A DNA stretch of 64,000 nucleotides from Psychromonas ossibalaenae ATCC BAA-1528 (GTDB lineage Bacteria > Pseudomonadota > Gammaproteobacteria > Enterobacterales > Psychromonadaceae). The translations under genes were made by a program, and so were the position numbers. Position 1 is the first letter of the stretch. Every line of letters begins with the position of its first letter. Below the pieces are notes generated by a model that was given only the letters and a program-made list of their open reading frames with translations, did not search any database and had not been told where the DNA came from. Shown here piece after piece: positions 1 to 64,000 of this stretch. The DNA lies in contig NZ_KB906975.1 in NCBI RefSeq assembly GCF_000381745.1, positions 47,441 through 111,440 on the forward strand, read 5' to 3'.

Positions 1-994
1 TGCTTTTGTCTTTGACCAGCAACGCGCCGCAGCTGATTGTCTGATAAAACAGTTTATGAAAATCAACACTGACCGAGTCGGCAGATTCAATCCCTTTAAG
101 GCGGTATTTGTGCTTTTCGCTAAGCATTAACGCGCCGCCGTAAGCACCGTCAATATGGCTCCAAAGTCCGTACTGTCGGCAGAGAGTGACAATGCCGTGC
201 AGGTCATCAATGGCGCCGTGATCGGTTGTGCCCGCTGTTGCAACAACGGCAATCGGCAGCAGATCCTGCGCAGTTAAAGCTTCAATGGTTTGCTGCAGCT
301 CGTCAATATCCATCTGCCCCTGCTGATTGGTTTTAACACAAACCACCGCGCGTTCACCCAGTCCCATTAATGAGGCTGACTTCTGCACGGTAAAATGACT
401 TTTATCCGAGCAGATAATACGCATTTTATGACCGTATTCAGGAAGGCCGTCCTGCTGGATGTTATGCTGAGAGTGAGTGTTTGCAAACCAGTCTCTGGCT
501 AATAACAGTCCCATTAAATTGCTTTGCGTGCCGCCGCTGGTAAATACACCATCAGCATCGGCTCCTAACGAGAAAGTTTGTACTAACCAGTCAACAATAA
601 ACTGTTCCAGGAAAGTCGCACTCGATGCCTGATCCCAGGAGTCCATGGACTGGTTAAGCGCCGCAATATAAAACTCTGCCATTACCGATGAGATTAACGG
701 CGGGGTATGCAGATGTGCAATACAGTGCGGGTGCTGCACCATAATTGAATTTTTAGCAATTAAGCGGTTAGTCTGCTCAATGACTTTCTCAAGCGGCTGA
801 ACTTGAGAAAGATCGCTGCTGTAAATCGCTTTTTTTAGAGCACTGGGCGGCAAACCCGAGTAGGGTTTGTCACACTCGGCAAACAGTGTTTTAATATTTT
901 CTAAGGTTAAAGCACCGGCCTGCTCAAAGCTCTGGTTATTACCTGCACCGGTTTGAATAAAGTGTGCTGCCCATGGCGAATTTAATGAGTTCAC
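1..994 (-). CDS. ddc: L-2,4-diaminobutyrate decarboxylase, C-terminus cut off by window edge
   Basis: This is a group II PLP-dependent decarboxylase, and its 3' end lies beyond the left edge. About 331 residues are visible. The motif DFHK near positions 55-75 contains the lysine that binds PLP, and FTSGGTQSNL and HIDGAYGG upstream are typical of the glutamate/DABA decarboxylase family. The reading frame opens at a GTG (992-994) five bases from the stop of the upstream aminotransferase gene, with AGGA about eight bases before it. The tight coupling to a diaminobutyrate aminotransferase points to decarboxylation of L-2,4-diaminobutyrate to 1,3-diaminopropane, the precursor of norspermidine in Vibrio-type bacteria. 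The family is seen directly; the substrate is inferred from the neighbour. Confidence 0.9.
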   Translation of the reverse strand, partial: MNSLNSPWAAHFIQTGAGNNQSFEQAGALTLENIKTLFAECDKPYSGLPPSALKKAIYSSDLSQVQPLEKVIEQTNRLIAKNSIMVQHPHCIAHLHTPPLISSVMAEFYIAALNQSMDSWDQASSATFLEQFIVDWLVQTFSLGADADGVFTSGGTQSNLMGLLLARDWFANTHSQHNIQQDGLPEYGHKMRIICSDKSHFTVQKSASLMGLGERAVVCVKTNQQGQMDIDELQQTIEALTAQDLLPIAVVATAGTTDHGAIDDLHGIVTLCRQYGLWSHIDGAYGGALMLSEKHKYRLKGIESADSVSVDFHKLFYQTISCGALLVKDKS

Positions 995-998
995 TAAT

Positions 999-2405
999 TT
1001 AATCCTGAGTACATTTGACGGCGGTTTTTACAGTTTCTGCCACAAAGTTAATTTGTGTTTCACTGATGATCAGCGGCGGTAAAAAGCGTAAGACAGCGCC
1101 TTTACGGCCGCCTTTCTCGATGATAAGGCCTCGCTCTAATGCCGCACGCTGAATTAATGCTGCTCGTGCAGGATCACTGACTGGTCGGCCGAGAGAGTCA
1201 AATTCGCCGGCTTTAACGATTTCAATACCACACATCAAACCGCGCCCGCGTACTTCTGCAATGCAGTCACTTTCAAGTTGAATTTCACGCAGTAAAGAAC
1301 GCAGCTGCTTACCACGCACTCTGGCGTTTTCGGTCAGGTTATCACGCTGGATAATCTCTAGTGTTTTTGCGCCGCTGGCCATGGCCAGCTGGTTTCCTCG
1401 GAAAGTGCCCGTGTGTTCACCGGCATTCCAGCAGTCAAACTTTTTATGATAAAGAATGATAGACATCGGCATGCCGCCGCCGACGGCTTTAGATAAAACC
1501 AGAATATCAGGCTCAATACCGGCTTCTTCAAAGGCGAAATTATCACCGCTGCGCCCGATACCGCATTGAATTTCATCAAAGATCAGTAATATACCGTGTT
1601 CGCTGGTAATACGGCGCAGTTCCTGCAGCCATAATGCGGGGGCTGGTATTACGCCGCCTTCGCCCTGAATCGGCTCAACAATAACTGCAGCCGGTTTAGT
1701 GATGCCGCTTTCATCATCATTTAACACTGATTCAATATAACGAATGCTTTGTTTAGCACCTTCAATACCGCCCAGACCAAAGCTGCAGCGCAGGCTGTAA
1801 GGGAAGGGAAAAAAGTGTACATCAGACATTAAACCGGTGCGTCGGTTTTTAGCGCCCAGATTGCCGGTTAAAGCAAGAGAGCCGTTAGTCATGCCATGAT
1901 AAGCGCCGTGAAAAGAGATCATGGTATTACGTTTGGTATAAAGTTTTGCAAGTTTGATCGAAGCTTCCACCGCATCTGCACCGGAAGGACCGCAAAACTG
2001 AATACGCGCATTTTTGGCAAAATTAGCCGGTAAAAACTGCATCACTGATTTTATGAAATCATCTTTTGCCGGGGTAGTCAGATCTAAAGTCTGATAAGGC
2101 ACCCCTTGATTAAGCTGAGAAATCATTATCTGATTAATTTCGTTATGATTATAACCAAGCGGCAGCGCACCGGCACCAGCAAGACAGTCTAAATAGAGCT
2201 GGCCTTTAGTATCTTCGATTATAACACCACGTGTGCTCTTAATTGCGAGCGGCAGCCTGCGCGGATAAGAGCGAACTTCAGATTCGTAATGTTCCTGACT
2301 TAATAAGATGTTATCCGGAGTCAGGTCGTATAACTCAGTAACTGAAGGGATCTCTTGATCATCTGAAAGACAAGTTTCAGGTGCTAAATTGAGGACGTTT
2401 TGCAT
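999..2405 (-). CDS. dat: Diaminobutyrate--2-oxoglutarate aminotransferase
   Basis: A 468-aa class III PLP aminotransferase. It shows the substrate-proximal GPSGADAVEASIKLAK segment, FHGAYHGMT, the Asp of FDEIQCGIGRSG that contacts the PLP ring nitrogen, and SKAVGGGMP with the PLP lysine. Length and motifs fit the DABA aminotransferases that convert aspartate-semialdehyde plus glutamate to L-2,4-diaminobutyrate. The decarboxylase gene follows five bases downstream, so the two enzymes form an operon that makes 1,3-diaminopropane. In Vibrio this pair leads to norspermidine through carboxynorspermidine enzymes, which are not in this window. The start ATG has AGGA ten bases upstream. An ectoine-type role (EctB) is less likely because ectA and ectC are absent. 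Confidence 0.9.
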   Translation of the reverse strand: MQNVLNLAPETCLSDDQEIPSVTELYDLTPDNILLSQEHYESEVRSYPRRLPLAIKSTRGVIIEDTKGQLYLDCLAGAGALPLGYNHNEINQIMISQLNQGVPYQTLDLTTPAKDDFIKSVMQFLPANFAKNARIQFCGPSGADAVEASIKLAKLYTKRNTMISFHGAYHGMTNGSLALTGNLGAKNRRTGLMSDVHFFPFPYSLRCSFGLGGIEGAKQSIRYIESVLNDDESGITKPAAVIVEPIQGEGGVIPAPALWLQELRRITSEHGILLIFDEIQCGIGRSGDNFAFEEAGIEPDILVLSKAVGGGMPMSIILYHKKFDCWNAGEHTGTFRGNQLAMASGAKTLEIIQRDNLTENARVRGKQLRSLLREIQLESDCIAEVRGRGLMCGIEIVKAGEFDSLGRPVSDPARAALIQRAALERGLIIEKGGRKGAVLRFLPPLIISETQINFVAETVKTAVKCTQD

Positions 2406-2461
2406 AACGTGATCCTAAAAATATAAGGGTAACCATAAAAATGGAACTAATGATGTAATAT

Positions 2462-2493
2462 CCCTTGAAAAGGGAGAGTCACTTTAAAAGTGA
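2462..2493. promoter_or_regulatory. Two adjacent inverted repeats in the dat leader
   Basis: A short hairpin (CCCTT/AAGGG with a 3-nt loop, 2462-2474) is followed by a nearly perfect palindrome (TCACTTT/AAAGTGA, 2479-2493). Both lie in the 100 bases upstream of the dat start. They could be an operator or an RNA fold in the leader. There is no T-run on either strand that would make them a normal terminator. Function unknown. Confidence 0.3.
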
Positions 2494-2509
2494 AAGTTTT
2501 TACTGGGGG

Positions 2510-2635
2510 TTAACCGTAATATTCACGGTTCAGTGGCATAATCTGCAGAGGTGTAATATGAAACAAAAAGATCGCTAATATTGATAAACAGCAGCTTAAC
2601 AGCATGATTAGATAAGATAAAAATAGACATAACAT
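2510..2635 (-). CDS. Possible 41-aa membrane protein upstream of dat
   Basis: This ORF begins at an ATG right after a strong AGGAG (spacing 4). It encodes a very hydrophobic segment from about residue 2 to 28, then a short polar tail ending in NREYYG. That is the profile of a single-pass small membrane protein, or of a leader peptide for the dat-ddc operon, which starts about 105 bases further on in the same direction. A second ATG (2628-2630) in another frame has a better spacing of nine bases and opens a 37-codon frame, so which frame is read is not certain. I do not recognise the protein. Confidence 0.35.
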   Translation of the reverse strand: MLCLFLSYLIMLLSCCLSILAIFLFHITPLQIMPLNREYYG

Positions 2636-2850
2636 CACGCTCCTACAGGTTGCGTTAAAATCAATGATTCGGACGATAATTGCCGCGCATTCTATCATCG
2701 TTTTTTGGACAGGCAAGTGTAAAAAACAATAAAATAAGATGAAGCTCTATAACTTGTTGATTTCAAGTTTTAAATAGTGGTTAATGTTTGATAATTGAAC
2801 GATGAGCTGAATTGTTGTTCATAATCATGCCGCTTCAAAATAATGATGTA

Positions 2851-2871
2851 GAATACTGTTCAATAGTATTC
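2851..2871. promoter_or_regulatory. Inverted repeat upstream of the response regulator
   Basis: A perfect 7-bp inverted repeat (GAATACT/AGTATTC, 7-nt spacer) sits about 70-90 bases upstream of the response-regulator start. Its place between the divergent dat side and the regulator gene suits an operator, perhaps autoregulatory. Nothing else supports this. Confidence 0.25.
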
Positions 2872-2940
2872 TATTCCGTTAAAATTTATTACTTATGACC
2901 CAGATGTTTGGATATATCGTTAATTAAAAGGCAGTACAAA

Positions 2941-3666
2941 GTGGCTAACAATAAACAAGTTTTAGTTGTTGATGATGATCGAGCAATTCGCGAATTATTA
3001 GCTGAATATTTATCAAAGAACAACTTCAATGTGATCACTGCAGAAGACGGTATTGAAATGGATCTGCGTTTATTGTCTAACAGCCCTGATTTAATCATTT
3101 TAGATATTATGCTGCCCGGTGATGATGGTTTTGCTTTGTGTCAGCGGATCCGTCAAACATCAAATGTGCCGATTATTATGTTGACTGCTAACTCTGATGA
3201 GATGGACCGGGTATTAGGACTTGAAATAGGTGCAGATGATTATATCGCTAAACCTTTTAGTCCAAGAGAATTACTGGCACGTATTAAAGCCCTGTTAAGA
3301 CGAACTCTGTTTGTAAGCACAGATAATCAAGTGCAGGAAAAACCACGATTTTTATCTTTTGCCGGCTGGAAACTAGATACCCGCCAGCATAATTTACTGG
3401 ATCAGCATGATCAGGTTATTGCGCTGACCGGGGCTGATTATCAGCTGTTAATGTTATTTTTAGAAAGCCCTAATCAGCCGATTTCCCGGGATCAGATTTG
3501 TCAGGCCCTGCATGGGCGTGATGCATTTGCCAATGAACGTGGAATTGATGTGCATCTAAGCCGTTTACGTCAAAGCCTGGGTGATGATGCAAAATCTCCT
3601 AAAATCATCAAAACTGTACGTGGTGCCGGTTATGTTTTTATTGCTGAAGTGACTACTGAACAATAA
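2941..3666 (+). CDS. OmpR-family response regulator (GltR-like)
   Basis: A 241-aa two-domain regulator. The N-terminal receiver (about 6-120) has the acidic DDD at 11-13, phospho-acceptor Asp55 in LIILDIMLPGDDG and the lysine of IAKPFSPREL. The C-terminal winged helix (about 140-238) ends with the usual RGAGYVF. I chose the GTG at 2941, preceded by AAAGG, because it begins just before the first beta strand; a TTG at 2908 would add 11 residues. A histidine kinase and a sugar-binding protein follow. In Pseudomonas the same gene order (gltR-gtrS-gtsA) controls glucose uptake, so a sugar-response role is inferred. The spacing to the kinase is unusually long (266 bases). Confidence 0.9.
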   Translation: MANNKQVLVVDDDRAIRELLAEYLSKNNFNVITAEDGIEMDLRLLSNSPDLIILDIMLPGDDGFALCQRIRQTSNVPIIMLTANSDEMDRVLGLEIGADDYIAKPFSPRELLARIKALLRRTLFVSTDNQVQEKPRFLSFAGWKLDTRQHNLLDQHDQVIALTGADYQLLMLFLESPNQPISRDQICQALHGRDAFANERGIDVHLSRLRQSLGDDAKSPKIIKTVRGAGYVFIAEVTTEQ

Positions 3667-3714
3667 ATTAAGAAGAGCATTGCGTACAAGTAACTGGTCA
3701 TTTAGTCATATGCT

Positions 3715-3889
3715 GTAAAAGGTTTTTCCTTTTACAAAGCATGTAATGCAGCGATGGTTGATTTTAACCAGTATAAAAGATTAGAAATTAATCTAGAATG
3801 GTTAAAGCCTGGTCAAAAGGGCATTCGCCTTTTAAATTCAGTTCATAGAATAGGTTAACCGGGCTGAAAAGTGTATTTGTCTTTTCAGC
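3715..3889 (+). promoter_or_regulatory. Run of hairpins between response regulator and kinase
   Basis: This gap holds several clear inverted repeats: GTAAAAGG/CCTTTTAC (3715-3735), TGGTT/AACCA (about 3753-3768), AAAAGG/CCTTTT (3815-3833) and a perfect 9-bp GCTGAAAAG/CTTTTCAGC (3863-3889). None has a proper T-run on the plus strand. Genes of this type usually overlap or touch, so the structured spacer may modulate expression of the kinase. A TATAAT lies three bases before the kinase ATG (3925-3930), and the ATG has no clear ribosome-binding site. Confidence 0.4.
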
Positions 3890-3932
3890 ACCCGCTAGAA
3901 TTATTCAAAATATCCAATGATGGTATAATTTA

Positions 3933-5375
3933 ATGAATTATTTTCGAATTCTGTTTCGTTCATTGATTTCAAGAATGTTACTGCTCACTATGCTTTCAGT
4001 CATTGTTGCGCAGACGATCAGTAGTTTTTTCTGGGTAAACCAGTTTGCAGAAAGTGAAGAAAAATCAGTGCTGCTTAATGCTAATAATCTAGCGGAGAAC
4101 GCCTTAAGTACCATCTCCTTTTTTCAGGATTTACCCCTGCAGTACCGCCATTTAGTTTTAGAGCAGCTGCGGGATTTAGGCGGCAGCCGCTTTTTTGTTT
4201 CATTAAACAGCGAAAAAATTGATATTAATCCAATACCCGACAGCCGCTTAAAAAACGAAGTACTTTCTACTGTGGAAAATGTTTTAAGACGACGAATTCC
4301 TGAAGCTAATAAGCTGGTTATTGAATTTTCTCATCCGGATGATCTGCATGTATTAAAAAATGATATCTTATTAAAAGATCTGCCGCCTTCCTGGGGGGCA
4401 TATACCTTAATTATTCCTTCGGTTAAGCCGCCTATTTTAGTCCTGCAGATAGAAATGGCCGAACAGGAGTGGTTATATTTAGCCGCGATTTTACCGCCGC
4501 CGTATCTTTTATCAGAGAAGTCACTCATTTCTGCGCAGCAGGTGGTTAATTTGATGTTTACCACCGCACTGCTGCTGATTTTTATTTACCTGCTCTTTTA
4601 TAAACAGACCAAACCGCTGCAGGAACTAGCCATGTCAGTTTCTGAAATGAGCATTGATCTTGATCAGAAACCGCTGAAAGAGCAGGGGGCATCCGAAATA
4701 GTAGCCGCAACGCGTGCATTTAACCGTATGCAGCAGAAACTGCAGCGTTATATTCAGGATAGAGAAGTCTTATTCCGTTCTATTTCTCATGATTTAAAAA
4801 CCCCGATTACACGTTTACGTCTGCGCGCCGAGCTGCTGGACAGTGAACAGCAGACAGAATCATTTAATCATGATTTAGATGATCTGGAAATGCTTGTGAA
4901 AGGGGCGCTGCAGACGGTTAAAGATACTGATATACATGAAAATATTCAGGAAGTTGATGTACTTAAATTATTAGAGCAGATTAGCAGCTCGCAGCCGGAA
5001 AATATCAAAATTATTGCTAAAACGGCTGGTTTATACCGAGGCAAACCCTTAGCTTTAAAACGTTGTCTGGCTAATTTGATTGATAACGGCGTTAAGTACG
5101 GCGGCTGGGTTCAGGTTTATATTGTTGATAGTGAGGAAAGTCTGCAGATTGTTATTCAGGATAACGGGCCGGGTATTCCCGCTGACGAGCTGGATAAGAT
5201 TTTTGTACCTTACCGGCGCCTGCATGATGATGAATATGGTTATGGTTTAGGTCTGGGTATTTCACGAAATATTATTCATGCACATAACGGGCAGCTGCAT
5301 CTGCTTAACCGGGATCAGGGCGGTTTAGAGGTCATTATTACCCTGCCGAGAATTTACAAGTCAACGTTAGTATAA
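3933..5375 (+). CDS. Sensor histidine kinase, EnvZ/GtrS type
   Basis: A 480-aa inner-membrane kinase. TM1 is at about 14-34, a periplasmic sensor at 35-203, TM2 at about 204-223, then HAMP. The dimerisation/phosphotransfer helix SISHDLKTPITRLR carries His286, and the ATPase domain has NLIDNGVKYG (N box), DNGPGIP and GLGLGISRNI (G boxes). It pairs with the upstream response regulator. The adjacent periplasmic sugar-binding protein may be its ligand-presenting partner. By analogy with Pseudomonas GtrS, the ligand could be a sugar or sugar acid; the sensor domain itself gives no proof. The proposed ATG lacks an evident Shine-Dalgarno, so the start is slightly uncertain. Confidence 0.9.
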   Translation: MNYFRILFRSLISRMLLLTMLSVIVAQTISSFFWVNQFAESEEKSVLLNANNLAENALSTISFFQDLPLQYRHLVLEQLRDLGGSRFFVSLNSEKIDINPIPDSRLKNEVLSTVENVLRRRIPEANKLVIEFSHPDDLHVLKNDILLKDLPPSWGAYTLIIPSVKPPILVLQIEMAEQEWLYLAAILPPPYLLSEKSLISAQQVVNLMFTTALLLIFIYLLFYKQTKPLQELAMSVSEMSIDLDQKPLKEQGASEIVAATRAFNRMQQKLQRYIQDREVLFRSISHDLKTPITRLRLRAELLDSEQQTESFNHDLDDLEMLVKGALQTVKDTDIHENIQEVDVLKLLEQISSSQPENIKIIAKTAGLYRGKPLALKRCLANLIDNGVKYGGWVQVYIVDSEESLQIVIQDNGPGIPADELDKIFVPYRRLHDDEYGYGLGLGISRNIIHAHNGQLHLLNRDQGGLEVIITLPRIYKSTLV

Positions 5376-5390
5376 AGTGATAGTTCAGTC

Positions 5391-6620
5391 ATGAGAAAAT
5401 CGATTTTATTTTTACCTTTAGTTTTTAGTATGAACAGTTATGCAACTTCCATGGAAGTACTGCACTGGTGGACAGCAGCCGGTGAGTATGAATCTCAGCA
5501 GGTGCTGGAAAATTCATTGTTAGATGCACAGATTAAACTGCGTAACTTTGCCATTGTCGGTGAAGGAGGAGACAGTGCGATTCGGGTCCTGCAGATGCGT
5601 GCTTTATCCGGTAATCCGCCGGACGCAGCGCAGATTAAAGGGCCGGATATTGGCGAATGGACAAAAGTGGGCATGCTTGAAGAGGTTGAAAGCATTATTG
5701 ATACTAGTTCCTGGTCAAAGATTCTTCCGCAGGCAGTGCGTGATACTATCAGCTTTAACGGCCATTACATGGCTGTCCCTGTGAATATTCACCGGGTTAA
5801 CTGGTTATGGTTAAATAAAAAAATATTTACTGAGCTTAAATTATCACCTCCCGCTACCTGGGACGATTTTTTTGACGCTGCAGATAAAATCAAAGCTGCT
5901 GGATATATGGCCCTAGCGCATGGCGGTACCGCGTGGCAGGACTCATTATTATTCGAGTCAATGGCGCTGTCTTTGTTAGGCCCTGAAAAATATAAAAAAG
6001 CCTTTGTTGAGCATGACCAGAGCATTATTACATCTGCGGAAATGATTGCTGTTTTTGAAAAATTTAAACGCCTGAAACCCTATACAGCTAAAGGCATGGT
6101 CGGTAAAGACTGGTTCCAGGCAAGTACATTACTATCAACCGATAAGGCTGCTATGCAGTTTATGGGGGACTGGGCGAAAGGCATGTGGAATGCTTCAGGA
6201 AAAGTTGCTATGAGGGACTATTTATGTGTTGATGTACCTGAGAGCGCGGGACTGTTCAGTTATAACATTGACAGTTTTGTATTGTTTGAAAAGCATAATT
6301 TTTCTAATGAGAACAAAGTACAGTCTACTTTTGCACAGACTCTGCTCTCGCCAAAATTCCAGACTGAGTTTAACTTAGCCAAAGGATCAATACCCGTACG
6401 CAATGATATTCCAATGGATAGTTTTGATAAGTGCGCGCAAAAGTCGTACGCCGATTTTGCAAAGAGTGAACTGGTTCCTTCATTTACGCAGAATTTAGCC
6501 AGTACCAGTCATGTGCAGAATATTATGACCAAAATCATCAGTAATTATTTTAACGATCCGAATGCAGATGCGGCTAAAACCGTTAAGCGCCTCTCCTTAG
6601 CCCTGAGAGCTGTTAACTGA
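5391..6620 (+). CDS. Periplasmic sugar-binding protein, solitary (GtsA-like)
   Basis: A 409-aa family 1 extracellular solute-binding protein with a signal peptide (about 1-18, cleavage after NSYA). The start of the mature chain, MEVLHWWTAAGE, and the segment SGNPPDAAQIKGPDIGEW strongly resemble glucose/mannose-binding GtsA-type proteins. The gene begins 15 bases after the kinase stop, so it is probably co-transcribed with the two-component system. No ABC permease or ATPase gene is nearby; the next gene is a convergent LacI-type regulator. The protein may therefore serve a distant transporter, or act mainly as a periplasmic co-sensor for the kinase. The second idea is an inference. Confidence 0.85.
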   Translation: MRKSILFLPLVFSMNSYATSMEVLHWWTAAGEYESQQVLENSLLDAQIKLRNFAIVGEGGDSAIRVLQMRALSGNPPDAAQIKGPDIGEWTKVGMLEEVESIIDTSSWSKILPQAVRDTISFNGHYMAVPVNIHRVNWLWLNKKIFTELKLSPPATWDDFFDAADKIKAAGYMALAHGGTAWQDSLLFESMALSLLGPEKYKKAFVEHDQSIITSAEMIAVFEKFKRLKPYTAKGMVGKDWFQASTLLSTDKAAMQFMGDWAKGMWNASGKVAMRDYLCVDVPESAGLFSYNIDSFVLFEKHNFSNENKVQSTFAQTLLSPKFQTEFNLAKGSIPVRNDIPMDSFDKCAQKSYADFAKSELVPSFTQNLASTSHVQNIMTKIISNYFNDPNADAAKTVKRLSLALRAVN

Positions 6621-6684
6621 CAACCGCTGTTCAGCTAAAAATGCAGGACTAATGATGCGTCTGAATATTGGATTTGGTTTTATT

Positions 6685-7719
6685 TTACAAATTGATATTA
6701 CGGACGGAGTTCCTGCATATTAACTCACAGCTGAGCTCTACATGTAAATGGTAATTTCGTTGTGATTTCTTGATTACCTGCTCGTCAAGAAGACGAAGCG
6801 CTTCATCAACCAAATGTTTAAAAGGCAGACGAACAGTCGTTAGGGGAGTCACCAGCATATCAACCGGCAGTAAATCATCCATGCCTACAATGGATATATC
6901 GCCCGGCACTGATAGTCCATGTTTTTCCAGTGCCTGCATTGCCCCGATAGCCAGATTATCTGTTACACAAAAGAGTGCACTAATATCCCTTGGAGCTTCA
7001 TCTAACCAACGTTTGACGGCGTGCTCTGCTGCATCATGACTAAAATCATGTGCATATATTCGATGTTCTGCGGACTCTGAAATCGATGATGAAAATAAGC
7101 TGTCTCTGTAACCGGCTTCGCGCAAATATATAGTCTGGCGACCCGGGTAACTTAATATGGCAATTTTATCATGTCCATTGTCTATAAGATGATCAACAAC
7201 AGCCATCGCTCCATAACGGTTATTTAAACCAACGGAATCAATCTTCATTGATCTGTCTTCACCATTAATTAATACCGAAGGAATATTTGTCTCGGTTATT
7301 AACTGAATAAGTTCAGGATTGTCATCCCACACAACAAGCAGTCCATCTACGGGGTGCGTTTCAAGAAAGAGGTTAAGTTCTTTTACGGATACTTTGTCTT
7401 CCTTGCTTAAAAAAGAAGTAAGCAGAATTTCTTTATCCGCGCAGGCTTTTCTAATTGACTCAATAAGTGTAAATGAGACCAGATTTGCACTGCTGTTCAC
7501 CATGAATTTTTCTGGCGTAATTAATAGTATTTTCTTTTTTAACAGCGTGTTGTATTCATTTTTTATATTCGGTTTTATCTTGTCCAGATAACCGGTTTTT
7601 TGTGCAATTTCTAATATTTTTTGTTTGACCGGAGCACTGATGGATGCGGTTCCATTAAGCACTCTTGATACAGTACTGATAGATACACCAGCTTCAGCGG
7701 CAATATTCTTTAATGTCAC
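6685..7719 (-). CDS. LacI/GalR-family transcriptional regulator
   Basis: A 344-aa repressor. The N-terminal helix-turn-helix has the classic IAAEAGVSISTVSRVLNG (about 5-22). A periplasmic-binding-protein-like sensor domain follows (about 65-335), with GMDDLLPVDMLVTPLTTVRLP near the end. It is divergent from the carbohydrate gene cluster that starts at 8075, and the shared 355-bp region holds two composite TGCAAAC/GTTTGCG repeats. The natural reading is a local repressor released by an intermediate of the uronide-type sugar handled next door. The effector is unknown. Confidence 0.9.
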   Translation of the reverse strand: MTLKNIAAEAGVSISTVSRVLNGTASISAPVKQKILEIAQKTGYLDKIKPNIKNEYNTLLKKKILLITPEKFMVNSSANLVSFTLIESIRKACADKEILLTSFLSKEDKVSVKELNLFLETHPVDGLLVVWDDNPELIQLITETNIPSVLINGEDRSMKIDSVGLNNRYGAMAVVDHLIDNGHDKIAILSYPGRQTIYLREAGYRDSLFSSSISESAEHRIYAHDFSHDAAEHAVKRWLDEAPRDISALFCVTDNLAIGAMQALEKHGLSVPGDISIVGMDDLLPVDMLVTPLTTVRLPFKHLVDEALRLLDEQVIKKSQRNYHLHVELSCELICRNSVRNINL

Positions 7720-7838
7720 ACGATTTCCTTTTTATTAGTACTGAACGACTGCTTCGGCATGAATTTACTAGCATTTTTAGAATAACAGTTCGCTATTAAC
7801 AACTCTACGACATAATTTTCTAGCAAAATGATTGAAGA

Positions 7839-7873
7839 TGCAAACAGTAATGCAAAATTTGCATAGGTTTGCG
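7839..7873. promoter_or_regulatory. Composite operator A for the LacI-type regulator
   Basis: TGCAAAC (7839-7845) and GTTTGCG (7867-7873) face each other, and between them lies a perfect palindrome ATGCAAAATTTGCAT (7850-7864). The repeated TGCAAA half-sites match the kind of symmetric site bound by LacI-family proteins. The site lies nearer the regulator gene, so it could serve autoregulation or looping with site B about 150 bases away. Confidence 0.55.
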
Positions 7874-7988
7874 TCTGGTGGAATATGGAAAATACGAGCG
7901 GGTAATGTTTTTTGCAGTTTTTGTGACTATGTCGATTAATTTGTTCTATTTTTTATTAATATTGCGATTTAACTCATAACGAATGTAA

Positions 7989-8020
7989 TGCAAACAGTGC
8001 AAAAGGTTGCGTTGTTTGCG
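7989..8020. promoter_or_regulatory. Composite operator B upstream of the carbohydrate operon
   Basis: This is a second copy of the same design: TGCAAAC (7989-7995), an inner TGCAAAA...GTTGCG, and GTTTGCG (8014-8020). It lies 55-85 bases before the start of the 824-aa gene, a position suitable for promoter occlusion. The outer half-sites are spaced 25 bases apart here and 28 in site A. Confidence 0.55.
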
Positions 8021-8074
8021 TTGGTGTGTGAAAGTGAAACTGTGTTTTGATTATTTTATTAACAAGAGGTATTT

Positions 8075-10549
8075 ATGTTTTTGCAAACGTGGGAAGTTAA
8101 ACAGGGTGATCCGGTAAACCGCTTCAGAGTGTCAAAACCGATTGAAGCACGTTTTGCACAGTTTGATGAGCATGAAACGATGACTGATCGTGTGCAGTAT
8201 AAATTTGTCAATGGTTTCGTCGATGTAGGGGATCTGCCATGTAGAAAGATGTTCTGGCAAACTCATGCCGGCCGAGAGGTACTATTAGAGCAGTGCCCTG
8301 AGCTTGCTGATATTTATTTTGCTAACGGCAGCCACCGTGTTGAGTTTTCGGGATTTTCACATTATCCCGTTCATTCGCAAAGGTGGGCTGCATGCACTCT
8401 TCATGCCGATCAAGATGGTGTATTTAAGTTTAATTTATCAACTTGCGGCGGCGTTAGAGTTTGGGTTAACGGGCATCATTATACCGCATTTACGCCTTTT
8501 CAGAGAAATACAGAAAACAGCAGAGTGATAGAACTATCCTTATCTGAAGGCGAAAATGAAATTGTTGTTCACACTGAAGAACTTTTTGAGCGAGACACTT
8601 CATTCTATTTTGAATTACTGTATATCGGCACCAGTAAATTAGCTATTTCCCTTCCGCAAGTATGCACCAATACTCTGCAGAGTCTGGAGCAGTTTACAGC
8701 TGGTTTAAGTGCGAATATTAATATTAATGACCATCACCTTGAACTGAATGTATCAACAAGTTCTGCATATCCAGTCGTATTATCCGGTGAAATAATCGAC
8801 ATGCCTAATGAAGATGAAAATGCTTTTATTATCGAGCCTTTTGCTGTCTCTGGTGATGAGAAAACCATACGTTTACCCCTGCCTGTTGAATTAAAGCCGG
8901 CCCACTACAGTGTTAACATTAATTTTTGCGTAGGTACGCTGTCAATACAAAGGGCATTCGGCGTAAACATTATGCCTTTAGGTAAAGCCCTGCCGCGTCA
9001 AACCTTAGAAGAGCGTAAACAAGCCGCACTGCAGTATTCTGCTCGGGAAGGCATGGGGCGCACTGCAAAATTACTGGCAGTTTTAGAAACCGGTTTGAAT
9101 CTAGAGGATGCTGACGATATTTTAAACAGCACACTTAAAAAAATCAGTTTACGTGAAGACTGTTCCGATTTCTGGATGGTTTCTTTGTTATGGGTCTGGC
9201 ATAACCACGCCAATACTAAGCTGTCAGATAAAAGCTGGGACAGGGTTCGCTCTTCAATATTAGGTTATCGCTACTGGCTGGATGAACCTGGAAATGACTC
9301 TATGTGGTTTTGGAGTGAGAACCATGTTTTATGTTTCCATGTGTCCCAGCTGCTTGCAGGTCAGTTTTTCCCCAATGAGCTGTTTATTTGTTCAGGACGT
9401 AATGGCATCGAGCAGAAACGACTAGCTAAACAGCGCCTCAACCGCTGGTTTGAACATGTCATTGAACATGGTTTAACCGAATGGAATTCATCCTGCTATT
9501 ACCCGATTGATTATATCGGCCTGCTGGCGATTTATCAGTTATCTGATGATTTAGAGCTAAAGGAAAAGGCAGAAAAAGTGATTGACCGCCTGATGATAAT
9601 GGGCGCTGTTCATTATCAGGCAGGCGTAGCTGGAGGCACAATGGGACGTGTCTATGAAAAAGAACTGCTAGCCAATGAAATGACTGAGCTGGCAGGTTTT
9701 GGTCATGTGGCATGGGGAGACGGCTGGCATACGCGGATGTGTGCCTCGCTGCCGCTGTTCTGTATTAGTGATTATAAACCCAGCCGTTTTACTAGCAATC
9801 TCGCCAGGTTATCAGGATTAAATAGTATTGAAGCATTTTATACCCAGGGACTGGATCGCAGTGGAAAAGTGATTGCCTGGAAAGAGCCTGGAGTCATGCT
9901 TTCTTCTGCTGTTGATCATCATACAGGCCAACATGGTCATCAACAGCATGTGGTTGATATTCAATTTGCTCATACCCCTAAAGCAAGAGTCTGGGTTAAT
10001 CACCCCGGTGAAGAATTACCGGGTGGCGACGGGCGCCCGTCATACTGGGCGGGAAACGGTGTGCTGCCGCGAGTGATGCAGTATAAAAATCGTTCCATGA
10101 TGTTGTTCGATCTTGGGGATAAGGCCAGATTAAATTTTACTCACCTTTATCTGCCGGCAGAAAGTATCGAAAAAGTTATCGTCTCTGAGCACTGGTGTTT
10201 CCTATGTTCTGGTAAAGCTTATGCTGCTGTTTCAGCAAGTGAAGGGCTGCAGATGGTAACCGAAGGAGGCACTAGAGGGAAAGAGTTAAGAAGCTATGGG
10301 CAGCATTGCGCCTGGTTTATCGCAGTAGGGCATGGTGATAACGAGGATGATTTTAATAACTTTATGGCTCAGTTTAAAGATCGAGAACTGCTGCGCGGTG
10401 TTGATCCTGAGCCTGTCGTAAAAATCAATGATCCTGTTTATAACGAAATGAAACTAACCTGGTCGGGTCATTTTACTGTTAATAACGGTACTTATCAGTT
10501 TCCTGAAAATGTCATGGTTGATCCGGTCATTAATTTAAATGAGAAATAA
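8075..10549 (+). CDS. Unclassified 824-aa protein, probable oligosaccharide-processing enzyme
   Basis: No signal peptide or membrane segment is visible, so the protein is probably cytoplasmic. The first 300 residues look beta-rich (VNGHHYTAF, GENEIVVH), like the jelly-roll domains that flank glycoside hydrolases. The middle (about 310-620) is helical with many aromatic and acidic residues, such as FWSENHVLCFHVSQLLAGQ, WNSSCYYPIDYIGLLAIYQL and AWGDGWHTRMCASLPL, and suggests an (alpha/alpha) toroid. The last 200 residues again look beta-rich. That three-part build is seen in several hydrolase and lyase families. A GH105 gene follows after five bases, so action on an unsaturated or uronic-acid oligosaccharide is inferred. 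I cannot assign a CAZy family. AAGAGG before the ATG supports the start. Confidence 0.8.
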   Translation: MFLQTWEVKQGDPVNRFRVSKPIEARFAQFDEHETMTDRVQYKFVNGFVDVGDLPCRKMFWQTHAGREVLLEQCPELADIYFANGSHRVEFSGFSHYPVHSQRWAACTLHADQDGVFKFNLSTCGGVRVWVNGHHYTAFTPFQRNTENSRVIELSLSEGENEIVVHTEELFERDTSFYFELLYIGTSKLAISLPQVCTNTLQSLEQFTAGLSANININDHHLELNVSTSSAYPVVLSGEIIDMPNEDENAFIIEPFAVSGDEKTIRLPLPVELKPAHYSVNINFCVGTLSIQRAFGVNIMPLGKALPRQTLEERKQAALQYSAREGMGRTAKLLAVLETGLNLEDADDILNSTLKKISLREDCSDFWMVSLLWVWHNHANTKLSDKSWDRVRSSILGYRYWLDEPGNDSMWFWSENHVLCFHVSQLLAGQFFPNELFICSGRNGIEQKRLAKQRLNRWFEHVIEHGLTEWNSSCYYPIDYIGLLAIYQLSDDLELKEKAEKVIDRLMIMGAVHYQAGVAGGTMGRVYEKELLANEMTELAGFGHVAWGDGWHTRMCASLPLFCISDYKPSRFTSNLARLSGLNSIEAFYTQGLDRSGKVIAWKEPGVMLSSAVDHHTGQHGHQQHVVDIQFAHTPKARVWVNHPGEELPGGDGRPSYWAGNGVLPRVMQYKNRSMMLFDLGDKARLNFTHLYLPAESIEKVIVSEHWCFLCSGKAYAAVSASEGLQMVTEGGTRGKELRSYGQHCAWFIAVGHGDNEDDFNNFMAQFKDRELLRGVDPEPVVKINDPVYNEMKLTWSGHFTVNNGTYQFPENVMVDPVINLNEK

Positions 10550-10554
10550 TAGAA

Positions 10555-11631
10555 ATGAATAATAAATGTTATTTAGAGACGATCCATGCGTTAAGTAACG
10601 GCTTTTGCGGACTTAAAGGAGTCGGGCATTTTAATCCTGATTCTCAAGGGGAGCTAAAAATTGAGTTTGAAGAATGGGAATGGGAAGTAGGTGTTGGTTT
10701 ATATGGCTTTTGGCAGTATGCAGATCATATTAAAAGTGAAAAATTGATTGATGCGCTCGCTGACTGGTATGGGTCTCAGCTGAAAAAGGGACTGCCTGCA
10801 CCTCAAATTAATACAACGGCTCCCATGCTGACCTTAGTACTGCTGGCTGAGCACTTAGATAGAAGTGAATGGAAAAAAGATATTGAGCAGTGGGCTGATT
10901 ATTTAATGGAACATTTTCCGCGTGTTGACGGCTGCGGTTTTCAACACGTTGTAAAAGAGAGAATAAACGAAGGTCAGTTATGGGACGATACTCTGTTTAT
11001 GACCGGTTTATTTTTAGCAAAAGCAGGTGAATATTTACAACGTCCGGAATTAACTGCAGAAGCCGAACTGCAGTTTCTTGTTCATGCCCATTATTTAACC
11101 AATGTGAAAACGGGACTTTGGTATCACGGGTGGACATCAGTACATAAACATCATTTTGCAGATGCATATTGGGCGAGAGGAAATGCATGGATAACCGTTG
11201 CAATTCCAGAATTGTTCTCCTTATTACCTAACGGGATAAGTCCCGCTGTACAAATGCATCTAAGTGCAATATTAAATGCGCAGATAGAAACATTAACTAC
11301 GCTTCAGAGCCAGTCCGGCATGTGGCATACCCTGCTTGATGATCCTGCTTCGCCGTTGGAATCATCCGCTACAGCAGGTATTGCCTGCGGCATATTAAAA
11401 GCTCATCGAATGGGGCTGGTGAATGATAAAGCAAAAAATGCCGCAGACCAGGCAGTTTCCGCTGTTATGTCTCGAATTGATGAGCAGGGAATTGTACTTG
11501 AAGCTTCTGACGGCACTGCGATGGGGCACGACCTGCAGTATTACTTTGATATAAAAAATGCTCCCGTTCCCTATGCTCAGGCATTAGCCATGATGCTGAT
11601 GATCGAAGTTATTAAGGGGGAGAAAGAATAA
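10555..11631 (+). CDS. GH105/GH88-type unsaturated uronyl hydrolase
   Basis: A 358-aa (alpha/alpha)6-barrel protein of the YteR/RhiN type. These enzymes remove the 4,5-unsaturated uronic acid left at the non-reducing end of oligosaccharides by polysaccharide lyases. Supporting motifs are APQINTTAPMLTL, the acidic LWDDTLFMTG with the likely catalytic Asp, WYHGW, YWARGNAW and SSATAGIACGILKAHRMG. No signal peptide is present, so cleavage would occur in the cytoplasm after uptake. It starts five bases after the preceding gene and is clearly in the same operon. Whether the substrate is pectin-, ulvan- or glycosaminoglycan-like cannot be told from the sequence. Confidence 0.88.
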   Translation: MNNKCYLETIHALSNGFCGLKGVGHFNPDSQGELKIEFEEWEWEVGVGLYGFWQYADHIKSEKLIDALADWYGSQLKKGLPAPQINTTAPMLTLVLLAEHLDRSEWKKDIEQWADYLMEHFPRVDGCGFQHVVKERINEGQLWDDTLFMTGLFLAKAGEYLQRPELTAEAELQFLVHAHYLTNVKTGLWYHGWTSVHKHHFADAYWARGNAWITVAIPELFSLLPNGISPAVQMHLSAILNAQIETLTTLQSQSGMWHTLLDDPASPLESSATAGIACGILKAHRMGLVNDKAKNAADQAVSAVMSRIDEQGIVLEASDGTAMGHDLQYYFDIKNAPVPYAQALAMMLMIEVIKGEKE

Positions 11632-11715
11632 CGATAACTCAATAAGCAGATCGGTACCCGTTCGTCATATTTAGAAATGTTTAATGCAGATAATATAACT
11701 AAAAGGCAGTCAATA

Positions 11716-13227
11716 ATGAGTAATACAACAAATAGAAAGGTTGGATGGAAAAATATAGTCGCTTGGGGCTCCGGCGATATCTTCGGTAGTGGTGCCGGTA
11801 CTATTATCGGTTTATGGATGCTTTACTTCTACACGCAGGTTGCCGGTTTATCGCCAATACAGGCCGGCTCAATTTTTGCGATTGCAAAGTTCTGGGATGC
11901 ATTTACAGATCCGATAGTTGCTTATATCACCGATAATATTCGCACCCGATTCGGCCGAAGACGTGTATTTATTTTATTTGGCGCGCCGTTTTTATTAGTC
12001 TTCGGTTTGATGTTCATGTCAGGCTTCGGCTTTATGTATTATTTAGCAACCTACCTGCTGTTTAATACGATGAGTACCGTGGTAATGACACCATACAGTA
12101 CTTTGCCGAATGAAATGACTAATGACTACAATACACGTACAAAGATGAGCAGCTGCCGAATGACATTCGGTCAAATTACTGCTTTTGTGGTTACTTTAAT
12201 ACCTGGTTTGATTATGGCTAAGGTTGCAGATCAAGCAACTGCATTTATGTACATTGGTATGCTTTTCGCCGTGATATTTACATTACCCTGGGTATTTATT
12301 TATCGCTATACATGGGAATGTGCTCCAGAAGATTTACCTCCAAAAGAAAATGTTGGTGGCATTAAACCAACAATGATCCATTTGTACAAAGAGATGGCGA
12401 CGACATTCCAGATAAAAATATTTCGCTTTCATTTAATGATGTATATCGGCGGCTCGGTTGCTTTAGACCTGTTTGGTGCTTTATTTATGCACTATATGAC
12501 ACTTGTACTGGCTATGACGCCAACAGAAGGGGGCACTGCATTAAGTGCAATGACTTTGATGCAGTTCTTCGGGGTAACATTATTTACCTGGGTTGCACTA
12601 AAGCTGGGTAATGCAAATGCGTTTAAGGGGGCGGTTATCCTGTTATTTATCAGTTTACTGTATTTTGCTCTGCTGCCGGCAGTTGATACAAATATGACTT
12701 TCTGGATTATTGGCGGTACCACAATCATGGGCCTTGCCCGGGGCGGAATCTATTTAATTCCCTGGGTTGTATTCAACTCTGTACCCGATGTAGATGAAGC
12801 TTTGTCAGGCAAGCGTCGAGCAGGAATTTTCTCTGGTGTAATGACGCTTTCTCGTAAAATCTGTCAGGCAAGTGCAATGCTTATAGCAAGTATCGGCCTG
12901 CAGTTATTAGGTTTTGAATCTGGTGCTGAGCAGCAAACTCTTGAGACGACAGAAGGTATTTACTGGCTGTTTATATTAGCTCCTACAGTCCTTGCACTTA
13001 TTGCTTTTTATGGTGCAACTAAATTTAAATTAAATAAGGAAAATCATGCGGTTCTTGTTTCTGAGGTCAATCGTCTAAAAGCAGGAGGAGATAAAAAACA
13101 GGTAACTCCTGAAGCCAGAGAAACAATTGAAATGCTCACCGGCTGGGAATATGAGTATATCTGGGGCAATAAGAAATTAAAAAAAGAGAGGGCTGCACTT
13201 GCTAAGCAGAACAGTGGATTAATTTAG
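11716..13227 (+). CDS. GPH-family sodium:sugar symporter (MelB-like)
   Basis: A 503-aa, 12-TM transporter of the glycoside-pentoside-hexuronide:cation family. The N-terminal FWDAFTDPIVAYITDN contains the two aspartates that bind the coupling cation in MelB, and TRFGRRRVFILFG is the usual loop. I prefer the ATG at 11716 with AAAAGG in front; an upstream ATG at 11677 has no ribosome-binding site. It lies 84 bases after the GH105 gene and should import the oligosaccharide these enzymes process. A hairpin terminator follows at 13247-13275. Confidence 0.88.
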   Translation: MSNTTNRKVGWKNIVAWGSGDIFGSGAGTIIGLWMLYFYTQVAGLSPIQAGSIFAIAKFWDAFTDPIVAYITDNIRTRFGRRRVFILFGAPFLLVFGLMFMSGFGFMYYLATYLLFNTMSTVVMTPYSTLPNEMTNDYNTRTKMSSCRMTFGQITAFVVTLIPGLIMAKVADQATAFMYIGMLFAVIFTLPWVFIYRYTWECAPEDLPPKENVGGIKPTMIHLYKEMATTFQIKIFRFHLMMYIGGSVALDLFGALFMHYMTLVLAMTPTEGGTALSAMTLMQFFGVTLFTWVALKLGNANAFKGAVILLFISLLYFALLPAVDTNMTFWIIGGTTIMGLARGGIYLIPWVVFNSVPDVDEALSGKRRAGIFSGVMTLSRKICQASAMLIASIGLQLLGFESGAEQQTLETTEGIYWLFILAPTVLALIAFYGATKFKLNKENHAVLVSEVNRLKAGGDKKQVTPEARETIEMLTGWEYEYIWGNKKLKKERAALAKQNSGLI

Positions 13228-13246
13228 CGACAGTGCAATAAGTGTA

Positions 13247-13275
13247 TAAGCAGCTCTATTGGGCTGCTTATTTTT
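13247..13275 (+). terminator. Rho-independent terminator after the GPH symporter
   Basis: TAAGCAGC pairs with GCTGCTTA around an 8-nt loop, followed by TTTTT. It separates the symporter from the next transporter gene, which begins 33 bases later and would need read-through or its own promoter. Confidence 0.8.
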
Positions 13276-13307
13276 AAAGTGGATCGGCAAAGGTTGAGTC
13301 AGAAAAT

Positions 13308-14489
13308 ATGAGTAAATATTCTTCAATAGGGGTAATCAGCCCTGTGTTTTTTATATGGGGTTTTTTAACATCATTAAATGCTGTCATGGTGCCTTATATG
13401 CAGAAAATTTTTGAATTATCTTACAGCAGCTCAATGTTAGTACAGATAGTGTTTTATTCTGCACCTTTTTTAGCTTGTATACCTGCGTCAAAATTGATGA
13501 AGATCGTCGGCTATAAAAAAACATTAATATTGAGTTTGTCTTTAATGTTTCTGGGGAGCCTGCTGATATATCCGGCGTTGGAAATGTTATCTTTTTATGC
13601 TGTATTAGGGGCGATATTTATTATTGCTTTAGGGGTCGCGTCACTGCAGGTGGTCGGAAATCCTTGTGTTCTCGTTGCCGGCAGTCCGCAGAATGCCGCG
13701 TCAAGATTAACCTTTTGTTCTGCGATGAACTCTCTGGGAACAACAATTTCACCATATATTGTGGTTTCAATTCTGCTGACTATAACGGTTATGAGTTCTG
13801 AGAATATAGCTGGACAATTGACTGTCCCATATTTACTCTGTGCGGCATTTACATTACTCATTATTTTTATAGTGATAAAACATTCATTTCCAGAATCAAA
13901 ACCTGTCGTAGAAAATGTCACACCGACAGGCAGTTCATTGTTAAATGAGAGAACGTTTTTATTCGGAGTACTGGCTATCTTCTGTTACGTAGGTGCAGAG
14001 ATAAGCATCGCAACGTTTATGCTTAGTTACATCAGTCATGATGATCTAGGCGGGTTACATTTTGATACAGCGGCGAAATTTGTTGCTTTTTACTGGGCGG
14101 GCTCCATGGTCGGACGGTTAATCGGACCGGTTATTTTCCGTTATATTTCAGCTTTAGATATGCTCCTCATTAATGTCGTTACTGCTGCTTGTTTATTAGT
14201 TTTTGCTATGAATATTGGCGGAAATATGGGGGTTGCTTCATTAGTTCTAATCGGATTATGTAATTCAATTATGTATCCCGTTATTTTTTCTACTGCGTTA
14301 AAGGGGCTCGGAGACAATATTGAGCGAGGATCGGCAGTGTTAGTCATGGCTGGTATCGGCGGCGCAGCCTGGTCAATGATACAGGCATTCACCGCGGATC
14401 AATTAAACTTAGGCATCTCATTTGTTGTTCCTCTTAGTGCATATTTAGTCATTTTGGGTTTTTCACTTCACTGCAGAATGTTGAAATAA
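13308..14489 (+). CDS. MFS sugar permease, FucP/GluP-like
   Basis: A 393-aa, 12-TM major facilitator protein. FFIWGFLTSLNAVMVPYMQKIFELSY near the N-terminus (the fucose/glucose permease signature, quoted here in part) and LQVVGNPCVLVAG in TM4 fit the FucP/GluP branch, which imports monosaccharides with protons. In this locus it may take up a monosaccharide released from the polymer. The start lacks a strong ribosome-binding site. Specificity cannot be read from the sequence. Confidence 0.82.
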   Translation: MSKYSSIGVISPVFFIWGFLTSLNAVMVPYMQKIFELSYSSSMLVQIVFYSAPFLACIPASKLMKIVGYKKTLILSLSLMFLGSLLIYPALEMLSFYAVLGAIFIIALGVASLQVVGNPCVLVAGSPQNAASRLTFCSAMNSLGTTISPYIVVSILLTITVMSSENIAGQLTVPYLLCAAFTLLIIFIVIKHSFPESKPVVENVTPTGSSLLNERTFLFGVLAIFCYVGAEISIATFMLSYISHDDLGGLHFDTAAKFVAFYWAGSMVGRLIGPVIFRYISALDMLLINVVTAACLLVFAMNIGGNMGVASLVLIGLCNSIMYPVIFSTALKGLGDNIERGSAVLVMAGIGGAAWSMIQAFTADQLNLGISFVVPLSAYLVILGFSLHCRMLK

Positions 14490-14742
14490 ATTTCTAGCTG
14501 TTCAGCACTCTGACGGCGGTTTCCTGCCGGCAGAAATAAACAACGTTTTACTGACAATTAGCAGAACGCTTTTTATGCGGCTCTGTATCAGCTGTGTTCT
14601 GCCTTTAGAAAAGTTAAGGGGGTGTCTATATGTAGAAAGCATGTTCTTCCGAGGCATGATTATTATAACTCGGTTTATGGTCAGCCTGCGCATCATGTTC
14701 GCGTAAAAATACTACTAAAAATATAACTTTGGAAACTTATTT

Positions 14743-15852
14743 ATGAAATTTTTTAAGATATCTATTACAGCAGCGGCTATAGCCGTATCATTCACCGCTA
14801 CTGCCGGAATTAATATTATTGATAATGAAAAAGGCATTTTTTCTATCGGTGGCGATGTTGAATTTGATTTGAACTATCAAGAAAAGACTAATGAAGCTGC
14901 TGGTGATGACAACTCACACTTTGATCAAACTGGTCGTATTCTGATTGAACTTGCCGGCGAACGTAATACAGATTCCGGTTATTTATTAAAATTTAAAGCG
15001 CAGCCGTTGATGGATAGCTCTGGTGTTATTAATCTCGATGATTCATGGTTTTCTTTTGGAATAAAGGACAGCTGGGAGGTGAAGTTAGGGCGTTTTGAAG
15101 CATATGATATGTTCCCTGTTGGTCAGGATACGTTCCTAGAATATTCAGGCGATACTGCTAATGATCTTTATACGGATAATGCCGGTTATATGTACCAGGT
15201 AAAAGAGGGGCGAGGCCGTGGAGGACAGACAGGACAGTTAATGTATAGCCAGACGTTTGGAAATTTATATACTGAAGTTTCCACTATGATTGGTGATCGC
15301 TCTGATTTATTTACCGACACTTATCACGGTAAAGAAATTGAAGGCTCTGGTGATTCAATTATTGTACGTCCTGTTATCGCTTACCAGATCAATAATTTTC
15401 GAGTAGCTGCTTCTATGGAAGCTAATTTAGTTAAAGATGCAATAACATTTGTAGACGGCAGTGAAGGTGACGTAGGTAACCGTATCGGTTATGGTCTATC
15501 TGCAAATTACACCCAAGGTGATCTTTCAGTAAACGTAAATGTAGCTTACCTTGATGCACTGAATGAAGCGGATTCATCCTTAGGGCTTAATGTTTTATGG
15601 AAAGGCTTCGGGGTTGGTTATATTCACGGTGTAAATGATTTTGATGCTGCTTCCGGCTGGCACGATGGAAAAATTGAAGTTCAGACGGCTTACACTTCCT
15701 ATGAGTTCGCTGATATTTTTGATGTTGAAGATTTTTCAATCTACGTCGGCGCTTATCATACTAATCTGAGCGATAAAGGTGTTTCACTTGCTAGTAACTT
15801 CGCTGAAGGCGATGATATGGGCGGGCGTCTTCGATTTAAATACTTATTCTAA
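14743..15852 (+). CDS. Carbohydrate-type outer-membrane porin
   Basis: A 369-aa protein with a clear signal peptide (about 1-22, ending TATAG), many alternating beta strands with aromatic girdles and a C-terminal phenylalanine (LRFKYLF), the mark of outer-membrane barrels. It ends the carbohydrate locus and presumably lets the oligosaccharides cross the outer membrane. The sequence looks more like glycoporins of the RafY type than the general porin at 30526. The 250 bases before it contain no convincing gene. Confidence 0.82.
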   Translation: MKFFKISITAAAIAVSFTATAGINIIDNEKGIFSIGGDVEFDLNYQEKTNEAAGDDNSHFDQTGRILIELAGERNTDSGYLLKFKAQPLMDSSGVINLDDSWFSFGIKDSWEVKLGRFEAYDMFPVGQDTFLEYSGDTANDLYTDNAGYMYQVKEGRGRGGQTGQLMYSQTFGNLYTEVSTMIGDRSDLFTDTYHGKEIEGSGDSIIVRPVIAYQINNFRVAASMEANLVKDAITFVDGSEGDVGNRIGYGLSANYTQGDLSVNVNVAYLDALNEADSSLGLNVLWKGFGVGYIHGVNDFDAASGWHDGKIEVQTAYTSYEFADIFDVEDFSIYVGAYHTNLSDKGVSLASNFAEGDDMGGRLRFKYLF

Positions 15853-15910
15853 AGGTTTTTCGTATAACTATTTTGTCAGAGATGATCATTTATAGTGGCG
15901 GTATTAGAAG

Positions 15911-15970
15911 AAAAAAGTAGAAGTTCAACAATAAAACGGAGAGCTAAATTGTGTGTGTAGAACTTCTACT
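15911..15970 (-). terminator. Long-loop terminator-like hairpin downstream of ptsG
   Basis: Read on the minus strand, an 11-bp perfect inverted repeat (AGTAGAAGTTC/GAACTTCTACT, 15960-15970 and 15916-15926) encloses a 33-nt loop and is followed by TTTTTT. It lies 43 bases past the ptsG stop. A second GC-rich hairpin (about 15980-16003) sits between. The long loop is unusual and could hold a separate RNA element. Confidence 0.55.
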
Positions 15971-16012
15971 GAAACTATAAGGCCGGCGGTAAGCCAGCCT
16001 TATGAAACTTAC

Positions 16013-17419
16013 TTATTTAGCTAAGTAAGCTTCCATATCTGTTTTAAGGTTATCAGATTTAGTACCGAAGATAGCTTGAACACCGTTACCAGAGACAACA
16101 ACACCTGCTGCACCTAGTTTCTTAAGTTCAGCTTTATCAACTAATGCGATATCGTTAACACTGATACGTAGACGTGTAATACATGCATCTAAGTTTTCAA
16201 TGTTAGCTTTACCACCGAATGCAGCAACTAATAGAATTGCCATTTCAGAGCTGTTTACATGTACTTCTTCTTCAGCTTCTTCATCTTCACGACCTGGAGT
16301 CTTAAGGTCAAGTGCTTTGATTACAATACGGAATAATGTGTAGTAAATAGCTGCGTAAACAAGACCGATAACAACGAAGTAAATCATTTTTTCAGCGTTT
16401 GCAGAAAGTACTAAGAAATCAATTAAACCATGTGAGAATGAAGTACCGTGAACCATACCCAGCATGTTAGTTACAACAAATGCAGAACCAGCAAGTAGAG
16501 CGTGGATTGCGTATAGTACTGGTGCTACGAATAGGAATGCAAATTCGATCGGCTCAGTAATACCTGTTAAGAATGAAGTTAACGCGGCAGATGCCATGAT
16601 ACCCATTACTTTAGCGCGGTTTTCTGGTTTTGCTGAATGTGCAATTGCGATTGCAGCAGCAGGTAAACCAAACATTTTGAACATGTAACCACCAGCTAAT
16701 TGACCGAAACCGTTACCGGCAGCACGAGTTGCATCGTCAGCAGACAGGTAACAAGTTAAAATACCGTTAAGCTGCTCGCCTGAAGCACTAGTACATGAAC
16801 CAGCTTCAAAGAAGAAAGGTACATTCCAGATATGGTGAAGACCAAATGGAATTAATGAACGCTCAACTACGCCGTAGATACCAAAAGCAACAGTAGGGTT
16901 TTGATGTGCAGCCCAGTCAGAGAATGCCGCAATAGCAGAGCCGATTGGAGGCCAGATAACTGCAAGTACAGCACCCATAACGATAGCTGATAAGCCGGTC
17001 ATGATTGGAACCGCACGTTTACCTGCAAAGAAACCTAAGTATTCAGGTAATGTGATGTTGTAGAAGCGGTTAAACATAGCCGCTGCGATACCACCGGCGA
17101 TGATACCGCCTAGTACACCTGTGTTTGCACCTGGTGCTAATGTTTCAACAGTCTGCATCATGATGTAGTAACCTACAGCAGCGGCAAGACCTGCAACACC
17201 GTCATTTTTTGTAAAACCTAAAGCAACACCAATAGCGAATAATAACGCCATGTTACCAAAAACAGCACCACCGGCTTGTTCCATCAGCTGTGAAACAACT
17301 TCAGGTAAAATGGCGAATTTAGCTGCACCTACACCCAGTAGAATACCGGCTATCGGTAATACTGATACAGGAAGCATTAAAGACTTCCCTACTTTTTGTA
17401 AACTTCCAAATATATTCAT
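16013..17419 (-). CDS. ptsG: Glucose-specific PTS enzyme IIBC
   Basis: A 468-aa membrane protein that imports and phosphorylates glucose. The IIC domain (about 1-365) has ten or so membrane segments, including the conserved [18 protein letters not shown] and [16 protein letters not shown] linker rich in glutamate leads to the IIB domain, where the cysteine of [10 protein letters not shown] is phosphorylated; [17 protein letters not shown] follows. Order and length match E. coli PtsG, including the lack of a fused IIA domain. The start at 17419 has GGAGAG five bases upstream. Related PTS permeases for N-acetylglucosamine or maltose are less similar. Confidence 0.93.
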
Positions 17420-17667
17420 AACAACTCTCCAGTTAGTAATTTCGAGGTAAAAAATCGAATATTTCAATTTAATTGCGGTGAGTATATACGGGAAGAAATA
17501 AAAAGCATGACGCAAGGATCACATTTACAAGTAAGTTACATTTACTTACACAAAAGGGGGGGATTGTTACTTTCTGTTACAAAAGTATAATTGAAGGTTT
17601 AGTTTTGTTGTTATATCTATATGTTTTTTAAAGGCTGGGTCTTGCTGCCTGTAGTAAATATTTTTAC

Positions 17668-17711
17668 AAAGACTTAAGTTCAGATAAATGCTTATCTGAA
17701 TTTAAGTCTTT
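17668..17711. terminator. Long hairpin downstream of dbpA
   Basis: Two 20-base arms (starting AAAGACTTAA and ending TTAAGTCTTT) pair with one mismatch around a 4-nt loop, with T-rich flanks. It lies 18 bases beyond the dbpA stop and probably ends that minus-strand transcript. Confidence 0.7.
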
Positions 17712-17728
17712 TGAATGATAATAAATTG

Positions 17729-19117
17729 TTAACCGCGAACAACCATCACCCTGAATTTACGTCCTTTAAGCTTGCCTTCACTTAGTTTTCTAAAAGCGGT
17801 TTTGATGGTGTCCCGCTGTACGGCGACATAAGCCCAGTTATCTGAAACTTGTATTTTACCTACCTGCTCGCCTTTAATACCATCTTGTCCGGTTAACGCG
17901 CCGACAATATCGCCAGGACGGATTTTCTGTTTTTTACCGCCTTCAATACGCAGAGTTATCATGCTTGACTGCATCGGACTTTTATCTAATACATCGTATG
18001 ACGGTAGAGATTCTGCTTCAATAATACGGTCTAGGTAATCTTCCAGCAGCGCAATACGGTGGGTGTCCCTGCCGCTGTAGAAAGAAAAAGCTAAACCTTT
18101 ACTGCCGGCGCGTCCGGTACGGCCGATGCGGTGTACATGGACTTCTTGATCGTGGGCGATATGGTAATTAAATACGGCGCTGAGGTTATCGATATCTAAA
18201 CCGCGGGCGGCTACATCGGTTGCCACTAAAATGCAGGCACTTTTATTTGAAAAACGAATTAAAGCCTGGTCGCGGTCTTTCTGCTCTAAATCACCGTGCA
18301 GAGCGATGGCACTGAAACCACGGTTGCTTAGTTCTTCTGCTACTTCCTGAACTTCACGTTTAGTATTACAAAACACCACGGAAGATTCCGGCTGATACTG
18401 CTGCAGCAGCAGACGCAGGGCGATCATACGATCTTCGTTGTTGTCTACTTTATAAAAGCGCTGCGCGATAACACTGTTATCATGTTTTGCTTCAGCTTTG
18501 ACCATTACCGGGTCAAGCATAATACGTCTGGCAATATTGTTAATCTGTTCAGGAAAGGTCGCGCTGAATAATAGGGTCTGACGCTGCTTAGGTGCCTGGT
18601 CGATAATCGCATCAATGGAATCCTGAAAACCCATTTCTAACATACGGTCAGCTTCATCCAGTACTAATACTTGTAAATCATCTAAATTAAGCGTGCCTTT
18701 ACGCAGATGATCTTCAATTCGACCTGGTGTGCCGACAATAATGTGTGCACCGTGCTCTAATGAGCCTATCTGAGGCCCGAAGGGAACACCGCCGCATAAG
18801 GTCAGTACTTTAATATTATGAATGGTACGGGCAAGTCTGCGCATCTCTTTGCCGACCTGATCCGCAAGTTCACGTGTAGGACATAAAATTAACGATTGAA
18901 TACGAAAACGTTTAACGTTTAGTTTCTCTAACAGACCTAAACCAAAAGCTGCGGTTTTACCTGAGCCGGTTTTACCCTGGGCAATGACATCTTTAGATGC
19001 TAAAACATGCGGTAAACTTTCCGCTTGAATAGGGGTCATTGTTTCATAACCTAATGATTCTAAATTCTTTAATAGGTCAGCATTTAACGCAAGCGTTGAA
19101 AAAGGAGATTGGCTCAA
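17729..19117 (-). CDS. dbpA: ATP-dependent RNA helicase DbpA
   Basis: A 462-aa DEAD-box helicase. Seen are the Walker A AQGKTGSGKT (46-55), DEAD at 154-157, SATFPE (185-190), VATDVAARGLDI and HRIGRTGRAG. The C-terminal 75 residues (GGKKQKIRPGDIVGAL and FRVMVVRG) form the DbpA-specific RNA-binding domain that recognises hairpin 92 of 23S rRNA. It works in 50S ribosome assembly. It stands alone between ptsG and the protease gene. Confidence 0.95.
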   Translation of the reverse strand: MSQSPFSTLALNADLLKNLESLGYETMTPIQAESLPHVLASKDVIAQGKTGSGKTAAFGLGLLEKLNVKRFRIQSLILCPTRELADQVGKEMRRLARTIHNIKVLTLCGGVPFGPQIGSLEHGAHIIVGTPGRIEDHLRKGTLNLDDLQVLVLDEADRMLEMGFQDSIDAIIDQAPKQRQTLLFSATFPEQINNIARRIMLDPVMVKAEAKHDNSVIAQRFYKVDNNEDRMIALRLLLQQYQPESSVVFCNTKREVQEVAEELSNRGFSAIALHGDLEQKDRDQALIRFSNKSACILVATDVAARGLDIDNLSAVFNYHIAHDQEVHVHRIGRTGRAGSKGLAFSFYSGRDTHRIALLEDYLDRIIEAESLPSYDVLDKSPMQSSMITLRIEGGKKQKIRPGDIVGALTGQDGIKGEQVGKIQVSDNWAYVAVQRDTIKTAFRKLSEGKLKGRKFRVMVVRG

Positions 19118-19384
19118 GATTTGGTCCTGTTAGATTGTAAAAAAAAGAGAGTACAATAACAGTTTGTGAACTGCTTCACAAAGACTGTGTGGTTTTAATA
19201 GCAAACCCAACAATTTTCTATTCATTTATGCTGGTTAAAATGAATGCTAGCTTCGTTATTGACTTTGTAATTAGAGCGACTAGTTACTGCAGTCAATGCC
19301 TTGCTTTCATCCATTTTCCCTACGCCTAAATAGATTACCTAATTAATGGAATTGCTATAAGTCTATTTTGTGAGTGTTGAACGA

Positions 19385-19409
19385 CAAAAAAGGGCGCCCG
19401 CAGGCGCCC
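19385..19409 (-). terminator. Rho-independent terminator of the protease gene
   Basis: On the minus strand a GC-rich stem (GGGCGCC/GGCGCCC with a 4-nt loop) is followed by TTTTTT, only a few bases past the protease stop. Confidence 0.9.
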
Positions 19410-19413
19410 GCTG

Positions 19414-21078
19414 TTATTTATAGCGTCGTCTAATAAAACACAATGGTAATAGTAGTAAACTCAGCCAGCCAAGAGCGCCGCCTCCGCCTCCATCGCTTGA
19501 GCTGCTCGAACTATTAATCTCAGCTTGTGTAATAATATATTCAGCTAAAGACATCGGTTCAAAGGTGACATTATCAACGTAGCCCAAGTCCTGAAAACTA
19601 GAGGTGTTTCCGTCTTTCTGGTAGCTCCATAGCAGGATGTTTTCTGCCTGATCTAAATAAAAATAACTTTTTTGGAAAGTGCTGTTGTCACCAGAGATTG
19701 TTTGTTTTTCCTCTCCGTTAATATATAGACGTAAAACGTCATAGTCAGCTTCGGACCTTACAGCCCAGTCAAAAGTTAAACGTCCTGTGCCGCTGGCAAC
19801 TGCTCGTAATAAACTTTTTTGATTATCGCTGATACTGCCGCTCTGTAGAGAACCGTTGCTGTTGTTGAGCTCCCAGGGAGAATACCCGCTTGTCGTCCAG
19901 TTGACATTTGCCTCGACAAATCCGGCACTGGCTGCCAGAGTATCTGCATCTGCTAGTGGAAAGCCGGTTAAGCTGCTGCTGACTGCTAATGAATTCGGCA
20001 CATCACTTGATATGGTAATGACTGCGGTATCCACAGCAGCATCCTGCGGTGAGTAAATAATGCTTAAGCGGCAGCTGCTGCCGGCATCGATAGATGTGCA
20101 TGCCGAAGTGTCAAAAGAGAAGTCTACGGAGCCGGTCTTAGTAATATTCAGGTTTGCATCACTACTGGAATTATTATCGATAGTAATAATTTGAGTGCTG
20201 CTTTGAGAAACTTTGGTATCGCTGTATTCAAGGGAGCTGGTTGCACTAACTGCGCTTATTATCGTATTGATCCAACTCTGGTACAACGCTAAACGAGTAT
20301 AAGCCCCCGGAGTTGTAGATGCACAGCCGATTCCCCAGCTGGCAATACCTATCTGTTTCCAGGTACCATTATCATTTATAACTAACGGGCCGCCGCTGTC
20401 TCCTTGACAGGAGTCCTTACCGCTGTTGGCAATGCCCGCACAGATCATTTCAGGGGTATAATTCTTGCCTAGTGCACTGTCGCACATAGTCTCGGTCTGC
20501 AGCGGAAGTTCAACATCCCGTAAAATAAAAGGATAGTTAGGCGTAACGACTTCACCATAGGCATATCCCACGGTAGAGCCCCAGCCGATCGAAGTCACTT
20601 TACTCTCGGCTGCCATTGCATTAATTGTTGCGGTTGTATCCAGTGCACTTATTATAACCGGGCTGCTGATCGGCTGCTGCAGTTTTATTAACGCAATATC
20701 ATTATTTATGGCGACTGCATCGTAATCCGGGTGGATATAGATTTTACTGATGCTGCTGGCTGTCGTTGTCGGAGAAGAGTTGAGGTTATATTCTCCGACG
20801 GTTGCTGTAACTGTACTCGGTTTTATCTGCGTTGAACCGTTAAACATACAGTGAGCGGCAGTTAATACCCACTCGCTGTTTATCAATGAACCGCCGCAGA
20901 AGTGATTACCTGCACTTTTAATGCTGACCATCCAGGGCCATTCACCGGCCTGGCTCTCATTTCCGCCGACAATGCGGGTTGAAATAGCAGCATCTCCAGC
21001 AGCATTAACTACTGGAGATGCTGCTAATGCGGCTGATAAAGTCAGGGTTAACAGGGGGGAAAGTATTTTAGTCATCAT
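19414..21078 (-). CDS. Exported trypsin-like serine protease with GlyGly-CTERM tail
   Basis: A 554-aa S1-family protease. A signal peptide (1-26) is followed by a short propeptide, the activation site R35-IVGG and the triad His76 (TAAHC), Asp127 (NNDIALIKL) and Ser228 (GDSGGP). Asp222, six residues before the serine, predicts trypsin-like cleavage after Arg/Lys. Beta-rich regions fill about 280-520. The C-terminus has a serine and glycine run (SDGGGGG), a hydrophobic helix and a basic end (RRRYK), which is the GlyGly-CTERM signal processed by rhombosortase before type II secretion. Vibrio VesB is a similar enzyme. It has its own terminator and is 50 bases from the preceding gene. Confidence 0.93.
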   Translation of the reverse strand: MMTKILSPLLTLTLSAALAASPVVNAAGDAAISTRIVGGNESQAGEWPWMVSIKSAGNHFCGGSLINSEWVLTAAHCMFNGSTQIKPSTVTATVGEYNLNSSPTTTASSISKIYIHPDYDAVAINNDIALIKLQQPISSPVIISALDTTATINAMAAESKVTSIGWGSTVGYAYGEVVTPNYPFILRDVELPLQTETMCDSALGKNYTPEMICAGIANSGKDSCQGDSGGPLVINDNGTWKQIGIASWGIGCASTTPGAYTRLALYQSWINTIISAVSATSSLEYSDTKVSQSSTQIITIDNNSSSDANLNITKTGSVDFSFDTSACTSIDAGSSCRLSIIYSPQDAAVDTAVITISSDVPNSLAVSSSLTGFPLADADTLAASAGFVEANVNWTTSGYSPWELNNSNGSLQSGSISDNQKSLLRAVASGTGRLTFDWAVRSEADYDVLRLYINGEEKQTISGDNSTFQKSYFYLDQAENILLWSYQKDGNTSSFQDLGYVDNVTFEPMSLAEYIITQAEINSSSSSSDGGGGGALGWLSLLLLPLCFIRRRYK

Positions 21079-21128
21079 TAATCCTTTAATCTTTAATCAA
21101 TTCCGTCGATTATGTTTTTTATTGAACG

Positions 21129-21476
21129 TTAGAGCTGTGGAGCATCATAATCTTCAGGCTGATCGCTGTACACACAAACATTATAGTCTTCAACTAAGCC
21201 GTTTTCCGCTACACAGTGAGTTTCAAAGAAATCAACAATCTCTTTACGCTGGCAGTGGGCTTCAAAAGCTACTTTATCGCGCCAGATTTCGTTAAATACA
21301 ATCGGAAAACTACTGCCTTCGGCAAAATCGTTTTTAATATGGCGGGTGACTAAGTATTGAATACAGCCGTCTTCGCGTTGTGAATTCGGCTCCAGCGCCT
21401 GTAAAACTTCGAAAAGTTCATTGTTTTTACCTGCTTTAGCTTTAAACATCGCGATACAGTAGATTTTCTGAGACAT
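21129..21476 (-). CDS. Antibiotic-biosynthesis-monooxygenase-fold protein (YgiN/ABM type)
   Basis: A 115-aa dimeric alpha/beta barrel protein. KIYCIAMFKAKAGKNNELFEVL at the start (shown only in part of its family pattern), EDGCIQYLV in the middle, EIWRDKVAFEAHCQ and the terminal barrel strand fit the ABM domain. Relatives are quinol or small-molecule monooxygenases, or heme- or aldehyde-related proteins, so no substrate can be named. It is transcribed with the same polarity as the protease 50 bases downstream. The ATG has a good AAGGTAAT-type leader. Confidence 0.75.
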   Translation of the reverse strand: MSQKIYCIAMFKAKAGKNNELFEVLQALEPNSQREDGCIQYLVTRHIKNDFAEGSSFPIVFNEIWRDKVAFEAHCQRKEIVDFFETHCVAENGLVEDYNVCVYSDQPEDYDAPQL

Positions 21477-21613
21477 AATTACCTTATTACTCTTTTTGGA
21501 GGATAAAAAAGAATTATAAACAATTTACTGAGCCGTTTGTTGACCATCTCTGCGTTTTTTGAAGAGATTCGTATTTGATTTGCCTGGAGAGGCGGTTTTA
21601 AAACCGCCGTTGA

Positions 21614-22093
21614 TTATTTAGCAGGCAGCTGATCAATGACAGCAATATTGCCGTCCATGCCGGTAATTACAGCGCGGGTATCTGCGGCAATACTTTCGAC
21701 AGATGCATCTTCGGATAAACGGGCGTTCCAGTTAATGCCTGAAAAACGGATTTTCCCGCCGTTGACGGTAACAGTTTCACTGACCGGTACTGTCTGCCCT
21801 ATCATGTCGCTGCTGTTATCGGCTACGGCTTTTGTACCTTGAAAGTGCTTTAACGGCTTCCAGAGAAGTAAAGCACTCAGAAAACTGAACAGACCGACAA
21901 ACAGCAGTTCCATTTCCCAGCTGGAGATTAAACCTAAAGAAACCAGGGCACCGGTTAATGCACTGCCGATAGCAATAAACAGCAGCGGACCGCTTAAGCC
22001 GATTACCGTTAATTCAACCAGTAAACAGATACCGGCAATACCGTATAACAGTTTATCGTGGTTATTTAATAAATACTCAAAAATTGAATCCAT
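21614..22093 (-). CDS. NfeD-family membrane protein, partner of QmcA
   Basis: A 159-aa protein with three or four membrane segments in the first 85 residues, then an OB-fold domain (about 95-155, with KIRFSGINWNARL). This is the short NfeD form found beside stomatin/prohibitin-like genes. It starts 51 bases after qmcA in the same direction. NfeD-SPFH pairs are thought to organise membrane microdomains or protein quality control. Confidence 0.9.
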   Translation of the reverse strand: MDSIFEYLLNNHDKLLYGIAGICLLVELTVIGLSGPLLFIAIGSALTGALVSLGLISSWEMELLFVGLFSFLSALLLWKPLKHFQGTKAVADNSSDMIGQTVPVSETVTVNGGKIRFSGINWNARLSEDASVESIAADTRAVITGMDGNIAVIDQLPAK

Positions 22094-22144
22094 TTACACC
22101 GCCTAAAAATTAAAACCGGGGAGTTTTCCTGCTCCCCGAAAAGA

Positions 22145-23122
22145 TTACTCAGCTAATTTTAGTGAGCTTGAAACCGCAATTGCCTGAGCGACAGTATTGG
22201 CAATATTGTCACCGGTATTACCATCGGTCAAGATAACGGAGCCTTCGGCCGCTATAGCCTGATGAGCACCGATTGCCTGCTGTGCCAGGGTTAATTCTAC
22301 TGCTTTTTTACCTTCCGCTGTAGCTGCCTGCATACCAACTACATGTAAAGCGCTAGCTTCTGCCTCGGCAACCAGGCGGATTGCCTCCGCTTTACCCTGT
22401 GCTTCCAGAACCCGTTTTTCTTTTTCTGCTTGAGCGGCTAATACCTGTTCTGCTTTGTTGGCTTCCGCATCTAATATACGTGCTTGTTTTAAACCTTCAG
22501 CCTGGGTAATTGCAGAGGTTTTAACCCCTTCTGCGGTTAAGATAACCGAACGTTTTTCACGCTCTGCGGTCATCTGCTTTTCCATATCTTCTTTGATTGA
22601 CTGCGGCGGCGTAATATCGCGAATCTCATAACGTGTCACCATCACACCCCAAGGTTGAGTGGCTTCGGTCATGGCGGCTAAAATCATCGCGTTAATCGTA
22701 TCGCGGTTCTGGAAACACTCATCGAGTTCCATGGAGCCGATTGCATTACGCATGGTGGTCATCGCCAGCTGAGTAACGGCAAGTTTGTAATTGGTCACAT
22801 TATTGGTTGCGGCGCCTGCATCGGTAACTTTCATAAATAAAATACCGTCTATCTGCAGGGTAATATTATCTTTGGTAATGGCTGACTGTGAGGCTATATC
22901 TAAAGACTGCTCTTTAAGGTTGCGGTCTGCTGCAATTGACTGCACAAAAGGTACAAGAAAATTAAGTCCGGCACTAAGTGTGCCGCTGTATTTCCCCAGG
23001 GTATAAATAACATACCCGCGGTTTTGCGGTACAAAGTAAATCCCTTTTTTAATGGTGAACAGCAGCACAGCGACAAACCATACCCAGGGAGATGTGATGA
23101 CATTGAGTAAAAGATATTCCAT
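22145..23122 (-). CDS. qmcA: SPFH/stomatin-like membrane protein
   Basis: A 325-aa protein with one N-terminal transmembrane segment (about 10-28) and an SPFH domain (about 30-200; TIKKGIYFVPQNRGYVIYTL, RDITPPQSIKEDMEKQM). A long alanine- and glutamate-rich coiled coil follows (AEANKAEQVLAAQAEKEKR). It resembles E. coli QmcA (YbbK), which is also encoded next to an NfeD protein. It is likely to form large rings in the inner membrane. Confidence 0.9.
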   Translation of the reverse strand: MEYLLLNVITSPWVWFVAVLLFTIKKGIYFVPQNRGYVIYTLGKYSGTLSAGLNFLVPFVQSIAADRNLKEQSLDIASQSAITKDNITLQIDGILFMKVTDAGAATNNVTNYKLAVTQLAMTTMRNAIGSMELDECFQNRDTINAMILAAMTEATQPWGVMVTRYEIRDITPPQSIKEDMEKQMTAEREKRSVILTAEGVKTSAITQAEGLKQARILDAEANKAEQVLAAQAEKEKRVLEAQGKAEAIRLVAEAEASALHVVGMQAATAEGKKAVELTLAQQAIGAHQAIAAEGSVILTDGNTGDNIANTVAQAIAVSSSLKLAE

Positions 23123-23368
23123 ATAAACCTCTTTAATTGATGGTGCGACATTTTATGACTTCATTTCATCACTTTTTGGTCATAAAAGAAAGATAAATAT
23201 AAACTGTAAGAGAAAATCGTTAACCCGGGCATTTTTAACTGCGGACTTGTTGATAAATTGAGGTGGAGCTAGGGGAAGTTGAAGAGCAAAGACCGGCTGG
23301 CTGCTCTTCAGTAAAAGGTGAAATTAATTTAGCTTATTAATTTCTTATCTGTGCGGCTGCTTTGATTA

Positions 23369-23941
23369 CTATTTATCCGCTCTGCCCATAAATTTCTGCT
23401 CAGCGGTGTTTACTTTGATTTTATCACCCGTTGAAATGTGCTCTGGTACTTGAACTGTCAGTCCGGTAGAAAGAATCGCTGGTTTAGTACGAGCAGTTGC
23501 AGAGCCACCTTTAATTGACGGATCTGTTTCTATTATAACAAGGTCAACACTAGAAGGCAGTTCAATTGCGACAGGTGAACCATCGACTAAAACCACTTGA
23601 AGGCCCTGTGTATTTTCATCAATAAATAGTACTTCGTCTGCAATGCTTTCTTTATTAAGGTTATACGGTGTGTAATCTTCATCATCCATGAACACATACT
23701 CGTCACCGTCAAGGTAAGAAAACATGACGTTACGGCGTATTAAATCGGCTAATGTCAGCATATCGCTGTCTTTGAATGTTTCATCGGTTTTTGCGCCTGA
23801 AACTATATCGTACATACGCATGCGATATATGCTGCCGCCTGCACGACCCTGCGGTACTGAACGTTCAATATCTCTAATAATATAAACGCTGTTATTGAAT
23901 TCGACTGCGGTATTTTTTTTTACGTCACTTGCCTTTGGCAT
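23369..23941 (-). CDS. efpL: Elongation factor P-like protein EfpL (YeiP)
   Basis: A 190-aa paralogue of EF-P with a KOW-like domain and two OB domains. The loop that would carry the modified lysine in EF-P reads [15 protein letters not shown]. It is extended and has an arginine and no lysine, the mark of the EfpL (YeiP) subfamily. It helps ribosomes stalled at prolines and other slow sites without lysine modification. It is the third gene in a yccS-tusE-efpL arrangement and starts 32 bases after tusE. A GAAGAGCA/TGCTCTTC hairpin lies downstream at about 23280-23310. Confidence 0.92.
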
Positions 23942-23973
23942 CGTTTTTCCTTAATTGTTGTCTGTAATTGAGT

Positions 23974-24300
23974 TTATATACATCGAGCAGGTTTGGGTAA
24001 TCCTGCAATTTTGGTTGCCTGCTTCGCCGGGCCTTTTGGGAAAAGGCGGTACAAATAGCGGCTGCTAATTTTTTCCTTACCGTACTTTTTTTCCATCGCT
24101 TTTACTAATGCGCGAATAGCCGGAGAGGTATTATATTCAAGGTAAAACTCACGCACAAAGAAAATAACCTGCCAGTGTTCATCGGTCATAGTTATTAATT
24201 CTAAATCAGCAATATAAGCACCGAGTGCTTCTGTCCATAATGTAGAGTCGAGCAGATAACCCTGTGGATCTGTCGGCAGCTCTTGGCCGTTAAATAACAA
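23974..24300 (-). CDS. tusE: Sulfurtransferase TusE
   Basis: A 108-aa DsrC/TusE-family protein. The conserved [15 protein letters not shown] and [10 protein letters not shown] segments are present, and the chain ends in Cys107-Ile108, the penultimate cysteine that receives sulfur from TusD. It passes sulfur to MnmA for 2-thiouridine in tRNA. It begins 12 bases after the yccS stop, the same neighbourhood as in E. coli. Confidence 0.95.
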
Positions 24301-24312
24301 AATTATTTTCCC

Positions 24313-26520
24313 TTATCGTTCGGTTTTATGGTTGAAGTCTACCTGTTGTAGCAGCACTTGTATATCCAGGGCGGTAAATGCAATTAAACGCAGCTGCTCT
24401 ACGATTAATAAAACCTCACTGGATAACATGGGTTTATATTTTTCAAATTCATCTACGGTTATAACTGGTTGTATTTTGTCACTCAGCTGCTGATTATAAG
24501 CCAGTGCTATCTGCTTCTCGGTTGCACAAATAAGGTGCTGAAGAGCTTGGTTTTCTTTAAACCCATTAATTTTATGACGATGTGAAGCCAGGGCCGCAAT
24601 ATACGAAACTAATGCATCACAGCGGTTTACTAAGGCATAAACTTCGCGGTTAAGTTTCTGTTTTGAGCTGGGTTCAAATAACATGCTCTGCCAGGCACTG
24701 GTTAACTGTGCATCACTCTGGAATGTTTGGAAACGTGTTTCGCGATAGTTCAGGTTCTCACTTCTGCCGTACTGGTACTGCTGGCTGACCTGTTTGAAAT
24801 AGCGGCCGCTTAAGTTTAACAGCTGATTGACCAGCGAAGGAAAACGCTGAAACTGCCAGTCGGGAAATATAAAGCTGATGGCCAGTACACTTAAAAGGCA
24901 GCCTAACAAGGTTTCTCCGATTCTGGCGGGCAAAATTTCCATGCCGCTGCCGGTTAACAAGTTAAATATAAACATCACAAAAAGAGTAATAAAGACTACA
25001 GCTAATCCATAATTAGTGCGCAGGTAACTGAAAAACAAGAAAGCAGTAAGAATTAATAAAATGATTTGTGATAGCGTTCCGCCAACCAGCATTAAAATAG
25101 GATAACCAAGCAGAATGCCTGCTAAGGTGCCTAAACTTCTTAGTACCAGACGTTTACGTGTTTCACTAAAGCTAGGCTGACAGACAAACAATACGGTTAA
25201 TAATATCCAAAAACCGTGTGCTAACTGAAAGGTCTGCTGCAGTATAAAAGCGACCAGCAGACTGGTACTGATTCTTACCGCGTGTTTAAAAACGGGGTTA
25301 GTTGCTTTCATTGACAGTCTAAGGGTCTTAAAAATAGACTGTGGCGGCTGGACCTGCTCTTCAACAGAAATTACCGGGCTTTCTAGCTGTTCGGCAGGAT
25401 CATAGCAACATAGGCTTAATAATAGATGATCAATACCGCGAATATTGTCATAAATAGCCTGCAGCGCCTGCACGGCTTCATTGTTATGATCAAATTCAGG
25501 CTGCTGTTTGAGCAGGTACAGCTGATCGGCTAATGCATTAAATGTCCACTTTAGGCGCCTGCTGTGCTGATATGGTTTTTTATCATTAATGACACTGCCA
25601 AGCTGATAGTATTCTTCGCTGAGTTGTAAAAAGAGCTGGTGATATCCTTCTAAAATCTGACTTTTTCCGAAGGTGATTTCTAACTGACTATAAAGGTATT
25701 GACTGGCACTGATGCGTTCATGAATTTGTTCGGCGACAAAATAATAATAATTCAGTTTATTAAGTTCAGACTGCTGCTGACAGACTTGGAAACGTGATTG
25801 AATAATGCGTTTTGACTGATCCAGGCGTGCCATAATAGCAATATTTTGTACCGCTAACTGCTGACGAACAGAAAAAATACCTTCCTTGCTGGTACCTTCT
25901 ATTTCGTTAAACAATGCAGATTTCTGCTGCTGATAACGGCTTAATGAGAAAAACAGCTGGGCTAATTGTTCGCGCAGTGAGCGGTAGGGGCTGTAGTAAT
26001 TCCAGATAATTGAAAACAGGCCGTACCACAAAGCGCCAAGACTTAATAAAATAGGCTGTTCATACCAGTTAATGCCGCTCTGGTGTCCGATCATGGTATA
26101 GATAGCAACCAAAATTGCGCCGAACCCAACTTTACTATAATGCGTGCCGAGTGCCGCCAGCATCATAAAAACAAAGCTGGAGGTTAATAAACCTAAACCG
26201 AAGAAAACCGGATAAGGCATTAATAATTCCACGCTGGCGGATGCAATAAAAAAGCAGATCACAATGGTAAGAATAAATTTCCGCCGGTTTTTATAATTAT
26301 CATCGGTTTCCACAATGGCACAGGCCATCACCCCTAAACATAATGAGATTGACATCTGCAGGTTGGACTGCTCGAAAAAGGGCAGTAAATTGTAGTTAAG
26401 CACTGGAATAAAAGTAATGCTCATCGCAATTAAAACGCGCAGCCCGGAGTGGACATTTGAGTCGGAAACAAGTTTTCGGGCGATGTTTTTAAAACTGCTA
26501 AGCGAGCGGGATGTTTTCAT
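24313..26520 (-). CDS. yccS: YccS-family inner-membrane protein (FUSC fold)
   Basis: A 735-aa protein with two sets of about five to six membrane helices (about 25-175 and 405-540) and large cytoplasmic domains after each. This is the fusaric-acid-resistance/aromatic-acid exporter-like architecture of E. coli YccS. The second helical set includes VAFILQQTFQLAHGFW. Its substrate is not known in any species I can recall. It heads the operon with tusE and efpL. Confidence 0.9.
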   Translation of the reverse strand: MKTSRSLSSFKNIARKLVSDSNVHSGLRVLIAMSITFIPVLNYNLLPFFEQSNLQMSISLCLGVMACAIVETDDNYKNRRKFILTIVICFFIASASVELLMPYPVFFGLGLLTSSFVFMMLAALGTHYSKVGFGAILVAIYTMIGHQSGINWYEQPILLSLGALWYGLFSIIWNYYSPYRSLREQLAQLFFSLSRYQQQKSALFNEIEGTSKEGIFSVRQQLAVQNIAIMARLDQSKRIIQSRFQVCQQQSELNKLNYYYFVAEQIHERISASQYLYSQLEITFGKSQILEGYHQLFLQLSEEYYQLGSVINDKKPYQHSRRLKWTFNALADQLYLLKQQPEFDHNNEAVQALQAIYDNIRGIDHLLLSLCCYDPAEQLESPVISVEEQVQPPQSIFKTLRLSMKATNPVFKHAVRISTSLLVAFILQQTFQLAHGFWILLTVLFVCQPSFSETRKRLVLRSLGTLAGILLGYPILMLVGGTLSQIILLILTAFLFFSYLRTNYGLAVVFITLFVMFIFNLLTGSGMEILPARIGETLLGCLLSVLAISFIFPDWQFQRFPSLVNQLLNLSGRYFKQVSQQYQYGRSENLNYRETRFQTFQSDAQLTSAWQSMLFEPSSKQKLNREVYALVNRCDALVSYIAALASHRHKINGFKENQALQHLICATEKQIALAYNQQLSDKIQPVITVDEFEKYKPMLSSEVLLIVEQLRLIAFTALDIQVLLQQVDFNHKTER

Positions 26521-26934
26521 TAATATCAGTCTAATTGTATGTCTTTGATAGTTCAGCGTACGAAATTAATTTCTATTTTTATTTAAAGCATAAAATCCAA
26601 ATAGAAAATATAAACGCAAAGTGTACTGATTCATGTGACATCAGACAATTGTTTTGCGACAATATGTGCTCAAACAGCTTACAAGGTATCGAAATTTTAA
26701 CCTTAAGGCGGCTTGAGGATATATTCAAGAAGTTAAAGTCTAATAATAACGGTATTAATAATATGATTGTGTACTGTGGTGGAATAAATTTTCACCAGCA
26801 GAGCACTATCTGCCGAAACCGCTCTTCCTTTTTATAATTTATTACAAATGCGGGCAGAGCAGAACGGCTCACTTATTTAATCTGTTTATTATCAGTATTA
26901 CCCCTATGAATCATTACCAAAAGAGAGTTGAACA
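26521..26934. other. 414-bp divergent intergenic region between yccS and folD
   Basis: AT-rich spacer that must hold promoters for both flanking genes. An open frame of 100 codons runs here, but it has an odd composition, no ribosome-binding site and no recognisable motif, so I do not call a gene. GAGAG at 26923-26927 is the folD ribosome-binding site. Confidence 0.6.
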
Positions 26935-27792
26935 ATGTCTGCACAAATAATAGACGGAAGAGCAATTGCAGCCGCAATTACTGATAAAGTTGCGAAGGGT
27001 GTTTCAGCTAGAGTCAGTAAAGGTTTACGTGCTCCCGGTCTTGCTGTTGTTTTAGTGGGAAGTGATCCTGCATCAGAAGTGTATGTCGGCAGCAAGCGCC
27101 GTACCTGTGAAAAAGTTGGATTTGTCTCGAAATCATACGATCTGCCGGCTGATATCAGTCAAGAAGATTTATTAGCCTTAATTGATGAACTTAATGCGGA
27201 TACCGAGATTGACGGTATTCTAGTGCAGTTCCCGCTGCCTGAAGGTTTAGATGAAACCCTGGTTATTGAACGTATTCATCCGGATAAAGATGTTGATGGT
27301 TTTCATCCCTATAATGTCGGGCGTTTAGCACAGCGTATTCCGCGCCTTCGTTCATGCACTCCCCGCGGCATGATCAGCATGATTGAAGCAATCGGTGTAG
27401 ATATTAGAGGCAAGCATGCCGTTGTGGTCGGTGCATCAAATATCGTCGGCCGGCCGATGACCCTTGAACTGTTATTAGCCGGTTGTACAACAACCTGCTG
27501 TCATCGTTTTACCGAAGATTTAGCACATCATGTAAAACAAGCTGATGTACTAGTGGTTGCCCGCGGACAAGCGAACTTTATTCCTGGTGAGTGGATAAAA
27601 GAAGGGGCAGTTGTTTTAGATGTGGGTATTAACCGTTTAGATAATGGAAAACTTGCCGGTGATGTTGATTTCGAAAGCGCAAAAAATCGTGCTGCCTGGA
27701 TTTCTCCTGTACCAGGTGGTGTTGGTCCGATGACGGTCGCCACCTTAATTGAAAATACTCTGTTTGCTTGTAATGAGTTTCATACAAAATAA
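26935..27792 (+). CDS. folD: Methylenetetrahydrofolate dehydrogenase/cyclohydrolase
   Basis: A 285-aa bifunctional enzyme that oxidises 5,10-methylene-THF with NADP and hydrolyses the methenyl form to 10-formyl-THF. Tyr50 and Lys54 ([10 protein letters not shown]) are the catalytic pair. [14 protein letters not shown], the [13 protein letters not shown] signature and the NADP loop [12 protein letters not shown] are all present, and [14 protein letters not shown] closes the domain. Standard length, single-gene unit with its own terminator. Confidence 0.97.
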
Positions 27793-27813
27793 ATAATTAG
27801 TTTACTGTTTATA

Positions 27814-27839
27814 AAAAAGGAGAGCGTGCTCTCCTTTTT
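27814..27839 (+). terminator. Rho-independent terminator of folD
   Basis: AAAAAGGAGAGC and GCTCTCCTTTTT form a perfect stem with a tiny loop, and the T-run closes it. Because of the A-run on the other side it could work in both directions. Confidence 0.9.
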
Positions 27840-28357
27840 CCGCCAGCACAATTCTTTGTAGTTAAAGCGTGAATTTATTTGTCTCAGCTTGAATTGAGGC
27901 TGAGTTTAGTTAATACCTTCATTTACTCTATGACCTTCTCAATTTCCTTTTTTAAACCATTGATTAGCTGAATAATTTGACTGTGCATGCGAATAAACTG
28001 TGAAGATCAGCAAATTACTTCTATTTAACAGAAATAATTGAGTGATCTCTGTGCATTTAAGGAATATCATAAAAGAATTCGATATTTGTTAGTCAACGAT
28101 ATTTTATAAAAACATCAATTGACCGGGGATAATGCCTTAAGCATTCTATTATCGGTATTGCTTACGTGATTTTTTGTTTTTGTATATCATGATGATGAAA
28201 ATTGCTTTGCACTGCATATTGTAAATAATAAAAGTCAATAAAATGGTATAGACATTGCATATAAGCGGTGTAATGAAAATGCACAAAATGGAAACAGAAG
28301 AGAGCACTTTCATTTTGAGCATTGTTAACAGGATACGAACACATAAGGGAATAGCGT
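27840..28357 (+). other. 518-bp region upstream of the tandem-GGDEF gene, no gene seen
   Basis: AT-rich sequence. The only structure I notice is an imperfect hairpin at about 28126-28154 (GATAATGC...GCATTCTATTATC). Two overlapping minus-strand frames read as random hydrophobic text with no ribosome-binding site. No c-di-GMP riboswitch core could be made out by eye. Confidence 0.5.
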
Positions 28358-29599
28358 ATGGCGCAATACAATCAAACTGAAAAAGAAGTAATAAGTTCGA
28401 ATATATCAACCTATGAGCCACTAAATAAAGACGCGGATTCAAAAGGAGTCGTTGATATGGCTAAATATAAACAGCCGGACGAAAAAGTCAGTTCTGAAAC
28501 ATCTGCTTTTGAACAAGTTATGTCGCAGATGAATATTGCGGATCGTCATGCATTTGACATGCAGTATGATAAATTTTGGGCTGAAGCAAGTGATGAAAGT
28601 GAACTGCTGTCAGTGCTTATTTGTGAGATCGATTTCTTTAAAGCTTATAATGATAATTATGGTCATCAGGCTTCCGCTTTCATGTTATTAGTGATCGGAC
28701 TGGCTTTAAAAAATACCTGTGAAGAATTCGGCTGTTTTCTAGCGCGTTATCGAGGTGACGAGTTTGCCATTTTGATTAAAGGGGGTGACGTTAAAAAAAC
28801 TCGTGATATTGCTGAAACACTGCGTCAGGCGGTTGAAAAATCTCGTACCGAGCATAATTTTTCTGATGTTAGTGATATCGTCACTTTAAGTATCGGTATC
28901 TCCAGTATTTTTCCTACCTCCATGAAAATTCTAATGAATGCCGCCGGCAGCGCATTAACTTCTGCGAAGGTATCTGGATATAACCAGGTTTGCGGACATG
29001 TTGAGCCTGAAGATAAAAATAGTGCTTTAATACCTGTTAGTGATACTCGACTAGCGACTCAGATAGAAGAACAGCTTGATACTGAAAAAGATGATTTTGA
29101 GCGTCTGATGAGTGAGATGAATATATTTGATCGTCGTGACTTTAACGGTTATTTTGTTAAAACCTGGCAGGAAGCAAGCAGAGGCAGTGAACTGCTTTCT
29201 ATGGTTATGTGTGAAATAGACTTTTTCCAGGCGTTTATGGATAACTATGAAAAAGAAACCAGTTATGATGTTTTGTTAATTGTTGCCTGCACATTAAAGA
29301 GTAAATGTGAAGAGTTCGATTGTTTCGTGGCACGCCTTGAAGGTGCAAAATTTGCTATTTTGATTAAAGGCGGCAATGCAACTAAAGGGCTTAAAGTTGC
29401 TGAGAGTATTCGAGTTGCACTTGAAGAGTTAAATGTTGAACATGCTCACTCACCAGTTAAGAACGCTCTTACTATGAGTATGGGTCTATCAAATATTTTC
29501 CCAAGTGAAATGAATTCAATGAAAATGCTGATGGCTAAAGTAGACAGTGCTTTAAGTGATGCTAAAGCCTCGGGTCATGATCAGATAAGCGTTAATTAA
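28358..29599 (+). CDS. Soluble protein with two GGDEF-like domains, one degenerate
   Basis: A 413-aa protein with no membrane segment. Domain 1 (about 50-213) has the diguanylate-cyclase pattern: CEIDFFKAYNDNYGHQ and signature RGDEF at 132-136, one residue off GGDEF. Domain 2 (about 246-413) is a clear copy at an offset of 196 residues (FERLMSEMNIFDRRDF, CEIDFFQAFMDNY), but its signature has become EGAKF (328-332). The first may still make c-di-GMP; the second cannot by known chemistry and may be regulatory. No RxxD inhibitory site precedes the first motif. The N-terminal 20 residues are also repeated at 34-52, and a second ATG at 28457 has a much better ribosome-binding site (AAAGGAG), so a shorter 380-aa form is possible. 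Confidence 0.85.
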   Translation: MAQYNQTEKEVISSNISTYEPLNKDADSKGVVDMAKYKQPDEKVSSETSAFEQVMSQMNIADRHAFDMQYDKFWAEASDESELLSVLICEIDFFKAYNDNYGHQASAFMLLVIGLALKNTCEEFGCFLARYRGDEFAILIKGGDVKKTRDIAETLRQAVEKSRTEHNFSDVSDIVTLSIGISSIFPTSMKILMNAAGSALTSAKVSGYNQVCGHVEPEDKNSALIPVSDTRLATQIEEQLDTEKDDFERLMSEMNIFDRRDFNGYFVKTWQEASRGSELLSMVMCEIDFFQAFMDNYEKETSYDVLLIVACTLKSKCEEFDCFVARLEGAKFAILIKGGNATKGLKVAESIRVALEELNVEHAHSPVKNALTMSMGLSNIFPSEMNSMKMLMAKVDSALSDAKASGHDQISVN

Positions 29600-29665
29600 A
29601 AGCAGATTATCTGCTTTTATGGGCACTGCTGAGAACCTGTTTGTTATGCAAACAGGTTTTTTTTT
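29598..29665 (+). terminator. Two successive hairpins, the second a strong terminator
   Basis: AAAAGCAGA/TCTGCTTTT (29598-29618) overlaps the stop codon of the GGDEF gene. It is followed by AACCTGTTTG/CAAACAGGTT (29634-29658) with a run of seven or more T. The second is a textbook rho-independent terminator. Confidence 0.9.
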
Positions 29666-30525
29666 GCCTGCTTAGCGGTATTCTCCACATTCTATACAAA
29701 TATCTGCTCTGCCTTAGCAGCATAAATTAACCATATCTTCGTATTTTTAACTCTACTAGACAGCTGCTTTATTTGCTCACGTTCAACAATACGTAGTTCT
29801 GGGGGACTGAAAATAGTACAACTTTTTAACAAATTGAATCGTTCCGCAAGTTATCTGCATAATTAATATTTTATCTGCGTATGACCAATACAATTACAAT
29901 TGTGAAAAATATTTGATTGGAGTTTTGTGTTTATGTCTTTTTGTTGATGTCTTTGTCTGTTTTTTTTAATTTTGGCTGTATTTCGTCTGGACTTTTTATT
30001 GTTGTTTTTTCTCGTTTGGCGAGCTTATATTGCGCTTGCGGCGGATAACTGCGCCTGTATATTTTGTCTGGTAAGCGTGCCTTCTGTCTAAGGTCACATT
30101 TGGAAGATAAGCTGTAATTCTTAATGATGGTGATGATTTTGTAACTTTTGTGTGTGCCTGCGGATCTTAAAGTGTGATCTATCCTTTGATTTTAAAATAC
30201 AAATTTAGTTGTTAATAATAAGTTAAATGCATCTATTGGAGTGTTTTGTAACCGCTTGAAAAGTGCTGGAAAAGGTTTTTGTGAAAACGTTTACCCCATG
30301 GGGCTGCTGCGTTTGTCTGTTATTCAGCAGGTAAATGAAGCTTATTTTTTTTGGTTGCATTTCATACAAAAAATGCTTGTAAAATGCATGTGTTATAGAA
30401 AATTGAAAAAGTTCATTTTTATTGCAAATTTTTTTTAGCTTGTTAGTGTAACGCCCATGCAGTGGGGACACACTGCAAATCAGGAAGATATGAAACTGTG
30501 TACTTAATTTAAAAGGGCAATGGAA
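29666..30525 (+). promoter_or_regulatory. 860-bp gene-free region before the major porin
   Basis: Very T-rich sequence without a supportable ORF. It contains the palindrome CCCCATGGGG (about 30295-30304), many TTTT tracts and, at 30511-30517, the AAAAGGG ribosome-binding site of the porin. Long upstream regions are usual for environmentally controlled porins. A small RNA could also hide here, but I see no clear terminator to define one. Confidence 0.4.
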
Positions 30526-31524
30526 ATGAAAAAAACAATACTAGCAATTGCAGTAACAGGTTTAATGGCGGCTTCTGCGCAGGCTGCAAATGTTTATGAT
30601 GCAGACGGCGTTAGTGCTGATGTATACGGTCGTATGCAGTTTGACATCAGTGATACTAAAAACACAACAATGTCAGGTGTTGGTACTGCACGTTTAGGTA
30701 TTAACGCATCATCTGAAATTGCCCCGGGTATCAGAGGTATTGCTAAAGGTGAATGGCAGATTCGTGCTGAAAACAGCGCTGATGATGCTAAGCAGTTATC
30801 TGCTCGTCACGTTTATGCTGGTTTTGCTACAGATGATTACGGTCAACTGGTATTCGGTCAGACTGATACTGCTTTTTATCAGGCAGTAGCTGCAACGGAT
30901 ATCTTCAATACTTACGGTTATGCAGCATTTGCGAATGTTGAAGACGGCCGTCAGGAAGGTCAGATTGTATATAACGGTACATTTAACAACTTCTACGTAG
31001 GCGCTTCTGCACAGTTTGCTGATGATAACTTCAAATATGACTTAGGTAACCCGGATTCAGGCGTTCCTGCACACACAACCGGTGAGAAGCTTGATAACTC
31101 TTATGCAGTAACTCTAGGTTACACTGCAGATTTCGGTCTTAGTGTTTACGGTGGTTACCACGCACAGGACTTTAAAGATGCGAACAAAAATAACTACGCA
31201 TTATCTGCTGCTTACTCTCGTGAAGACTTATACTTAGGTGCTGCTTATGTCTGGGCTGAACTTGAAAAAGACGGCGTTACAGGTGAATCTAAAGTAGCAG
31301 GTTATGATTTAGTTGCTTCTTATGCGCTTGATGCTGTATCTCTATACGGCGGTTATGCCTTCCAGGAAGCTAAAGGTAACATCAGTGGTGATAAAGCTGA
31401 TGAATTTACGCTAGGTGTTGCTTACAAATTTAACAGCAATATGAAAGCCTGGGCTGAGTACAATATCGATCAGCTTGACGGTGCTGATGATGCATGGACT
31501 GTTGCAGTTCAATACAACTTCTAA
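30526..31524 (+). CDS. General outer-membrane porin (OmpU/OmpC-like)
   Basis: A 332-aa porin. Signal peptide MKKTILAIAVTGLMAASAQA is cut before ANVYDADG. The mature start VSADVYGRMQFD and the repeated VYGGYHAQDF- and YLGAAYVWAE-like strands form a 16-strand barrel, ending in the sorting motif VQYNF with terminal Phe. I chose the second ATG (30526) because it is the better spaced from AAAAGGG and starts directly with the signal peptide; the first is two codons earlier. Codon use looks highly biased, as for an abundant protein. Confidence 0.93.
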   Translation: MKKTILAIAVTGLMAASAQAANVYDADGVSADVYGRMQFDISDTKNTTMSGVGTARLGINASSEIAPGIRGIAKGEWQIRAENSADDAKQLSARHVYAGFATDDYGQLVFGQTDTAFYQAVAATDIFNTYGYAAFANVEDGRQEGQIVYNGTFNNFYVGASAQFADDNFKYDLGNPDSGVPAHTTGEKLDNSYAVTLGYTADFGLSVYGGYHAQDFKDANKNNYALSAAYSREDLYLGAAYVWAELEKDGVTGESKVAGYDLVASYALDAVSLYGGYAFQEAKGNISGDKADEFTLGVAYKFNSNMKAWAEYNIDQLDGADDAWTVAVQYNF

Positions 31525-31529
31525 GCTGT

Positions 31530-31584
31530 TTAATATTTAAAAATTTGATTTAAATATTAAAAAAAGCCCGCTTGCGGGCTTTTT
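31530..31584 (+). terminator. Double hairpin terminator of the porin gene
   Basis: A 12-bp AT-only stem (TTAATATTTAAA/TTTAAATATTAA, 31530-31560) is followed at once by AAGCCCGC/GCGGGCTTTTT (31564-31584). The second is a classic rho-independent terminator. Confidence 0.92.
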
Positions 31585-32105
31585 GCGTTTATCTGGCCTA
31601 GCGCCTTCGCCGGCATAAATAGTAAATGAATGCGCCTGCGGTAAGGGAAATCTGCTGAAACCCTGCCATATTGAAAACCAGATAGGCATACAGTGATTAC
31701 CACTACTCTGCAACTGCAAGGCGTTGTGGGAGCTCTGTTGCTGTATGAAGCAGCAGGTTTTGTAGTGTTGTTACAACTCGAAGCTGGCACTAGCACTGTT
31801 CTTTTTAGATGCACGCCAACTGCCGTGATTTGAATTTTCAGTTATCTGAAAGGCTTTACCCCTTACATACTTTTCAAACCTAAGCTTTTCCAGCACAAAG
31901 CCGGCTGTTACAGCTGCAATGATTGTGACAAGCAAGTAGGATAGCGCTATGCGGTTATTTAATTCGCAGCAGGTTCTTTAGTGTCGCTGAGGCAGGTGTT
32001 CGTAGTGGGATAGGGTATTAGATTGACTGGTTTTGAGACAGAGTCCTAATAATTCCCCCTGCTTAGCAGGAGAAATCATAGGCGGATTAGTAAAATACTT
32101 GTTTT
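31585..32105. other. 520-bp spacer between porin and alaA with a possible gene remnant
   Basis: No complete gene is visible. On the minus strand, 31771-31950 reads as 59 residues with a hydrophobic helix (SYLLVTIIAAVTAGFVLEK) and a polar tail ending SFEL, but there is no ATG/GTG start or ribosome-binding site; the only usable start is a TTG at 31935. It may be the remains of a small membrane protein gene. A CCCCTGC/GCAGG hairpin lies at about 32056-32073, downstream of alaA. Confidence 0.35.
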
Positions 32106-33320
32106 TTACTGACGGTAGGTTTCTAAGAAGTTACCGATTTTAGAAATAGCATTGCTTAGTTCGTCCATACGCGGCAGGCAGACAATGCGGAAATGATCCG
32201 GGCGGTGCCAGTTAAAGCCGGTTCCCTGTACAACTAATATCTTTTCTTCCATCAGCAAGTCCATGGCAAAACGTTGATCATCTTTAATATTGAATTTTTT
32301 CTGATCTAACTTAGGGAACAGGTACAGTGCTCCTTTAGGTTTTGTACAGCTTACTCCGGGAATATCATTAAGCAGTTTCCAGGCATTTTGTGTTTGATCG
32401 TATAAGCGTCCACCGGGAACGATTAACTCATTGATACTCTGATAACCACCCAGTGATGTCTGTATGGCGTGCTGCATCGGCACATTGGCACATAAACGCA
32501 TGCTGGCGAGTATTTCTAAGCCGCTGATATAATCACGCGCCTGTTTCTTAGCGCCGCTGATCATCATCCAGCCGACCCGGAAGCCGCATACACGGTAGGC
32601 TTTAGACAGGCCGTCAAAGGTAACAATTAAAATATCATCGGCTAATGTCGCCAGCGGGATATGTTTAGCATTATCGTAAACAATCTTTGAATAGATCTCA
32701 TCGGAGAAAACGATCAGATTATGCTGACGTGCCAGTTCAACTATCTGCTCTAATAACTCTTTACTGTAAACTGCACCAGTCGGATTGTTGGGGTTAATAA
32801 GGACAATGCCTTTGGTTTTGCTGGTTATTTTGGATTTGATATCATCGATATCTGGAAACCAGTCTGACTGTTCATCACAGATATAATGTACGGCTTTACC
32901 ACCTGATAAATTGGCGGCCGCTGTCCAAAGCGGATAGTCCGGGGCCGGTACTAACAGTTCATCTCCGTTATTTAACAGACCCTGCATCGCCATCACGATC
33001 AGTTCACTTACGCCGTTACCGATATAAATATCATCGGTAGCTAAAGAAAGCAGTCCTTTGGCCTGGTAATGCTGCATAACAGCTTTACGTGCCGAGAATA
33101 GACCTTTACTGTCACAGTAACCCTGGCTTTGCGGCAGGTTTTTAATGACATCCATTAACACTTCTTCCGGCGCTTCAAAACCGAACGGGGCGGGATTACC
33201 TATATTAAGCTTAAGGATCCGCTGTCCTTCATCTTCCAGTTTTTGGGCTTCTTTAAGCACAGGTCCGCGAATGTCATAACAAACATTATCTAACTTATGG
33301 GACTTTTCAATGGAATACAT
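32106..33320 (-). CDS. alaA: Alanine transaminase AlaA
   Basis: A 404-aa class I PLP aminotransferase that is very close to E. coli AlaA (YfbQ) along its length. It has ENVC-like NVCYDIRGPVLKEAQKL at the start, NIGNPAPFGFEAPEEVL, INPNNPTGAVYS and GLSKAYRVCGFRVGW with the PLP lysine. It makes alanine from pyruvate and glutamate. It is a single gene, divergent from metR. AGAGG precedes the ATG. Confidence 0.95.
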   Translation of the reverse strand: MYSIEKSHKLDNVCYDIRGPVLKEAQKLEDEGQRILKLNIGNPAPFGFEAPEEVLMDVIKNLPQSQGYCDSKGLFSARKAVMQHYQAKGLLSLATDDIYIGNGVSELIVMAMQGLLNNGDELLVPAPDYPLWTAAANLSGGKAVHYICDEQSDWFPDIDDIKSKITSKTKGIVLINPNNPTGAVYSKELLEQIVELARQHNLIVFSDEIYSKIVYDNAKHIPLATLADDILIVTFDGLSKAYRVCGFRVGWMMISGAKKQARDYISGLEILASMRLCANVPMQHAIQTSLGGYQSINELIVPGGRLYDQTQNAWKLLNDIPGVSCTKPKGALYLFPKLDQKKFNIKDDQRFAMDLLMEEKILVVQGTGFNWHRPDHFRIVCLPRMDELSNAISKIGNFLETYRQ

Positions 33321-33517
33321 GAGAACCTCTTAAACATAAACGGTGCGCGGAACGCGTAAAATAGTGAACATAAATTTGTAACTTACAAAAGTACCTGATC
33401 TTAAAGAGAGTGTGAAGTAAATAAAGCGGCCGGACATGGATTCAGGCTATTATTATTAAATTTTTTCAAGTATTGTTGAAATAATTGCGCATTTTTACTT
33501 CAGAATCGGGGTCGCTT

Positions 33518-34450
33518 TTGACTAAGATTGAAATTAAACATTTAAAAACCTTGTCTACTTTAAACAGTACTGGCAGTTTAGTAGAGGCTGCCAAACAACT
33601 GCATCTTACCCAGTCGGCATTATCGCATCAGTTAAAAGAGTTAGAAGGGCGTCTTAACTGCTCGTTGTTTATCCGTAAATCCAGGCCGGTTCGATTTACC
33701 ATATCCGGGCTGCGTTTATTGGAACTTGCTGAGCAGGTGCTGCCGCAGATCCGCAGTGCTGAGCGTGATTTATCGCGTCTGGCTTCGGGCGATGCCGGCA
33801 GGCTGCATATGGCCATAGAATGTCATTCGTGTTTTCAGTGGTTGATGCCGGCAATTGATAAATTTCGCGACAGCTGGCCTGAAGTAGAGCTGGATTTCTC
33901 CAGTGGTTTTAGTTTTTTACCCTTACCTGCCCTAAAACGCGGCAATCTGGATTTAGTGGTTACTTCAGATCCGCAGCCCATTGAAGGTATTAGTTATATT
34001 CCGTTATTTAGTTATCAGCCTATGCTGGCATTAAGCCGCCATCACCGCCTTGCTAACAAAACTTATATTGAAGCTGAGGATCTCAGCCAGGAAACCTTAA
34101 TTACTTACCCCGTTGAAAAAGAGCGTCTGGATATTTTCAATCAGTTTTTAATGCCGCAGGGGGTCTCTCCGGCTAAAATCCGTCAGGCAGATATGACGCT
34201 GATGATGCTGCAGCTGGTAGCAAGCGGGCGTGGTGTCGCCGGATTACCCAACTGGGCATTATTTGAATATCTGAAAAAAGACTATGTAGTAGCGCGCCGG
34301 TTAGGTAAAGAGGGACTATGGAATACCCTGTATGCAGCCGTACGTGAAGAGCAGAAATCCCTGCCTTATCTGGAAGATTTTATTAAAACAGCCATAGACT
34401 GCTGTTTTACCCATCTTAAGGGGATTAAGGTAGCTGATACGACTGAATAA
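33518..34450 (+). CDS. metR: LysR-family regulator of methionine biosynthesis
   Basis: A 310-aa regulator. The winged helix-turn-helix (LTQSALSHQLKELEGRL) and the ligand domain with AIECHSCFQWLMPAIDKF match MetR, which senses homocysteine and activates metE/metH. No ATG is available. The TTG at 33518, six bases after GGGG, puts the start three residues before IEIKHLKTL, as in E. coli MetR; a TTG at 33485 would add 11 residues. No met biosynthetic gene is adjacent, so it must act in trans. Confidence 0.9.
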   Translation: MTKIEIKHLKTLSTLNSTGSLVEAAKQLHLTQSALSHQLKELEGRLNCSLFIRKSRPVRFTISGLRLLELAEQVLPQIRSAERDLSRLASGDAGRLHMAIECHSCFQWLMPAIDKFRDSWPEVELDFSSGFSFLPLPALKRGNLDLVVTSDPQPIEGISYIPLFSYQPMLALSRHHRLANKTYIEAEDLSQETLITYPVEKERLDIFNQFLMPQGVSPAKIRQADMTLMMLQLVASGRGVAGLPNWALFEYLKKDYVVARRLGKEGLWNTLYAAVREEQKSLPYLEDFIKTAIDCCFTHLKGIKVADTTE

Positions 34451-34598
34451 CTGCGCGGACTGACTATTTAAAGGTTTTCACCGCTACTGCTTGAATAATC
34501 TTGATATTTCATTAATTTTTGTTGTCCATTCATTTGCAGTGTAACCAATAAAAAGTCACACTGAACGCCTATTTATATCATATGGTGAGAGTGAACAG

Positions 34599-35846
34599 AT
34601 GGGTTGTTGTGATGCAAAAGGCTTAATGCCCCTAGAACAAGCATTAATTAAAATGCAGGAGTCTTTATCTAATGTATGTGAGGCAGTAAGACTGCCTCTT
34701 TCACAGGCTCTCGGGTTTGCATTAGCTGAAGATATTAAATCTCCGTTAAATGTCCCTCCTTTCAATAATTCGGCAATGGATGGTTATGCAGTTAAGCGCA
34801 ATGATTTAATTAACAGCTCTCCTGAAAACCCTGTTACTTTAAAACTGATAGGTAAATCTTTTGCTGGTTCCCCATATTCTGGTGAACTGCCTGCCGGATG
34901 CTGTATCCGCATTATGACCGGCGCGGTTATGCCCGGCTGTGCCGATACTGTGATTATGCAGGAGCGTACTGCAGTGGCTGGTGAATTGATTACCTTTACT
35001 CAGGCTCCCAAACTTGGCGACAACGTGCGCCTTGCTGCTGAAGACCTTAAACAGGGGCAGGTAGTGCTCAGTAAAGGCCATAAATTAACACCGCGCGATA
35101 TTCCGTTAATTGCATCCCTGGGCTTAGCTGAAATTCAAGTGTTCAGAAAATTGAAAGTGGCGGTCATTTCTTCCGGTGATGAACTTAAAAGCTTAGGTGA
35201 AACACTTTGTGAAGGTGATATTTATGACAGCAATCGTTACAGCATTATTGCGCTGCTGTCGCGTCTGAATGTTGAAGTTATCGACTTTGGTATTATTAAA
35301 GATGATCTGTCTCTGATCAGAGAGGCGGTTCAGTCTGCTGACCAGCAGGCTGATGTAGTGATCACCAGCGGCGGTGTTTCTGTTGGAGAGGCCGATTTCA
35401 TTAAAGATGTTTTAACCGAGTTAGGTTCAATCGGCTTTTGGAAGCTAGCGATTAAACCCGGCAAACCTTTTGCTTTTGGTAAACTGCCGAATAGCGTATT
35501 TTTCGGCTTGCCAGGTAATCCGGTTTCCGCTATGGTCACTCTATACCAGCTTGCGGTGCCTGCGATGGCTGCCATGAGCGGGTTAAAAGCCAAAGCGCCG
35601 ATTCGTTTTAATGCACTAGCGGCGCACAGCCTTAAAAAAGCAGCAGGGCGCACCGATTTTCAGCGTGCAGTCTATTCTGTTGATGATAGCGGGCAGCTGG
35701 TTGTTAGTTCAACGGGCAGTCAGGGCTCCGGGGTATTCAGCTCCATGAGCCGGTCAAACTGTTTTATTGTGCTTGAACAAGACCGCGGTAATGTTGAGGG
35801 TGGTGAAACAGTAACAATTGAGCCGTACAATGCTTTAATGGATTAG
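34599..35846 (+). CDS. moeA: Molybdopterin molybdenumtransferase MoeA
   Basis: A 415-aa enzyme that inserts molybdate into adenylated molybdopterin. Seen are FNNSAMDGYAV, CIRIMTGAVMPGCADTVIMQE, SSGDEL, YDSNRY, TSGGVSVGEADFIKDVL and KPGKPFAFGKLPN, all conserved in MoeA. In E. coli moeB follows; here aroG follows and is not functionally related. GAGAG upstream supports the start. Confidence 0.95.
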   Translation: MGCCDAKGLMPLEQALIKMQESLSNVCEAVRLPLSQALGFALAEDIKSPLNVPPFNNSAMDGYAVKRNDLINSSPENPVTLKLIGKSFAGSPYSGELPAGCCIRIMTGAVMPGCADTVIMQERTAVAGELITFTQAPKLGDNVRLAAEDLKQGQVVLSKGHKLTPRDIPLIASLGLAEIQVFRKLKVAVISSGDELKSLGETLCEGDIYDSNRYSIIALLSRLNVEVIDFGIIKDDLSLIREAVQSADQQADVVITSGGVSVGEADFIKDVLTELGSIGFWKLAIKPGKPFAFGKLPNSVFFGLPGNPVSAMVTLYQLAVPAMAAMSGLKAKAPIRFNALAAHSLKKAAGRTDFQRAVYSVDDSGQLVVSSTGSQGSGVFSSMSRSNCFIVLEQDRGNVEGGETVTIEPYNALMD

Positions 35847-35927
35847 TAACACGGTACTAATTAAAAAATAAAAAGCACCATAAATATAATTAACTTTTTA
35901 GCACAACTAAGTGCCTTGGGAATAACT

Positions 35928-36977
35928 ATGATAAACACTGATGACGTACATATCACTGCAATTAAAGAACTTTTACCGCCGATTGCATTATTAGAAAAAT
36001 TTCCAGCAACACCAGAAATAAGCGAAACAGTTGCCGGCTCTCGTCATGCGATCAGTGAAATCCTAAGCAGTAAAGACGATCGTGTCTTAGTGATTATTGG
36101 TCCTTGTTCAATTCATGATACGAAAGCGGCGCTTGAGTATGCTGAAAAACTGGCACCACTGCGTGAAAAATACAAAGATACATTAGAAATTGTAATGCGT
36201 GTTTATTTTGAAAAACCGCGTACCACAGTAGGCTGGAAAGGTCTGATTAATGATCCGGAATTAAACGGCACTTTCAATATTAATAAAGGTTTACGCACTG
36301 GCCGTAAATTATTGTTAGATATCAATGCAATGGGGCTTCCTGCTGCCACTGAGTTCTTAGATATGATCACCCCGCAGTATGTTGGTGACTTAATGACCTG
36401 GGGCGCAATCGGTGCACGTACAACTGAGTCTCAGGTTCATCGTGAACTGGCATCTGGTCTTTCCTGCCCTGTTGGTTTCAAAAACGGTACTGACGGTACA
36501 ATTAAAGTGGCCGTAGATGCAATTGGTGCAGCTAATGCTTCTCACCATTTCCTGTCAGTGAATAAATTCGGCCATAGTGCAATTGTTGAAACTGCTGGTA
36601 ACCCGGACTGCCATATCATTTTACGCGGTGGTAAAGCACCGAACTATAGTGCTGATGACGTTGCCGCTATCAAAGCTGATTTGAATAAATCAGGTTTGCC
36701 GGAAACATTAATGATCGATTTCAGTCACGCAAATTCTGAGAAAAAATTTGAAAACCAAATGAAAGTTTGTGCTGATGTCTGCTCTCAAATTGCCGCTGGT
36801 GATAAAGCGATTTCCGGCGTAATGGTTGAAAGTCACTTAGTTGAAGGCCGTCAGGATCTAGTCGATGATACCGCCGCAACATACGGACAAAGTATCACTG
36901 ATGCTTGTATCGGCTGGGCTGATACTGAAGAGTTATTATCGCAGCTTGCGGCTGCAGTGCTGACTCGACGCGCTTAA
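35928..36977 (+). CDS. aroG: 3-deoxy-7-phosphoheptulonate (DAHP) synthase, AroG type
   Basis: A 349-aa class I alpha DAHP synthase, first enzyme of the shikimate pathway. KELLPPIALLEKFPAT, GPCSIHD (metal/substrate site), EKPRTTVGWKGL, GARTTESQVHRELASGL and MIDFSHANS are nearly identical to E. coli AroG. The residues resemble the phenylalanine-sensitive isoform more than AroF or AroH, but feedback specificity is not proven. I chose ATG 35928 after GGGA; a TTG four codons earlier is less likely. Confidence 0.93.
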   Translation: MINTDDVHITAIKELLPPIALLEKFPATPEISETVAGSRHAISEILSSKDDRVLVIIGPCSIHDTKAALEYAEKLAPLREKYKDTLEIVMRVYFEKPRTTVGWKGLINDPELNGTFNINKGLRTGRKLLLDINAMGLPAATEFLDMITPQYVGDLMTWGAIGARTTESQVHRELASGLSCPVGFKNGTDGTIKVAVDAIGAANASHHFLSVNKFGHSAIVETAGNPDCHIILRGGKAPNYSADDVAAIKADLNKSGLPETLMIDFSHANSEKKFENQMKVCADVCSQIAAGDKAISGVMVESHLVEGRQDLVDDTAATYGQSITDACIGWADTEELLSQLAAAVLTRRA

Positions 36978-36997
36978 TACTATTCAAAGTATTATCA

Positions 36998-37024
36998 AGC
37001 ACTGTTTCGACGGTGCTTTTTTTT
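36998..37024 (+). terminator. Rho-independent terminator of aroG
   Basis: AGCACTG pairs with CGGTGCT (one G-T pair) around TTTCGA-type loop, followed by eight T. Confidence 0.88.
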
Positions 37025-37054
37025 ATCTGAAATTTACTAATTAAGAGAGCTGCT

Positions 37055-38467
37055 GTGAACGGATCTGCAGGTACTACAAAAAATGCACCTATTATGATTT
37101 TAGGCTGTACCAGTGATGCCGGAAAATCTCTAGTGGTTACCGCAATCTGCCGTCTTCTGGCGAACCGAGGTATAAAAGTCGTCCCCTTTAAAGCACAGAA
37201 TATGAGTAATAATGCCGCCATTACGGCAGATGGTTTAGAGATCGGCCGTGCTCAATATCTGCAGGCTCTAGCCGCTAAACAAGTGCCCAGCGTTATGATG
37301 AATCCGGTGCTGTTAAAACCCAGTGCAGAAACTTTTAGCCAGGTCATTGTTAACGGCAGGGTAAATACAGAAATTGCTGGTTTACCCTGGATGGAACGCA
37401 GAAAACTGTTATGGCCGGAGGTTCAAAAATCATTAAAACAGCTTCAGCAAGACTATCAGCAGGTGGTCATTGAAGGGGCCGGCAGTCCTGCTGAAATTAA
37501 TTTACGCGCCGGTGATATTGTTAACATGTCGGTCGCACTTGAATGTCAGGCAGATGTTTATTTGGTCTCTGATATCGATCGAGGCGGATCTTTTGCTCAC
37601 CTTTTAGGCACCTGGGCTTGTCTGGCACCTGAAGAGCAGAAGCTGATAAAAGGTTTTGTGCTTAATAAATTTAGAGGGGACCCGGCATTACTGGGCAATG
37701 CGATGCAGTGGTTAGAGGAAAAAACCGGCATTCCTACGGTTGCAAACCTGCCCTATTATCGCCATCAGCTGCCCGAAGAGGACAGTTTCCGGCTAGGTGC
37801 TCAATGGATACGTGGGAAAATCAATATTGCGCTACTTTATTATCCCTATGCTTCAAATCTAGATGAGTTTGATCCTCTGATTTATCAGCAAGATATAAAT
37901 CTGGTACCCGTTCATCAGAATGTTGATTTAAACCTGTTTGATGCTTTAATTCTGCCGGGCAGTAAAAACAGCGGCGCAAGTTTATCCTTTCTGCAGGAAA
38001 CAGGGCTGGATAAACGAATCGCTGACTTTAAACAAAGCGGTAAATTAATATTGGGTATTTGCGGTGGTCTGCAGATACTCGGCAGGCAGATAACAGATCC
38101 ATTAAATATCGAAGACGGTGATAAAATCGGACTCGGCTTAATTGATCTGCAGACGCAAATTTGCGAGGCTAAATCGACTAAGCAAACCTCGGTTAACTGG
38201 CTCGGTGAACGAATTAAAGGTTATGAAATACACCACGGGAAAACAACGGCGACAGCTGAAGCTCTACCTTTTATTGCAGAAAATTTAGGCTGGCGGCAGG
38301 GTAATGTATATACAACTTATCTGCATGGCGTTTTTGAAAACAAGGTGTTTTATAACTGGTTTATGAAACAGCTGGGCGGTTTGGAAAATGGTTTTGAATG
38401 GTCTGCTCACCTTGACTGCGAGTTAGATAAATTGGCGGACATGTTTGCTCAGCACGGCTGGTTGTAA
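37055..38467 (+). CDS. cobQ: Cobyric acid synthase CobQ
   Basis: A 470-aa two-domain enzyme that amidates four side chains of adenosyl-cobyrinic a,c-diamide. The N-terminal P-loop-like ATPase has GCTSDAGKSLVVTAICRLL and PFKAQNMSNNA; the C-terminal class I glutaminase has the nucleophile Cys in LGICGGLQILG and EIHHGKT with the catalytic histidine region. It starts at a GTG after GAGAG. No other cobalamin gene is nearby, which is unusual; such lone copies occur where the cob genes are scattered. Confidence 0.93.
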   Translation: MNGSAGTTKNAPIMILGCTSDAGKSLVVTAICRLLANRGIKVVPFKAQNMSNNAAITADGLEIGRAQYLQALAAKQVPSVMMNPVLLKPSAETFSQVIVNGRVNTEIAGLPWMERRKLLWPEVQKSLKQLQQDYQQVVIEGAGSPAEINLRAGDIVNMSVALECQADVYLVSDIDRGGSFAHLLGTWACLAPEEQKLIKGFVLNKFRGDPALLGNAMQWLEEKTGIPTVANLPYYRHQLPEEDSFRLGAQWIRGKINIALLYYPYASNLDEFDPLIYQQDINLVPVHQNVDLNLFDALILPGSKNSGASLSFLQETGLDKRIADFKQSGKLILGICGGLQILGRQITDPLNIEDGDKIGLGLIDLQTQICEAKSTKQTSVNWLGERIKGYEIHHGKTTATAEALPFIAENLGWRQGNVYTTYLHGVFENKVFYNWFMKQLGGLENGFEWSAHLDCELDKLADMFAQHGWL

Positions 38468-38490
38468 TCTTATTAAATAGGAGACAGATT

Positions 38491-39459
38491 ATTTTTATTC
38501 TAAATTTTCGTCTTTTATGGATTGTCCTGTTTATCTCGCCGTTAACCAATGCGGATAATTTAGGCAGGAAATCAATTGAGGAAGCGTTAGCTATCAGCAC
38601 GGTTGTGTCTGATAGTGATGCACTCACTTTTGGTATCGCTAATTTTGACCTGCAGTATATATTTGATCCCGATGATCCCAACTGGGGAGATGAAGAAACG
38701 CTGGAGCTGAAAAAAAGCCTGGATATTTTTGTAATACCTTATACCTGGCAGCTTGAGGATTTAGATCCTGCCTGGTCACATAAAATTGCAGTACGCGCAT
38801 TTTATATAGAAGTTCACCGTGAGAATCAGGTTCTTCACGGCCTCACTAATGCTGAAAAAGAACGCGTAGTCGGTGCTTATGGACATTACCAGCAGCACTA
38901 TGATTTCTCAAAAAGCTGGTATGGTGAAGCCGGATTAGGTATGCATTTAATGCATTATGAAAACCAGTTTGATTACGATAGTAATTTTCCTCCTGAACTG
39001 CGTGAGCTGTTAGACGGCAATGTATTTAATACGACAGCTGTTGCGTTAATATCAGAGCCGTTTATTAATTTCGGTTATACAAAGAAGCAGTCATGGGGGC
39101 AATGGCTTGCTCATAATAGTAATCACTATGTTTACGGTCGGGCTGTCGGTGGTAAAGCAGAAAATCTTAGCGAAATTAGACCTAAGGGCTGGCGGATAAT
39201 TAACGGCGTTGAGTTTAAGTTTGATGTTCCAAAGTTATGGGGTGTTTCTGATTTTGTTGCTGTAGATTTCAAACGGATCGATGTGAGCGGAGATATGTCG
39301 CGTCTTTCAGATGACGGTTATTATTATGAGACGACTGTCGGCTGGGTTATTGATACTAATAATAAGATCCCGCTCTTAGATAATATTGGAATTGGTTTTA
39401 CGATTAATTACGGCAGTTCACTGAGTGGTGGTACCCTCAGCTTATATTATAATGAATAG
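38491..39459 (+). CDS. Outer-membrane beta-barrel protein with probable ATT start
   Basis: The downstream part (from ATG 38605) is a beta-rich protein of 284 residues ending in TLSLYYNE, resembling the 'solitary outer membrane autotransporter-like beta-barrel' family. The reading frame stays open for 39 more codons upstream and encodes a convincing signal peptide (FRLLWIVLFISPLTNA). There is no ATG, GTG or TTG there. Instead, AGGAG lies seven bases before an ATT at 38491 (another ATT is at 38488). Without this start the protein would lack an export signal, so initiation at ATT is the best reading, giving about 322 aa. A point change or sequencing error of an ATG would give the same picture. 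It follows cobQ by 23 bases. Confidence 0.7.
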   Translation: MFILNFRLLWIVLFISPLTNADNLGRKSIEEALAISTVVSDSDALTFGIANFDLQYIFDPDDPNWGDEETLELKKSLDIFVIPYTWQLEDLDPAWSHKIAVRAFYIEVHRENQVLHGLTNAEKERVVGAYGHYQQHYDFSKSWYGEAGLGMHLMHYENQFDYDSNFPPELRELLDGNVFNTTAVALISEPFINFGYTKKQSWGQWLAHNSNHYVYGRAVGGKAENLSEIRPKGWRIINGVEFKFDVPKLWGVSDFVAVDFKRIDVSGDMSRLSDDGYYYETTVGWVIDTNNKIPLLDNIGIGFTINYGSSLSGGTLSLYYNE

Positions 39460-39513
39460 TGAAATAAACTTTTTATAAGCAGGGGAAGGGGCTCCCCCTG
39501 CGGTCATTTTTAG

Positions 39514-40167
39514 TTAAGGGTTTAGGCGTGTTATTTTCCAGTTTCCATCTGTCGGCTGATAAACAAATCTATCATGCAGACGGTCTGCTTTACCCTGCCA
39601 GAATTCAATGTTTTCCGGGATGATACGGTAACCGCCCCAGAATTCAGGTAAGGGAACCTCTTTACCGGCAAACTTTTCTTCAAAGTACTTTACCCGTTGT
39701 ACTAATGTTTCACGATCACCAAGCTCCTGGCTTTGATGAGATGCCCAGGCACCGATACGACTGCCTCGTCCGCGGCTTTGGAAATAGGCATTGGATTCTT
39801 CTGTGCTGATCCGTTCAATTCGTCCTTCAATACGAACCTGACGCTGGAGCATATTCCAGTGAAACAGAAGAGCAGCATAGGGGTTTACTTCCAGCTCTAT
39901 CGCTTTGCGGCTGCCGTAATTGGTAAAAAAGACAAAACCTTTGTGGTCCACTTCTTTTAACAGCACCATACGAGAGGAAGGGCGTCCTTCTGGAGTACAG
40001 GTAGAAACTGACATTGATTCAGGTAAAATTATGCCGCTGTTTTCTGCCTCGGTTAACCAGTGATTAAAAAACTCAATAGGATCATTAGTTGTTTTTAATG
40101 CTTTATTTTCGATAAGTAAGCCTTGGCCGAGAGTAAAAGCACAACGAATTTTACTGATAAATGACAT
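39514..40167 (-). CDS. pdxH: Pyridoxamine 5'-phosphate oxidase
   Basis: A 217-aa FMN enzyme that makes pyridoxal 5'-phosphate. RPSSRMVLLKEVDHKGFVFF, NYGSRKAIELEVNP, FHWNMLQRQVRIEG, SRIGAWASHQSQ and the C-terminal signature EFWQGKADRLHDRFVY match PdxH. Length is the usual. It is divergent from epmC. Confidence 0.95.
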   Translation of the reverse strand: MSFISKIRCAFTLGQGLLIENKALKTTNDPIEFFNHWLTEAENSGIILPESMSVSTCTPEGRPSSRMVLLKEVDHKGFVFFTNYGSRKAIELEVNPYAALLFHWNMLQRQVRIEGRIERISTEESNAYFQSRGRGSRIGAWASHQSQELGDRETLVQRVKYFEEKFAGKEVPLPEFWGGYRIIPENIEFWQGKADRLHDRFVYQPTDGNWKITRLNP

Positions 40168-40263
40168 GTTAATCTTCTTATTTTAATTAGTATGTTATGG
40201 CGGGCAGTGTATAATTTGTGGCTATTTTTGTCGAACAATTCAGACTATAGATTGAGATTTACT

Positions 40264-40812
40264 GTGCCTTGTACCTTTAAACACCAAGATTTAATTAATA
40301 TTTTTAACCAGACCTTTTTAACTGAGTATAAAACAGAGCTGCTGGCTGGTGATGATGAGCCTGTTTACCTGCCGGCAGATGCGGACAATATACTGCACCG
40401 TATTATTTTTGCGCATGGATTTTATGCCAGTGCGCTGCATGAGACTGCCCACTGGTTAGTTGCCGGAGAGCAGCGTCGTTTACTGGTTGATTATGGTTAC
40501 TGGTATGAACCGGACGGGCGAAGTGCAGAGCTGCAGGCTGAATTTGAAAAGGTCGAAATCATGCCGCAGGCGATTGAATGGATCATTGCTGTCAGCTGTG
40601 GTTTTAAGTTTGATGTTAGTGCAGATAACCTCAGTGGTATCGAGATTGACCGTTTAGGTTTTAAACATAAGGTTCATGACAAGGTTATGCAGTTTTTACA
40701 GGATGGTATTTCTGAACGTACCTCTTTGCTGGCTGCAGCCTGCCGCGATTTTTATCAGGTGCCAGAATTAACTGTCGAAATGTTTGATTATCAGGGGATG
40801 TATAACCGTTAA
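40264..40812 (+). CDS. epmC: Elongation factor P hydroxylase EpmC (YfcM)
   Basis: A 182-aa protein, the same length as E. coli YfcM when started at GTG 40264. The core HGFYASALHETAHWLVAG contains the His and Glu metal ligands, and VDYGYWYEPDGRS follows. EpmC hydroxylates the beta-lysylated lysine of EF-P in the last step of its modification. The 24 codons upstream to an ATG at 40192 are open but do not resemble the family, so I prefer the GTG. The EF-P, EpmA and EpmB genes are not in this window. Confidence 0.9.
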   Translation: MPCTFKHQDLINIFNQTFLTEYKTELLAGDDEPVYLPADADNILHRIIFAHGFYASALHETAHWLVAGEQRRLLVDYGYWYEPDGRSAELQAEFEKVEIMPQAIEWIIAVSCGFKFDVSADNLSGIEIDRLGFKHKVHDKVMQFLQDGISERTSLLAAACRDFYQVPELTVEMFDYQGMYNR

Positions 40813-40863
40813 GAACGATTGTGAACCCTTATTAAAAATTACACTTAAAGAGAATAATAAATA

Positions 40864-41274
40864 ATGAGTAAAGTTTTTCACCATCCGGTACAGATTTACT
40901 ACGAAGATACAGACCATTCCGGGGTTGTTTATCACCCTAATTTTTTAAAGTATTTCGAACGTGCGCGTGAACATGTTATCAACAGTAATGCTCTGGATAA
41001 ATTATGGCGCGAACAGGGGCTGGGTTTTGCCGTTTATAAAGCCAATATGATTTTTCAGGACGGGGTTGAATTTGCTGAAGTTTGTGATATCCGCACCACC
41101 TACAAACTTGACGGCAAATATAAAACCTTGTGGCGTCAGGAGGTTTGGCGTCCGGGGGCAGCTAGAGCTGCTGTGATTGGTGAAATAGAGATGGTCTGTT
41201 TAGACAAGGATAAACGACTGCAGCCGGTGCCTGAAGTTATTCTTGATTCACTGCAGATAAATGAACAGGAATAA
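40864..41274 (+). CDS. Hotdog-fold acyl-CoA thioesterase (4HBT/YbgC-like)
   Basis: A 136-aa protein with the 4-hydroxybenzoyl-CoA thioesterase motif YYEDTDHSGVVYHPNFLKYF, in which the Asp of DTDHSG is catalytic. It is not next to tol-pal genes, so I do not call it ybgC. It begins 51 bases after epmC and may share its transcript. The exact acyl-CoA substrate is unknown. Confidence 0.87.
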   Translation: MSKVFHHPVQIYYEDTDHSGVVYHPNFLKYFERAREHVINSNALDKLWREQGLGFAVYKANMIFQDGVEFAEVCDIRTTYKLDGKYKTLWRQEVWRPGAARAAVIGEIEMVCLDKDKRLQPVPEVILDSLQINEQE

Positions 41275-41564
41275 GCGAATAACTGCTGTATTGTGAGATC
41301 TGCTGCCAATATTGAGAGTAAAACAATGACATTCGCACAAAATATATTAAAATACGGCGATTTTAAAAATCAAACCACTTAGAAATACAATTAGCGCAGA
41401 ACATTGATGTACGGCACTAGTACCCGTATTTCCAAGTAGCTTGGTTACAACAATGCACTTTATTCGGTAAAGAGTAATTTGTGTTGTTATTAAAACGAAG
41501 TACTGCCTCATGTTTATTATAACTAAGGGGATTACTGCTTACTAAAAAACTAATCGGAGATTCA

Positions 41565-43124
41565 ATGAGTAATGAAACGATCAGACGAGCGCCGCAGGCG
41601 TCATCCAAGGGAATGGATCGTTTTTTAAATTTTATAGAAAGAACAGGCAATAAAGTACCGGATCCTGCTTTATTATTTTTTTGGGGATTGTTATTAATCT
41701 GGGGGTTATCTGCTGTATTTGCGCAGTTTTCATTCGGCTTATTTCACCCAGTTACTGGAGAAGCAGTCGAAGTTAATAACCAGCTTACCGGCGCGTCCTT
41801 AGCATCATTTTTAGCTAACATGGTTAAAACATTTACCGGATTTGCTCCTTTAGGTATTGTACTGGTTGCTATGTTAGGGGTTGGTGTTGCTGATTCGTCT
41901 GGATTCATCAATACTGCATTGAAGAAAATGCTTAGCTTTACACCTGCTAAGTTATTAACCCCTATGTTAATACTGGTTGCTATTGTATCTCACACAGCAG
42001 CCGATGCCGGTTACGTTTTAGTTATTCCTCTAGGCGGCATTATTTTCCATGCTGCAGGACGTAATCCGCTAGTGGGTATTGCGGCCGCTTTTGCCGGGGT
42101 TTCTGGTGGTTTTTCTGCTAACTTTATCCCTTCCGGCATCGATCCTTTACTTGCCGGTTTCACTCAGTCTGCCGCTCAAGTTTTAGATGCTAACTACACT
42201 GTTAATCCATTATCAAATATTTTCTTTACCGGTCTATCTTCGATCTTAATTGTTGGTGTGGGCTGGTGGGTAACTGAAAAGATTATTGAACCGCGCCTTT
42301 CTAAAGTAGAAATTGATGAAGATGCTGAAACAGCACCGAATTTAGGCTCTATCAGTGATCTTGAGAATAAAGCCTTTAATCGTGCCGGTTTAGCTATGCT
42401 GCTGGGTATTCTTACATTAATTGTTTTAGTCTACCCTGATGACTCGCCGCTGCGTTCACCAACCGGTGATATGACAGCCTTTGATGCACCGTTGATGCAG
42501 TCCATTGTGCCGTTGATTTTTATCTTGTTTATCATCCCGGGCGTAGTATACGGAAGAGTATCCGGACGTTTTAAAACTCACGATTCGGTCATTAAATCAA
42601 TGTCTGAAACGATGGGAACGATGGGCAGTTATATTGTCATGTCTTTCTTCTGTGCGCAGTTTTTAATGGCATTCGGGCAGTCAAATTTAGGTGTTATTTT
42701 AGCTTTGTATGGTGCTGAATTTTTACAGTATTTAGATATGCCGGGAGAGATGACCATTGTTGGTTTGATTCTGCTAACTGCATTTGTCAATTTACTGGTG
42801 GGTTCTGCTTCTGCTAAATGGGCATTAATCGGACCAATTTTAGTACCTATGTTAATGGCGGTGAGTATCTCTCCAGAGCTTTCACAAGCAGCTTACCGTG
42901 TTGGTGATTCTGTTTCAAATATAGTATCTCCATTGATGGTATTCTTCCCGTTAGTCGTTGTGTACTGTCAGCGTTATGTTAAAAGCACGGGCATTGGTAC
43001 ACTGGCTTCGATGATGATGCCGTACTCAATTGCTATGTTAATTGCATGGACACTCTTCCTGCTGGCATACTGGGCATTAGGTATTCCGCTAGGTATACAG
43101 GCGCCTTATATTTACCCTTCTTAA
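41565..43124 (+). CDS. AbgT-family transporter
   Basis: A 519-aa membrane protein with about 11-13 helices. ERTGNKVPDPALLFFWG at the start, DSSGFINTALKK, SHTAADAGYVLVIPLGG and NLLVGSASAKWALIGPILVPM are hallmarks of the AbgT family. E. coli AbgT takes up p-aminobenzoyl-glutamate; other members export sulfonamides. No abgA/abgB peptidase genes are adjacent, so direction and substrate are open. CGGAG precedes the ATG. The 290 bases upstream contain no gene. Confidence 0.9.
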   Translation: MSNETIRRAPQASSKGMDRFLNFIERTGNKVPDPALLFFWGLLLIWGLSAVFAQFSFGLFHPVTGEAVEVNNQLTGASLASFLANMVKTFTGFAPLGIVLVAMLGVGVADSSGFINTALKKMLSFTPAKLLTPMLILVAIVSHTAADAGYVLVIPLGGIIFHAAGRNPLVGIAAAFAGVSGGFSANFIPSGIDPLLAGFTQSAAQVLDANYTVNPLSNIFFTGLSSILIVGVGWWVTEKIIEPRLSKVEIDEDAETAPNLGSISDLENKAFNRAGLAMLLGILTLIVLVYPDDSPLRSPTGDMTAFDAPLMQSIVPLIFILFIIPGVVYGRVSGRFKTHDSVIKSMSETMGTMGSYIVMSFFCAQFLMAFGQSNLGVILALYGAEFLQYLDMPGEMTIVGLILLTAFVNLLVGSASAKWALIGPILVPMLMAVSISPELSQAAYRVGDSVSNIVSPLMVFFPLVVVYCQRYVKSTGIGTLASMMMPYSIAMLIAWTLFLLAYWALGIPLGIQAPYIYPS

Positions 43125-43139
43125 CCTCTACTTAGCATC

Positions 43140-43172
43140 AAGGTCTTATCAGTTTGATAAGACCTTTTTTTT
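43140..43172 (+). terminator. Rho-independent terminator of the AbgT gene
   Basis: AAGGTCTTATC pairs with GATAAGACCTT around AGTTT, followed by a T-run. Confidence 0.93.
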
Positions 43173-43358
43173 GCCTCTTTTTTTCGTATTTACAATTCTT
43201 CTTGTATTTCAATCAGATATTTATTAATTCAATGCTTATTGAATCCATAGAGCCATTGATGTCTTTCCTTTGACTTTAATGTGCTTTCAATGTGATTTAT
43301 AGAGTGTGTTTGGGGTATCTTGTTGTTATGTAAGGGCTAATTTTCTCATCGCGCACGT

Positions 43359-43380
43359 AAGTGTGATTTTGATCACCTTT
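43359..43380 (+). promoter_or_regulatory. CRP-like binding site upstream of a chemoreceptor
   Basis: TGTGATTTTGATCACC, flanked by AAG and TTT, matches the CRP consensus (TGTGA-N6-TCACA) in nine of ten key positions. It lies about 80-100 bases before the receptor gene, a usual distance for class I/II activation. It implies control of the receptor by cAMP. Confidence 0.6.
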
Positions 43381-43461
43381 GTGGTTTGTCAATAAATATC
43401 ATAGGTACTAAATTACATTTAGGAGTCGTTAATTTTTATAAATTGCAGGGGTTAATGTCAT

Positions 43462-45096
43462 ATGGATATGCTGAATCGATTTTCTATTAGTTCAAGGTTA
43501 GCTTTAATTGCCGTAATTACTCTGCTGGGGGTGTTATTCGTTGCCGGAGAGTCATTATTACAAATAAATGAAGGTTTATTAGTGGCTAAATCAAAACAGA
43601 CCCAGAACATGGTAGATGCTGCGCATGGAGTTGTAAGCGGCTATTATGAACAGTTTAAAAGTGGTGAGTTAGAAGAACAAGATGCGCAGACTTTAGCTTT
43701 AAATGCAGTTAAAACCATGCGTTATGATAACGGCAACTATTTTTGGGTTAATGACTATTCACCAACTATTATTATGCACCCGGTTAAGCCGCAGCTTGCC
43801 GGTAAAGATTTATCGGGTGTTAAAGACAGTAATGGAAAACATTTATATCTGGAATTTGTGAGGGTGGCTAAAGAGAGCGGCGCTGGCCATGTTGATTATT
43901 TATGGGAAAAACCAGGATCCAGTGACCCCTTAGAAAAAGTATCCTATGTTAAAGCTTTTAAACCATGGGGGTGGATTATCGGTACCGGCATATATGTCGA
44001 TGATGTCAGAGCCTCTACCTGGCAGCTTGCTGCAGATTTAGCTGTTTATGTTGTAGTCATTATTGTGTTTTTACTTGCAGGTTTATTTTTTATTGCCAAA
44101 AGTATTGTTATACCGATTCGTTCTACAACTTCGGCACTGCAGGATTTATCAAAAGGAGAAGGGGATTTAACGGTACGTCTTCCAGTTAACGGAGAAGATG
44201 AAGTTGCTAAACTTTCTTCCTCATTTAATGAGTTTGTAGAAAAAATCCACAACATTATCGTTTCAGTACAAAAATCCTCTGCAGAGGTGGAAGTATCCGC
44301 ATCTGAACTTTTGTCTAAATCAATGGAATCTGTTGCAAGTACCGAGCAGCAGAATGCTGAAACTGCGCAGATAGCCACCGCTTCGAATGAGATGGTGAGT
44401 ACGATTAATGAGATAGCGCATAGTGCTTCAACGGCCGCCGGACTGGCACAGGGAGCAAATAGTGAGGCGCTTGAAGGTAAGAAGGTGGTGACCGAGTCTG
44501 CTAACTCTGTGGAAAATCTATCAACTGAAATTCAGTCTGCAAGTGCTGTGATTATAGAGCTGGACTCTGAATGTAGCTCTATTGATTCGGTATTGTCGGT
44601 TATTAAGGGGATTGCAGAGCAGACTAATTTACTGGCATTAAATGCAGCCATTGAAGCTGCTCGTGCCGGCGAGCAGGGAAGAGGATTTGCGGTCGTTGCA
44701 GATGAGGTTAGAACCCTGGCGGGGCGCACTCAGGGGGCAACTCTGGAGATAAATGGAATTATCGAGCAGTTACAAAGTAAAGCGCAGGAGGCGGTAAGTG
44801 CGATTGAAACGAGTAGTTCTATTGCAGTTATTGCGGTAGAACAGGCTGCAAAAGCCAGTGATTCCCTTGACTCTATCGCTGGCTCCGTTAATTCCATTTC
44901 TGACGCTAATGATCATATTGCCACGGCTGCGGAAGAGCAGTCTGCAGTGACCAGAGAAATCGATGAAAGGGTGGTTGTTATTGCAGATTTAGCAAATGCC
45001 ACTAATGAAATCGCCTCCGATATTAACAGCAGCAGTGATACGCTGAAAAAATTAGGCCAGAATGTAAGTGAATTAATGGCAACTTTTAAAGTTTAA
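43462..45096 (+). CDS. Methyl-accepting chemotaxis protein, single-Cache sensor
   Basis: A 544-aa receptor. TM1 about 10-30, a periplasmic sCache_2-type domain (about 32-190, with [15 protein letters not shown] and [15 protein letters not shown]), TM2 about 193-213, HAMP, then the signalling helical bundle with the tip [32 protein letters not shown]. Domains of this type often bind small carboxylic acids. It stands alone with its own CRP-like site and terminator. Confidence 0.92.
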
Positions 45097-45105
45097 TGTT
45101 TGATA

Positions 45106-45142
45106 ATACGCTGGAAAGTTACTTCCAGCGTATTCTCTTTTT
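45106..45142 (+). terminator. Rho-independent terminator of the chemoreceptor gene
   Basis: An 11-bp perfect stem (ATACGCTGGAA/TTCCAGCGTAT) followed by CTCTTTTTT. Confidence 0.9.
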
Positions 45143-45307
45143 TCGTGGCAGGCCTCAATAAACCAATAACGATTTGCAGTTAAGATCCCAAAGTCAAAAT
45201 AAAAAAATCAGCATAACTTGCCAGATTTTAAAATATGTCTCATTTTATAGTTAGCTCTCGTTTGCTATTTTATTATATAAAGTCTGCAGCTTTATTTTGG
45301 AGGTAAT

Positions 45308-45598
45308 GTGTTAACAGCTCATGATGATAGACGTGAATTTCGCCGCATGGCAATTGAAACTAGTGTAAAGATATTAAAAGGAACTTTTGAGCTGCAGGGG
45401 GTTTGTAAAGATCTTAGCAGTACTGGTATGTCTATACAATTAACGGATCTCAGTTTAAGAGCTGGTGATGAAATTGAAGTACAGCTTGGCACTGATGATC
45501 TTCGTTTTCCTCCTTTAAATGCACAAGCCAAGGTGCTCAGGATCAACGAACAGGGTGATGTTTTTATTGCCGCTATTGAGTTTACTGTCATTAAGTAA
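45308..45598 (+). CDS. Small PilZ-domain protein (c-di-GMP binding)
   Basis: A 96-aa single-domain protein. The N-terminal DDRREFRR supplies the RxxxR motif and DLSSTGMSI supplies the (D/N)xSxxG motif; together these bind c-di-GMP. It starts at GTG after a strong GGAGG (six-base spacing). It follows a chemoreceptor gene but has a separate terminator-bounded unit. Its target is unknown. Confidence 0.88.
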   Translation: MLTAHDDRREFRRMAIETSVKILKGTFELQGVCKDLSSTGMSIQLTDLSLRAGDEIEVQLGTDDLRFPPLNAQAKVLRINEQGDVFIAAIEFTVIK

Positions 45599-45626
45599 TT
45601 GATTAGCTGCTCCTTTCCAGAATTAA

Positions 45627-45660
45627 TTAACGCAGAAAAAACTCTGTGTTAATTTATTTT
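45627..45660 (+). terminator. Terminator of the PilZ gene
   Basis: TTAACGCAGA pairs with TCTGTGTTAA (one G-T pair), followed by TTTATTTT. Confidence 0.75.
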
Positions 45661-46015
45661 ATGCCCGCTGATATCTTTGCTGCCGCTGCATATCTGTTAT
45701 CCATTTTTATCGCGAGGGGCTGTACATTCCAATAATCAGCAGTTTAATCTGACTGCTGTTATTCCGCTTTTCCTCGTTTATTTCTGCAGCGGATCAAATA
45801 ATATCCTAAACGTGGTTTTCAAATTGTTCAAGATATACCAGAAGATGTCCGCTGCGCATATCAAAAGATGCTTAGCTGGGGACTTACTGAGTACCTTATT
45901 GAACAATGAAACGGCACTGAATGAATATTATTTCAAAAAAATACAGGATTAAAGCTCCTCATAGACAAACATAGGCTAAAATCATAAAGGGACAGAAAGC
46001 TGACAGGAGGATATT
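45661..46015 (+). other. 355-bp region with a weak open frame, no gene called
   Basis: A TTG-started frame of 91 codons (45677-45952) is open, but it has no ribosome-binding site and its first half reads as random hydrophobic text. Its last 35 codons, from an ATG at 45847, look somewhat more protein-like (ending NEYYFKKIQD). The strong AGGAGG at 46006-46011 belongs to the next small gene. Confidence 0.4.
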
Positions 46016-46195
46016 ATGCTATTTCATAATAAAGCGGGTCAATCTATGAACCTTGCTGATAATTTAACAATCAAAGAGTTATTAGAGATGGGAGTTGAGC
46101 TTACCATTTCAGAAAAAGTTGATCCTATGCATGAATTATGGCTTGCTGATGAGTTAAAAGAAAAACCGGAAGTTGAAGCTAAACATGTCCACTAA
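46016..46195 (+). CDS. Small 59-aa acidic protein, unknown function
   Basis: The ATG at 46016 stands four bases after CAGGAGG, an excellent ribosome-binding site, and the ORF is followed within four bases by a strong terminator. Those two signals make this short gene believable. The protein is soluble, acidic and probably helical (LTIKELLEMGVELTISEK, then DELKEKPEVEAKHVH). An alternative start is the internal Met11. I do not recognise the family. Confidence 0.75.
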   Translation: MLFHNKAGQSMNLADNLTIKELLEMGVELTISEKVDPMHELWLADELKEKPEVEAKHVH

Positions 46196-46198
46196 AAG

Positions 46199-46231
46199 AA
46201 ATCCCTCAGTAGTTACTGGGGGATTTTTTTA
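46199..46231 (+). terminator. Rho-independent terminator of the 59-aa gene
   Basis: AATCCCTCAGTA pairs with TACTGGGGGATT with minor mismatch, followed by seven T. Confidence 0.88.
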
Positions 46232-46317
46232 TACTGTGTGCCCTCACTGAAAACATTGAATATTATTTGTTTAAAGATTACTCTGTTTATCTTGTCATTT
46301 TATTATGAAGGATTAAT

Positions 46318-46878
46318 ATGAAAATCTATGGTAGTTTCACCTCTCCTTTTGTACGCCACTGTCGCATCGTTTTATTAACCACGAATTTAAAATGTGATTT
46401 TGTTGAAATAGATGCACAGCAAAGCGCAGAACTATCGCCGACTAAAAAAGTGCCTCTGTTAATTGACGGCGCGCTTACCTTAACGGATTCAAGTTCAATT
46501 CTTAAATATCTCAGAGAAAAAGCCGGTTTTAGTTATCTTGCGGAGATTAAAGATTTTGAGCTGTTTAATATGACTAATACTGTTATGGATGCCAGCGTAA
46601 ATATTTTCTTCTTAGAAAAGATGGATAATATAGGTTTAAATGACAGCAAATACTTACAACGTCAAAACAACCGTGTTTTGTCAGGTCTTCAGGAATTAAA
46701 CAATGCTGTCTCAGTCGATAAATTACCGCTTACCGATGGAGAAATCCGCCTTGCTTGTTTTCTTGACTGGGGACTGTATCGTAAACGTATCGATTTATCT
46801 GAATTGGGGAATCTTCAGTGCTTACTTGAACTGGCCAGAACAGATGAAGTATTTACACAGACAGCTCCCCCCGCTTAA
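46318..46878 (+). CDS. Glutathione S-transferase family protein
   Basis: A 186-aa protein. The thioredoxin-fold N-terminus (about 1-75) has the GST pattern: KIYGSFTSPFVRHCRIVL, the cis-proline in KKVPLLIDG and LTDSSSILKYL for the gamma-glutamyl moiety. The helical C-terminal domain is shorter than the usual 200-residue length. It resembles the small bacterial YibF-like GSTs. AAGGA precedes the ATG. Confidence 0.87.
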   Translation: MKIYGSFTSPFVRHCRIVLLTTNLKCDFVEIDAQQSAELSPTKKVPLLIDGALTLTDSSSILKYLREKAGFSYLAEIKDFELFNMTNTVMDASVNIFFLEKMDNIGLNDSKYLQRQNNRVLSGLQELNNAVSVDKLPLTDGEIRLACFLDWGLYRKRIDLSELGNLQCLLELARTDEVFTQTAPPA

Positions 46879-46914
46879 CCTTTAAATCACCAAAACTTAA
46901 CCCGCAGGATTTAT

Positions 46915-47715
46915 TCAGCTGCTGCGCTCGATATGAAACTCAGGTAAACAGTCTTCACCTTGAAAATGCGTTAACTGAAATTGTTTACCCTTGCTTTTAC
47001 TATTAATACATACTGCAATGCAATGTTTTTGATCTGGGTAAGTTAAGCAGCTGTACCAGTCTTTTTCATTTTTAATCGGACTATTATTTGAAAACGACAG
47101 GCAGATATTATCGTTGAACTTCCCTGTTTCAGCTTCAGTGACCTTAAAGCTGAAAGTGTCTAATCCCTGGCTGATACCAAGCCCGGTTGCTTTAACGAAT
47201 GCTTCTTTTAATGTCCAGTACTCAAAAAAACGCCTGTGCAGCTGTGCAGACTCAAGGCCTTTTAAACTTTGATATTCTTCAGCTGAGAAATAGCGTTTGG
47301 CAATAGCTTCAATACTAACTCTGCGTGACAGATTTTCTACATCGCAGCCGATATCATGCTCCAGGCATACAGAGCAAACCACTAAATCATCGTTGTGACT
47401 CAGATTAAAACGCAGAGCAGGCGAGGTATTGTTTAATTCGGGTTTACCATGCTCTGAAATAGTGAATGACAAGTCTTGAGGTTTTATCTCTGCATATTGA
47501 GATAAAACGAAACGAACAAAAGCACGTGTGATCAGCGCGTTGTGCTGTGCTTTCGGCGAACGGTAACGGTTTACTTTTTCAATTTCAGATTGAGTCAGTA
47601 CTCTTTTTAAAGAGTTTAATACTTGCAGATCAGTTATTTTATGAGGTTGAATCCTCCACAAGTGGACATCACTATTTAATAAGGTTTTATTTGCAGAAGG
47701 GTTGTTAAAAGGCAA
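46915..47715 (-). CDS. 4'-phosphopantetheinyl transferase (Sfp type)
   Basis: A 266-aa enzyme that loads phosphopantetheine onto carrier proteins. The Mg-binding DIGCDVENLSRR and the FFEYWTLKEAFVKATGLGIS motif are both complete; the size is that of Sfp-type rather than AcpS-type enzymes. No polyketide or peptide synthase gene is in view, so the partner lies elsewhere; omega-3 polyunsaturated fatty-acid synthases in marine relatives are one possible client, which is only a suggestion. Confidence 0.9.
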   Translation of the reverse strand: MPFNNPSANKTLLNSDVHLWRIQPHKITDLQVLNSLKRVLTQSEIEKVNRYRSPKAQHNALITRAFVRFVLSQYAEIKPQDLSFTISEHGKPELNNTSPALRFNLSHNDDLVVCSVCLEHDIGCDVENLSRRVSIEAIAKRYFSAEEYQSLKGLESAQLHRRFFEYWTLKEAFVKATGLGISQGLDTFSFKVTEAETGKFNDNICLSFSNNSPIKNEKDWYSCLTYPDQKHCIAVCINSKSKGKQFQLTHFQGEDCLPEFHIERSS

Positions 47716-47773
47716 AATGCTTCCAGTGGTTTGTTAAAAGGACGATAGGAATATTAACAGGGAAAGCGGGATC

Positions 47774-47804
47774 AAAAAAGGGATAGTCAGGCTATCCCTT
47801 TTTT
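47774..47804 (-). terminator. Terminator of yeeX, symmetric
   Basis: AAAAAAGGGATAG and CTATCCCTTTTTT form a long stem with a 5-nt loop. It lies downstream of yeeX on the minus strand. Confidence 0.9.
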
Positions 47805-47820
47805 ACTGCGTAAAAATGAT

Positions 47821-48123
47821 TTATTTTGCAGTATCGTGAACTTTAAATGTATTGATTTTTTTATTTACTTCACGGCGCTCTTTAGAAAGTTCTGCACCTT
47901 TGATGATATGATCATCTACGCGGTCTTCGTAGTCAGACTGCATGTTTTTGATAATATTTACGATATCTTCTTGTTTCATGTTAGGCGTAATGTAGTCTAC
48001 TAGGTTAGCCAGCAGATCAACACGTTTGCGGTTATCACGAACTTTTTGGTCATTATCAAGGATTTCACGTTTTAGTTTATTTTTACGGCGAGTATTTTTC
48101 ACCAATTCAAGCACGTTACCCAT
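47821..48123 (-). CDS. yeeX: DUF496-family protein YeeX
   Basis: A 100-aa highly charged helical protein. [34 protein letters not shown] and [21 protein letters not shown] are near-copies of E. coli YeeX. The family has no settled function. I chose the ATG at 48123, eight bases after AAAGG, over a GTG three codons upstream. Confidence 0.92.
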
Positions 48124-48282
48124 TAAGTACACCTTTTATTTTAATATTCAAAGTATTTTAACATCGATGACGGAGTTGTTACCGTTATGAAATCAATAAA
48201 ACTCTTCTTTCATTTGCGGACATTATACCTATTGTGGCAGACAACGGCATAGTTATTTTTAAATAATTGTGGATGCAGTTAA

Positions 48283-48936
48283 TTAAAGCTCTTTGATAAT
48301 TGTTTCAATAACATCTTGAAGTGTTTCAGGTTCCTGTGCGCCTGAAAGTAAATATTGTTTATTAAAGATAAAGGCGGGTACTGCTCGAACTTCATTCTGC
48401 AGCCAGAAGTTCTGTTCATCGCGCACGTTTTGTGCAAAACACTGAGACTGTAAAATTTTCTTTGCATCCTCTCTATTCAAACCAATTTGTTCGGCAGCTT
48501 CAAGCAGTACATCAATATCGCTAGGATCCTGCTGCCGAGTGAAATAGCCGTCAAATAGTGTCAGTTTGAGTTCTGTCTGCTTATTTTGAATTTTTGCCCA
48601 GTATAGTAACTGATGAGCAAGAAAGGTATTAACAATTCGAGAGTCTTTGTGATAACAAAACTCAAAATCTAATGTATTGCCGATTTCAGTAATGTATTGG
48701 CAGTTTTTTATATTTTGTTCTTTACTGAAGCCATACTTCTCCTGAAGGTGGTGATTTAAATTCTGCCCTTCAGGAGGCATTTCAGGATTCAGTTCGAAAG
48801 GCTGCCAGTATATGTTGAACTGTACTTTTTCGGTCATATTAGACATTGCCTGTTCTAATTTTTTGTAACCAATAATGCACCAGGGGCACATCACGTCCGA
48901 TATGATATCAATACGAATGAGTGGAAGTTGTGACAT
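48283..48936 (-). CDS. DsbA-family oxidoreductase, FrnE-like
   Basis: A 217-aa cytoplasmic thioredoxin-fold protein with active site Cys17-Pro-Trp-Cys20 (DVMCPWCIIGYKKLE), a helical insert and the cis-Pro loop VRAVPAFIF. It belongs to the FrnE group of disulfide isomerase-like proteins linked to oxidative stress. No signal peptide is present. Confidence 0.9.
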   Translation of the reverse strand: MSQLPLIRIDIISDVMCPWCIIGYKKLEQAMSNMTEKVQFNIYWQPFELNPEMPPEGQNLNHHLQEKYGFSKEQNIKNCQYITEIGNTLDFEFCYHKDSRIVNTFLAHQLLYWAKIQNKQTELKLTLFDGYFTRQQDPSDIDVLLEAAEQIGLNREDAKKILQSQCFAQNVRDEQNFWLQNEVRAVPAFIFNKQYLLSGAQEPETLQDVIETIIKEL

Positions 48937-49489
48937 ATTTTTCTCTTTACATAGTGCAGTAATATCTGTGTAACTCGTATGATTTTAGCATGTAATTACC
49001 TAATGCCTGTTTTTCAGCCGTAGTCAGATGAAAAGACCGGCTTAAGGCAGATAATAGTTTGCTCTAACATTAAGCATTCTCCTTATATTTTCAGTGGATG
49101 CCGCCAAGTTGATCGGAAGTTTTTTACACAAGAGTGTTTTGTGTATCTGTTTGGTCAAAAATACATCTTGTTAAGATGGTCGGCATCTCTGGTAATCCAC
49201 TGACTGAGATAGGTAAATCACCAGCCCCATGGCTTCTGCGCTGGCGGACAATTTTACAAATATGTTTATCCAGTCACGCTTTGTAACAATAGAAATCCAA
49301 TCTGTTGAATTGAGTTCATTTTGTCTATAGTGTGACTGCAATTTTATTGTTTTATTATTTCCGCACAGGGAAACTGTATTTGATGCGGAATTTCGAAGCG
49401 AGGGAATATCGGCTTTATAAATAATAGTGACCGAGCATTATAAATCATCTGCATGATCTGTTGCCCTGTCATATAACGGGAGTATAGAA
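48937..49489. other. 553-bp gene-free region before the acetyltransferase
   Basis: The stretch contains an imperfect inverted repeat around 49128-49150 (ACACAAGAGTGTTTTGTGT) and a GC-richer block at 49170-49250. A 35-codon ATG frame at about 49175 has no ribosome-binding site. I looked for a known riboswitch and could not identify one. The block deserves a covariance search. Confidence 0.4.
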
Positions 49490-49906
49490 ATGAAAATTGA
49501 ATACAGGGTAAATAAAGTAATTTCAGAAAAGCAGTTTGTTGATTTGTTAGATAATACATCACTTGCAGAACGAAGGCCTATCGGTAATTCTAAGTATATT
49601 GCCGGTATGCTGAAGAACTCCAATTTAATCGTTTCTGCCTGGGTGGAAGAGGAACTGATCGGTATTGCACGGGCTATGACTGATTTTTATTACTGCTGTT
49701 ATATATCAGATCTTGCTGTGCATGAAAAAGCGCAAGATAACGGTGTTGGTAAGGAGCTGCTGCAGTTAACCACACAGCAGGTTAATAAAGACTGTAAACT
49801 TATATTATTGTCAGTACCTCAGACGGAAGATTACTACCCTCATATGGGATTTGAAGTACATGACCGTGCCTGGGTTTTATCTTCAGCAAAGCAGCTGAGA
49901 AACTAA
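49490..49906 (+). CDS. GNAT-family N-acetyltransferase
   Basis: A 138-aa acetyl-CoA-dependent transferase. VSAWVEEELIGIARAMTD and CYISDLAVHEKAQDNGVGKELLQLT form motif A, with the acetyl-CoA loop QDNGVGKEL, and DYYPHMGFEVHDRAWVL closes the domain. Substrate unknown. CGGGAG precedes the ATG. Confidence 0.9.
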   Translation: MKIEYRVNKVISEKQFVDLLDNTSLAERRPIGNSKYIAGMLKNSNLIVSAWVEEELIGIARAMTDFYYCCYISDLAVHEKAQDNGVGKELLQLTTQQVNKDCKLILLSVPQTEDYYPHMGFEVHDRAWVLSSAKQLRN

Positions 49907-49972
49907 ACAGCTGAGTGCTTTAGCAGCCGACAAGCGACTTCTTCTTATGCATGCCCAGGCAGCCTGGGTATG

Positions 49973-50494
49973 TTAATCCGTCTGTCTATTTTTCACTTTT
50001 ACTTTATTGTTATTGTCTCTACTTTGACGAATTAACGTATTGTCGGTTACATGTGCCGCTGATTTTAGCAGTCTGTCGTATAATACAACGTTTACTGTCG
50101 CAGCCAGATTCATACAGCCGATTGTAGGAATATAAACTACAGCATCAGCCTGGTTGATCAGCTTTTGACTAATGGTACCGTCTTCCGGACCAAATATGTA
50201 AAAAGCGTTATCCGGATGCTCAAATGCAGGTAAGGGGACAGCTCCTTCAACAAGGTCAACACATATGACTTTAATATCATCACTTTTATTGTCGAGCAGA
50301 TTTTTCACTCCTATTAACGGCACCGAAGAACTGATTTTTTTAGTATCAGTATTGAGTTTTACAGCGCGATCATAACGCTCTCCGGTATACATTACTTTAT
50401 CAGCTGCATAACAGCCAGCAGCCCGCATTACGGCACCTACATTGGTCGCGCTTTTAGGGTTAAGCAGCCCGAGGTGTACTTTTTTTTCTGACAT
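49973..50494 (-). CDS. SpoU/TrmH-type RNA methyltransferase
   Basis: A 173-aa SPOUT-fold protein. Motif 1 is LLNPKSATNVGAVMRAAGCY, motif 2 YIFGPEDGTIS and motif 3 VYIPTIGCMNLAATVNVVLYD, which together make the knotted SAM site. It lacks an RNA-binding N-terminal domain and carries a basic tail (KVKVKNRQTD). It probably methylates a ribose 2'-OH in tRNA or rRNA; the exact site cannot be told. Confidence 0.87.
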   Translation of the reverse strand: MSEKKVHLGLLNPKSATNVGAVMRAAGCYAADKVMYTGERYDRAVKLNTDTKKISSSVPLIGVKNLLDNKSDDIKVICVDLVEGAVPLPAFEHPDNAFYIFGPEDGTISQKLINQADAVVYIPTIGCMNLAATVNVVLYDRLLKSAAHVTDNTLIRQSRDNNNKVKVKNRQTD

Positions 50495-50694
50495 TGATTA
50501 CTTCTGTGTTTATTGTTGAGGATGAATATTTCGACAATCTACCCGAAGATGCAGGGTTCAGCAAGTCGGGAGGTTAAACATGTAAGGAAAACCCGGTAGA
50601 TACTAGGTCTGACTAATAAATGTATAGTGGCTGGTAACGGATATCGGCTCCTGAGCTGCCTGAAAAGACAGATTAAGGAGCCTAGTATAAATGA

Positions 50695-52581
50695 TTAAAT
50701 AACGAATTGATCCACGTCTTTAATTATCTGAGCACCGATAGCAGATAATTGTTCACTGGTTTTTACGGTTTCGTTGGCCGCTTCATTGGTAACTTCAGTT
50801 GCGTCGGAAATATTGGTGACATTACGGGCAATTTCTTCGGTAACATTAGTCTGCTGTTCAGATGCGGTGGCAATCTGAATGTTCATTTCCGAAATACGCG
50901 ACACAGACTCAGAAATTCGGCTAAGTGACAGGCCTGCTTCACCGGCTTTCTGTACGCTGACATCACTAGTTTCGCGGCTTTTCTTCATGGATTCAACCGC
51001 ACGCGCAGCACCATTTTGTAAGCTGGCAATCTTGGCATTTATCTCCTCGGTACTGTCTTGTGTTTTACCGGCAAGATTGCGAACTTCATCAGCAACCACA
51101 GCAAAACCGCGCCCTTGTTCACCGGCTCTGGCGGCTTCTATCGCAGCGTTTAAAGCGAGCAGATTAGTTTGATCTGCTATACCCTTAATAACGTCTAAGA
51201 CGGTACTGATATCTGTCACTTCGATTTCCAGTTCGGCAATAACCTGCTCTGCTTCACCAAGGTTATCCGCAAGCCCTTGGATGGAGGAAATTGCTTCATC
51301 GACTACCTGGTTAATCACCTGGCCTTCATTGTCTGCATCCTGGGCTGCTTCCGCGGCTCCCTGAGCATTAACGGCAATCTGACCAGCAGCTGCTGACATT
51401 TCGGCTACTGCAGTTGCAACCTGCTCTGTCTCCTGTCTCTGCCTGTTCATCTCATACTTACTCTGGCTGGAAATGTCGTTCATTTGTGATGCTATTATTG
51501 TCATTTCCTCAGACTGGCTTTTAAATACTTTCATCATGCTGTGTATATTCGCGACAAAGGTATTAAAGTGTTCAGCTAACCTGCCTATTTCATCATTGCT
51601 TTTTATATCGAGACGTTTAGTCAGATCGCCGTTACCTTCTGCAATATCACGCATGGCGGCCTGCAGATCATGCAGTGGTTTGGTTAGCTGCATTAATAAT
51701 AAACTCAGTAAAACAACCGCAATTAAGACAGCCGCATTGGTTAACAATAAAGAAAGATTACGGATATCTTCCATAGAGGAAAAGGCTTGTTCTTTATCAA
51801 TCTCAACGGCTAGGTACCAGTTTACAGACGGTACCCCTTCAATCGGGAAAAAACCTATCAGGTGTGTACCTGTACTCGTTTCTACTTCAACTAACTGTGA
51901 TTGAATTTTAATATCGTTATTCGGGTAAAGTTCACGAATGTTTTTATCACCAAGGCTTTTATCTTTATGGACTAATACTTTACCATCACTGTCGATTAGA
52001 TATACATGGCCGGTCCCGGAAAAATTAACCTGTCCGAGCGTATCTCCAATATAGCCAAGCGATAAATCTCCCGCGGCAACACCGTCAAAACTGCTGTTTA
52101 TTTTAATCGGAGCGGTGACTGATATCAGCAGCGCACCTGATGTGGCATCGATATAAGGAGCAGTAAAAGAAGCCGAGCCGAGCTGTTTCGTTTTTGTGTA
52201 CCAAGGACGAACACGGGGGTCATAATCTGCCGGCAGTTTTTCTTCTGGATTATCCATCACCATGGTACCGGCTTCATCGGCAACATAAACATAGATAAAA
52301 TTGCCTGCATCTTTAATCATAGACAGCTTGGATCGGTCCATGGTCGGGCTGATTTCAGTTGTACCTTTCGCAACTGCTTTAGTTGCCAGCAGCTTATCAT
52401 TAAGCCAGTTAGCAATATTCGTTGAGGCGTTCTGCGATGTTTCTTCGAGGTTGCTCTGCAGGCTTGTACGCGTGTGTTTCATCACCACAATGTAGTTAAC
52501 CACAGCCAGTATAATTAATGCAACAGTAAGAATAATACCTGAGGCAAGAATAATCTTGCGGGAAAAACCTAAATTATTCAT
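50695..52581 (-). CDS. Methyl-accepting chemotaxis protein, double-Cache sensor
   Basis: A 628-aa receptor. TM1 about 9-30; a large dCache_1 periplasmic domain about 35-275 ([37 protein letters not shown]); TM2 about 280-302; HAMP; signalling bundle with tip [32 protein letters not shown]. The RxxxW-YxD arrangement of dCache_1 (RPWYT...PYIDA) often signals amino-acid or amine binding; ligand not proven. A GGCTCC/GGAGCC hairpin lies downstream (about 50646-50682). Confidence 0.92.
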
Positions 52582-53034
52582 AAAATCCCTTTATATTCGT
52601 AAGTGAAGGTTGTGCGCATAATTTGTGAAAGTTCTTGTTTATTATAGACGTAAAGTTGCTGTTCAGCATTGTAGAGCTGTTTTTATTAATCAACGACTTG
52701 AATCTGCCTAACGTCAATTAAGAAATGTCTGTCTGCTTTCGACTGCGACGAATACTCTAAAGCGTCGAGCGACTTGGAAAAAGTGTTCTAATATTTGTTT
52801 TATATAATATATTCATATGGTTATATTAAAAGTGCCGCTGTATTAGCGGCTCTTCGTTATAGTTCTGCATTAATGTCACTGCTTATTTAAATAAAAGCTG
52901 TAAATCAGCACAATAATTGGCGTGACCGGAGCCGCGGTATTAGAATTTAAAAAACAATCTGCATTTCCAGCTCATTATGGGGTAACTCTCTTCCGGCTGT
53001 TTATTACTGTGTAATATCAATTAGGAAAAATGCA
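52582..53034. other. 453-bp divergent intergenic region, no gene seen
   Basis: It holds promoters for the dCache receptor and the HDOD gene. A GCCGCT/AGCGGC hairpin with a 5-nt loop lies at about 52831-52850. No ORF or RNA gene is recognisable. Confidence 0.5.
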
Positions 53035-54492
53035 ATGCGCGATAAAATAAAACGGACACCTGCTCAGTGGATAGAGCTCCTTGCTAAGAAAGAGCTGCCG
53101 GCAATCACCTCGATAGCGGGTATGCTTGATAAGTTTTCTAATGATGATACCTCTTCAATTCCAAAATTAAGCAAAGCTATACTACATGACCAGGCGTTAT
53201 CTTCTTGTGTACTTAAAGTCGTTAATAACTCTCATCGTGTCTCTATGCGAAAAGTTACCACTGTGTCTCGGGCGTCAATTGTACTTGGTATTCAATCAGT
53301 CAAAAATATCTGTTTAACGTCAAAAATATTAGACGGGCTGCTGCAGAGTCATAATTTAGGTCCTGAGGTTCATCATCGTTTAACGATGTTGATGGCGAAT
53401 GCTTTTTATGCGGGATTATTAGCTAAGATGATGGTGCCGGATCATGCCGATGATACAAAAGAAGAAGTTTATTTAGCTGCTATGTTATATCACATAGGAG
53501 AAACATCATTCTGGAGCACCGGCAGTGATATAGCTGAACTGTTAATAAAGGAGGTTGATCTGCCGCCTGATAAATTTCAAAAATATTGTGCTGTAGAATG
53601 CGGTGTTGACTTTATCGATCTCAGCATCGGCCTGGCTAAAACCTGGAATTTAGGAGAGTTGTTAATAAAATCGTTAGATCAGCCTGAATCTCGAACCATT
53701 GAGATGCAGACCATCAGTTTAGCTAATCAGCTTAGTGCCGCCATTGCATCCCCACCAAAAACGAAGGCTGAATTTGATCTGATATTGAAAAAAATTAGTA
53801 AGATAATGAAAATTGAGGTGCGCTTTTTAAAAGAAAGAATTGAGCAGACTAGAGAGTTAGCGATTGAATTATTAAGTTCGTACGGCGCTTCCGTGCTGGA
53901 AAAACACATTAAAGCACTTCCAAAAGCTTCTCATTTCAGTGAGCAGTCGCTGCAGGTATCTACACATGCCCCTAGTCAGGAAAAAGCGCTGTTAACAGCT
54001 GTAGGTGCATTAACTAAGCTGACGAGGGGAGGTAAGAATATCAATGATTTTTTAACATTCACCCTGCGGCACGGCGCACATATTCTCGGGTTTGATCGCT
54101 GTTCGTTCTGGATGCTTAGCAGTGACAAACGAAACATTGAATCAAGAACTTCTTATGATAATAACGGCCGTGCAGAAAGTTTCCATTGTTTAATATCATT
54201 ATGTGACAGTGTGAATATTCTTAGTCATGTTGTGGAAATGGATAGTACTGTACTGGTAAATGATTACCGGGATCCTAAATGGTGTAATTATGTTACTGCT
54301 GAAATTGAAAAATTAATCGCCGGGGGGGCTGTCTGTATTGCACCAGTGAAAATCGATAATAAGGTGATTGGTGTGATCAGTGCGCAGATTCTCACTAAAC
54401 CGAAAAAGATCAATGAAGATAATTACTCGCAGTTCTGCTTTTTGATTGAACATCTTAACATGTGTTTAAGTATTATCTCCCACCAGAAATGA
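53035..54492 (+). CDS. HDOD-GAF signalling protein
   Basis: A 485-aa soluble protein. The N-terminal HDOD domain (about 10-260; PAITSIAGMLDKFSND, VVNNSHR, SIVLGIQSVKNICLT, MLYHIGE) is a non-catalytic HD-like fold. The C-terminal GAF domain (about 320-480; ILGFDRCSFWMLSSDKR, IAPVKIDNKVIGVISAQ) may bind a small ligand. Such proteins are common in signalling of this bacterial group. It is unlinked by operon to the flanking genes. Confidence 0.87.
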   Translation: MRDKIKRTPAQWIELLAKKELPAITSIAGMLDKFSNDDTSSIPKLSKAILHDQALSSCVLKVVNNSHRVSMRKVTTVSRASIVLGIQSVKNICLTSKILDGLLQSHNLGPEVHHRLTMLMANAFYAGLLAKMMVPDHADDTKEEVYLAAMLYHIGETSFWSTGSDIAELLIKEVDLPPDKFQKYCAVECGVDFIDLSIGLAKTWNLGELLIKSLDQPESRTIEMQTISLANQLSAAIASPPKTKAEFDLILKKISKIMKIEVRFLKERIEQTRELAIELLSSYGASVLEKHIKALPKASHFSEQSLQVSTHAPSQEKALLTAVGALTKLTRGGKNINDFLTFTLRHGAHILGFDRCSFWMLSSDKRNIESRTSYDNNGRAESFHCLISLCDSVNILSHVVEMDSTVLVNDYRDPKWCNYVTAEIEKLIAGGAVCIAPVKIDNKVIGVISAQILTKPKKINEDNYSQFCFLIEHLNMCLSIISHQK

Positions 54493-54539
54493 TACCATTT
54501 CAGTTAATTAAATGGTCTGAAGTTACCAAGGAAAAGTTA

Positions 54540-54677
54540 ATGAGAGCAAGGCGTTTGATCGAGCAGCTGCTGGCCGCTGGAATTGAAAACAACGGAGCTA
54601 ACGTTAATTTTAACCAGTACGGGTGAGCAGATATTTATGCGGACTGGTATAAGCCAAACAAAGATAAAACCGCTTAA
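54540..54677 (+). pseudogene. 46-codon small ORF interrupted by an in-frame TGA
   Basis: AAGGAAAAG precedes the ATG at 54540. The frame encodes RRLIEQLLAAGIENNGANV..., meets TGA at 54624-54626, then continues in the same frame for 16 sensible codons (ADIYADWYKPNKDKTA) to TAA at 54675-54677. The overall text looks like one small protein. It could be a recently broken gene, a TGG-to-TGA change, a short 28-aa protein, or stop-codon read-through. A CCGCTT/AAGCGG hairpin overlaps the final stop. I do not recognise the protein. Confidence 0.45.
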
Positions 54678-54710
54678 TGAAGCGGCTTGATAAACGGGTA
54701 GTTATTTGAC

Positions 54711-55070
54711 TTATAAAACTTCGATATCAACCAGAGACTGAGTAAACTCAGGCAGGTCAATTTCTAAATCATTTTCTTCACCGATCCAGTTAATACCGAT
54801 TACTACACCGTCCTTAACAAGATCATCAATCCAGAACTCTAACCAGTCAGCTAAAGTGATGGCGGCAGGCTGATAGTCTCTCCACTCTTCGGTGCAGTGT
54901 ACCGCTGCAAGTTCCGCGCTGGACCAAAGCGGCATAACTTCTGTTTCTTCATAGTTAAGAGAGTCAAGTACAACCCAGTCCTCACTTTTTGTATCCTGCA
55001 GCGCCCACAGCTGCTGAGTTGGTTTAACTTCTGTTAGAAACGTAAGTAGTGTCTGATTGGTGTCTTTCAT
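54711..55070 (-). CDS. DUF2750-family protein
   Basis: A 119-aa soluble acidic protein. LWALQDTKSEDWVVLDS, EVMPLWSSAELAAVHCTEEW and LADWLEFWIDDLVKDGVVIGINW fit the DUF2750 family. Function unknown. I chose the ATG at 55070 (MKDTNQ, after GAGAAATACC); the open frame extends upstream but those residues look unrelated to a soluble domain. Confidence 0.8.
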   Translation of the reverse strand: MKDTNQTLLTFLTEVKPTQQLWALQDTKSEDWVVLDSLNYEETEVMPLWSSAELAAVHCTEEWRDYQPAAITLADWLEFWIDDLVKDGVVIGINWIGEENDLEIDLPEFTQSLVDIEVL

Positions 55071-55426
55071 GGTATTTCTCATTTTATAAATTATAAGCCT
55101 GCAGTATACGGAGATCTGCCTGGATTGACAGCTTAAGAATAAGGCAATAATACAGGCAGTTAAATACATATAACCTGCTGAATAATGACATTAAATTCAG
55201 TAATGGTGAAAACATCAAGAGAGTCAGTTACTTATATCAGGTTAAATAAAAACTACAGAGTCTGTGTTAATTTTCAATAAAATCAACCATGTTGAGTCTA
55301 ATTTTTTGAAATTGTGAACTAATATGGCTTTTTGTAATTAAACCTGCCTTCCTTAAAATACCCTCACCGAATTGGCCTAAGATTGTTTTGTTTATATTAG
55401 TTTGTCTATATATTTATTAATTTGAG
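55071..55426. other. 356-bp region upstream of the chemotaxis operon
   Basis: AT-rich divergent spacer. The promoter of the che operon must lie here, but I cannot single out a sigma-28 or sigma-54 site with any confidence. GAGGTGG is the ribosome-binding site of the first gene. Confidence 0.4.
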
Positions 55427-56623
55427 GTGGTAATGCTTCGCGATAAATACTTTTATATTATTTCATTTCTCTCATCAGCTGCACTGACTGCTGTTATCTG
55501 CGGACTTGCTGAACTCCAGATTCTTAATGCTCTGACCCTGCTTCCTATTTTACTGGCGGCAATCATTTTGACTGCTTTGTTACTTATCAGCAAAGTTAAC
55601 AGTAAAAATCAGATTCGATATCAGTCTCAGCTTGCTGAGCAGGAGCCTCACAATTTAAAAATAGAGCAGGCAGTTGACGATTTTGAACACTTATTTGTTG
55701 AAGTGATTCCAGTTATTGAGAAACAGATAAACGTATCGAAAGATTTTGTGGAAAAAGAGATAACAACATTGACGGATACCTTTGTTTTGATGACTGAGCA
55801 GATCAGCCAGATTGAAGCAAGCCAGTCCGGGGGAAGAGGCGGTTTGATTGATCAATTGTTAACTGATTCAAAAGCGGTGCTTCTGCAGGTTTTTGAAGAG
55901 CTGAATCGTCTGAATAATGCAGAAAAGAGTATGGTTGAAGAGATTCGAACATTGTCGGCTCATACCCTGCAGCTGGATGAAATGGCTAAAGAGGTACGCA
56001 GTGTTGCGGATAATATCAACTTATTGTCGTTAAATGCAGCGATTGAGGCGGCTCGTGCAGGCGAGCAGGGGCGGGGGTTTGCAGTGGTAGCTGATGAAGT
56101 TAGAAAATTAGCACAAAGCTCTGCGGCAACAGGCGTAAGAATCAGCTCAACGGTAAGCGCAATAAATGATGCCATGAAATCGACCTTAGCGACGGTAGAA
56201 GTAACTAGAAATTCAGATGAAAAAAGCATCTGTGATCTGGAAACACATATAGAAGGTGTGTTATCTGAAATAAAAGAGTCGTTAACCTTATTTGAAAAAA
56301 GTACCGAAGTATTAACGGAGAATAACAGCAAAGTTCAGGAAGATATCTACCAGGTTATAACCACGCTGCAGTTTCAGGATCGCGTCTGTCAGATGCTTGA
56401 ACACGCTCAAAGTAATCTCAATGATCTGCTGAAAATTGCAGCCGGACATCATGCTGTTAAGTTACAGGATAAAGCGCAGCAGTCTATTTCGGTAAAAGAT
56501 ATTATGGACAATATGGAACTGCGCTACACCATGCCCGAAGAGCTGCTTAATCATCAGTCCGCAGTACAGCCGGATAAAAAAACGGCTCATGCAGCAGCAG
56601 GTGATGATCTTACATTTTTTTAA
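55427..56623 (+). CDS. Short methyl-accepting chemotaxis protein without sensor domain
   Basis: A 398-aa receptor-like protein, first gene of the chemotaxis operon. It starts at GTG. Two hydrophobic helices in the first 60 residues are joined by a short turn, so there is no periplasmic ligand domain and no HAMP. The signalling tip [31 protein letters not shown] is conserved. Near the C-terminus, [13 protein letters not shown] resembles a helix seen in CheZ and in CheZ-like receptors. It may sense membrane or cytoplasmic state, or help organise the array. The stop is 25 bases before cheY. Confidence 0.87.
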
Positions 56624-56648
56624 TTCATTAACTAAATAGGCACCAGAT

Positions 56649-57023
56649 ATGGCTAAAACAATTATGGTTGTTGATGATTCAGCATCAATTAGACAGGTCG
56701 TGAGCCTGACTCTTAAAGGAGCGGGTTTTGAAGTGATTACCGCTAATGACGGTCAAGATGCGCTGGCAAAACTGCAGGCAAATAAAACCAAGATTAACCT
56801 CATTATTACCGATGTAAATATGCCGAAAATGGACGGTATTACCCTGGTAAAAGAAGCAAAAAAATTACCTGCATATAAATTTACGCCGATGATGATGTTA
56901 ACAACGGAAGCCTCCGATTCTAAAAAGCAGCAGGGAAGGGGAGCGGGCGCGAAAGCATGGTTAGTTAAACCATTTCAGCCTCCGATGCTATTAACAGCCG
57001 TTTCAAAACTCGTCTTACCTTAA
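56649..57023 (+). CDS. cheY: Chemotaxis response regulator CheY
   Basis: A 124-aa stand-alone receiver. Asp9-Asp10 bind Mg, Asp55 (IITDVNMPKMDG) is phosphorylated, Thr85/86 is the switch residue and Lys107 lies in WLVKPF. It has no output domain. As this cluster is probably not the main flagellar system, its target could be something other than the flagellar switch. Confidence 0.93.
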   Translation: MAKTIMVVDDSASIRQVVSLTLKGAGFEVITANDGQDALAKLQANKTKINLIITDVNMPKMDGITLVKEAKKLPAYKFTPMMMLTTEASDSKKQQGRGAGAKAWLVKPFQPPMLLTAVSKLVLP

Positions 57024-57048
57024 ACGTTACTGCTGCTGGAGTCTGCTG

Positions 57049-57375
57049 ATGGCGATTGAAATTACAAATACCAATGACTTAGAAACGCTGATAAATATTA
57101 ATGATGAAATGACAATTTATACCGTACTTGAGCAGAAAAACTGTCTGTTAACACATCTGCAGGCCGGGCATACACTAAATATTGATTTGTCGGCTGTCTC
57201 TGAAATTGACAGTGCAGGTATACAGTTATTAATTTTTATGAAAAAAACGGCTGATAAATTAGACAGTGACTTCAACCTGCTGCATCACAGCCAGTCTGTT
57301 TTCGAGGTGATTGAACTGTTTAATTTAACTGATTTTTTTGCCGATCCTATTGTGCTGCCAGCTGAGTGGAAATAG
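57049..57375 (+). CDS. STAS-domain protein of the chemotaxis operon
   Basis: A 108-aa anti-sigma-factor-antagonist-like domain. IDLSAVSEIDSAGIQLLIFM includes Ser55, the residue phosphorylated in SpoIIAA-type proteins. It lies between cheY and cheA, an arrangement found in several accessory che clusters. A role as a binding adaptor in the array is an inference. Its stop is two bases before the cheA ATG. Confidence 0.87.
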   Translation: MAIEITNTNDLETLININDEMTIYTVLEQKNCLLTHLQAGHTLNIDLSAVSEIDSAGIQLLIFMKKTADKLDSDFNLLHHSQSVFEVIELFNLTDFFADPIVLPAEWK

Positions 57376-57377
57376 TC

Positions 57378-59534
57378 ATGAATGATTTAGATGCTGCATT
57401 AATTACCTTTACCCAGGAAGCGCAGGAGCTGCTGGATGAAATGGAAAGTTCACTGCTTGTGTTAGAAGACACGCCGGATGATGCTGAAGTGATTAATTGT
57501 GTATTCAGGGCGATGCATACCATTAAAGGGTCGTCGGGATTATTTGGTTTTAATCATATTGTTAGCTTTACCCATCAGGCTGAAACGGTTTTAGATCAGG
57601 TTCGTGATGGAAGCCGGCAGATTGATGCACAGTTAATCTCGGTATTATTAGACTGCCGTGATCATACTGCCCGGCTGCTTGCATACAGTCTGGAGTATCC
57701 GGACCAGCCTCTGGAAGAGGAGCTGCAGAGAAACGGTGAGCTGTTAAGCGAGTGTCTTACTCCTACACAGTCATCTGCAGTAAAGGGACAGGCAAGGACT
57801 GAAAATATTGAGTTAGAAAATACTTCGGAAGAAAAGAACAGCGCTGATTTGAACGGTAACTGGCTGATCACGCTTCTGTTTAAAAAAGATGCCTTCAGAA
57901 TGGGGGTTGATCCTCTGTCGTTTATTCGTTACTTGAAAACATTGGGAGAGATCAGAGCACTTTTACTTTTTGATAAAGCGGTTCCAGAAGGGGATGAGTT
58001 CGATCCGGAGAGCTGTTATCTACATTATAAAATAGCTTTTTCAAGTGAAGCAGATAAACAGCAGATTGAAGATGTTTTTGAGTTTGCTGCAGATGACTGT
58101 GAAATTAAAATCTTAGCCCCATCGGCAAAATCAGTTGAGTACTTAGCGTTATTGGAAGATCTGCCTGAGGATGAAATAGCTCGTTTAGGTGAAATGTTAG
58201 TTAAAGTAGGGGTGTTAACCGTCAATGATGTTGCCAGGGCTCTGCATACTCAAGGTAGTTCTCAAGAAGAGTGCAGACCGCTCGGCGAAATACTGGTTGA
58301 GCAGAATGTTATTCAGCCGAAAATTATTGAGCAGGCGATAAAAAAACAGCAGCAGGTAAAACAAAAAGTTTCTTCTGAATCCAACTATATCCGTGTTGAT
58401 TCAACAAAATTAGGACACTTAATTAATTTAGTCGGCGAGCTGGTTATTTCCGGAGCCGCCATGGATTTAATGATTGAAAAAAGCGGACTGGATGAAGCTG
58501 AGGAGGTCTCGGCTACCATGTCGTCTCTGGTGAGTAACATTAGGGATACCGCATTAGAATTGCGAATGGTACCGATTGGTGAAACATTTTCCCGTTTTAG
58601 ACGTGTCGTTCGTGATGTCAGTAAAGAGCTGGGTAAAAATATTGATCTTGAAATAACCGGCGGTGAAACCGAGCTTGATAAAACGGTTGTTGAGAAGATC
58701 AACGATCCGCTTACCCATCTTATCCGTAATTCATTAGACCACGGCATTGAATCACCAGAGCAGCGTTTAGCCGCTGGAAAGTCAGAGCAGGGTTCTATTC
58801 ACCTTAATGCATTTCATGATTCCGGGCATATTGTTATTCAAATTGTTGATGACGGTGCCGGCCTTAATAAAGATAAAATATTAGAAAAAGCGGTTGCTAA
58901 AGGCATAGTTACTGAAGAAGCAAATCTTTCCGATCAGGAAATTTACAATCTGATCTTTGCCGCCGGTTTAAGTACCAAAAAACAGGCTAGCGATCTTTCC
59001 GGACGTGGTGTCGGCATGGATGTGGTACGCAGAAATATTGAAGGTTTACGCGGCAGTGTCAATATTGACAGTATTGAGCATCAGGGGACAAAAATAACTA
59101 TACAGCTGCCTTTAACGCTGGCAATTATTGATGGTTTTATGGTTGGTGCTGATGGTGAGCGTTACATCATTCCTCTGAGCATGGTTGAGGAATGTGTCGA
59201 AATGAATGAAAAAGAGTGGCAGCTTGATGCCGTGCAGAATTACGTCAATCTGCGCGGCAGTGCAATGCCCTATTTAAAACTTTCAGAGTATTTTAACCCG
59301 GGTAAACAGTTTGGCAAAAGATCACGACAAAGTCTGGTCGTTGTACGAGTTGGTAAAGAACGCGCCGGTTTTGTGGTAGATGAATTACACGGTGAGCAGC
59401 AGACGGTAATTAAACCGCTAGGACAAATTTTCGAGAATATAGAGGGGTTAAGCGGGGCCACCGTCTTAGGTGATGGAAATGTTGCGCTGATCCTTAATGT
59501 AAAAAGCTTAATTAATAAGGTAACGGTAGTTTAG
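57378..59534 (+). CDS. cheA: Chemotaxis histidine kinase CheA with MshEN-like insert
   Basis: A 718-aa kinase. P1 (about 1-105) has phospho-acceptor His47 in AMHTIKGSSG. A middle region (about 160-250) looks like an alpha/beta P2-type or adaptor domain. Residues about 269-324 contain two 24-residue repeats with the MshEN pattern (LGEMLV...Q and LGEILV...Q), not part of a standard CheA. P3-P4 follow, with HLIRNSLDHGIE (N box), DDGAGL and GRGVGMDVV (G boxes), then a CheW-like P5 (about 570-715). I chose ATG 57378, two bases after the STAS stop; a GTG at 57366 overlaps that gene. Confidence 0.93.
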   Translation: MNDLDAALITFTQEAQELLDEMESSLLVLEDTPDDAEVINCVFRAMHTIKGSSGLFGFNHIVSFTHQAETVLDQVRDGSRQIDAQLISVLLDCRDHTARLLAYSLEYPDQPLEEELQRNGELLSECLTPTQSSAVKGQARTENIELENTSEEKNSADLNGNWLITLLFKKDAFRMGVDPLSFIRYLKTLGEIRALLLFDKAVPEGDEFDPESCYLHYKIAFSSEADKQQIEDVFEFAADDCEIKILAPSAKSVEYLALLEDLPEDEIARLGEMLVKVGVLTVNDVARALHTQGSSQEECRPLGEILVEQNVIQPKIIEQAIKKQQQVKQKVSSESNYIRVDSTKLGHLINLVGELVISGAAMDLMIEKSGLDEAEEVSATMSSLVSNIRDTALELRMVPIGETFSRFRRVVRDVSKELGKNIDLEITGGETELDKTVVEKINDPLTHLIRNSLDHGIESPEQRLAAGKSEQGSIHLNAFHDSGHIVIQIVDDGAGLNKDKILEKAVAKGIVTEEANLSDQEIYNLIFAAGLSTKKQASDLSGRGVGMDVVRRNIEGLRGSVNIDSIEHQGTKITIQLPLTLAIIDGFMVGADGERYIIPLSMVEECVEMNEKEWQLDAVQNYVNLRGSAMPYLKLSEYFNPGKQFGKRSRQSLVVVRVGKERAGFVVDELHGEQQTVIKPLGQIFENIEGLSGATVLGDGNVALILNVKSLINKVTVV
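58182..58349 (+). other. MshEN-like tandem repeat inside cheA
   Basis: The coding segment specifies two 24-residue motifs: R-L-G at the start, L-V at positions 6-7, G at 10, hydrophobic pair at 11-12, L at 21 and Q at 24 in copy one. Copy two has P-L-G, L-V, N at 10, V-I, I and Q. The spacer is eight residues against five in canonical MshEN. MshEN domains bind c-di-GMP with high affinity in MshE-type ATPases. Copy one is well conserved and copy two has lost the arginine, so binding is plausible but unproven. Confidence 0.6.
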
Positions 59535-59579
59535 CGTAAATATAACTGAATAATTTTTTATATAATTGGAAGGTAAGCC

Positions 59580-62354
59580 ATGAACTTAAAAAATGTATCA
59601 ATGAAGGTGAAATTAGTTGGATTAATGCTGTTGATCAGTTTAATTCCGCTGGTGATTATCGCGTATTTTTCATCAGGAAGTGCATCAGATGCATTATTTA
59701 AAGAGTCTTTTAAGCAGCTCAACGCAATGCGCACGGTAAAGCATACCCAACTGGAAGGTTTTTTTGATGAACGTGAATCAGACCTAGGAGTGTTGATGGA
59801 AACAACATCTGCGCTGCTTGATTCACAGGTATCAAAACTGCTGGCATTGCAGGATTTAAAAATATCCAGCATGGAAAACTTATTTAAAGCGACTGAAGCG
59901 AATATTAATATCGCTAAGGATGATCCGTATTTATCAGAAGGTTTTTATGCCATTAATAATGTCTTTGAATTCGGTATTGGATCAGAACAGTGGCTGCAGC
60001 AGGTTGAGCAGTACGATCCTCGTTTTAAAGATATTGTTAATGATACCGGCTGGCATGATCTGTTTTTAATCAATCCGCAGGGCAATATTATATACAGTAC
60101 GGCTAAAGAGTCGGATCTGGGATTGAACCTTTTTAATGATCCGCTGCTGAAGAACAGTTCATTAGCTGGCGCGTTTGCGAAGGCTGTTAAGGGCGGGCAG
60201 GAAGAGTTGGCGATTGGTGATTTTAAACCCTATGAACCTTCTAACGGCGATCAGGCTGCATTTGTGGTCGGCAGACTGCAGTTTGCAGAAGGTTATATTG
60301 CAATGCAGTTGTCCCCGGATCCGATTAATACAATTGTACAGCCGCGTATCGGTATGGGAGAAACCTCTGAGAGTTACTTAGTTGGACAAGTCGATAATGT
60401 CAGCAGCTACCGAAGCGATCGTGTTATCAAGTCGGGAAAAATAGGTGGAAAAAAATCCAGTGAACTTATAAAACAGGCACTAGCTGGTCAATCTAAAACA
60501 GAAATTATGGTTGGTAGTACCGGCACTGTTGAACTGGTGGCGGCCAGTCCGCTAAATATCAATGGACTTGACTGGGTATCGGTCACTTCCGGCAGCCTGG
60601 AAGAAGTATTAGCAGTTAAGGCTAAAGGGGATTCACAGGATTATTTTGAAAAGTATGTAGAAAAATACGGCTATTATGATTTGTTCTTAATTCACCCTGG
60701 CGGACAGGTATTTTACAGTGTCACTAAAGAAAGTGATTATCAGACCAATATGGTCAATGGTAAATTCCGTGATTCAGGTCTGGGTAAGTTAGTACGCCAG
60801 GTTTTACAAACAGGGCAGTACGGCATTACAGATTTTGCCCCTTATGCGCCGAGTAATGATCAGCCGGCTGCTTTTATAGCGCAGCCGTATATGAAGGACG
60901 GAAAAGTTGAACTGATTGTGGCACTGCAGCTTTCCTTAGGTTCAATCAACGCAATAATGAATCAGCGCGATGGAATGGGGGAAACAGGAGAGACTTATCT
61001 GGTAGGGCAGGATAAATTAATGCGCTCCGATTCATTTCTTGATCCCTCGGGACATTCTGTAGCCGCTTCTTTTGCAGGTAATGTCAAAAATAACGGTGTA
61101 GATACTGAAGCCGTTAAAGATGCGCTAAACGGTAACAGCGGCTCTAAAATCATTGAGGATTATAATGGTAATTCAGTATTGTCTTCCTATTCTCCAATAG
61201 AGGTGGGCGGTACAACCTGGGCAGTTATTGCTGAGATTGATAAGGCGGAAATAATGCTTCCGGTGGAAATTCTGATTAAAAATATTTCAATAATTTCAGC
61301 TGTATTCTGCATCTTAATTATTATTGTTGCTTACTTTTTTGCCCTTAGTATTACCAGGCCGGTTATTAAAGGTGTTGTATTTGCACAGGAATTATCAAAA
61401 GGTAATCTGATTGCTCACCTTGAAGTTGATCAGAAGGATGAAATTGGTCAGTTAAGTAACGCATTGATTGTAATGCGCGATCAAATAAAAGGTGTGATTG
61501 AAACCGTGCGCAGCGGCGCTGATAATTTAGCAAGCGCCTCGCAGGAGGTCAGTGCAACGGCTCAGACTATCAGTCAGGGAGCGGTCGAACAGTCAAGCAG
61601 TGTTGAAGCAACCAGTACATCGGTAGAGCAGCTCAATTCGTCTGTGCAGCAGAATGCGGAAAATGCCAGTGTCACCGAAAAAATGGCTACCAGCTCTGCA
61701 GGTGATGCACAGCAGGGGGCTACTGCGGTAACAGATACCGTTACCGCGATGAAGCATATTGCTAAGAAAATCCGCCTAATTGAAGATATTTCTTATAAAA
61801 CCAATTTATTATCGTTAAATGCCGCTATTGAAGCCGCTTCTGCCGGAGAGCACGGCAAAGGGTTTGCCGTTGTTGCCGCTGAAGTAAGAAAACTTGCTGA
61901 AAGCAGCCGTGTTACTGCGGAGGAGATTAGTGAGCTGGCAGGTGACAGTGTTGATATTGCAGAAAAAGCGGGTGTGTTAATCACTGAGGTAGTGCCAAAT
62001 ATAGTTAAAACATCTGATTTAGTGCAGGAAATAAGTGCATCTTCAGGTGAGCAGGCAAGCGGTATTGCGCAGATTAGTGATGCGATGAGTCAGCTTGATA
62101 AAGCGACGCAGCAAAATGCGGCCGCTTCCGAAGAGCTCGCCGCCACCTCGGAAGAATTAAGCGGTCAGGCGGAGCAGCTGCAGCAGTCTGTTGCATATTT
62201 TAAACTGACTGAAGGCGGCAGTATAACAGCGGATCCCGCACAGGACTCTATTCACCTGAAGCGGCCAATGGTTGCGGTACGCCCGGAACATGTAACCCGC
62301 CCGGCTAGTTTAAATGAATCACATATTAATGAGCAGGACTTTGAAAAGTTTTAA
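59580..62354 (+). CDS. Large chemoreceptor with duplicated sensor module
   Basis: A 924-aa receptor. TM1 about 11-31; a long periplasmic part (32-565); TM2 about 567-588; HAMP; signalling bundle with tip [38 protein letters not shown] (named here only by its key residues E-A-G-K). The periplasmic part holds two copies of one module, about 145-345 and 355-558: DLFLINPQG and [15 protein letters not shown] and [19 protein letters not shown] and [13 protein letters not shown], at offsets of 207-215 residues. The last residues DFEKF loosely resemble the NWETF tether for CheR. It is between cheA and cheW. Confidence 0.9.
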
Positions 62355-62362
62355 CTGTCTTG

Positions 62363-62392
62363 CTGCAGTGCGGCTAATCAAGCGCACTGCAG
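62363..62392 (+). promoter_or_regulatory. Intercistronic hairpin between receptor and cheW
   Basis: CTGCAGTGCG and CGCACTGCAG form a perfect 10-bp stem with a 10-nt loop and no T-run. It may be a processing or stabilising element that adjusts the dose of the receptor relative to cheW. Confidence 0.5.
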
Positions 62393-62413
62393 AAATTTAA
62401 AGTAGGAGCTGAC

Positions 62414-62962
62414 ATGAATGATTTAAGCATTAATAAAGATCAGGTTCGCAGTCACGAAACTGCAGCTGTAGAGCAGCAGGGGCAGTATTTGACATTTTTA
62501 GTTGCTGATGAAGCACTTGGTATTGCGATTAACGATGTAAAAGAGATTATTGAAATAACCAGTATTACCCGTGTGCCTATGACTCCCGACTATATTCGCG
62601 GAGTGATTAACTTACGCGGTAATGTCGTGCCTGTTGTGGATCTGTCTGCGCGTTTAGGTCATCAAGTCAGCGAGCTGAGTAAACGCAGCTGTATCGTTTT
62701 AGTGGAAGTAAGCTGCAATGATGAGAAGCAGAGTCTCGGCATGCTGGTGGATCAGGTAAAAGAGATATTAGATATCCCTGAAGATCATATTCAGCCTGCT
62801 CCAACCTTTGGTACGAATATTCGCGTTGAATTTATTCAAGCTATGGGACGTGTTGAGGATGAGTTTATTATCCTGCTGGAGATCAGCAGGGTTTTATCTG
62901 TTTCAGAACTAGCTGAATTAAGTTTAATGACAGCTGCAGAGCCTGCTCCTGTTTTAGCATAA
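62414..62962 (+). CDS. cheW: Chemotaxis coupling protein CheW
   Basis: A 182-aa single-domain adaptor linking receptors to CheA. YLTFLVADEALGIAINDVKEII, PDYIRGVINLRGNVVPVVDLSARLG and FIILLEISRVLS are the family segments. The N-terminal 25 residues are a flexible extension. AGGAG lies eight bases before the ATG. Confidence 0.93.
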   Translation: MNDLSINKDQVRSHETAAVEQQGQYLTFLVADEALGIAINDVKEIIEITSITRVPMTPDYIRGVINLRGNVVPVVDLSARLGHQVSELSKRSCIVLVEVSCNDEKQSLGMLVDQVKEILDIPEDHIQPAPTFGTNIRVEFIQAMGRVEDEFIILLEISRVLSVSELAELSLMTAAEPAPVLA

Positions 62963-63008
62963 ACAGCACTGTTGAATATTCATAAACAGCTGTATTTAGG
63001 GGAATGCT

Positions 63009-63812
63009 ATTTCTATTCAGATCACAACTCCCGAGTTTGAATTGTTCCGTCATTTTATTCATCAACATGCGGGCATTGATTTATCTCCTGCTAAAAAGGT
63101 GATGGTCGGCGGACGATTACAAAAAAGAGTGAACCATTATCAGCTTGCCAGTTACGAGCAGTACTACCATATAGCAACCCACCCGGATAACGGTCAGGAA
63201 TTACAGTTATTAGTCGATATATTAACCACTAATGAAACTTATTTTTTCCGTGAGCCAAAACATTTCAGCTATTTCGAAAAAGAAATATTAGCAAAATGGA
63301 AAACCGGCCATTTCAAGGTCTGGAGCGCTGCCAGTTCTAGTGGTGAAGAGGCCTATTCACTGGCGATGCTGCTGGCGGAAAAATCAGGAACAAAAACCTG
63401 GGATATATTAGGCACGGATTTAAACCGTGATGTTTTAACAAAAGCATCTCGGGGGATTTACGGTATGGATCGAGTCGAACTGCTGGATCCCTATTTAATG
63501 AATAAATACTGTCTGAAAGGTGTTCGTTCACAGCAGGGCTTATTCTGCATCGCTGATAAGTTAAAACAAAAGGTCAGTTTTCACCGTTTGAATTTAACGC
63601 AGAGTCTTCCCGGTAAAATCTCTATGTTTGATGTTATTTTTCTGCGTAATGTACTTATCTATTTCAACAATGAAACCAAAAAAAAGGTTGTTGAACAGCT
63701 TATTTCAAAGTTGAAACCCGGAGGGTATTTTTTTATCAGTCATTCAGAAACCCTATCCCGGGTAACCGATAAACTGGTGATGGTAAAACCTTCCATCTAT
63801 AGAAAAAAATGA
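63009..63812 (+). CDS. cheR: Chemotaxis methyltransferase CheR with probable ATT start
   Basis: A 267-aa SAM-dependent methylase of receptor glutamates. [18 protein letters not shown] begins the N-terminal helical domain; [15 protein letters not shown] is the SAM site and RNVLIYFN the catalytic-domain motif. The family-like start ITTPEFELF lies upstream of the only standard in-frame start (TTG 63042), and in that stretch the plausible initiation codon is ATT at 63009, five bases after AGGGGA. An ATG at 63004 is in another frame. It overlaps cheD by four bases (ATGA). Confidence 0.85.
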
Positions 63813-64000
63813 ATATTCAACCCTATAAAAAGACTAAGCGAATCATTATTGACCCTGGAGAATATTATGTGAGTTCAAACCAGGAAGTTATTTCTACCTT
63901 ATTAGGTTCCTGCGTAGCCGCTTGTTTATATGATCCTGTAAAGGGGATAACGGGCATGAATCATTTTTTACTTGCCGAACGCCGTCATCATACTCCATAT
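63809..64000 (+). CDS. cheD: Chemoreceptor glutamine deamidase CheD, cut by window edge
   Basis: The first 64 residues are visible. [14 protein letters not shown] contains the catalytic cysteine and GMNHFLL the catalytic histidine of CheD. It starts inside the cheR stop (ATGA overlap). CheB probably follows beyond the edge. Confidence 0.93.

Follow-up and report, generated by a model that had tools for sequence, protein, structure and literature searches.

The closest described relatives of the module analyzed here are the MshEN domain of Vibrio cholerae MshE and the GSPII domains of T. thermophilus PilF. According to the consulted parts of the published reports, one c-di-GMP molecule bridges both motifs in MshE, the polar contacts being made by the glycine at motif position 3 (Gly3, through its backbone amide) and the glutamine at position 24 (Gln24), and changes of Gln32 or Arg9 of MshE cost about fivefold at most. 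For PilF GSPII-B, the consulted sections report binding at 6 nM with Lys and Leu replacing the Arg residues, and at 2 nM for the K167L variant (PMC11731258). Binding by GSPII-B requires unfolding of the first turn of helix 1; a single Gln-to-Glu change shifts it to about 500 nM, and the double change abolishes it. PilF GSPII-C, of which Pro335 at position 1 of motif II is the sole deviation, was assigned a KD of 324–460 nM for c-di-GMP (PMC11731258); the consulted part of PMC12002112 pairs the two PilF affinities the other way round, and the former report is followed here. Isolated MshEN_N without MshEN_C bound c-di-GMP at 0.35 µM in the consulted text of Wang et al. (PMC5013675). The same paper names CheA among the fusion partners of MshEN in one main-text sentence, and its consulted sections describe no work on an MshEN-CheA kinase. 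The initial annotation knew of no standard CheA with such an insert; that impression was mistaken, as the pairing has been in print since 2016 and ours is not its first sighting. The open-access literature searched, mostly by listings, yielded neither experimental work on an MshEN-bearing CheA nor a statement that CheA binds c-di-GMP.

The 64,000-nucleotide stretch of Psychromonas ossibalaenae DNA that we analyzed (the window) contains a chemosensory gene cluster in the order MCP-CheY-STAS-CheA-MCP-CheW-CheR; CheD and CheB would fall beyond the window end. The cluster and the parts of its CheA are listed below by window position.

55427..56623, + strand: short MCP-signal protein without a HAMP match, first gene of the cluster (PF00015)
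56649..57023, + strand: CheY-like response regulator (PF00072)
57049..57375, + strand: STAS-domain protein (PF13466, PF01740)
57378..59534 (stop included), + strand: CheA histidine kinase, 718 aa (Pfam Hpt, H-kinase_dim, HATPase_c, CheW)
57399..57656, + strand: P1, Hpt domain, CheA residues 8–93 (PF01627, 6.5e-16)
57852..58121, + strand: P2-like ferredoxin-fold domain, residues about 159–248
58176..58358, + strand: predicted MshEN_N four-helix module, residues about 267–327
58182..58253, + strand: motif 1, residues 269–292, contact positions G271 and Q292
58278..58349, + strand: motif 2, residues 301–324, contact positions G303 and Q324, with Pro at position 1 and Asn at position 10
58383..58553, + strand: P3 dimerisation domain, residues 336–392 (PF02895)
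58704..59117, + strand: P4 ATPase domain, residues 443–580 (PF02518)
59133..59519, + strand: P5 CheW-like domain, residues 586–714 (PF01584)
59580..62354, + strand: MCP (PF00015, PF00672)
62414..62962, + strand: CheW (PF01584)
63042..63812, + strand: CheR (PF01739)

The cheA gene starts with ATG (coding 57378–59531 plus stop), and an in-frame GTG lies 12 bases upstream. The Pfam matches to P1 Hpt, P3, P4, and P5, all present and in the correct order, identified the product as a CheA, in which the MshEN_N-type module is located between the P2-like domain and P3. We consider it probable, at roughly 70%, that residues 267–327 constitute an MshEN_N-type c-di-GMP receptor module, placed between the P2-like domain and P3, that tunes this CheA.

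Motif 1 of CheA (RLGEMLVKVGVLTVNDVARALHTQ, residues 269–292) is followed after a spacer of 8 residues by motif 2 (PLGEILVEQNVIQPKIIEQAIKKQ, residues 301–324). The initial annotation had placed two 24-residue motifs at exactly these residues (58182–58349), had noted the eight-residue rather than five-residue spacer and the lack of Arg and Gly in copy two (where positions 1 and 10 are Pro and Asn), and had matched copy one to the MshEN motif; all of this was borne out. Copy 1 fits fully to the relaxed motif given in the consulted part of Wang et al. (PMC5013675), and copy 2, in which the Pro at position 1 is permitted by that motif, misfits at position 10 only (Asn vs Gly/Ala/Ser). The repeat pair is far beyond chance: in 20,000 shuffles of CheA the published pattern gave 16 matches in total and two looser patterns of our own gave 90 and 35, and none of the three patterns matched twice in one shuffled sequence.

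The suggestion that an MshEN profile would recognize the segment held for one library and failed for another. NCBIfam NF053729.1 ("c-di-GMP_motif, MshE-related") aligned over its full length (1–53 of 53) with CheA residues 269–324 (E 6.7e-12, 45.0 bits, cut-off 38), and NF053729 picked up every one of 34 related segments (E<=0.001). Pfam MshEN (PF05157) gave no match in CheA and none in any of 50 relatives (E<=0.01); we think that this model, 90 positions long, depends largely on MshEN_C, a part that the CheA module lacks. Among PDB sequences, phmmer with CheA found PilF (6f8l) at E 3e-8 spanning both motifs, and a profile of 50 related modules found PilF 6f8l (3.3e-21), PilB 5zfr (1e-10), MshE with c-di-GMP (5htl, 2.3e-6), and PilF GSPII-B with c-di-GMP (8pdk, 7.2e-6). 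By BLASTP against the N-domain of the MshE-like protein of the host, only 29 residues of the module were aligned (E 0.002). The sole additional Pfam match in CheA was a sub-cut-off one to DUF4388, the PATAN domain, of which motif 2 resembles positions 50–75 (window 58161–58367). DUF4388, which may contain an MshEN-like helix pair, was also matched by 12 of 50 relatives at E<=0.01.

When the module was modeled alone, the predicted structure had the four helices of an MshEN_N fold, and the best eleven chains in a PDB structure search with Foldseek were all c-di-GMP-bound MshE or PilF GSPII-B, with rmsd values of 1.1–1.7 Å. Because the query was short, the best E was 0.13 and none was at E<=1e-3, so that the argument rests on the ranking and the rmsd. 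With a model of P2 plus the module, no MshEN chain was among the 50 Foldseek matches listed, of which none was at E<=1e-3, and in the VIA second look one MshEN chain ranked second. Together with the NF053729 match and the profile search of PDB sequences, this comparison supported the MshEN reading put forward initially, which had called for modeling and an overlay on MshEN. Helix 4 of the predicted module comprised residues 314–335, reaching the start of P3, with a mean pLDDT of 81 for residues 325–334 and values below 60 from 335 onward.

The departures of the CheA motifs from the MshEN consensus were weighed against known binders. Gly3 and Gln24 are present in both motifs (G271, Q292, G303, and Q324). 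Positions 2, 17, and 21 read L/V/L in the first motif and L/I/I in the second, all hydrophobic; Leu is absent at position 17 of both copies and at position 21 of copy 2, and these less Leu-like positions are a real reason to expect that the predicted binding would be weaker. Position 1 is Arg in copy 1 and Pro in copy 2, the residues expected there in the domain being Arg, Lys, or Leu. The missing Arg of copy 2 is a weaker objection because PilF GSPII-C with Pro and GSPII-B with Lys and Leu are both reported to bind, and the 8-residue spacer is likewise a weaker one because that of GSPII-C has 7 residues in the phmmer alignment with 6f8l. Judging from their sequences, Asn at position 10 also appears in motif 1 of the solved PilB 5tsg, which we take to be the Geobacter protein, and the MshE-like ATPase of the host has His at position 10 of motif 1, likewise lacking Gly10.

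The four polar-contact positions were kept in 33 of 33 CheAs of a first set (30 of the 35 full-length places found at the order level plus L036, L043, and L044), and in 66 of the 69 related CheAs obtained by adding 29 class-level and 7 additional sequences, a set in which intact modules are favoured because its rows came from searches with the module in the query. The exceptions were L072, which has a decayed motif 2 and was retained in the count, and L075 and L102, which have Asn and His, respectively, at Gln24 of motif 1. At a mean pairwise identity of 41% over the module in the 69 CheAs, all four contact columns ranked within the seven of 48 with the least variation. Variation was seen at position 1 and at Gly10 of motif 2, the latter being present in 38 of 69, and the spacer ranged from 5 to 23 residues. 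Thr13 of motif 1 (67 of 69) and Ala20 and Lys23 of motif 2 (68 and 66 of 69) were also near-invariant; these are residues 281, 320, and 323 (window 58218–58220, 58335–58337, and 58344–58346), and they are not among the ligand contacts named in the consulted parts of the literature. Lys23, beside Gln24 of motif 2, could be a phosphate contact. Excluded from the 69 were L034 and L035 (duplicates of L005 and L006, judged by identity), L037 (of a short-spacer Halanaerobacter type), L038–L042, L045, L076, L078–L084, and L091–L094 (no module in the profile scan), L103/L115 and L114 (no module by eye), L077, L085, and L095 (module remnants), L086–L090 (distant CheAs with repeats, of which by eye all but L086 retain the four positions), and L104–L113 (CheAs from other classes, examined separately by eye).

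A survey of CheA homologues, as had been proposed, found the insert in 5 of 24 genomes of the genus by alignment through the module, the genome of the window included. Of the 394 genomes covered at the order level, 33 contained between them 35 places aligning through the module. At the class level, with 369 genomes covered, at least 36 places in at least 30 genomes scored no less than 240 bits and aligned from the query start, a threshold of our own choice applied to at most eight candidates per genome, below which some weaker full-length matches fall. The CheA of Psychromonas aquimarina was 96% identical over CheA, and those of a Psychromonas MAG and a Piscirickettsiaceae MAG were both 67% identical. 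The latter MAG (L036) holds the cluster, its CheY being 82% identical to that of the window, which may reflect inter-family transfer or a binning error. A module-bearing CheA is also encoded on plasmids from Aeromonas sp. BC14 and Pseudomonas sp. HR96. Related CheAs without the module include those of Xanthomonas sacchari, L078, L082, L103/L115, and L114. Among 10 CheAs chosen from other classes of the phylum and inspected by eye (L104–L113), motif 1 was kept in three (L104, L110, and L112), and seven had a short motif 1 without Gln24. In these seven (L105–L109, L111, and L113) motif 1 runs directly into motif 2, and this clipped pair offers a natural contrast for a fold without the full site. 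The CheA tree, built by a quick method with a midpoint root and containing very long branches for L089 and L090, gave no single origin of the module: accounting for the 63 rows labelled as full takes 9 changes, of which 4 are forced by strong branches.

In 18-kb regions around cheA of 20 chosen relatives, the STAS gene directly preceded cheA in 19, with L134 as the exception. The usual order was MCP-CheY-STAS-CheA-MCP-CheW-CheR-CheD-CheB, which is a conserved cluster of Gammaproteobacteria; the variants included extra or missing matches to MCP, CheW, or CheD, and an inverted half in L127. The first MCP gene is at the same place in the Aeromonas and Pseudomonas plasmids. One GGDEF query and one EAL query gave a match within 18 kb in 4 of the 20 relatives (L119, L122, L123, and L127), a raw count to which we attach no weight, genes of these kinds being so common. 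GGDEF was matched 71 times in the host genome, and c-di-GMP should therefore be present in the host. Within the window, a 413-aa protein with two tandem GGDEF domains is encoded at 28358–29599 (+ strand). A second gene, at G000:C8:9790-10833, has a 430-aa frame that GGDEF matches twice. An 824-aa open frame at window 8075–10549 (+ strand) had no Pfam match at E<=1e-5. A related STAS-CheA cluster on a plasmid of X. sacchari (L116, NZ_CP010410.1, 172800–192000), the CheA of which has no module, contains an EAL-domain response regulator between CheW and CheR, and its gene table, which is incomplete, shows no stand-alone CheY; this cluster may have c-di-GMP at the output rather than the input.

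If the module is a receptor, one c-di-GMP would lie across both motifs, with the backbone amides of G271 and G303 reading the guanine edges, positions 2, 17, and 21 supplying hydrophobic side chains that stack on the bases, and the ribose and phosphate held by Q292 and Q324. Binding might fix the start of helix 1 at the P2-module junction and stiffen helix 4 toward P3, which could alter the reach of P1 and P2 to the ATPase domain and, in turn, the phosphate flow to the CheY of the cluster. Binding of c-di-GMP, how tight it would be, and in which direction and by which route it would affect the kinase are what we infer here, and the sign of that effect cannot be told from the sequence.

The main rival to a receptor is an MshEN fold that was kept for protein contact and binds no nucleotide, serving as a docking surface or spacer beside P3 as in GspE/XpsE and PilF GSPII-A. 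Non-binding MshEN domains do exist according to the consulted parts of PMC12002112 and PMC5013675, hydrophobic and turn positions deviate in the CheA module, and the seven of ten CheAs from other classes that keep the repeats without Gln24 of motif 1 indicate that the fold can outlast the full site. However, a purely structural role gives no evident reason for keeping Gly3 and Gln24 in both motifs, all four of which are retained in 66 of 69 CheAs, whereas XpsE has lost both Gly3 residues and one Gln24 (G11V, G40L, and Q61V) in the consulted text of PMC5013675. Since the predicted module also fits ligand-bound structures best, we consider this alternative unlikely.

A c-di-GMP receptor is likewise favoured over a module with another cyclic dinucleotide, such as cGAMP, as its main ligand. 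V. cholerae MshE, as given in the consulted source, also binds 3',5'-cyclic AMP-GMP; however, it does so weakly (KD 3.3e-4 M), with an affinity hundreds of times below that for c-di-GMP (5.0e-7 M), and the retention of Gly3, the amide of which would read guanine, in both motifs points to two guanines, making such a ligand very improbable. The P2–P3 linkers of some other CheAs (L076 and L079) look low-complexity, and a chance repeat in an unstructured linker might be suspected here as well; this explanation is refuted by the NF053729 match, the shuffles without a double match, the conservation across many families, and the confident predicted fold, and we give it almost no weight.

Our analysis adds to the known MshEN-CheA pairing a predicted fold, a conserved site, its location between the P2 and P3 domains, and a tie to one cluster type. 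Compared with the MshEN of V. cholerae MshE (5htl), an ATPase, the CheA module resides in a kinase and is without the MshEN_C alpha/beta subdomain and hence the Asp108 contact, its spacer is 8 rather than 5 residues long, and position 1 of motif 2 is Pro instead of Arg. T. thermophilus PilF GSPII-C is the closest PDB sequence and has in common with CheA RLGE and then PLGEILVE, with Pro at position 1 of motif 2; it differs in Gly at position 10 and Leu at position 21 of motif 2, a third motif, and the ATPase context. The tail of NF008411, representing the C-terminal domain of the glycosyltransferase NfrB, matched CheA residues 245–334 weakly at 22 bits, far below the whole-protein cut-off, and is another MshEN-like stretch fused to an enzyme unrelated to CheA. 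The che2 cluster of Shewanella oneidensis, interrupted by transposases in MR-1, has a like gene content (CheA, CheY, CheW, CheR, CheD, CheB, two MCPs, and an anti-sigma factor antagonist) according to the consulted part of PMC9855816, the comparison being one of gene content.

We see an even chance that a widespread gammaproteobacterial MCP-CheY-STAS-CheA branch takes cytoplasmic c-di-GMP as a direct kinase input, its arrays reading receptors and the biofilm second messenger at one CheA. On this view, the P2–P3 linker would serve as a slot in which a sensor can evolve, and some lineages would have lost or degraded it. The module is a small expressible segment, and loss of the four residues is predicted to uncouple the c-di-GMP input. 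To our knowledge, the known links between c-di-GMP and chemotaxis, namely PilZ adaptors such as MapZ and PilZ chemoreceptors, act on receptors, methylation, or the motor; a receptor domain inside CheA would place the second messenger on the kinase itself.
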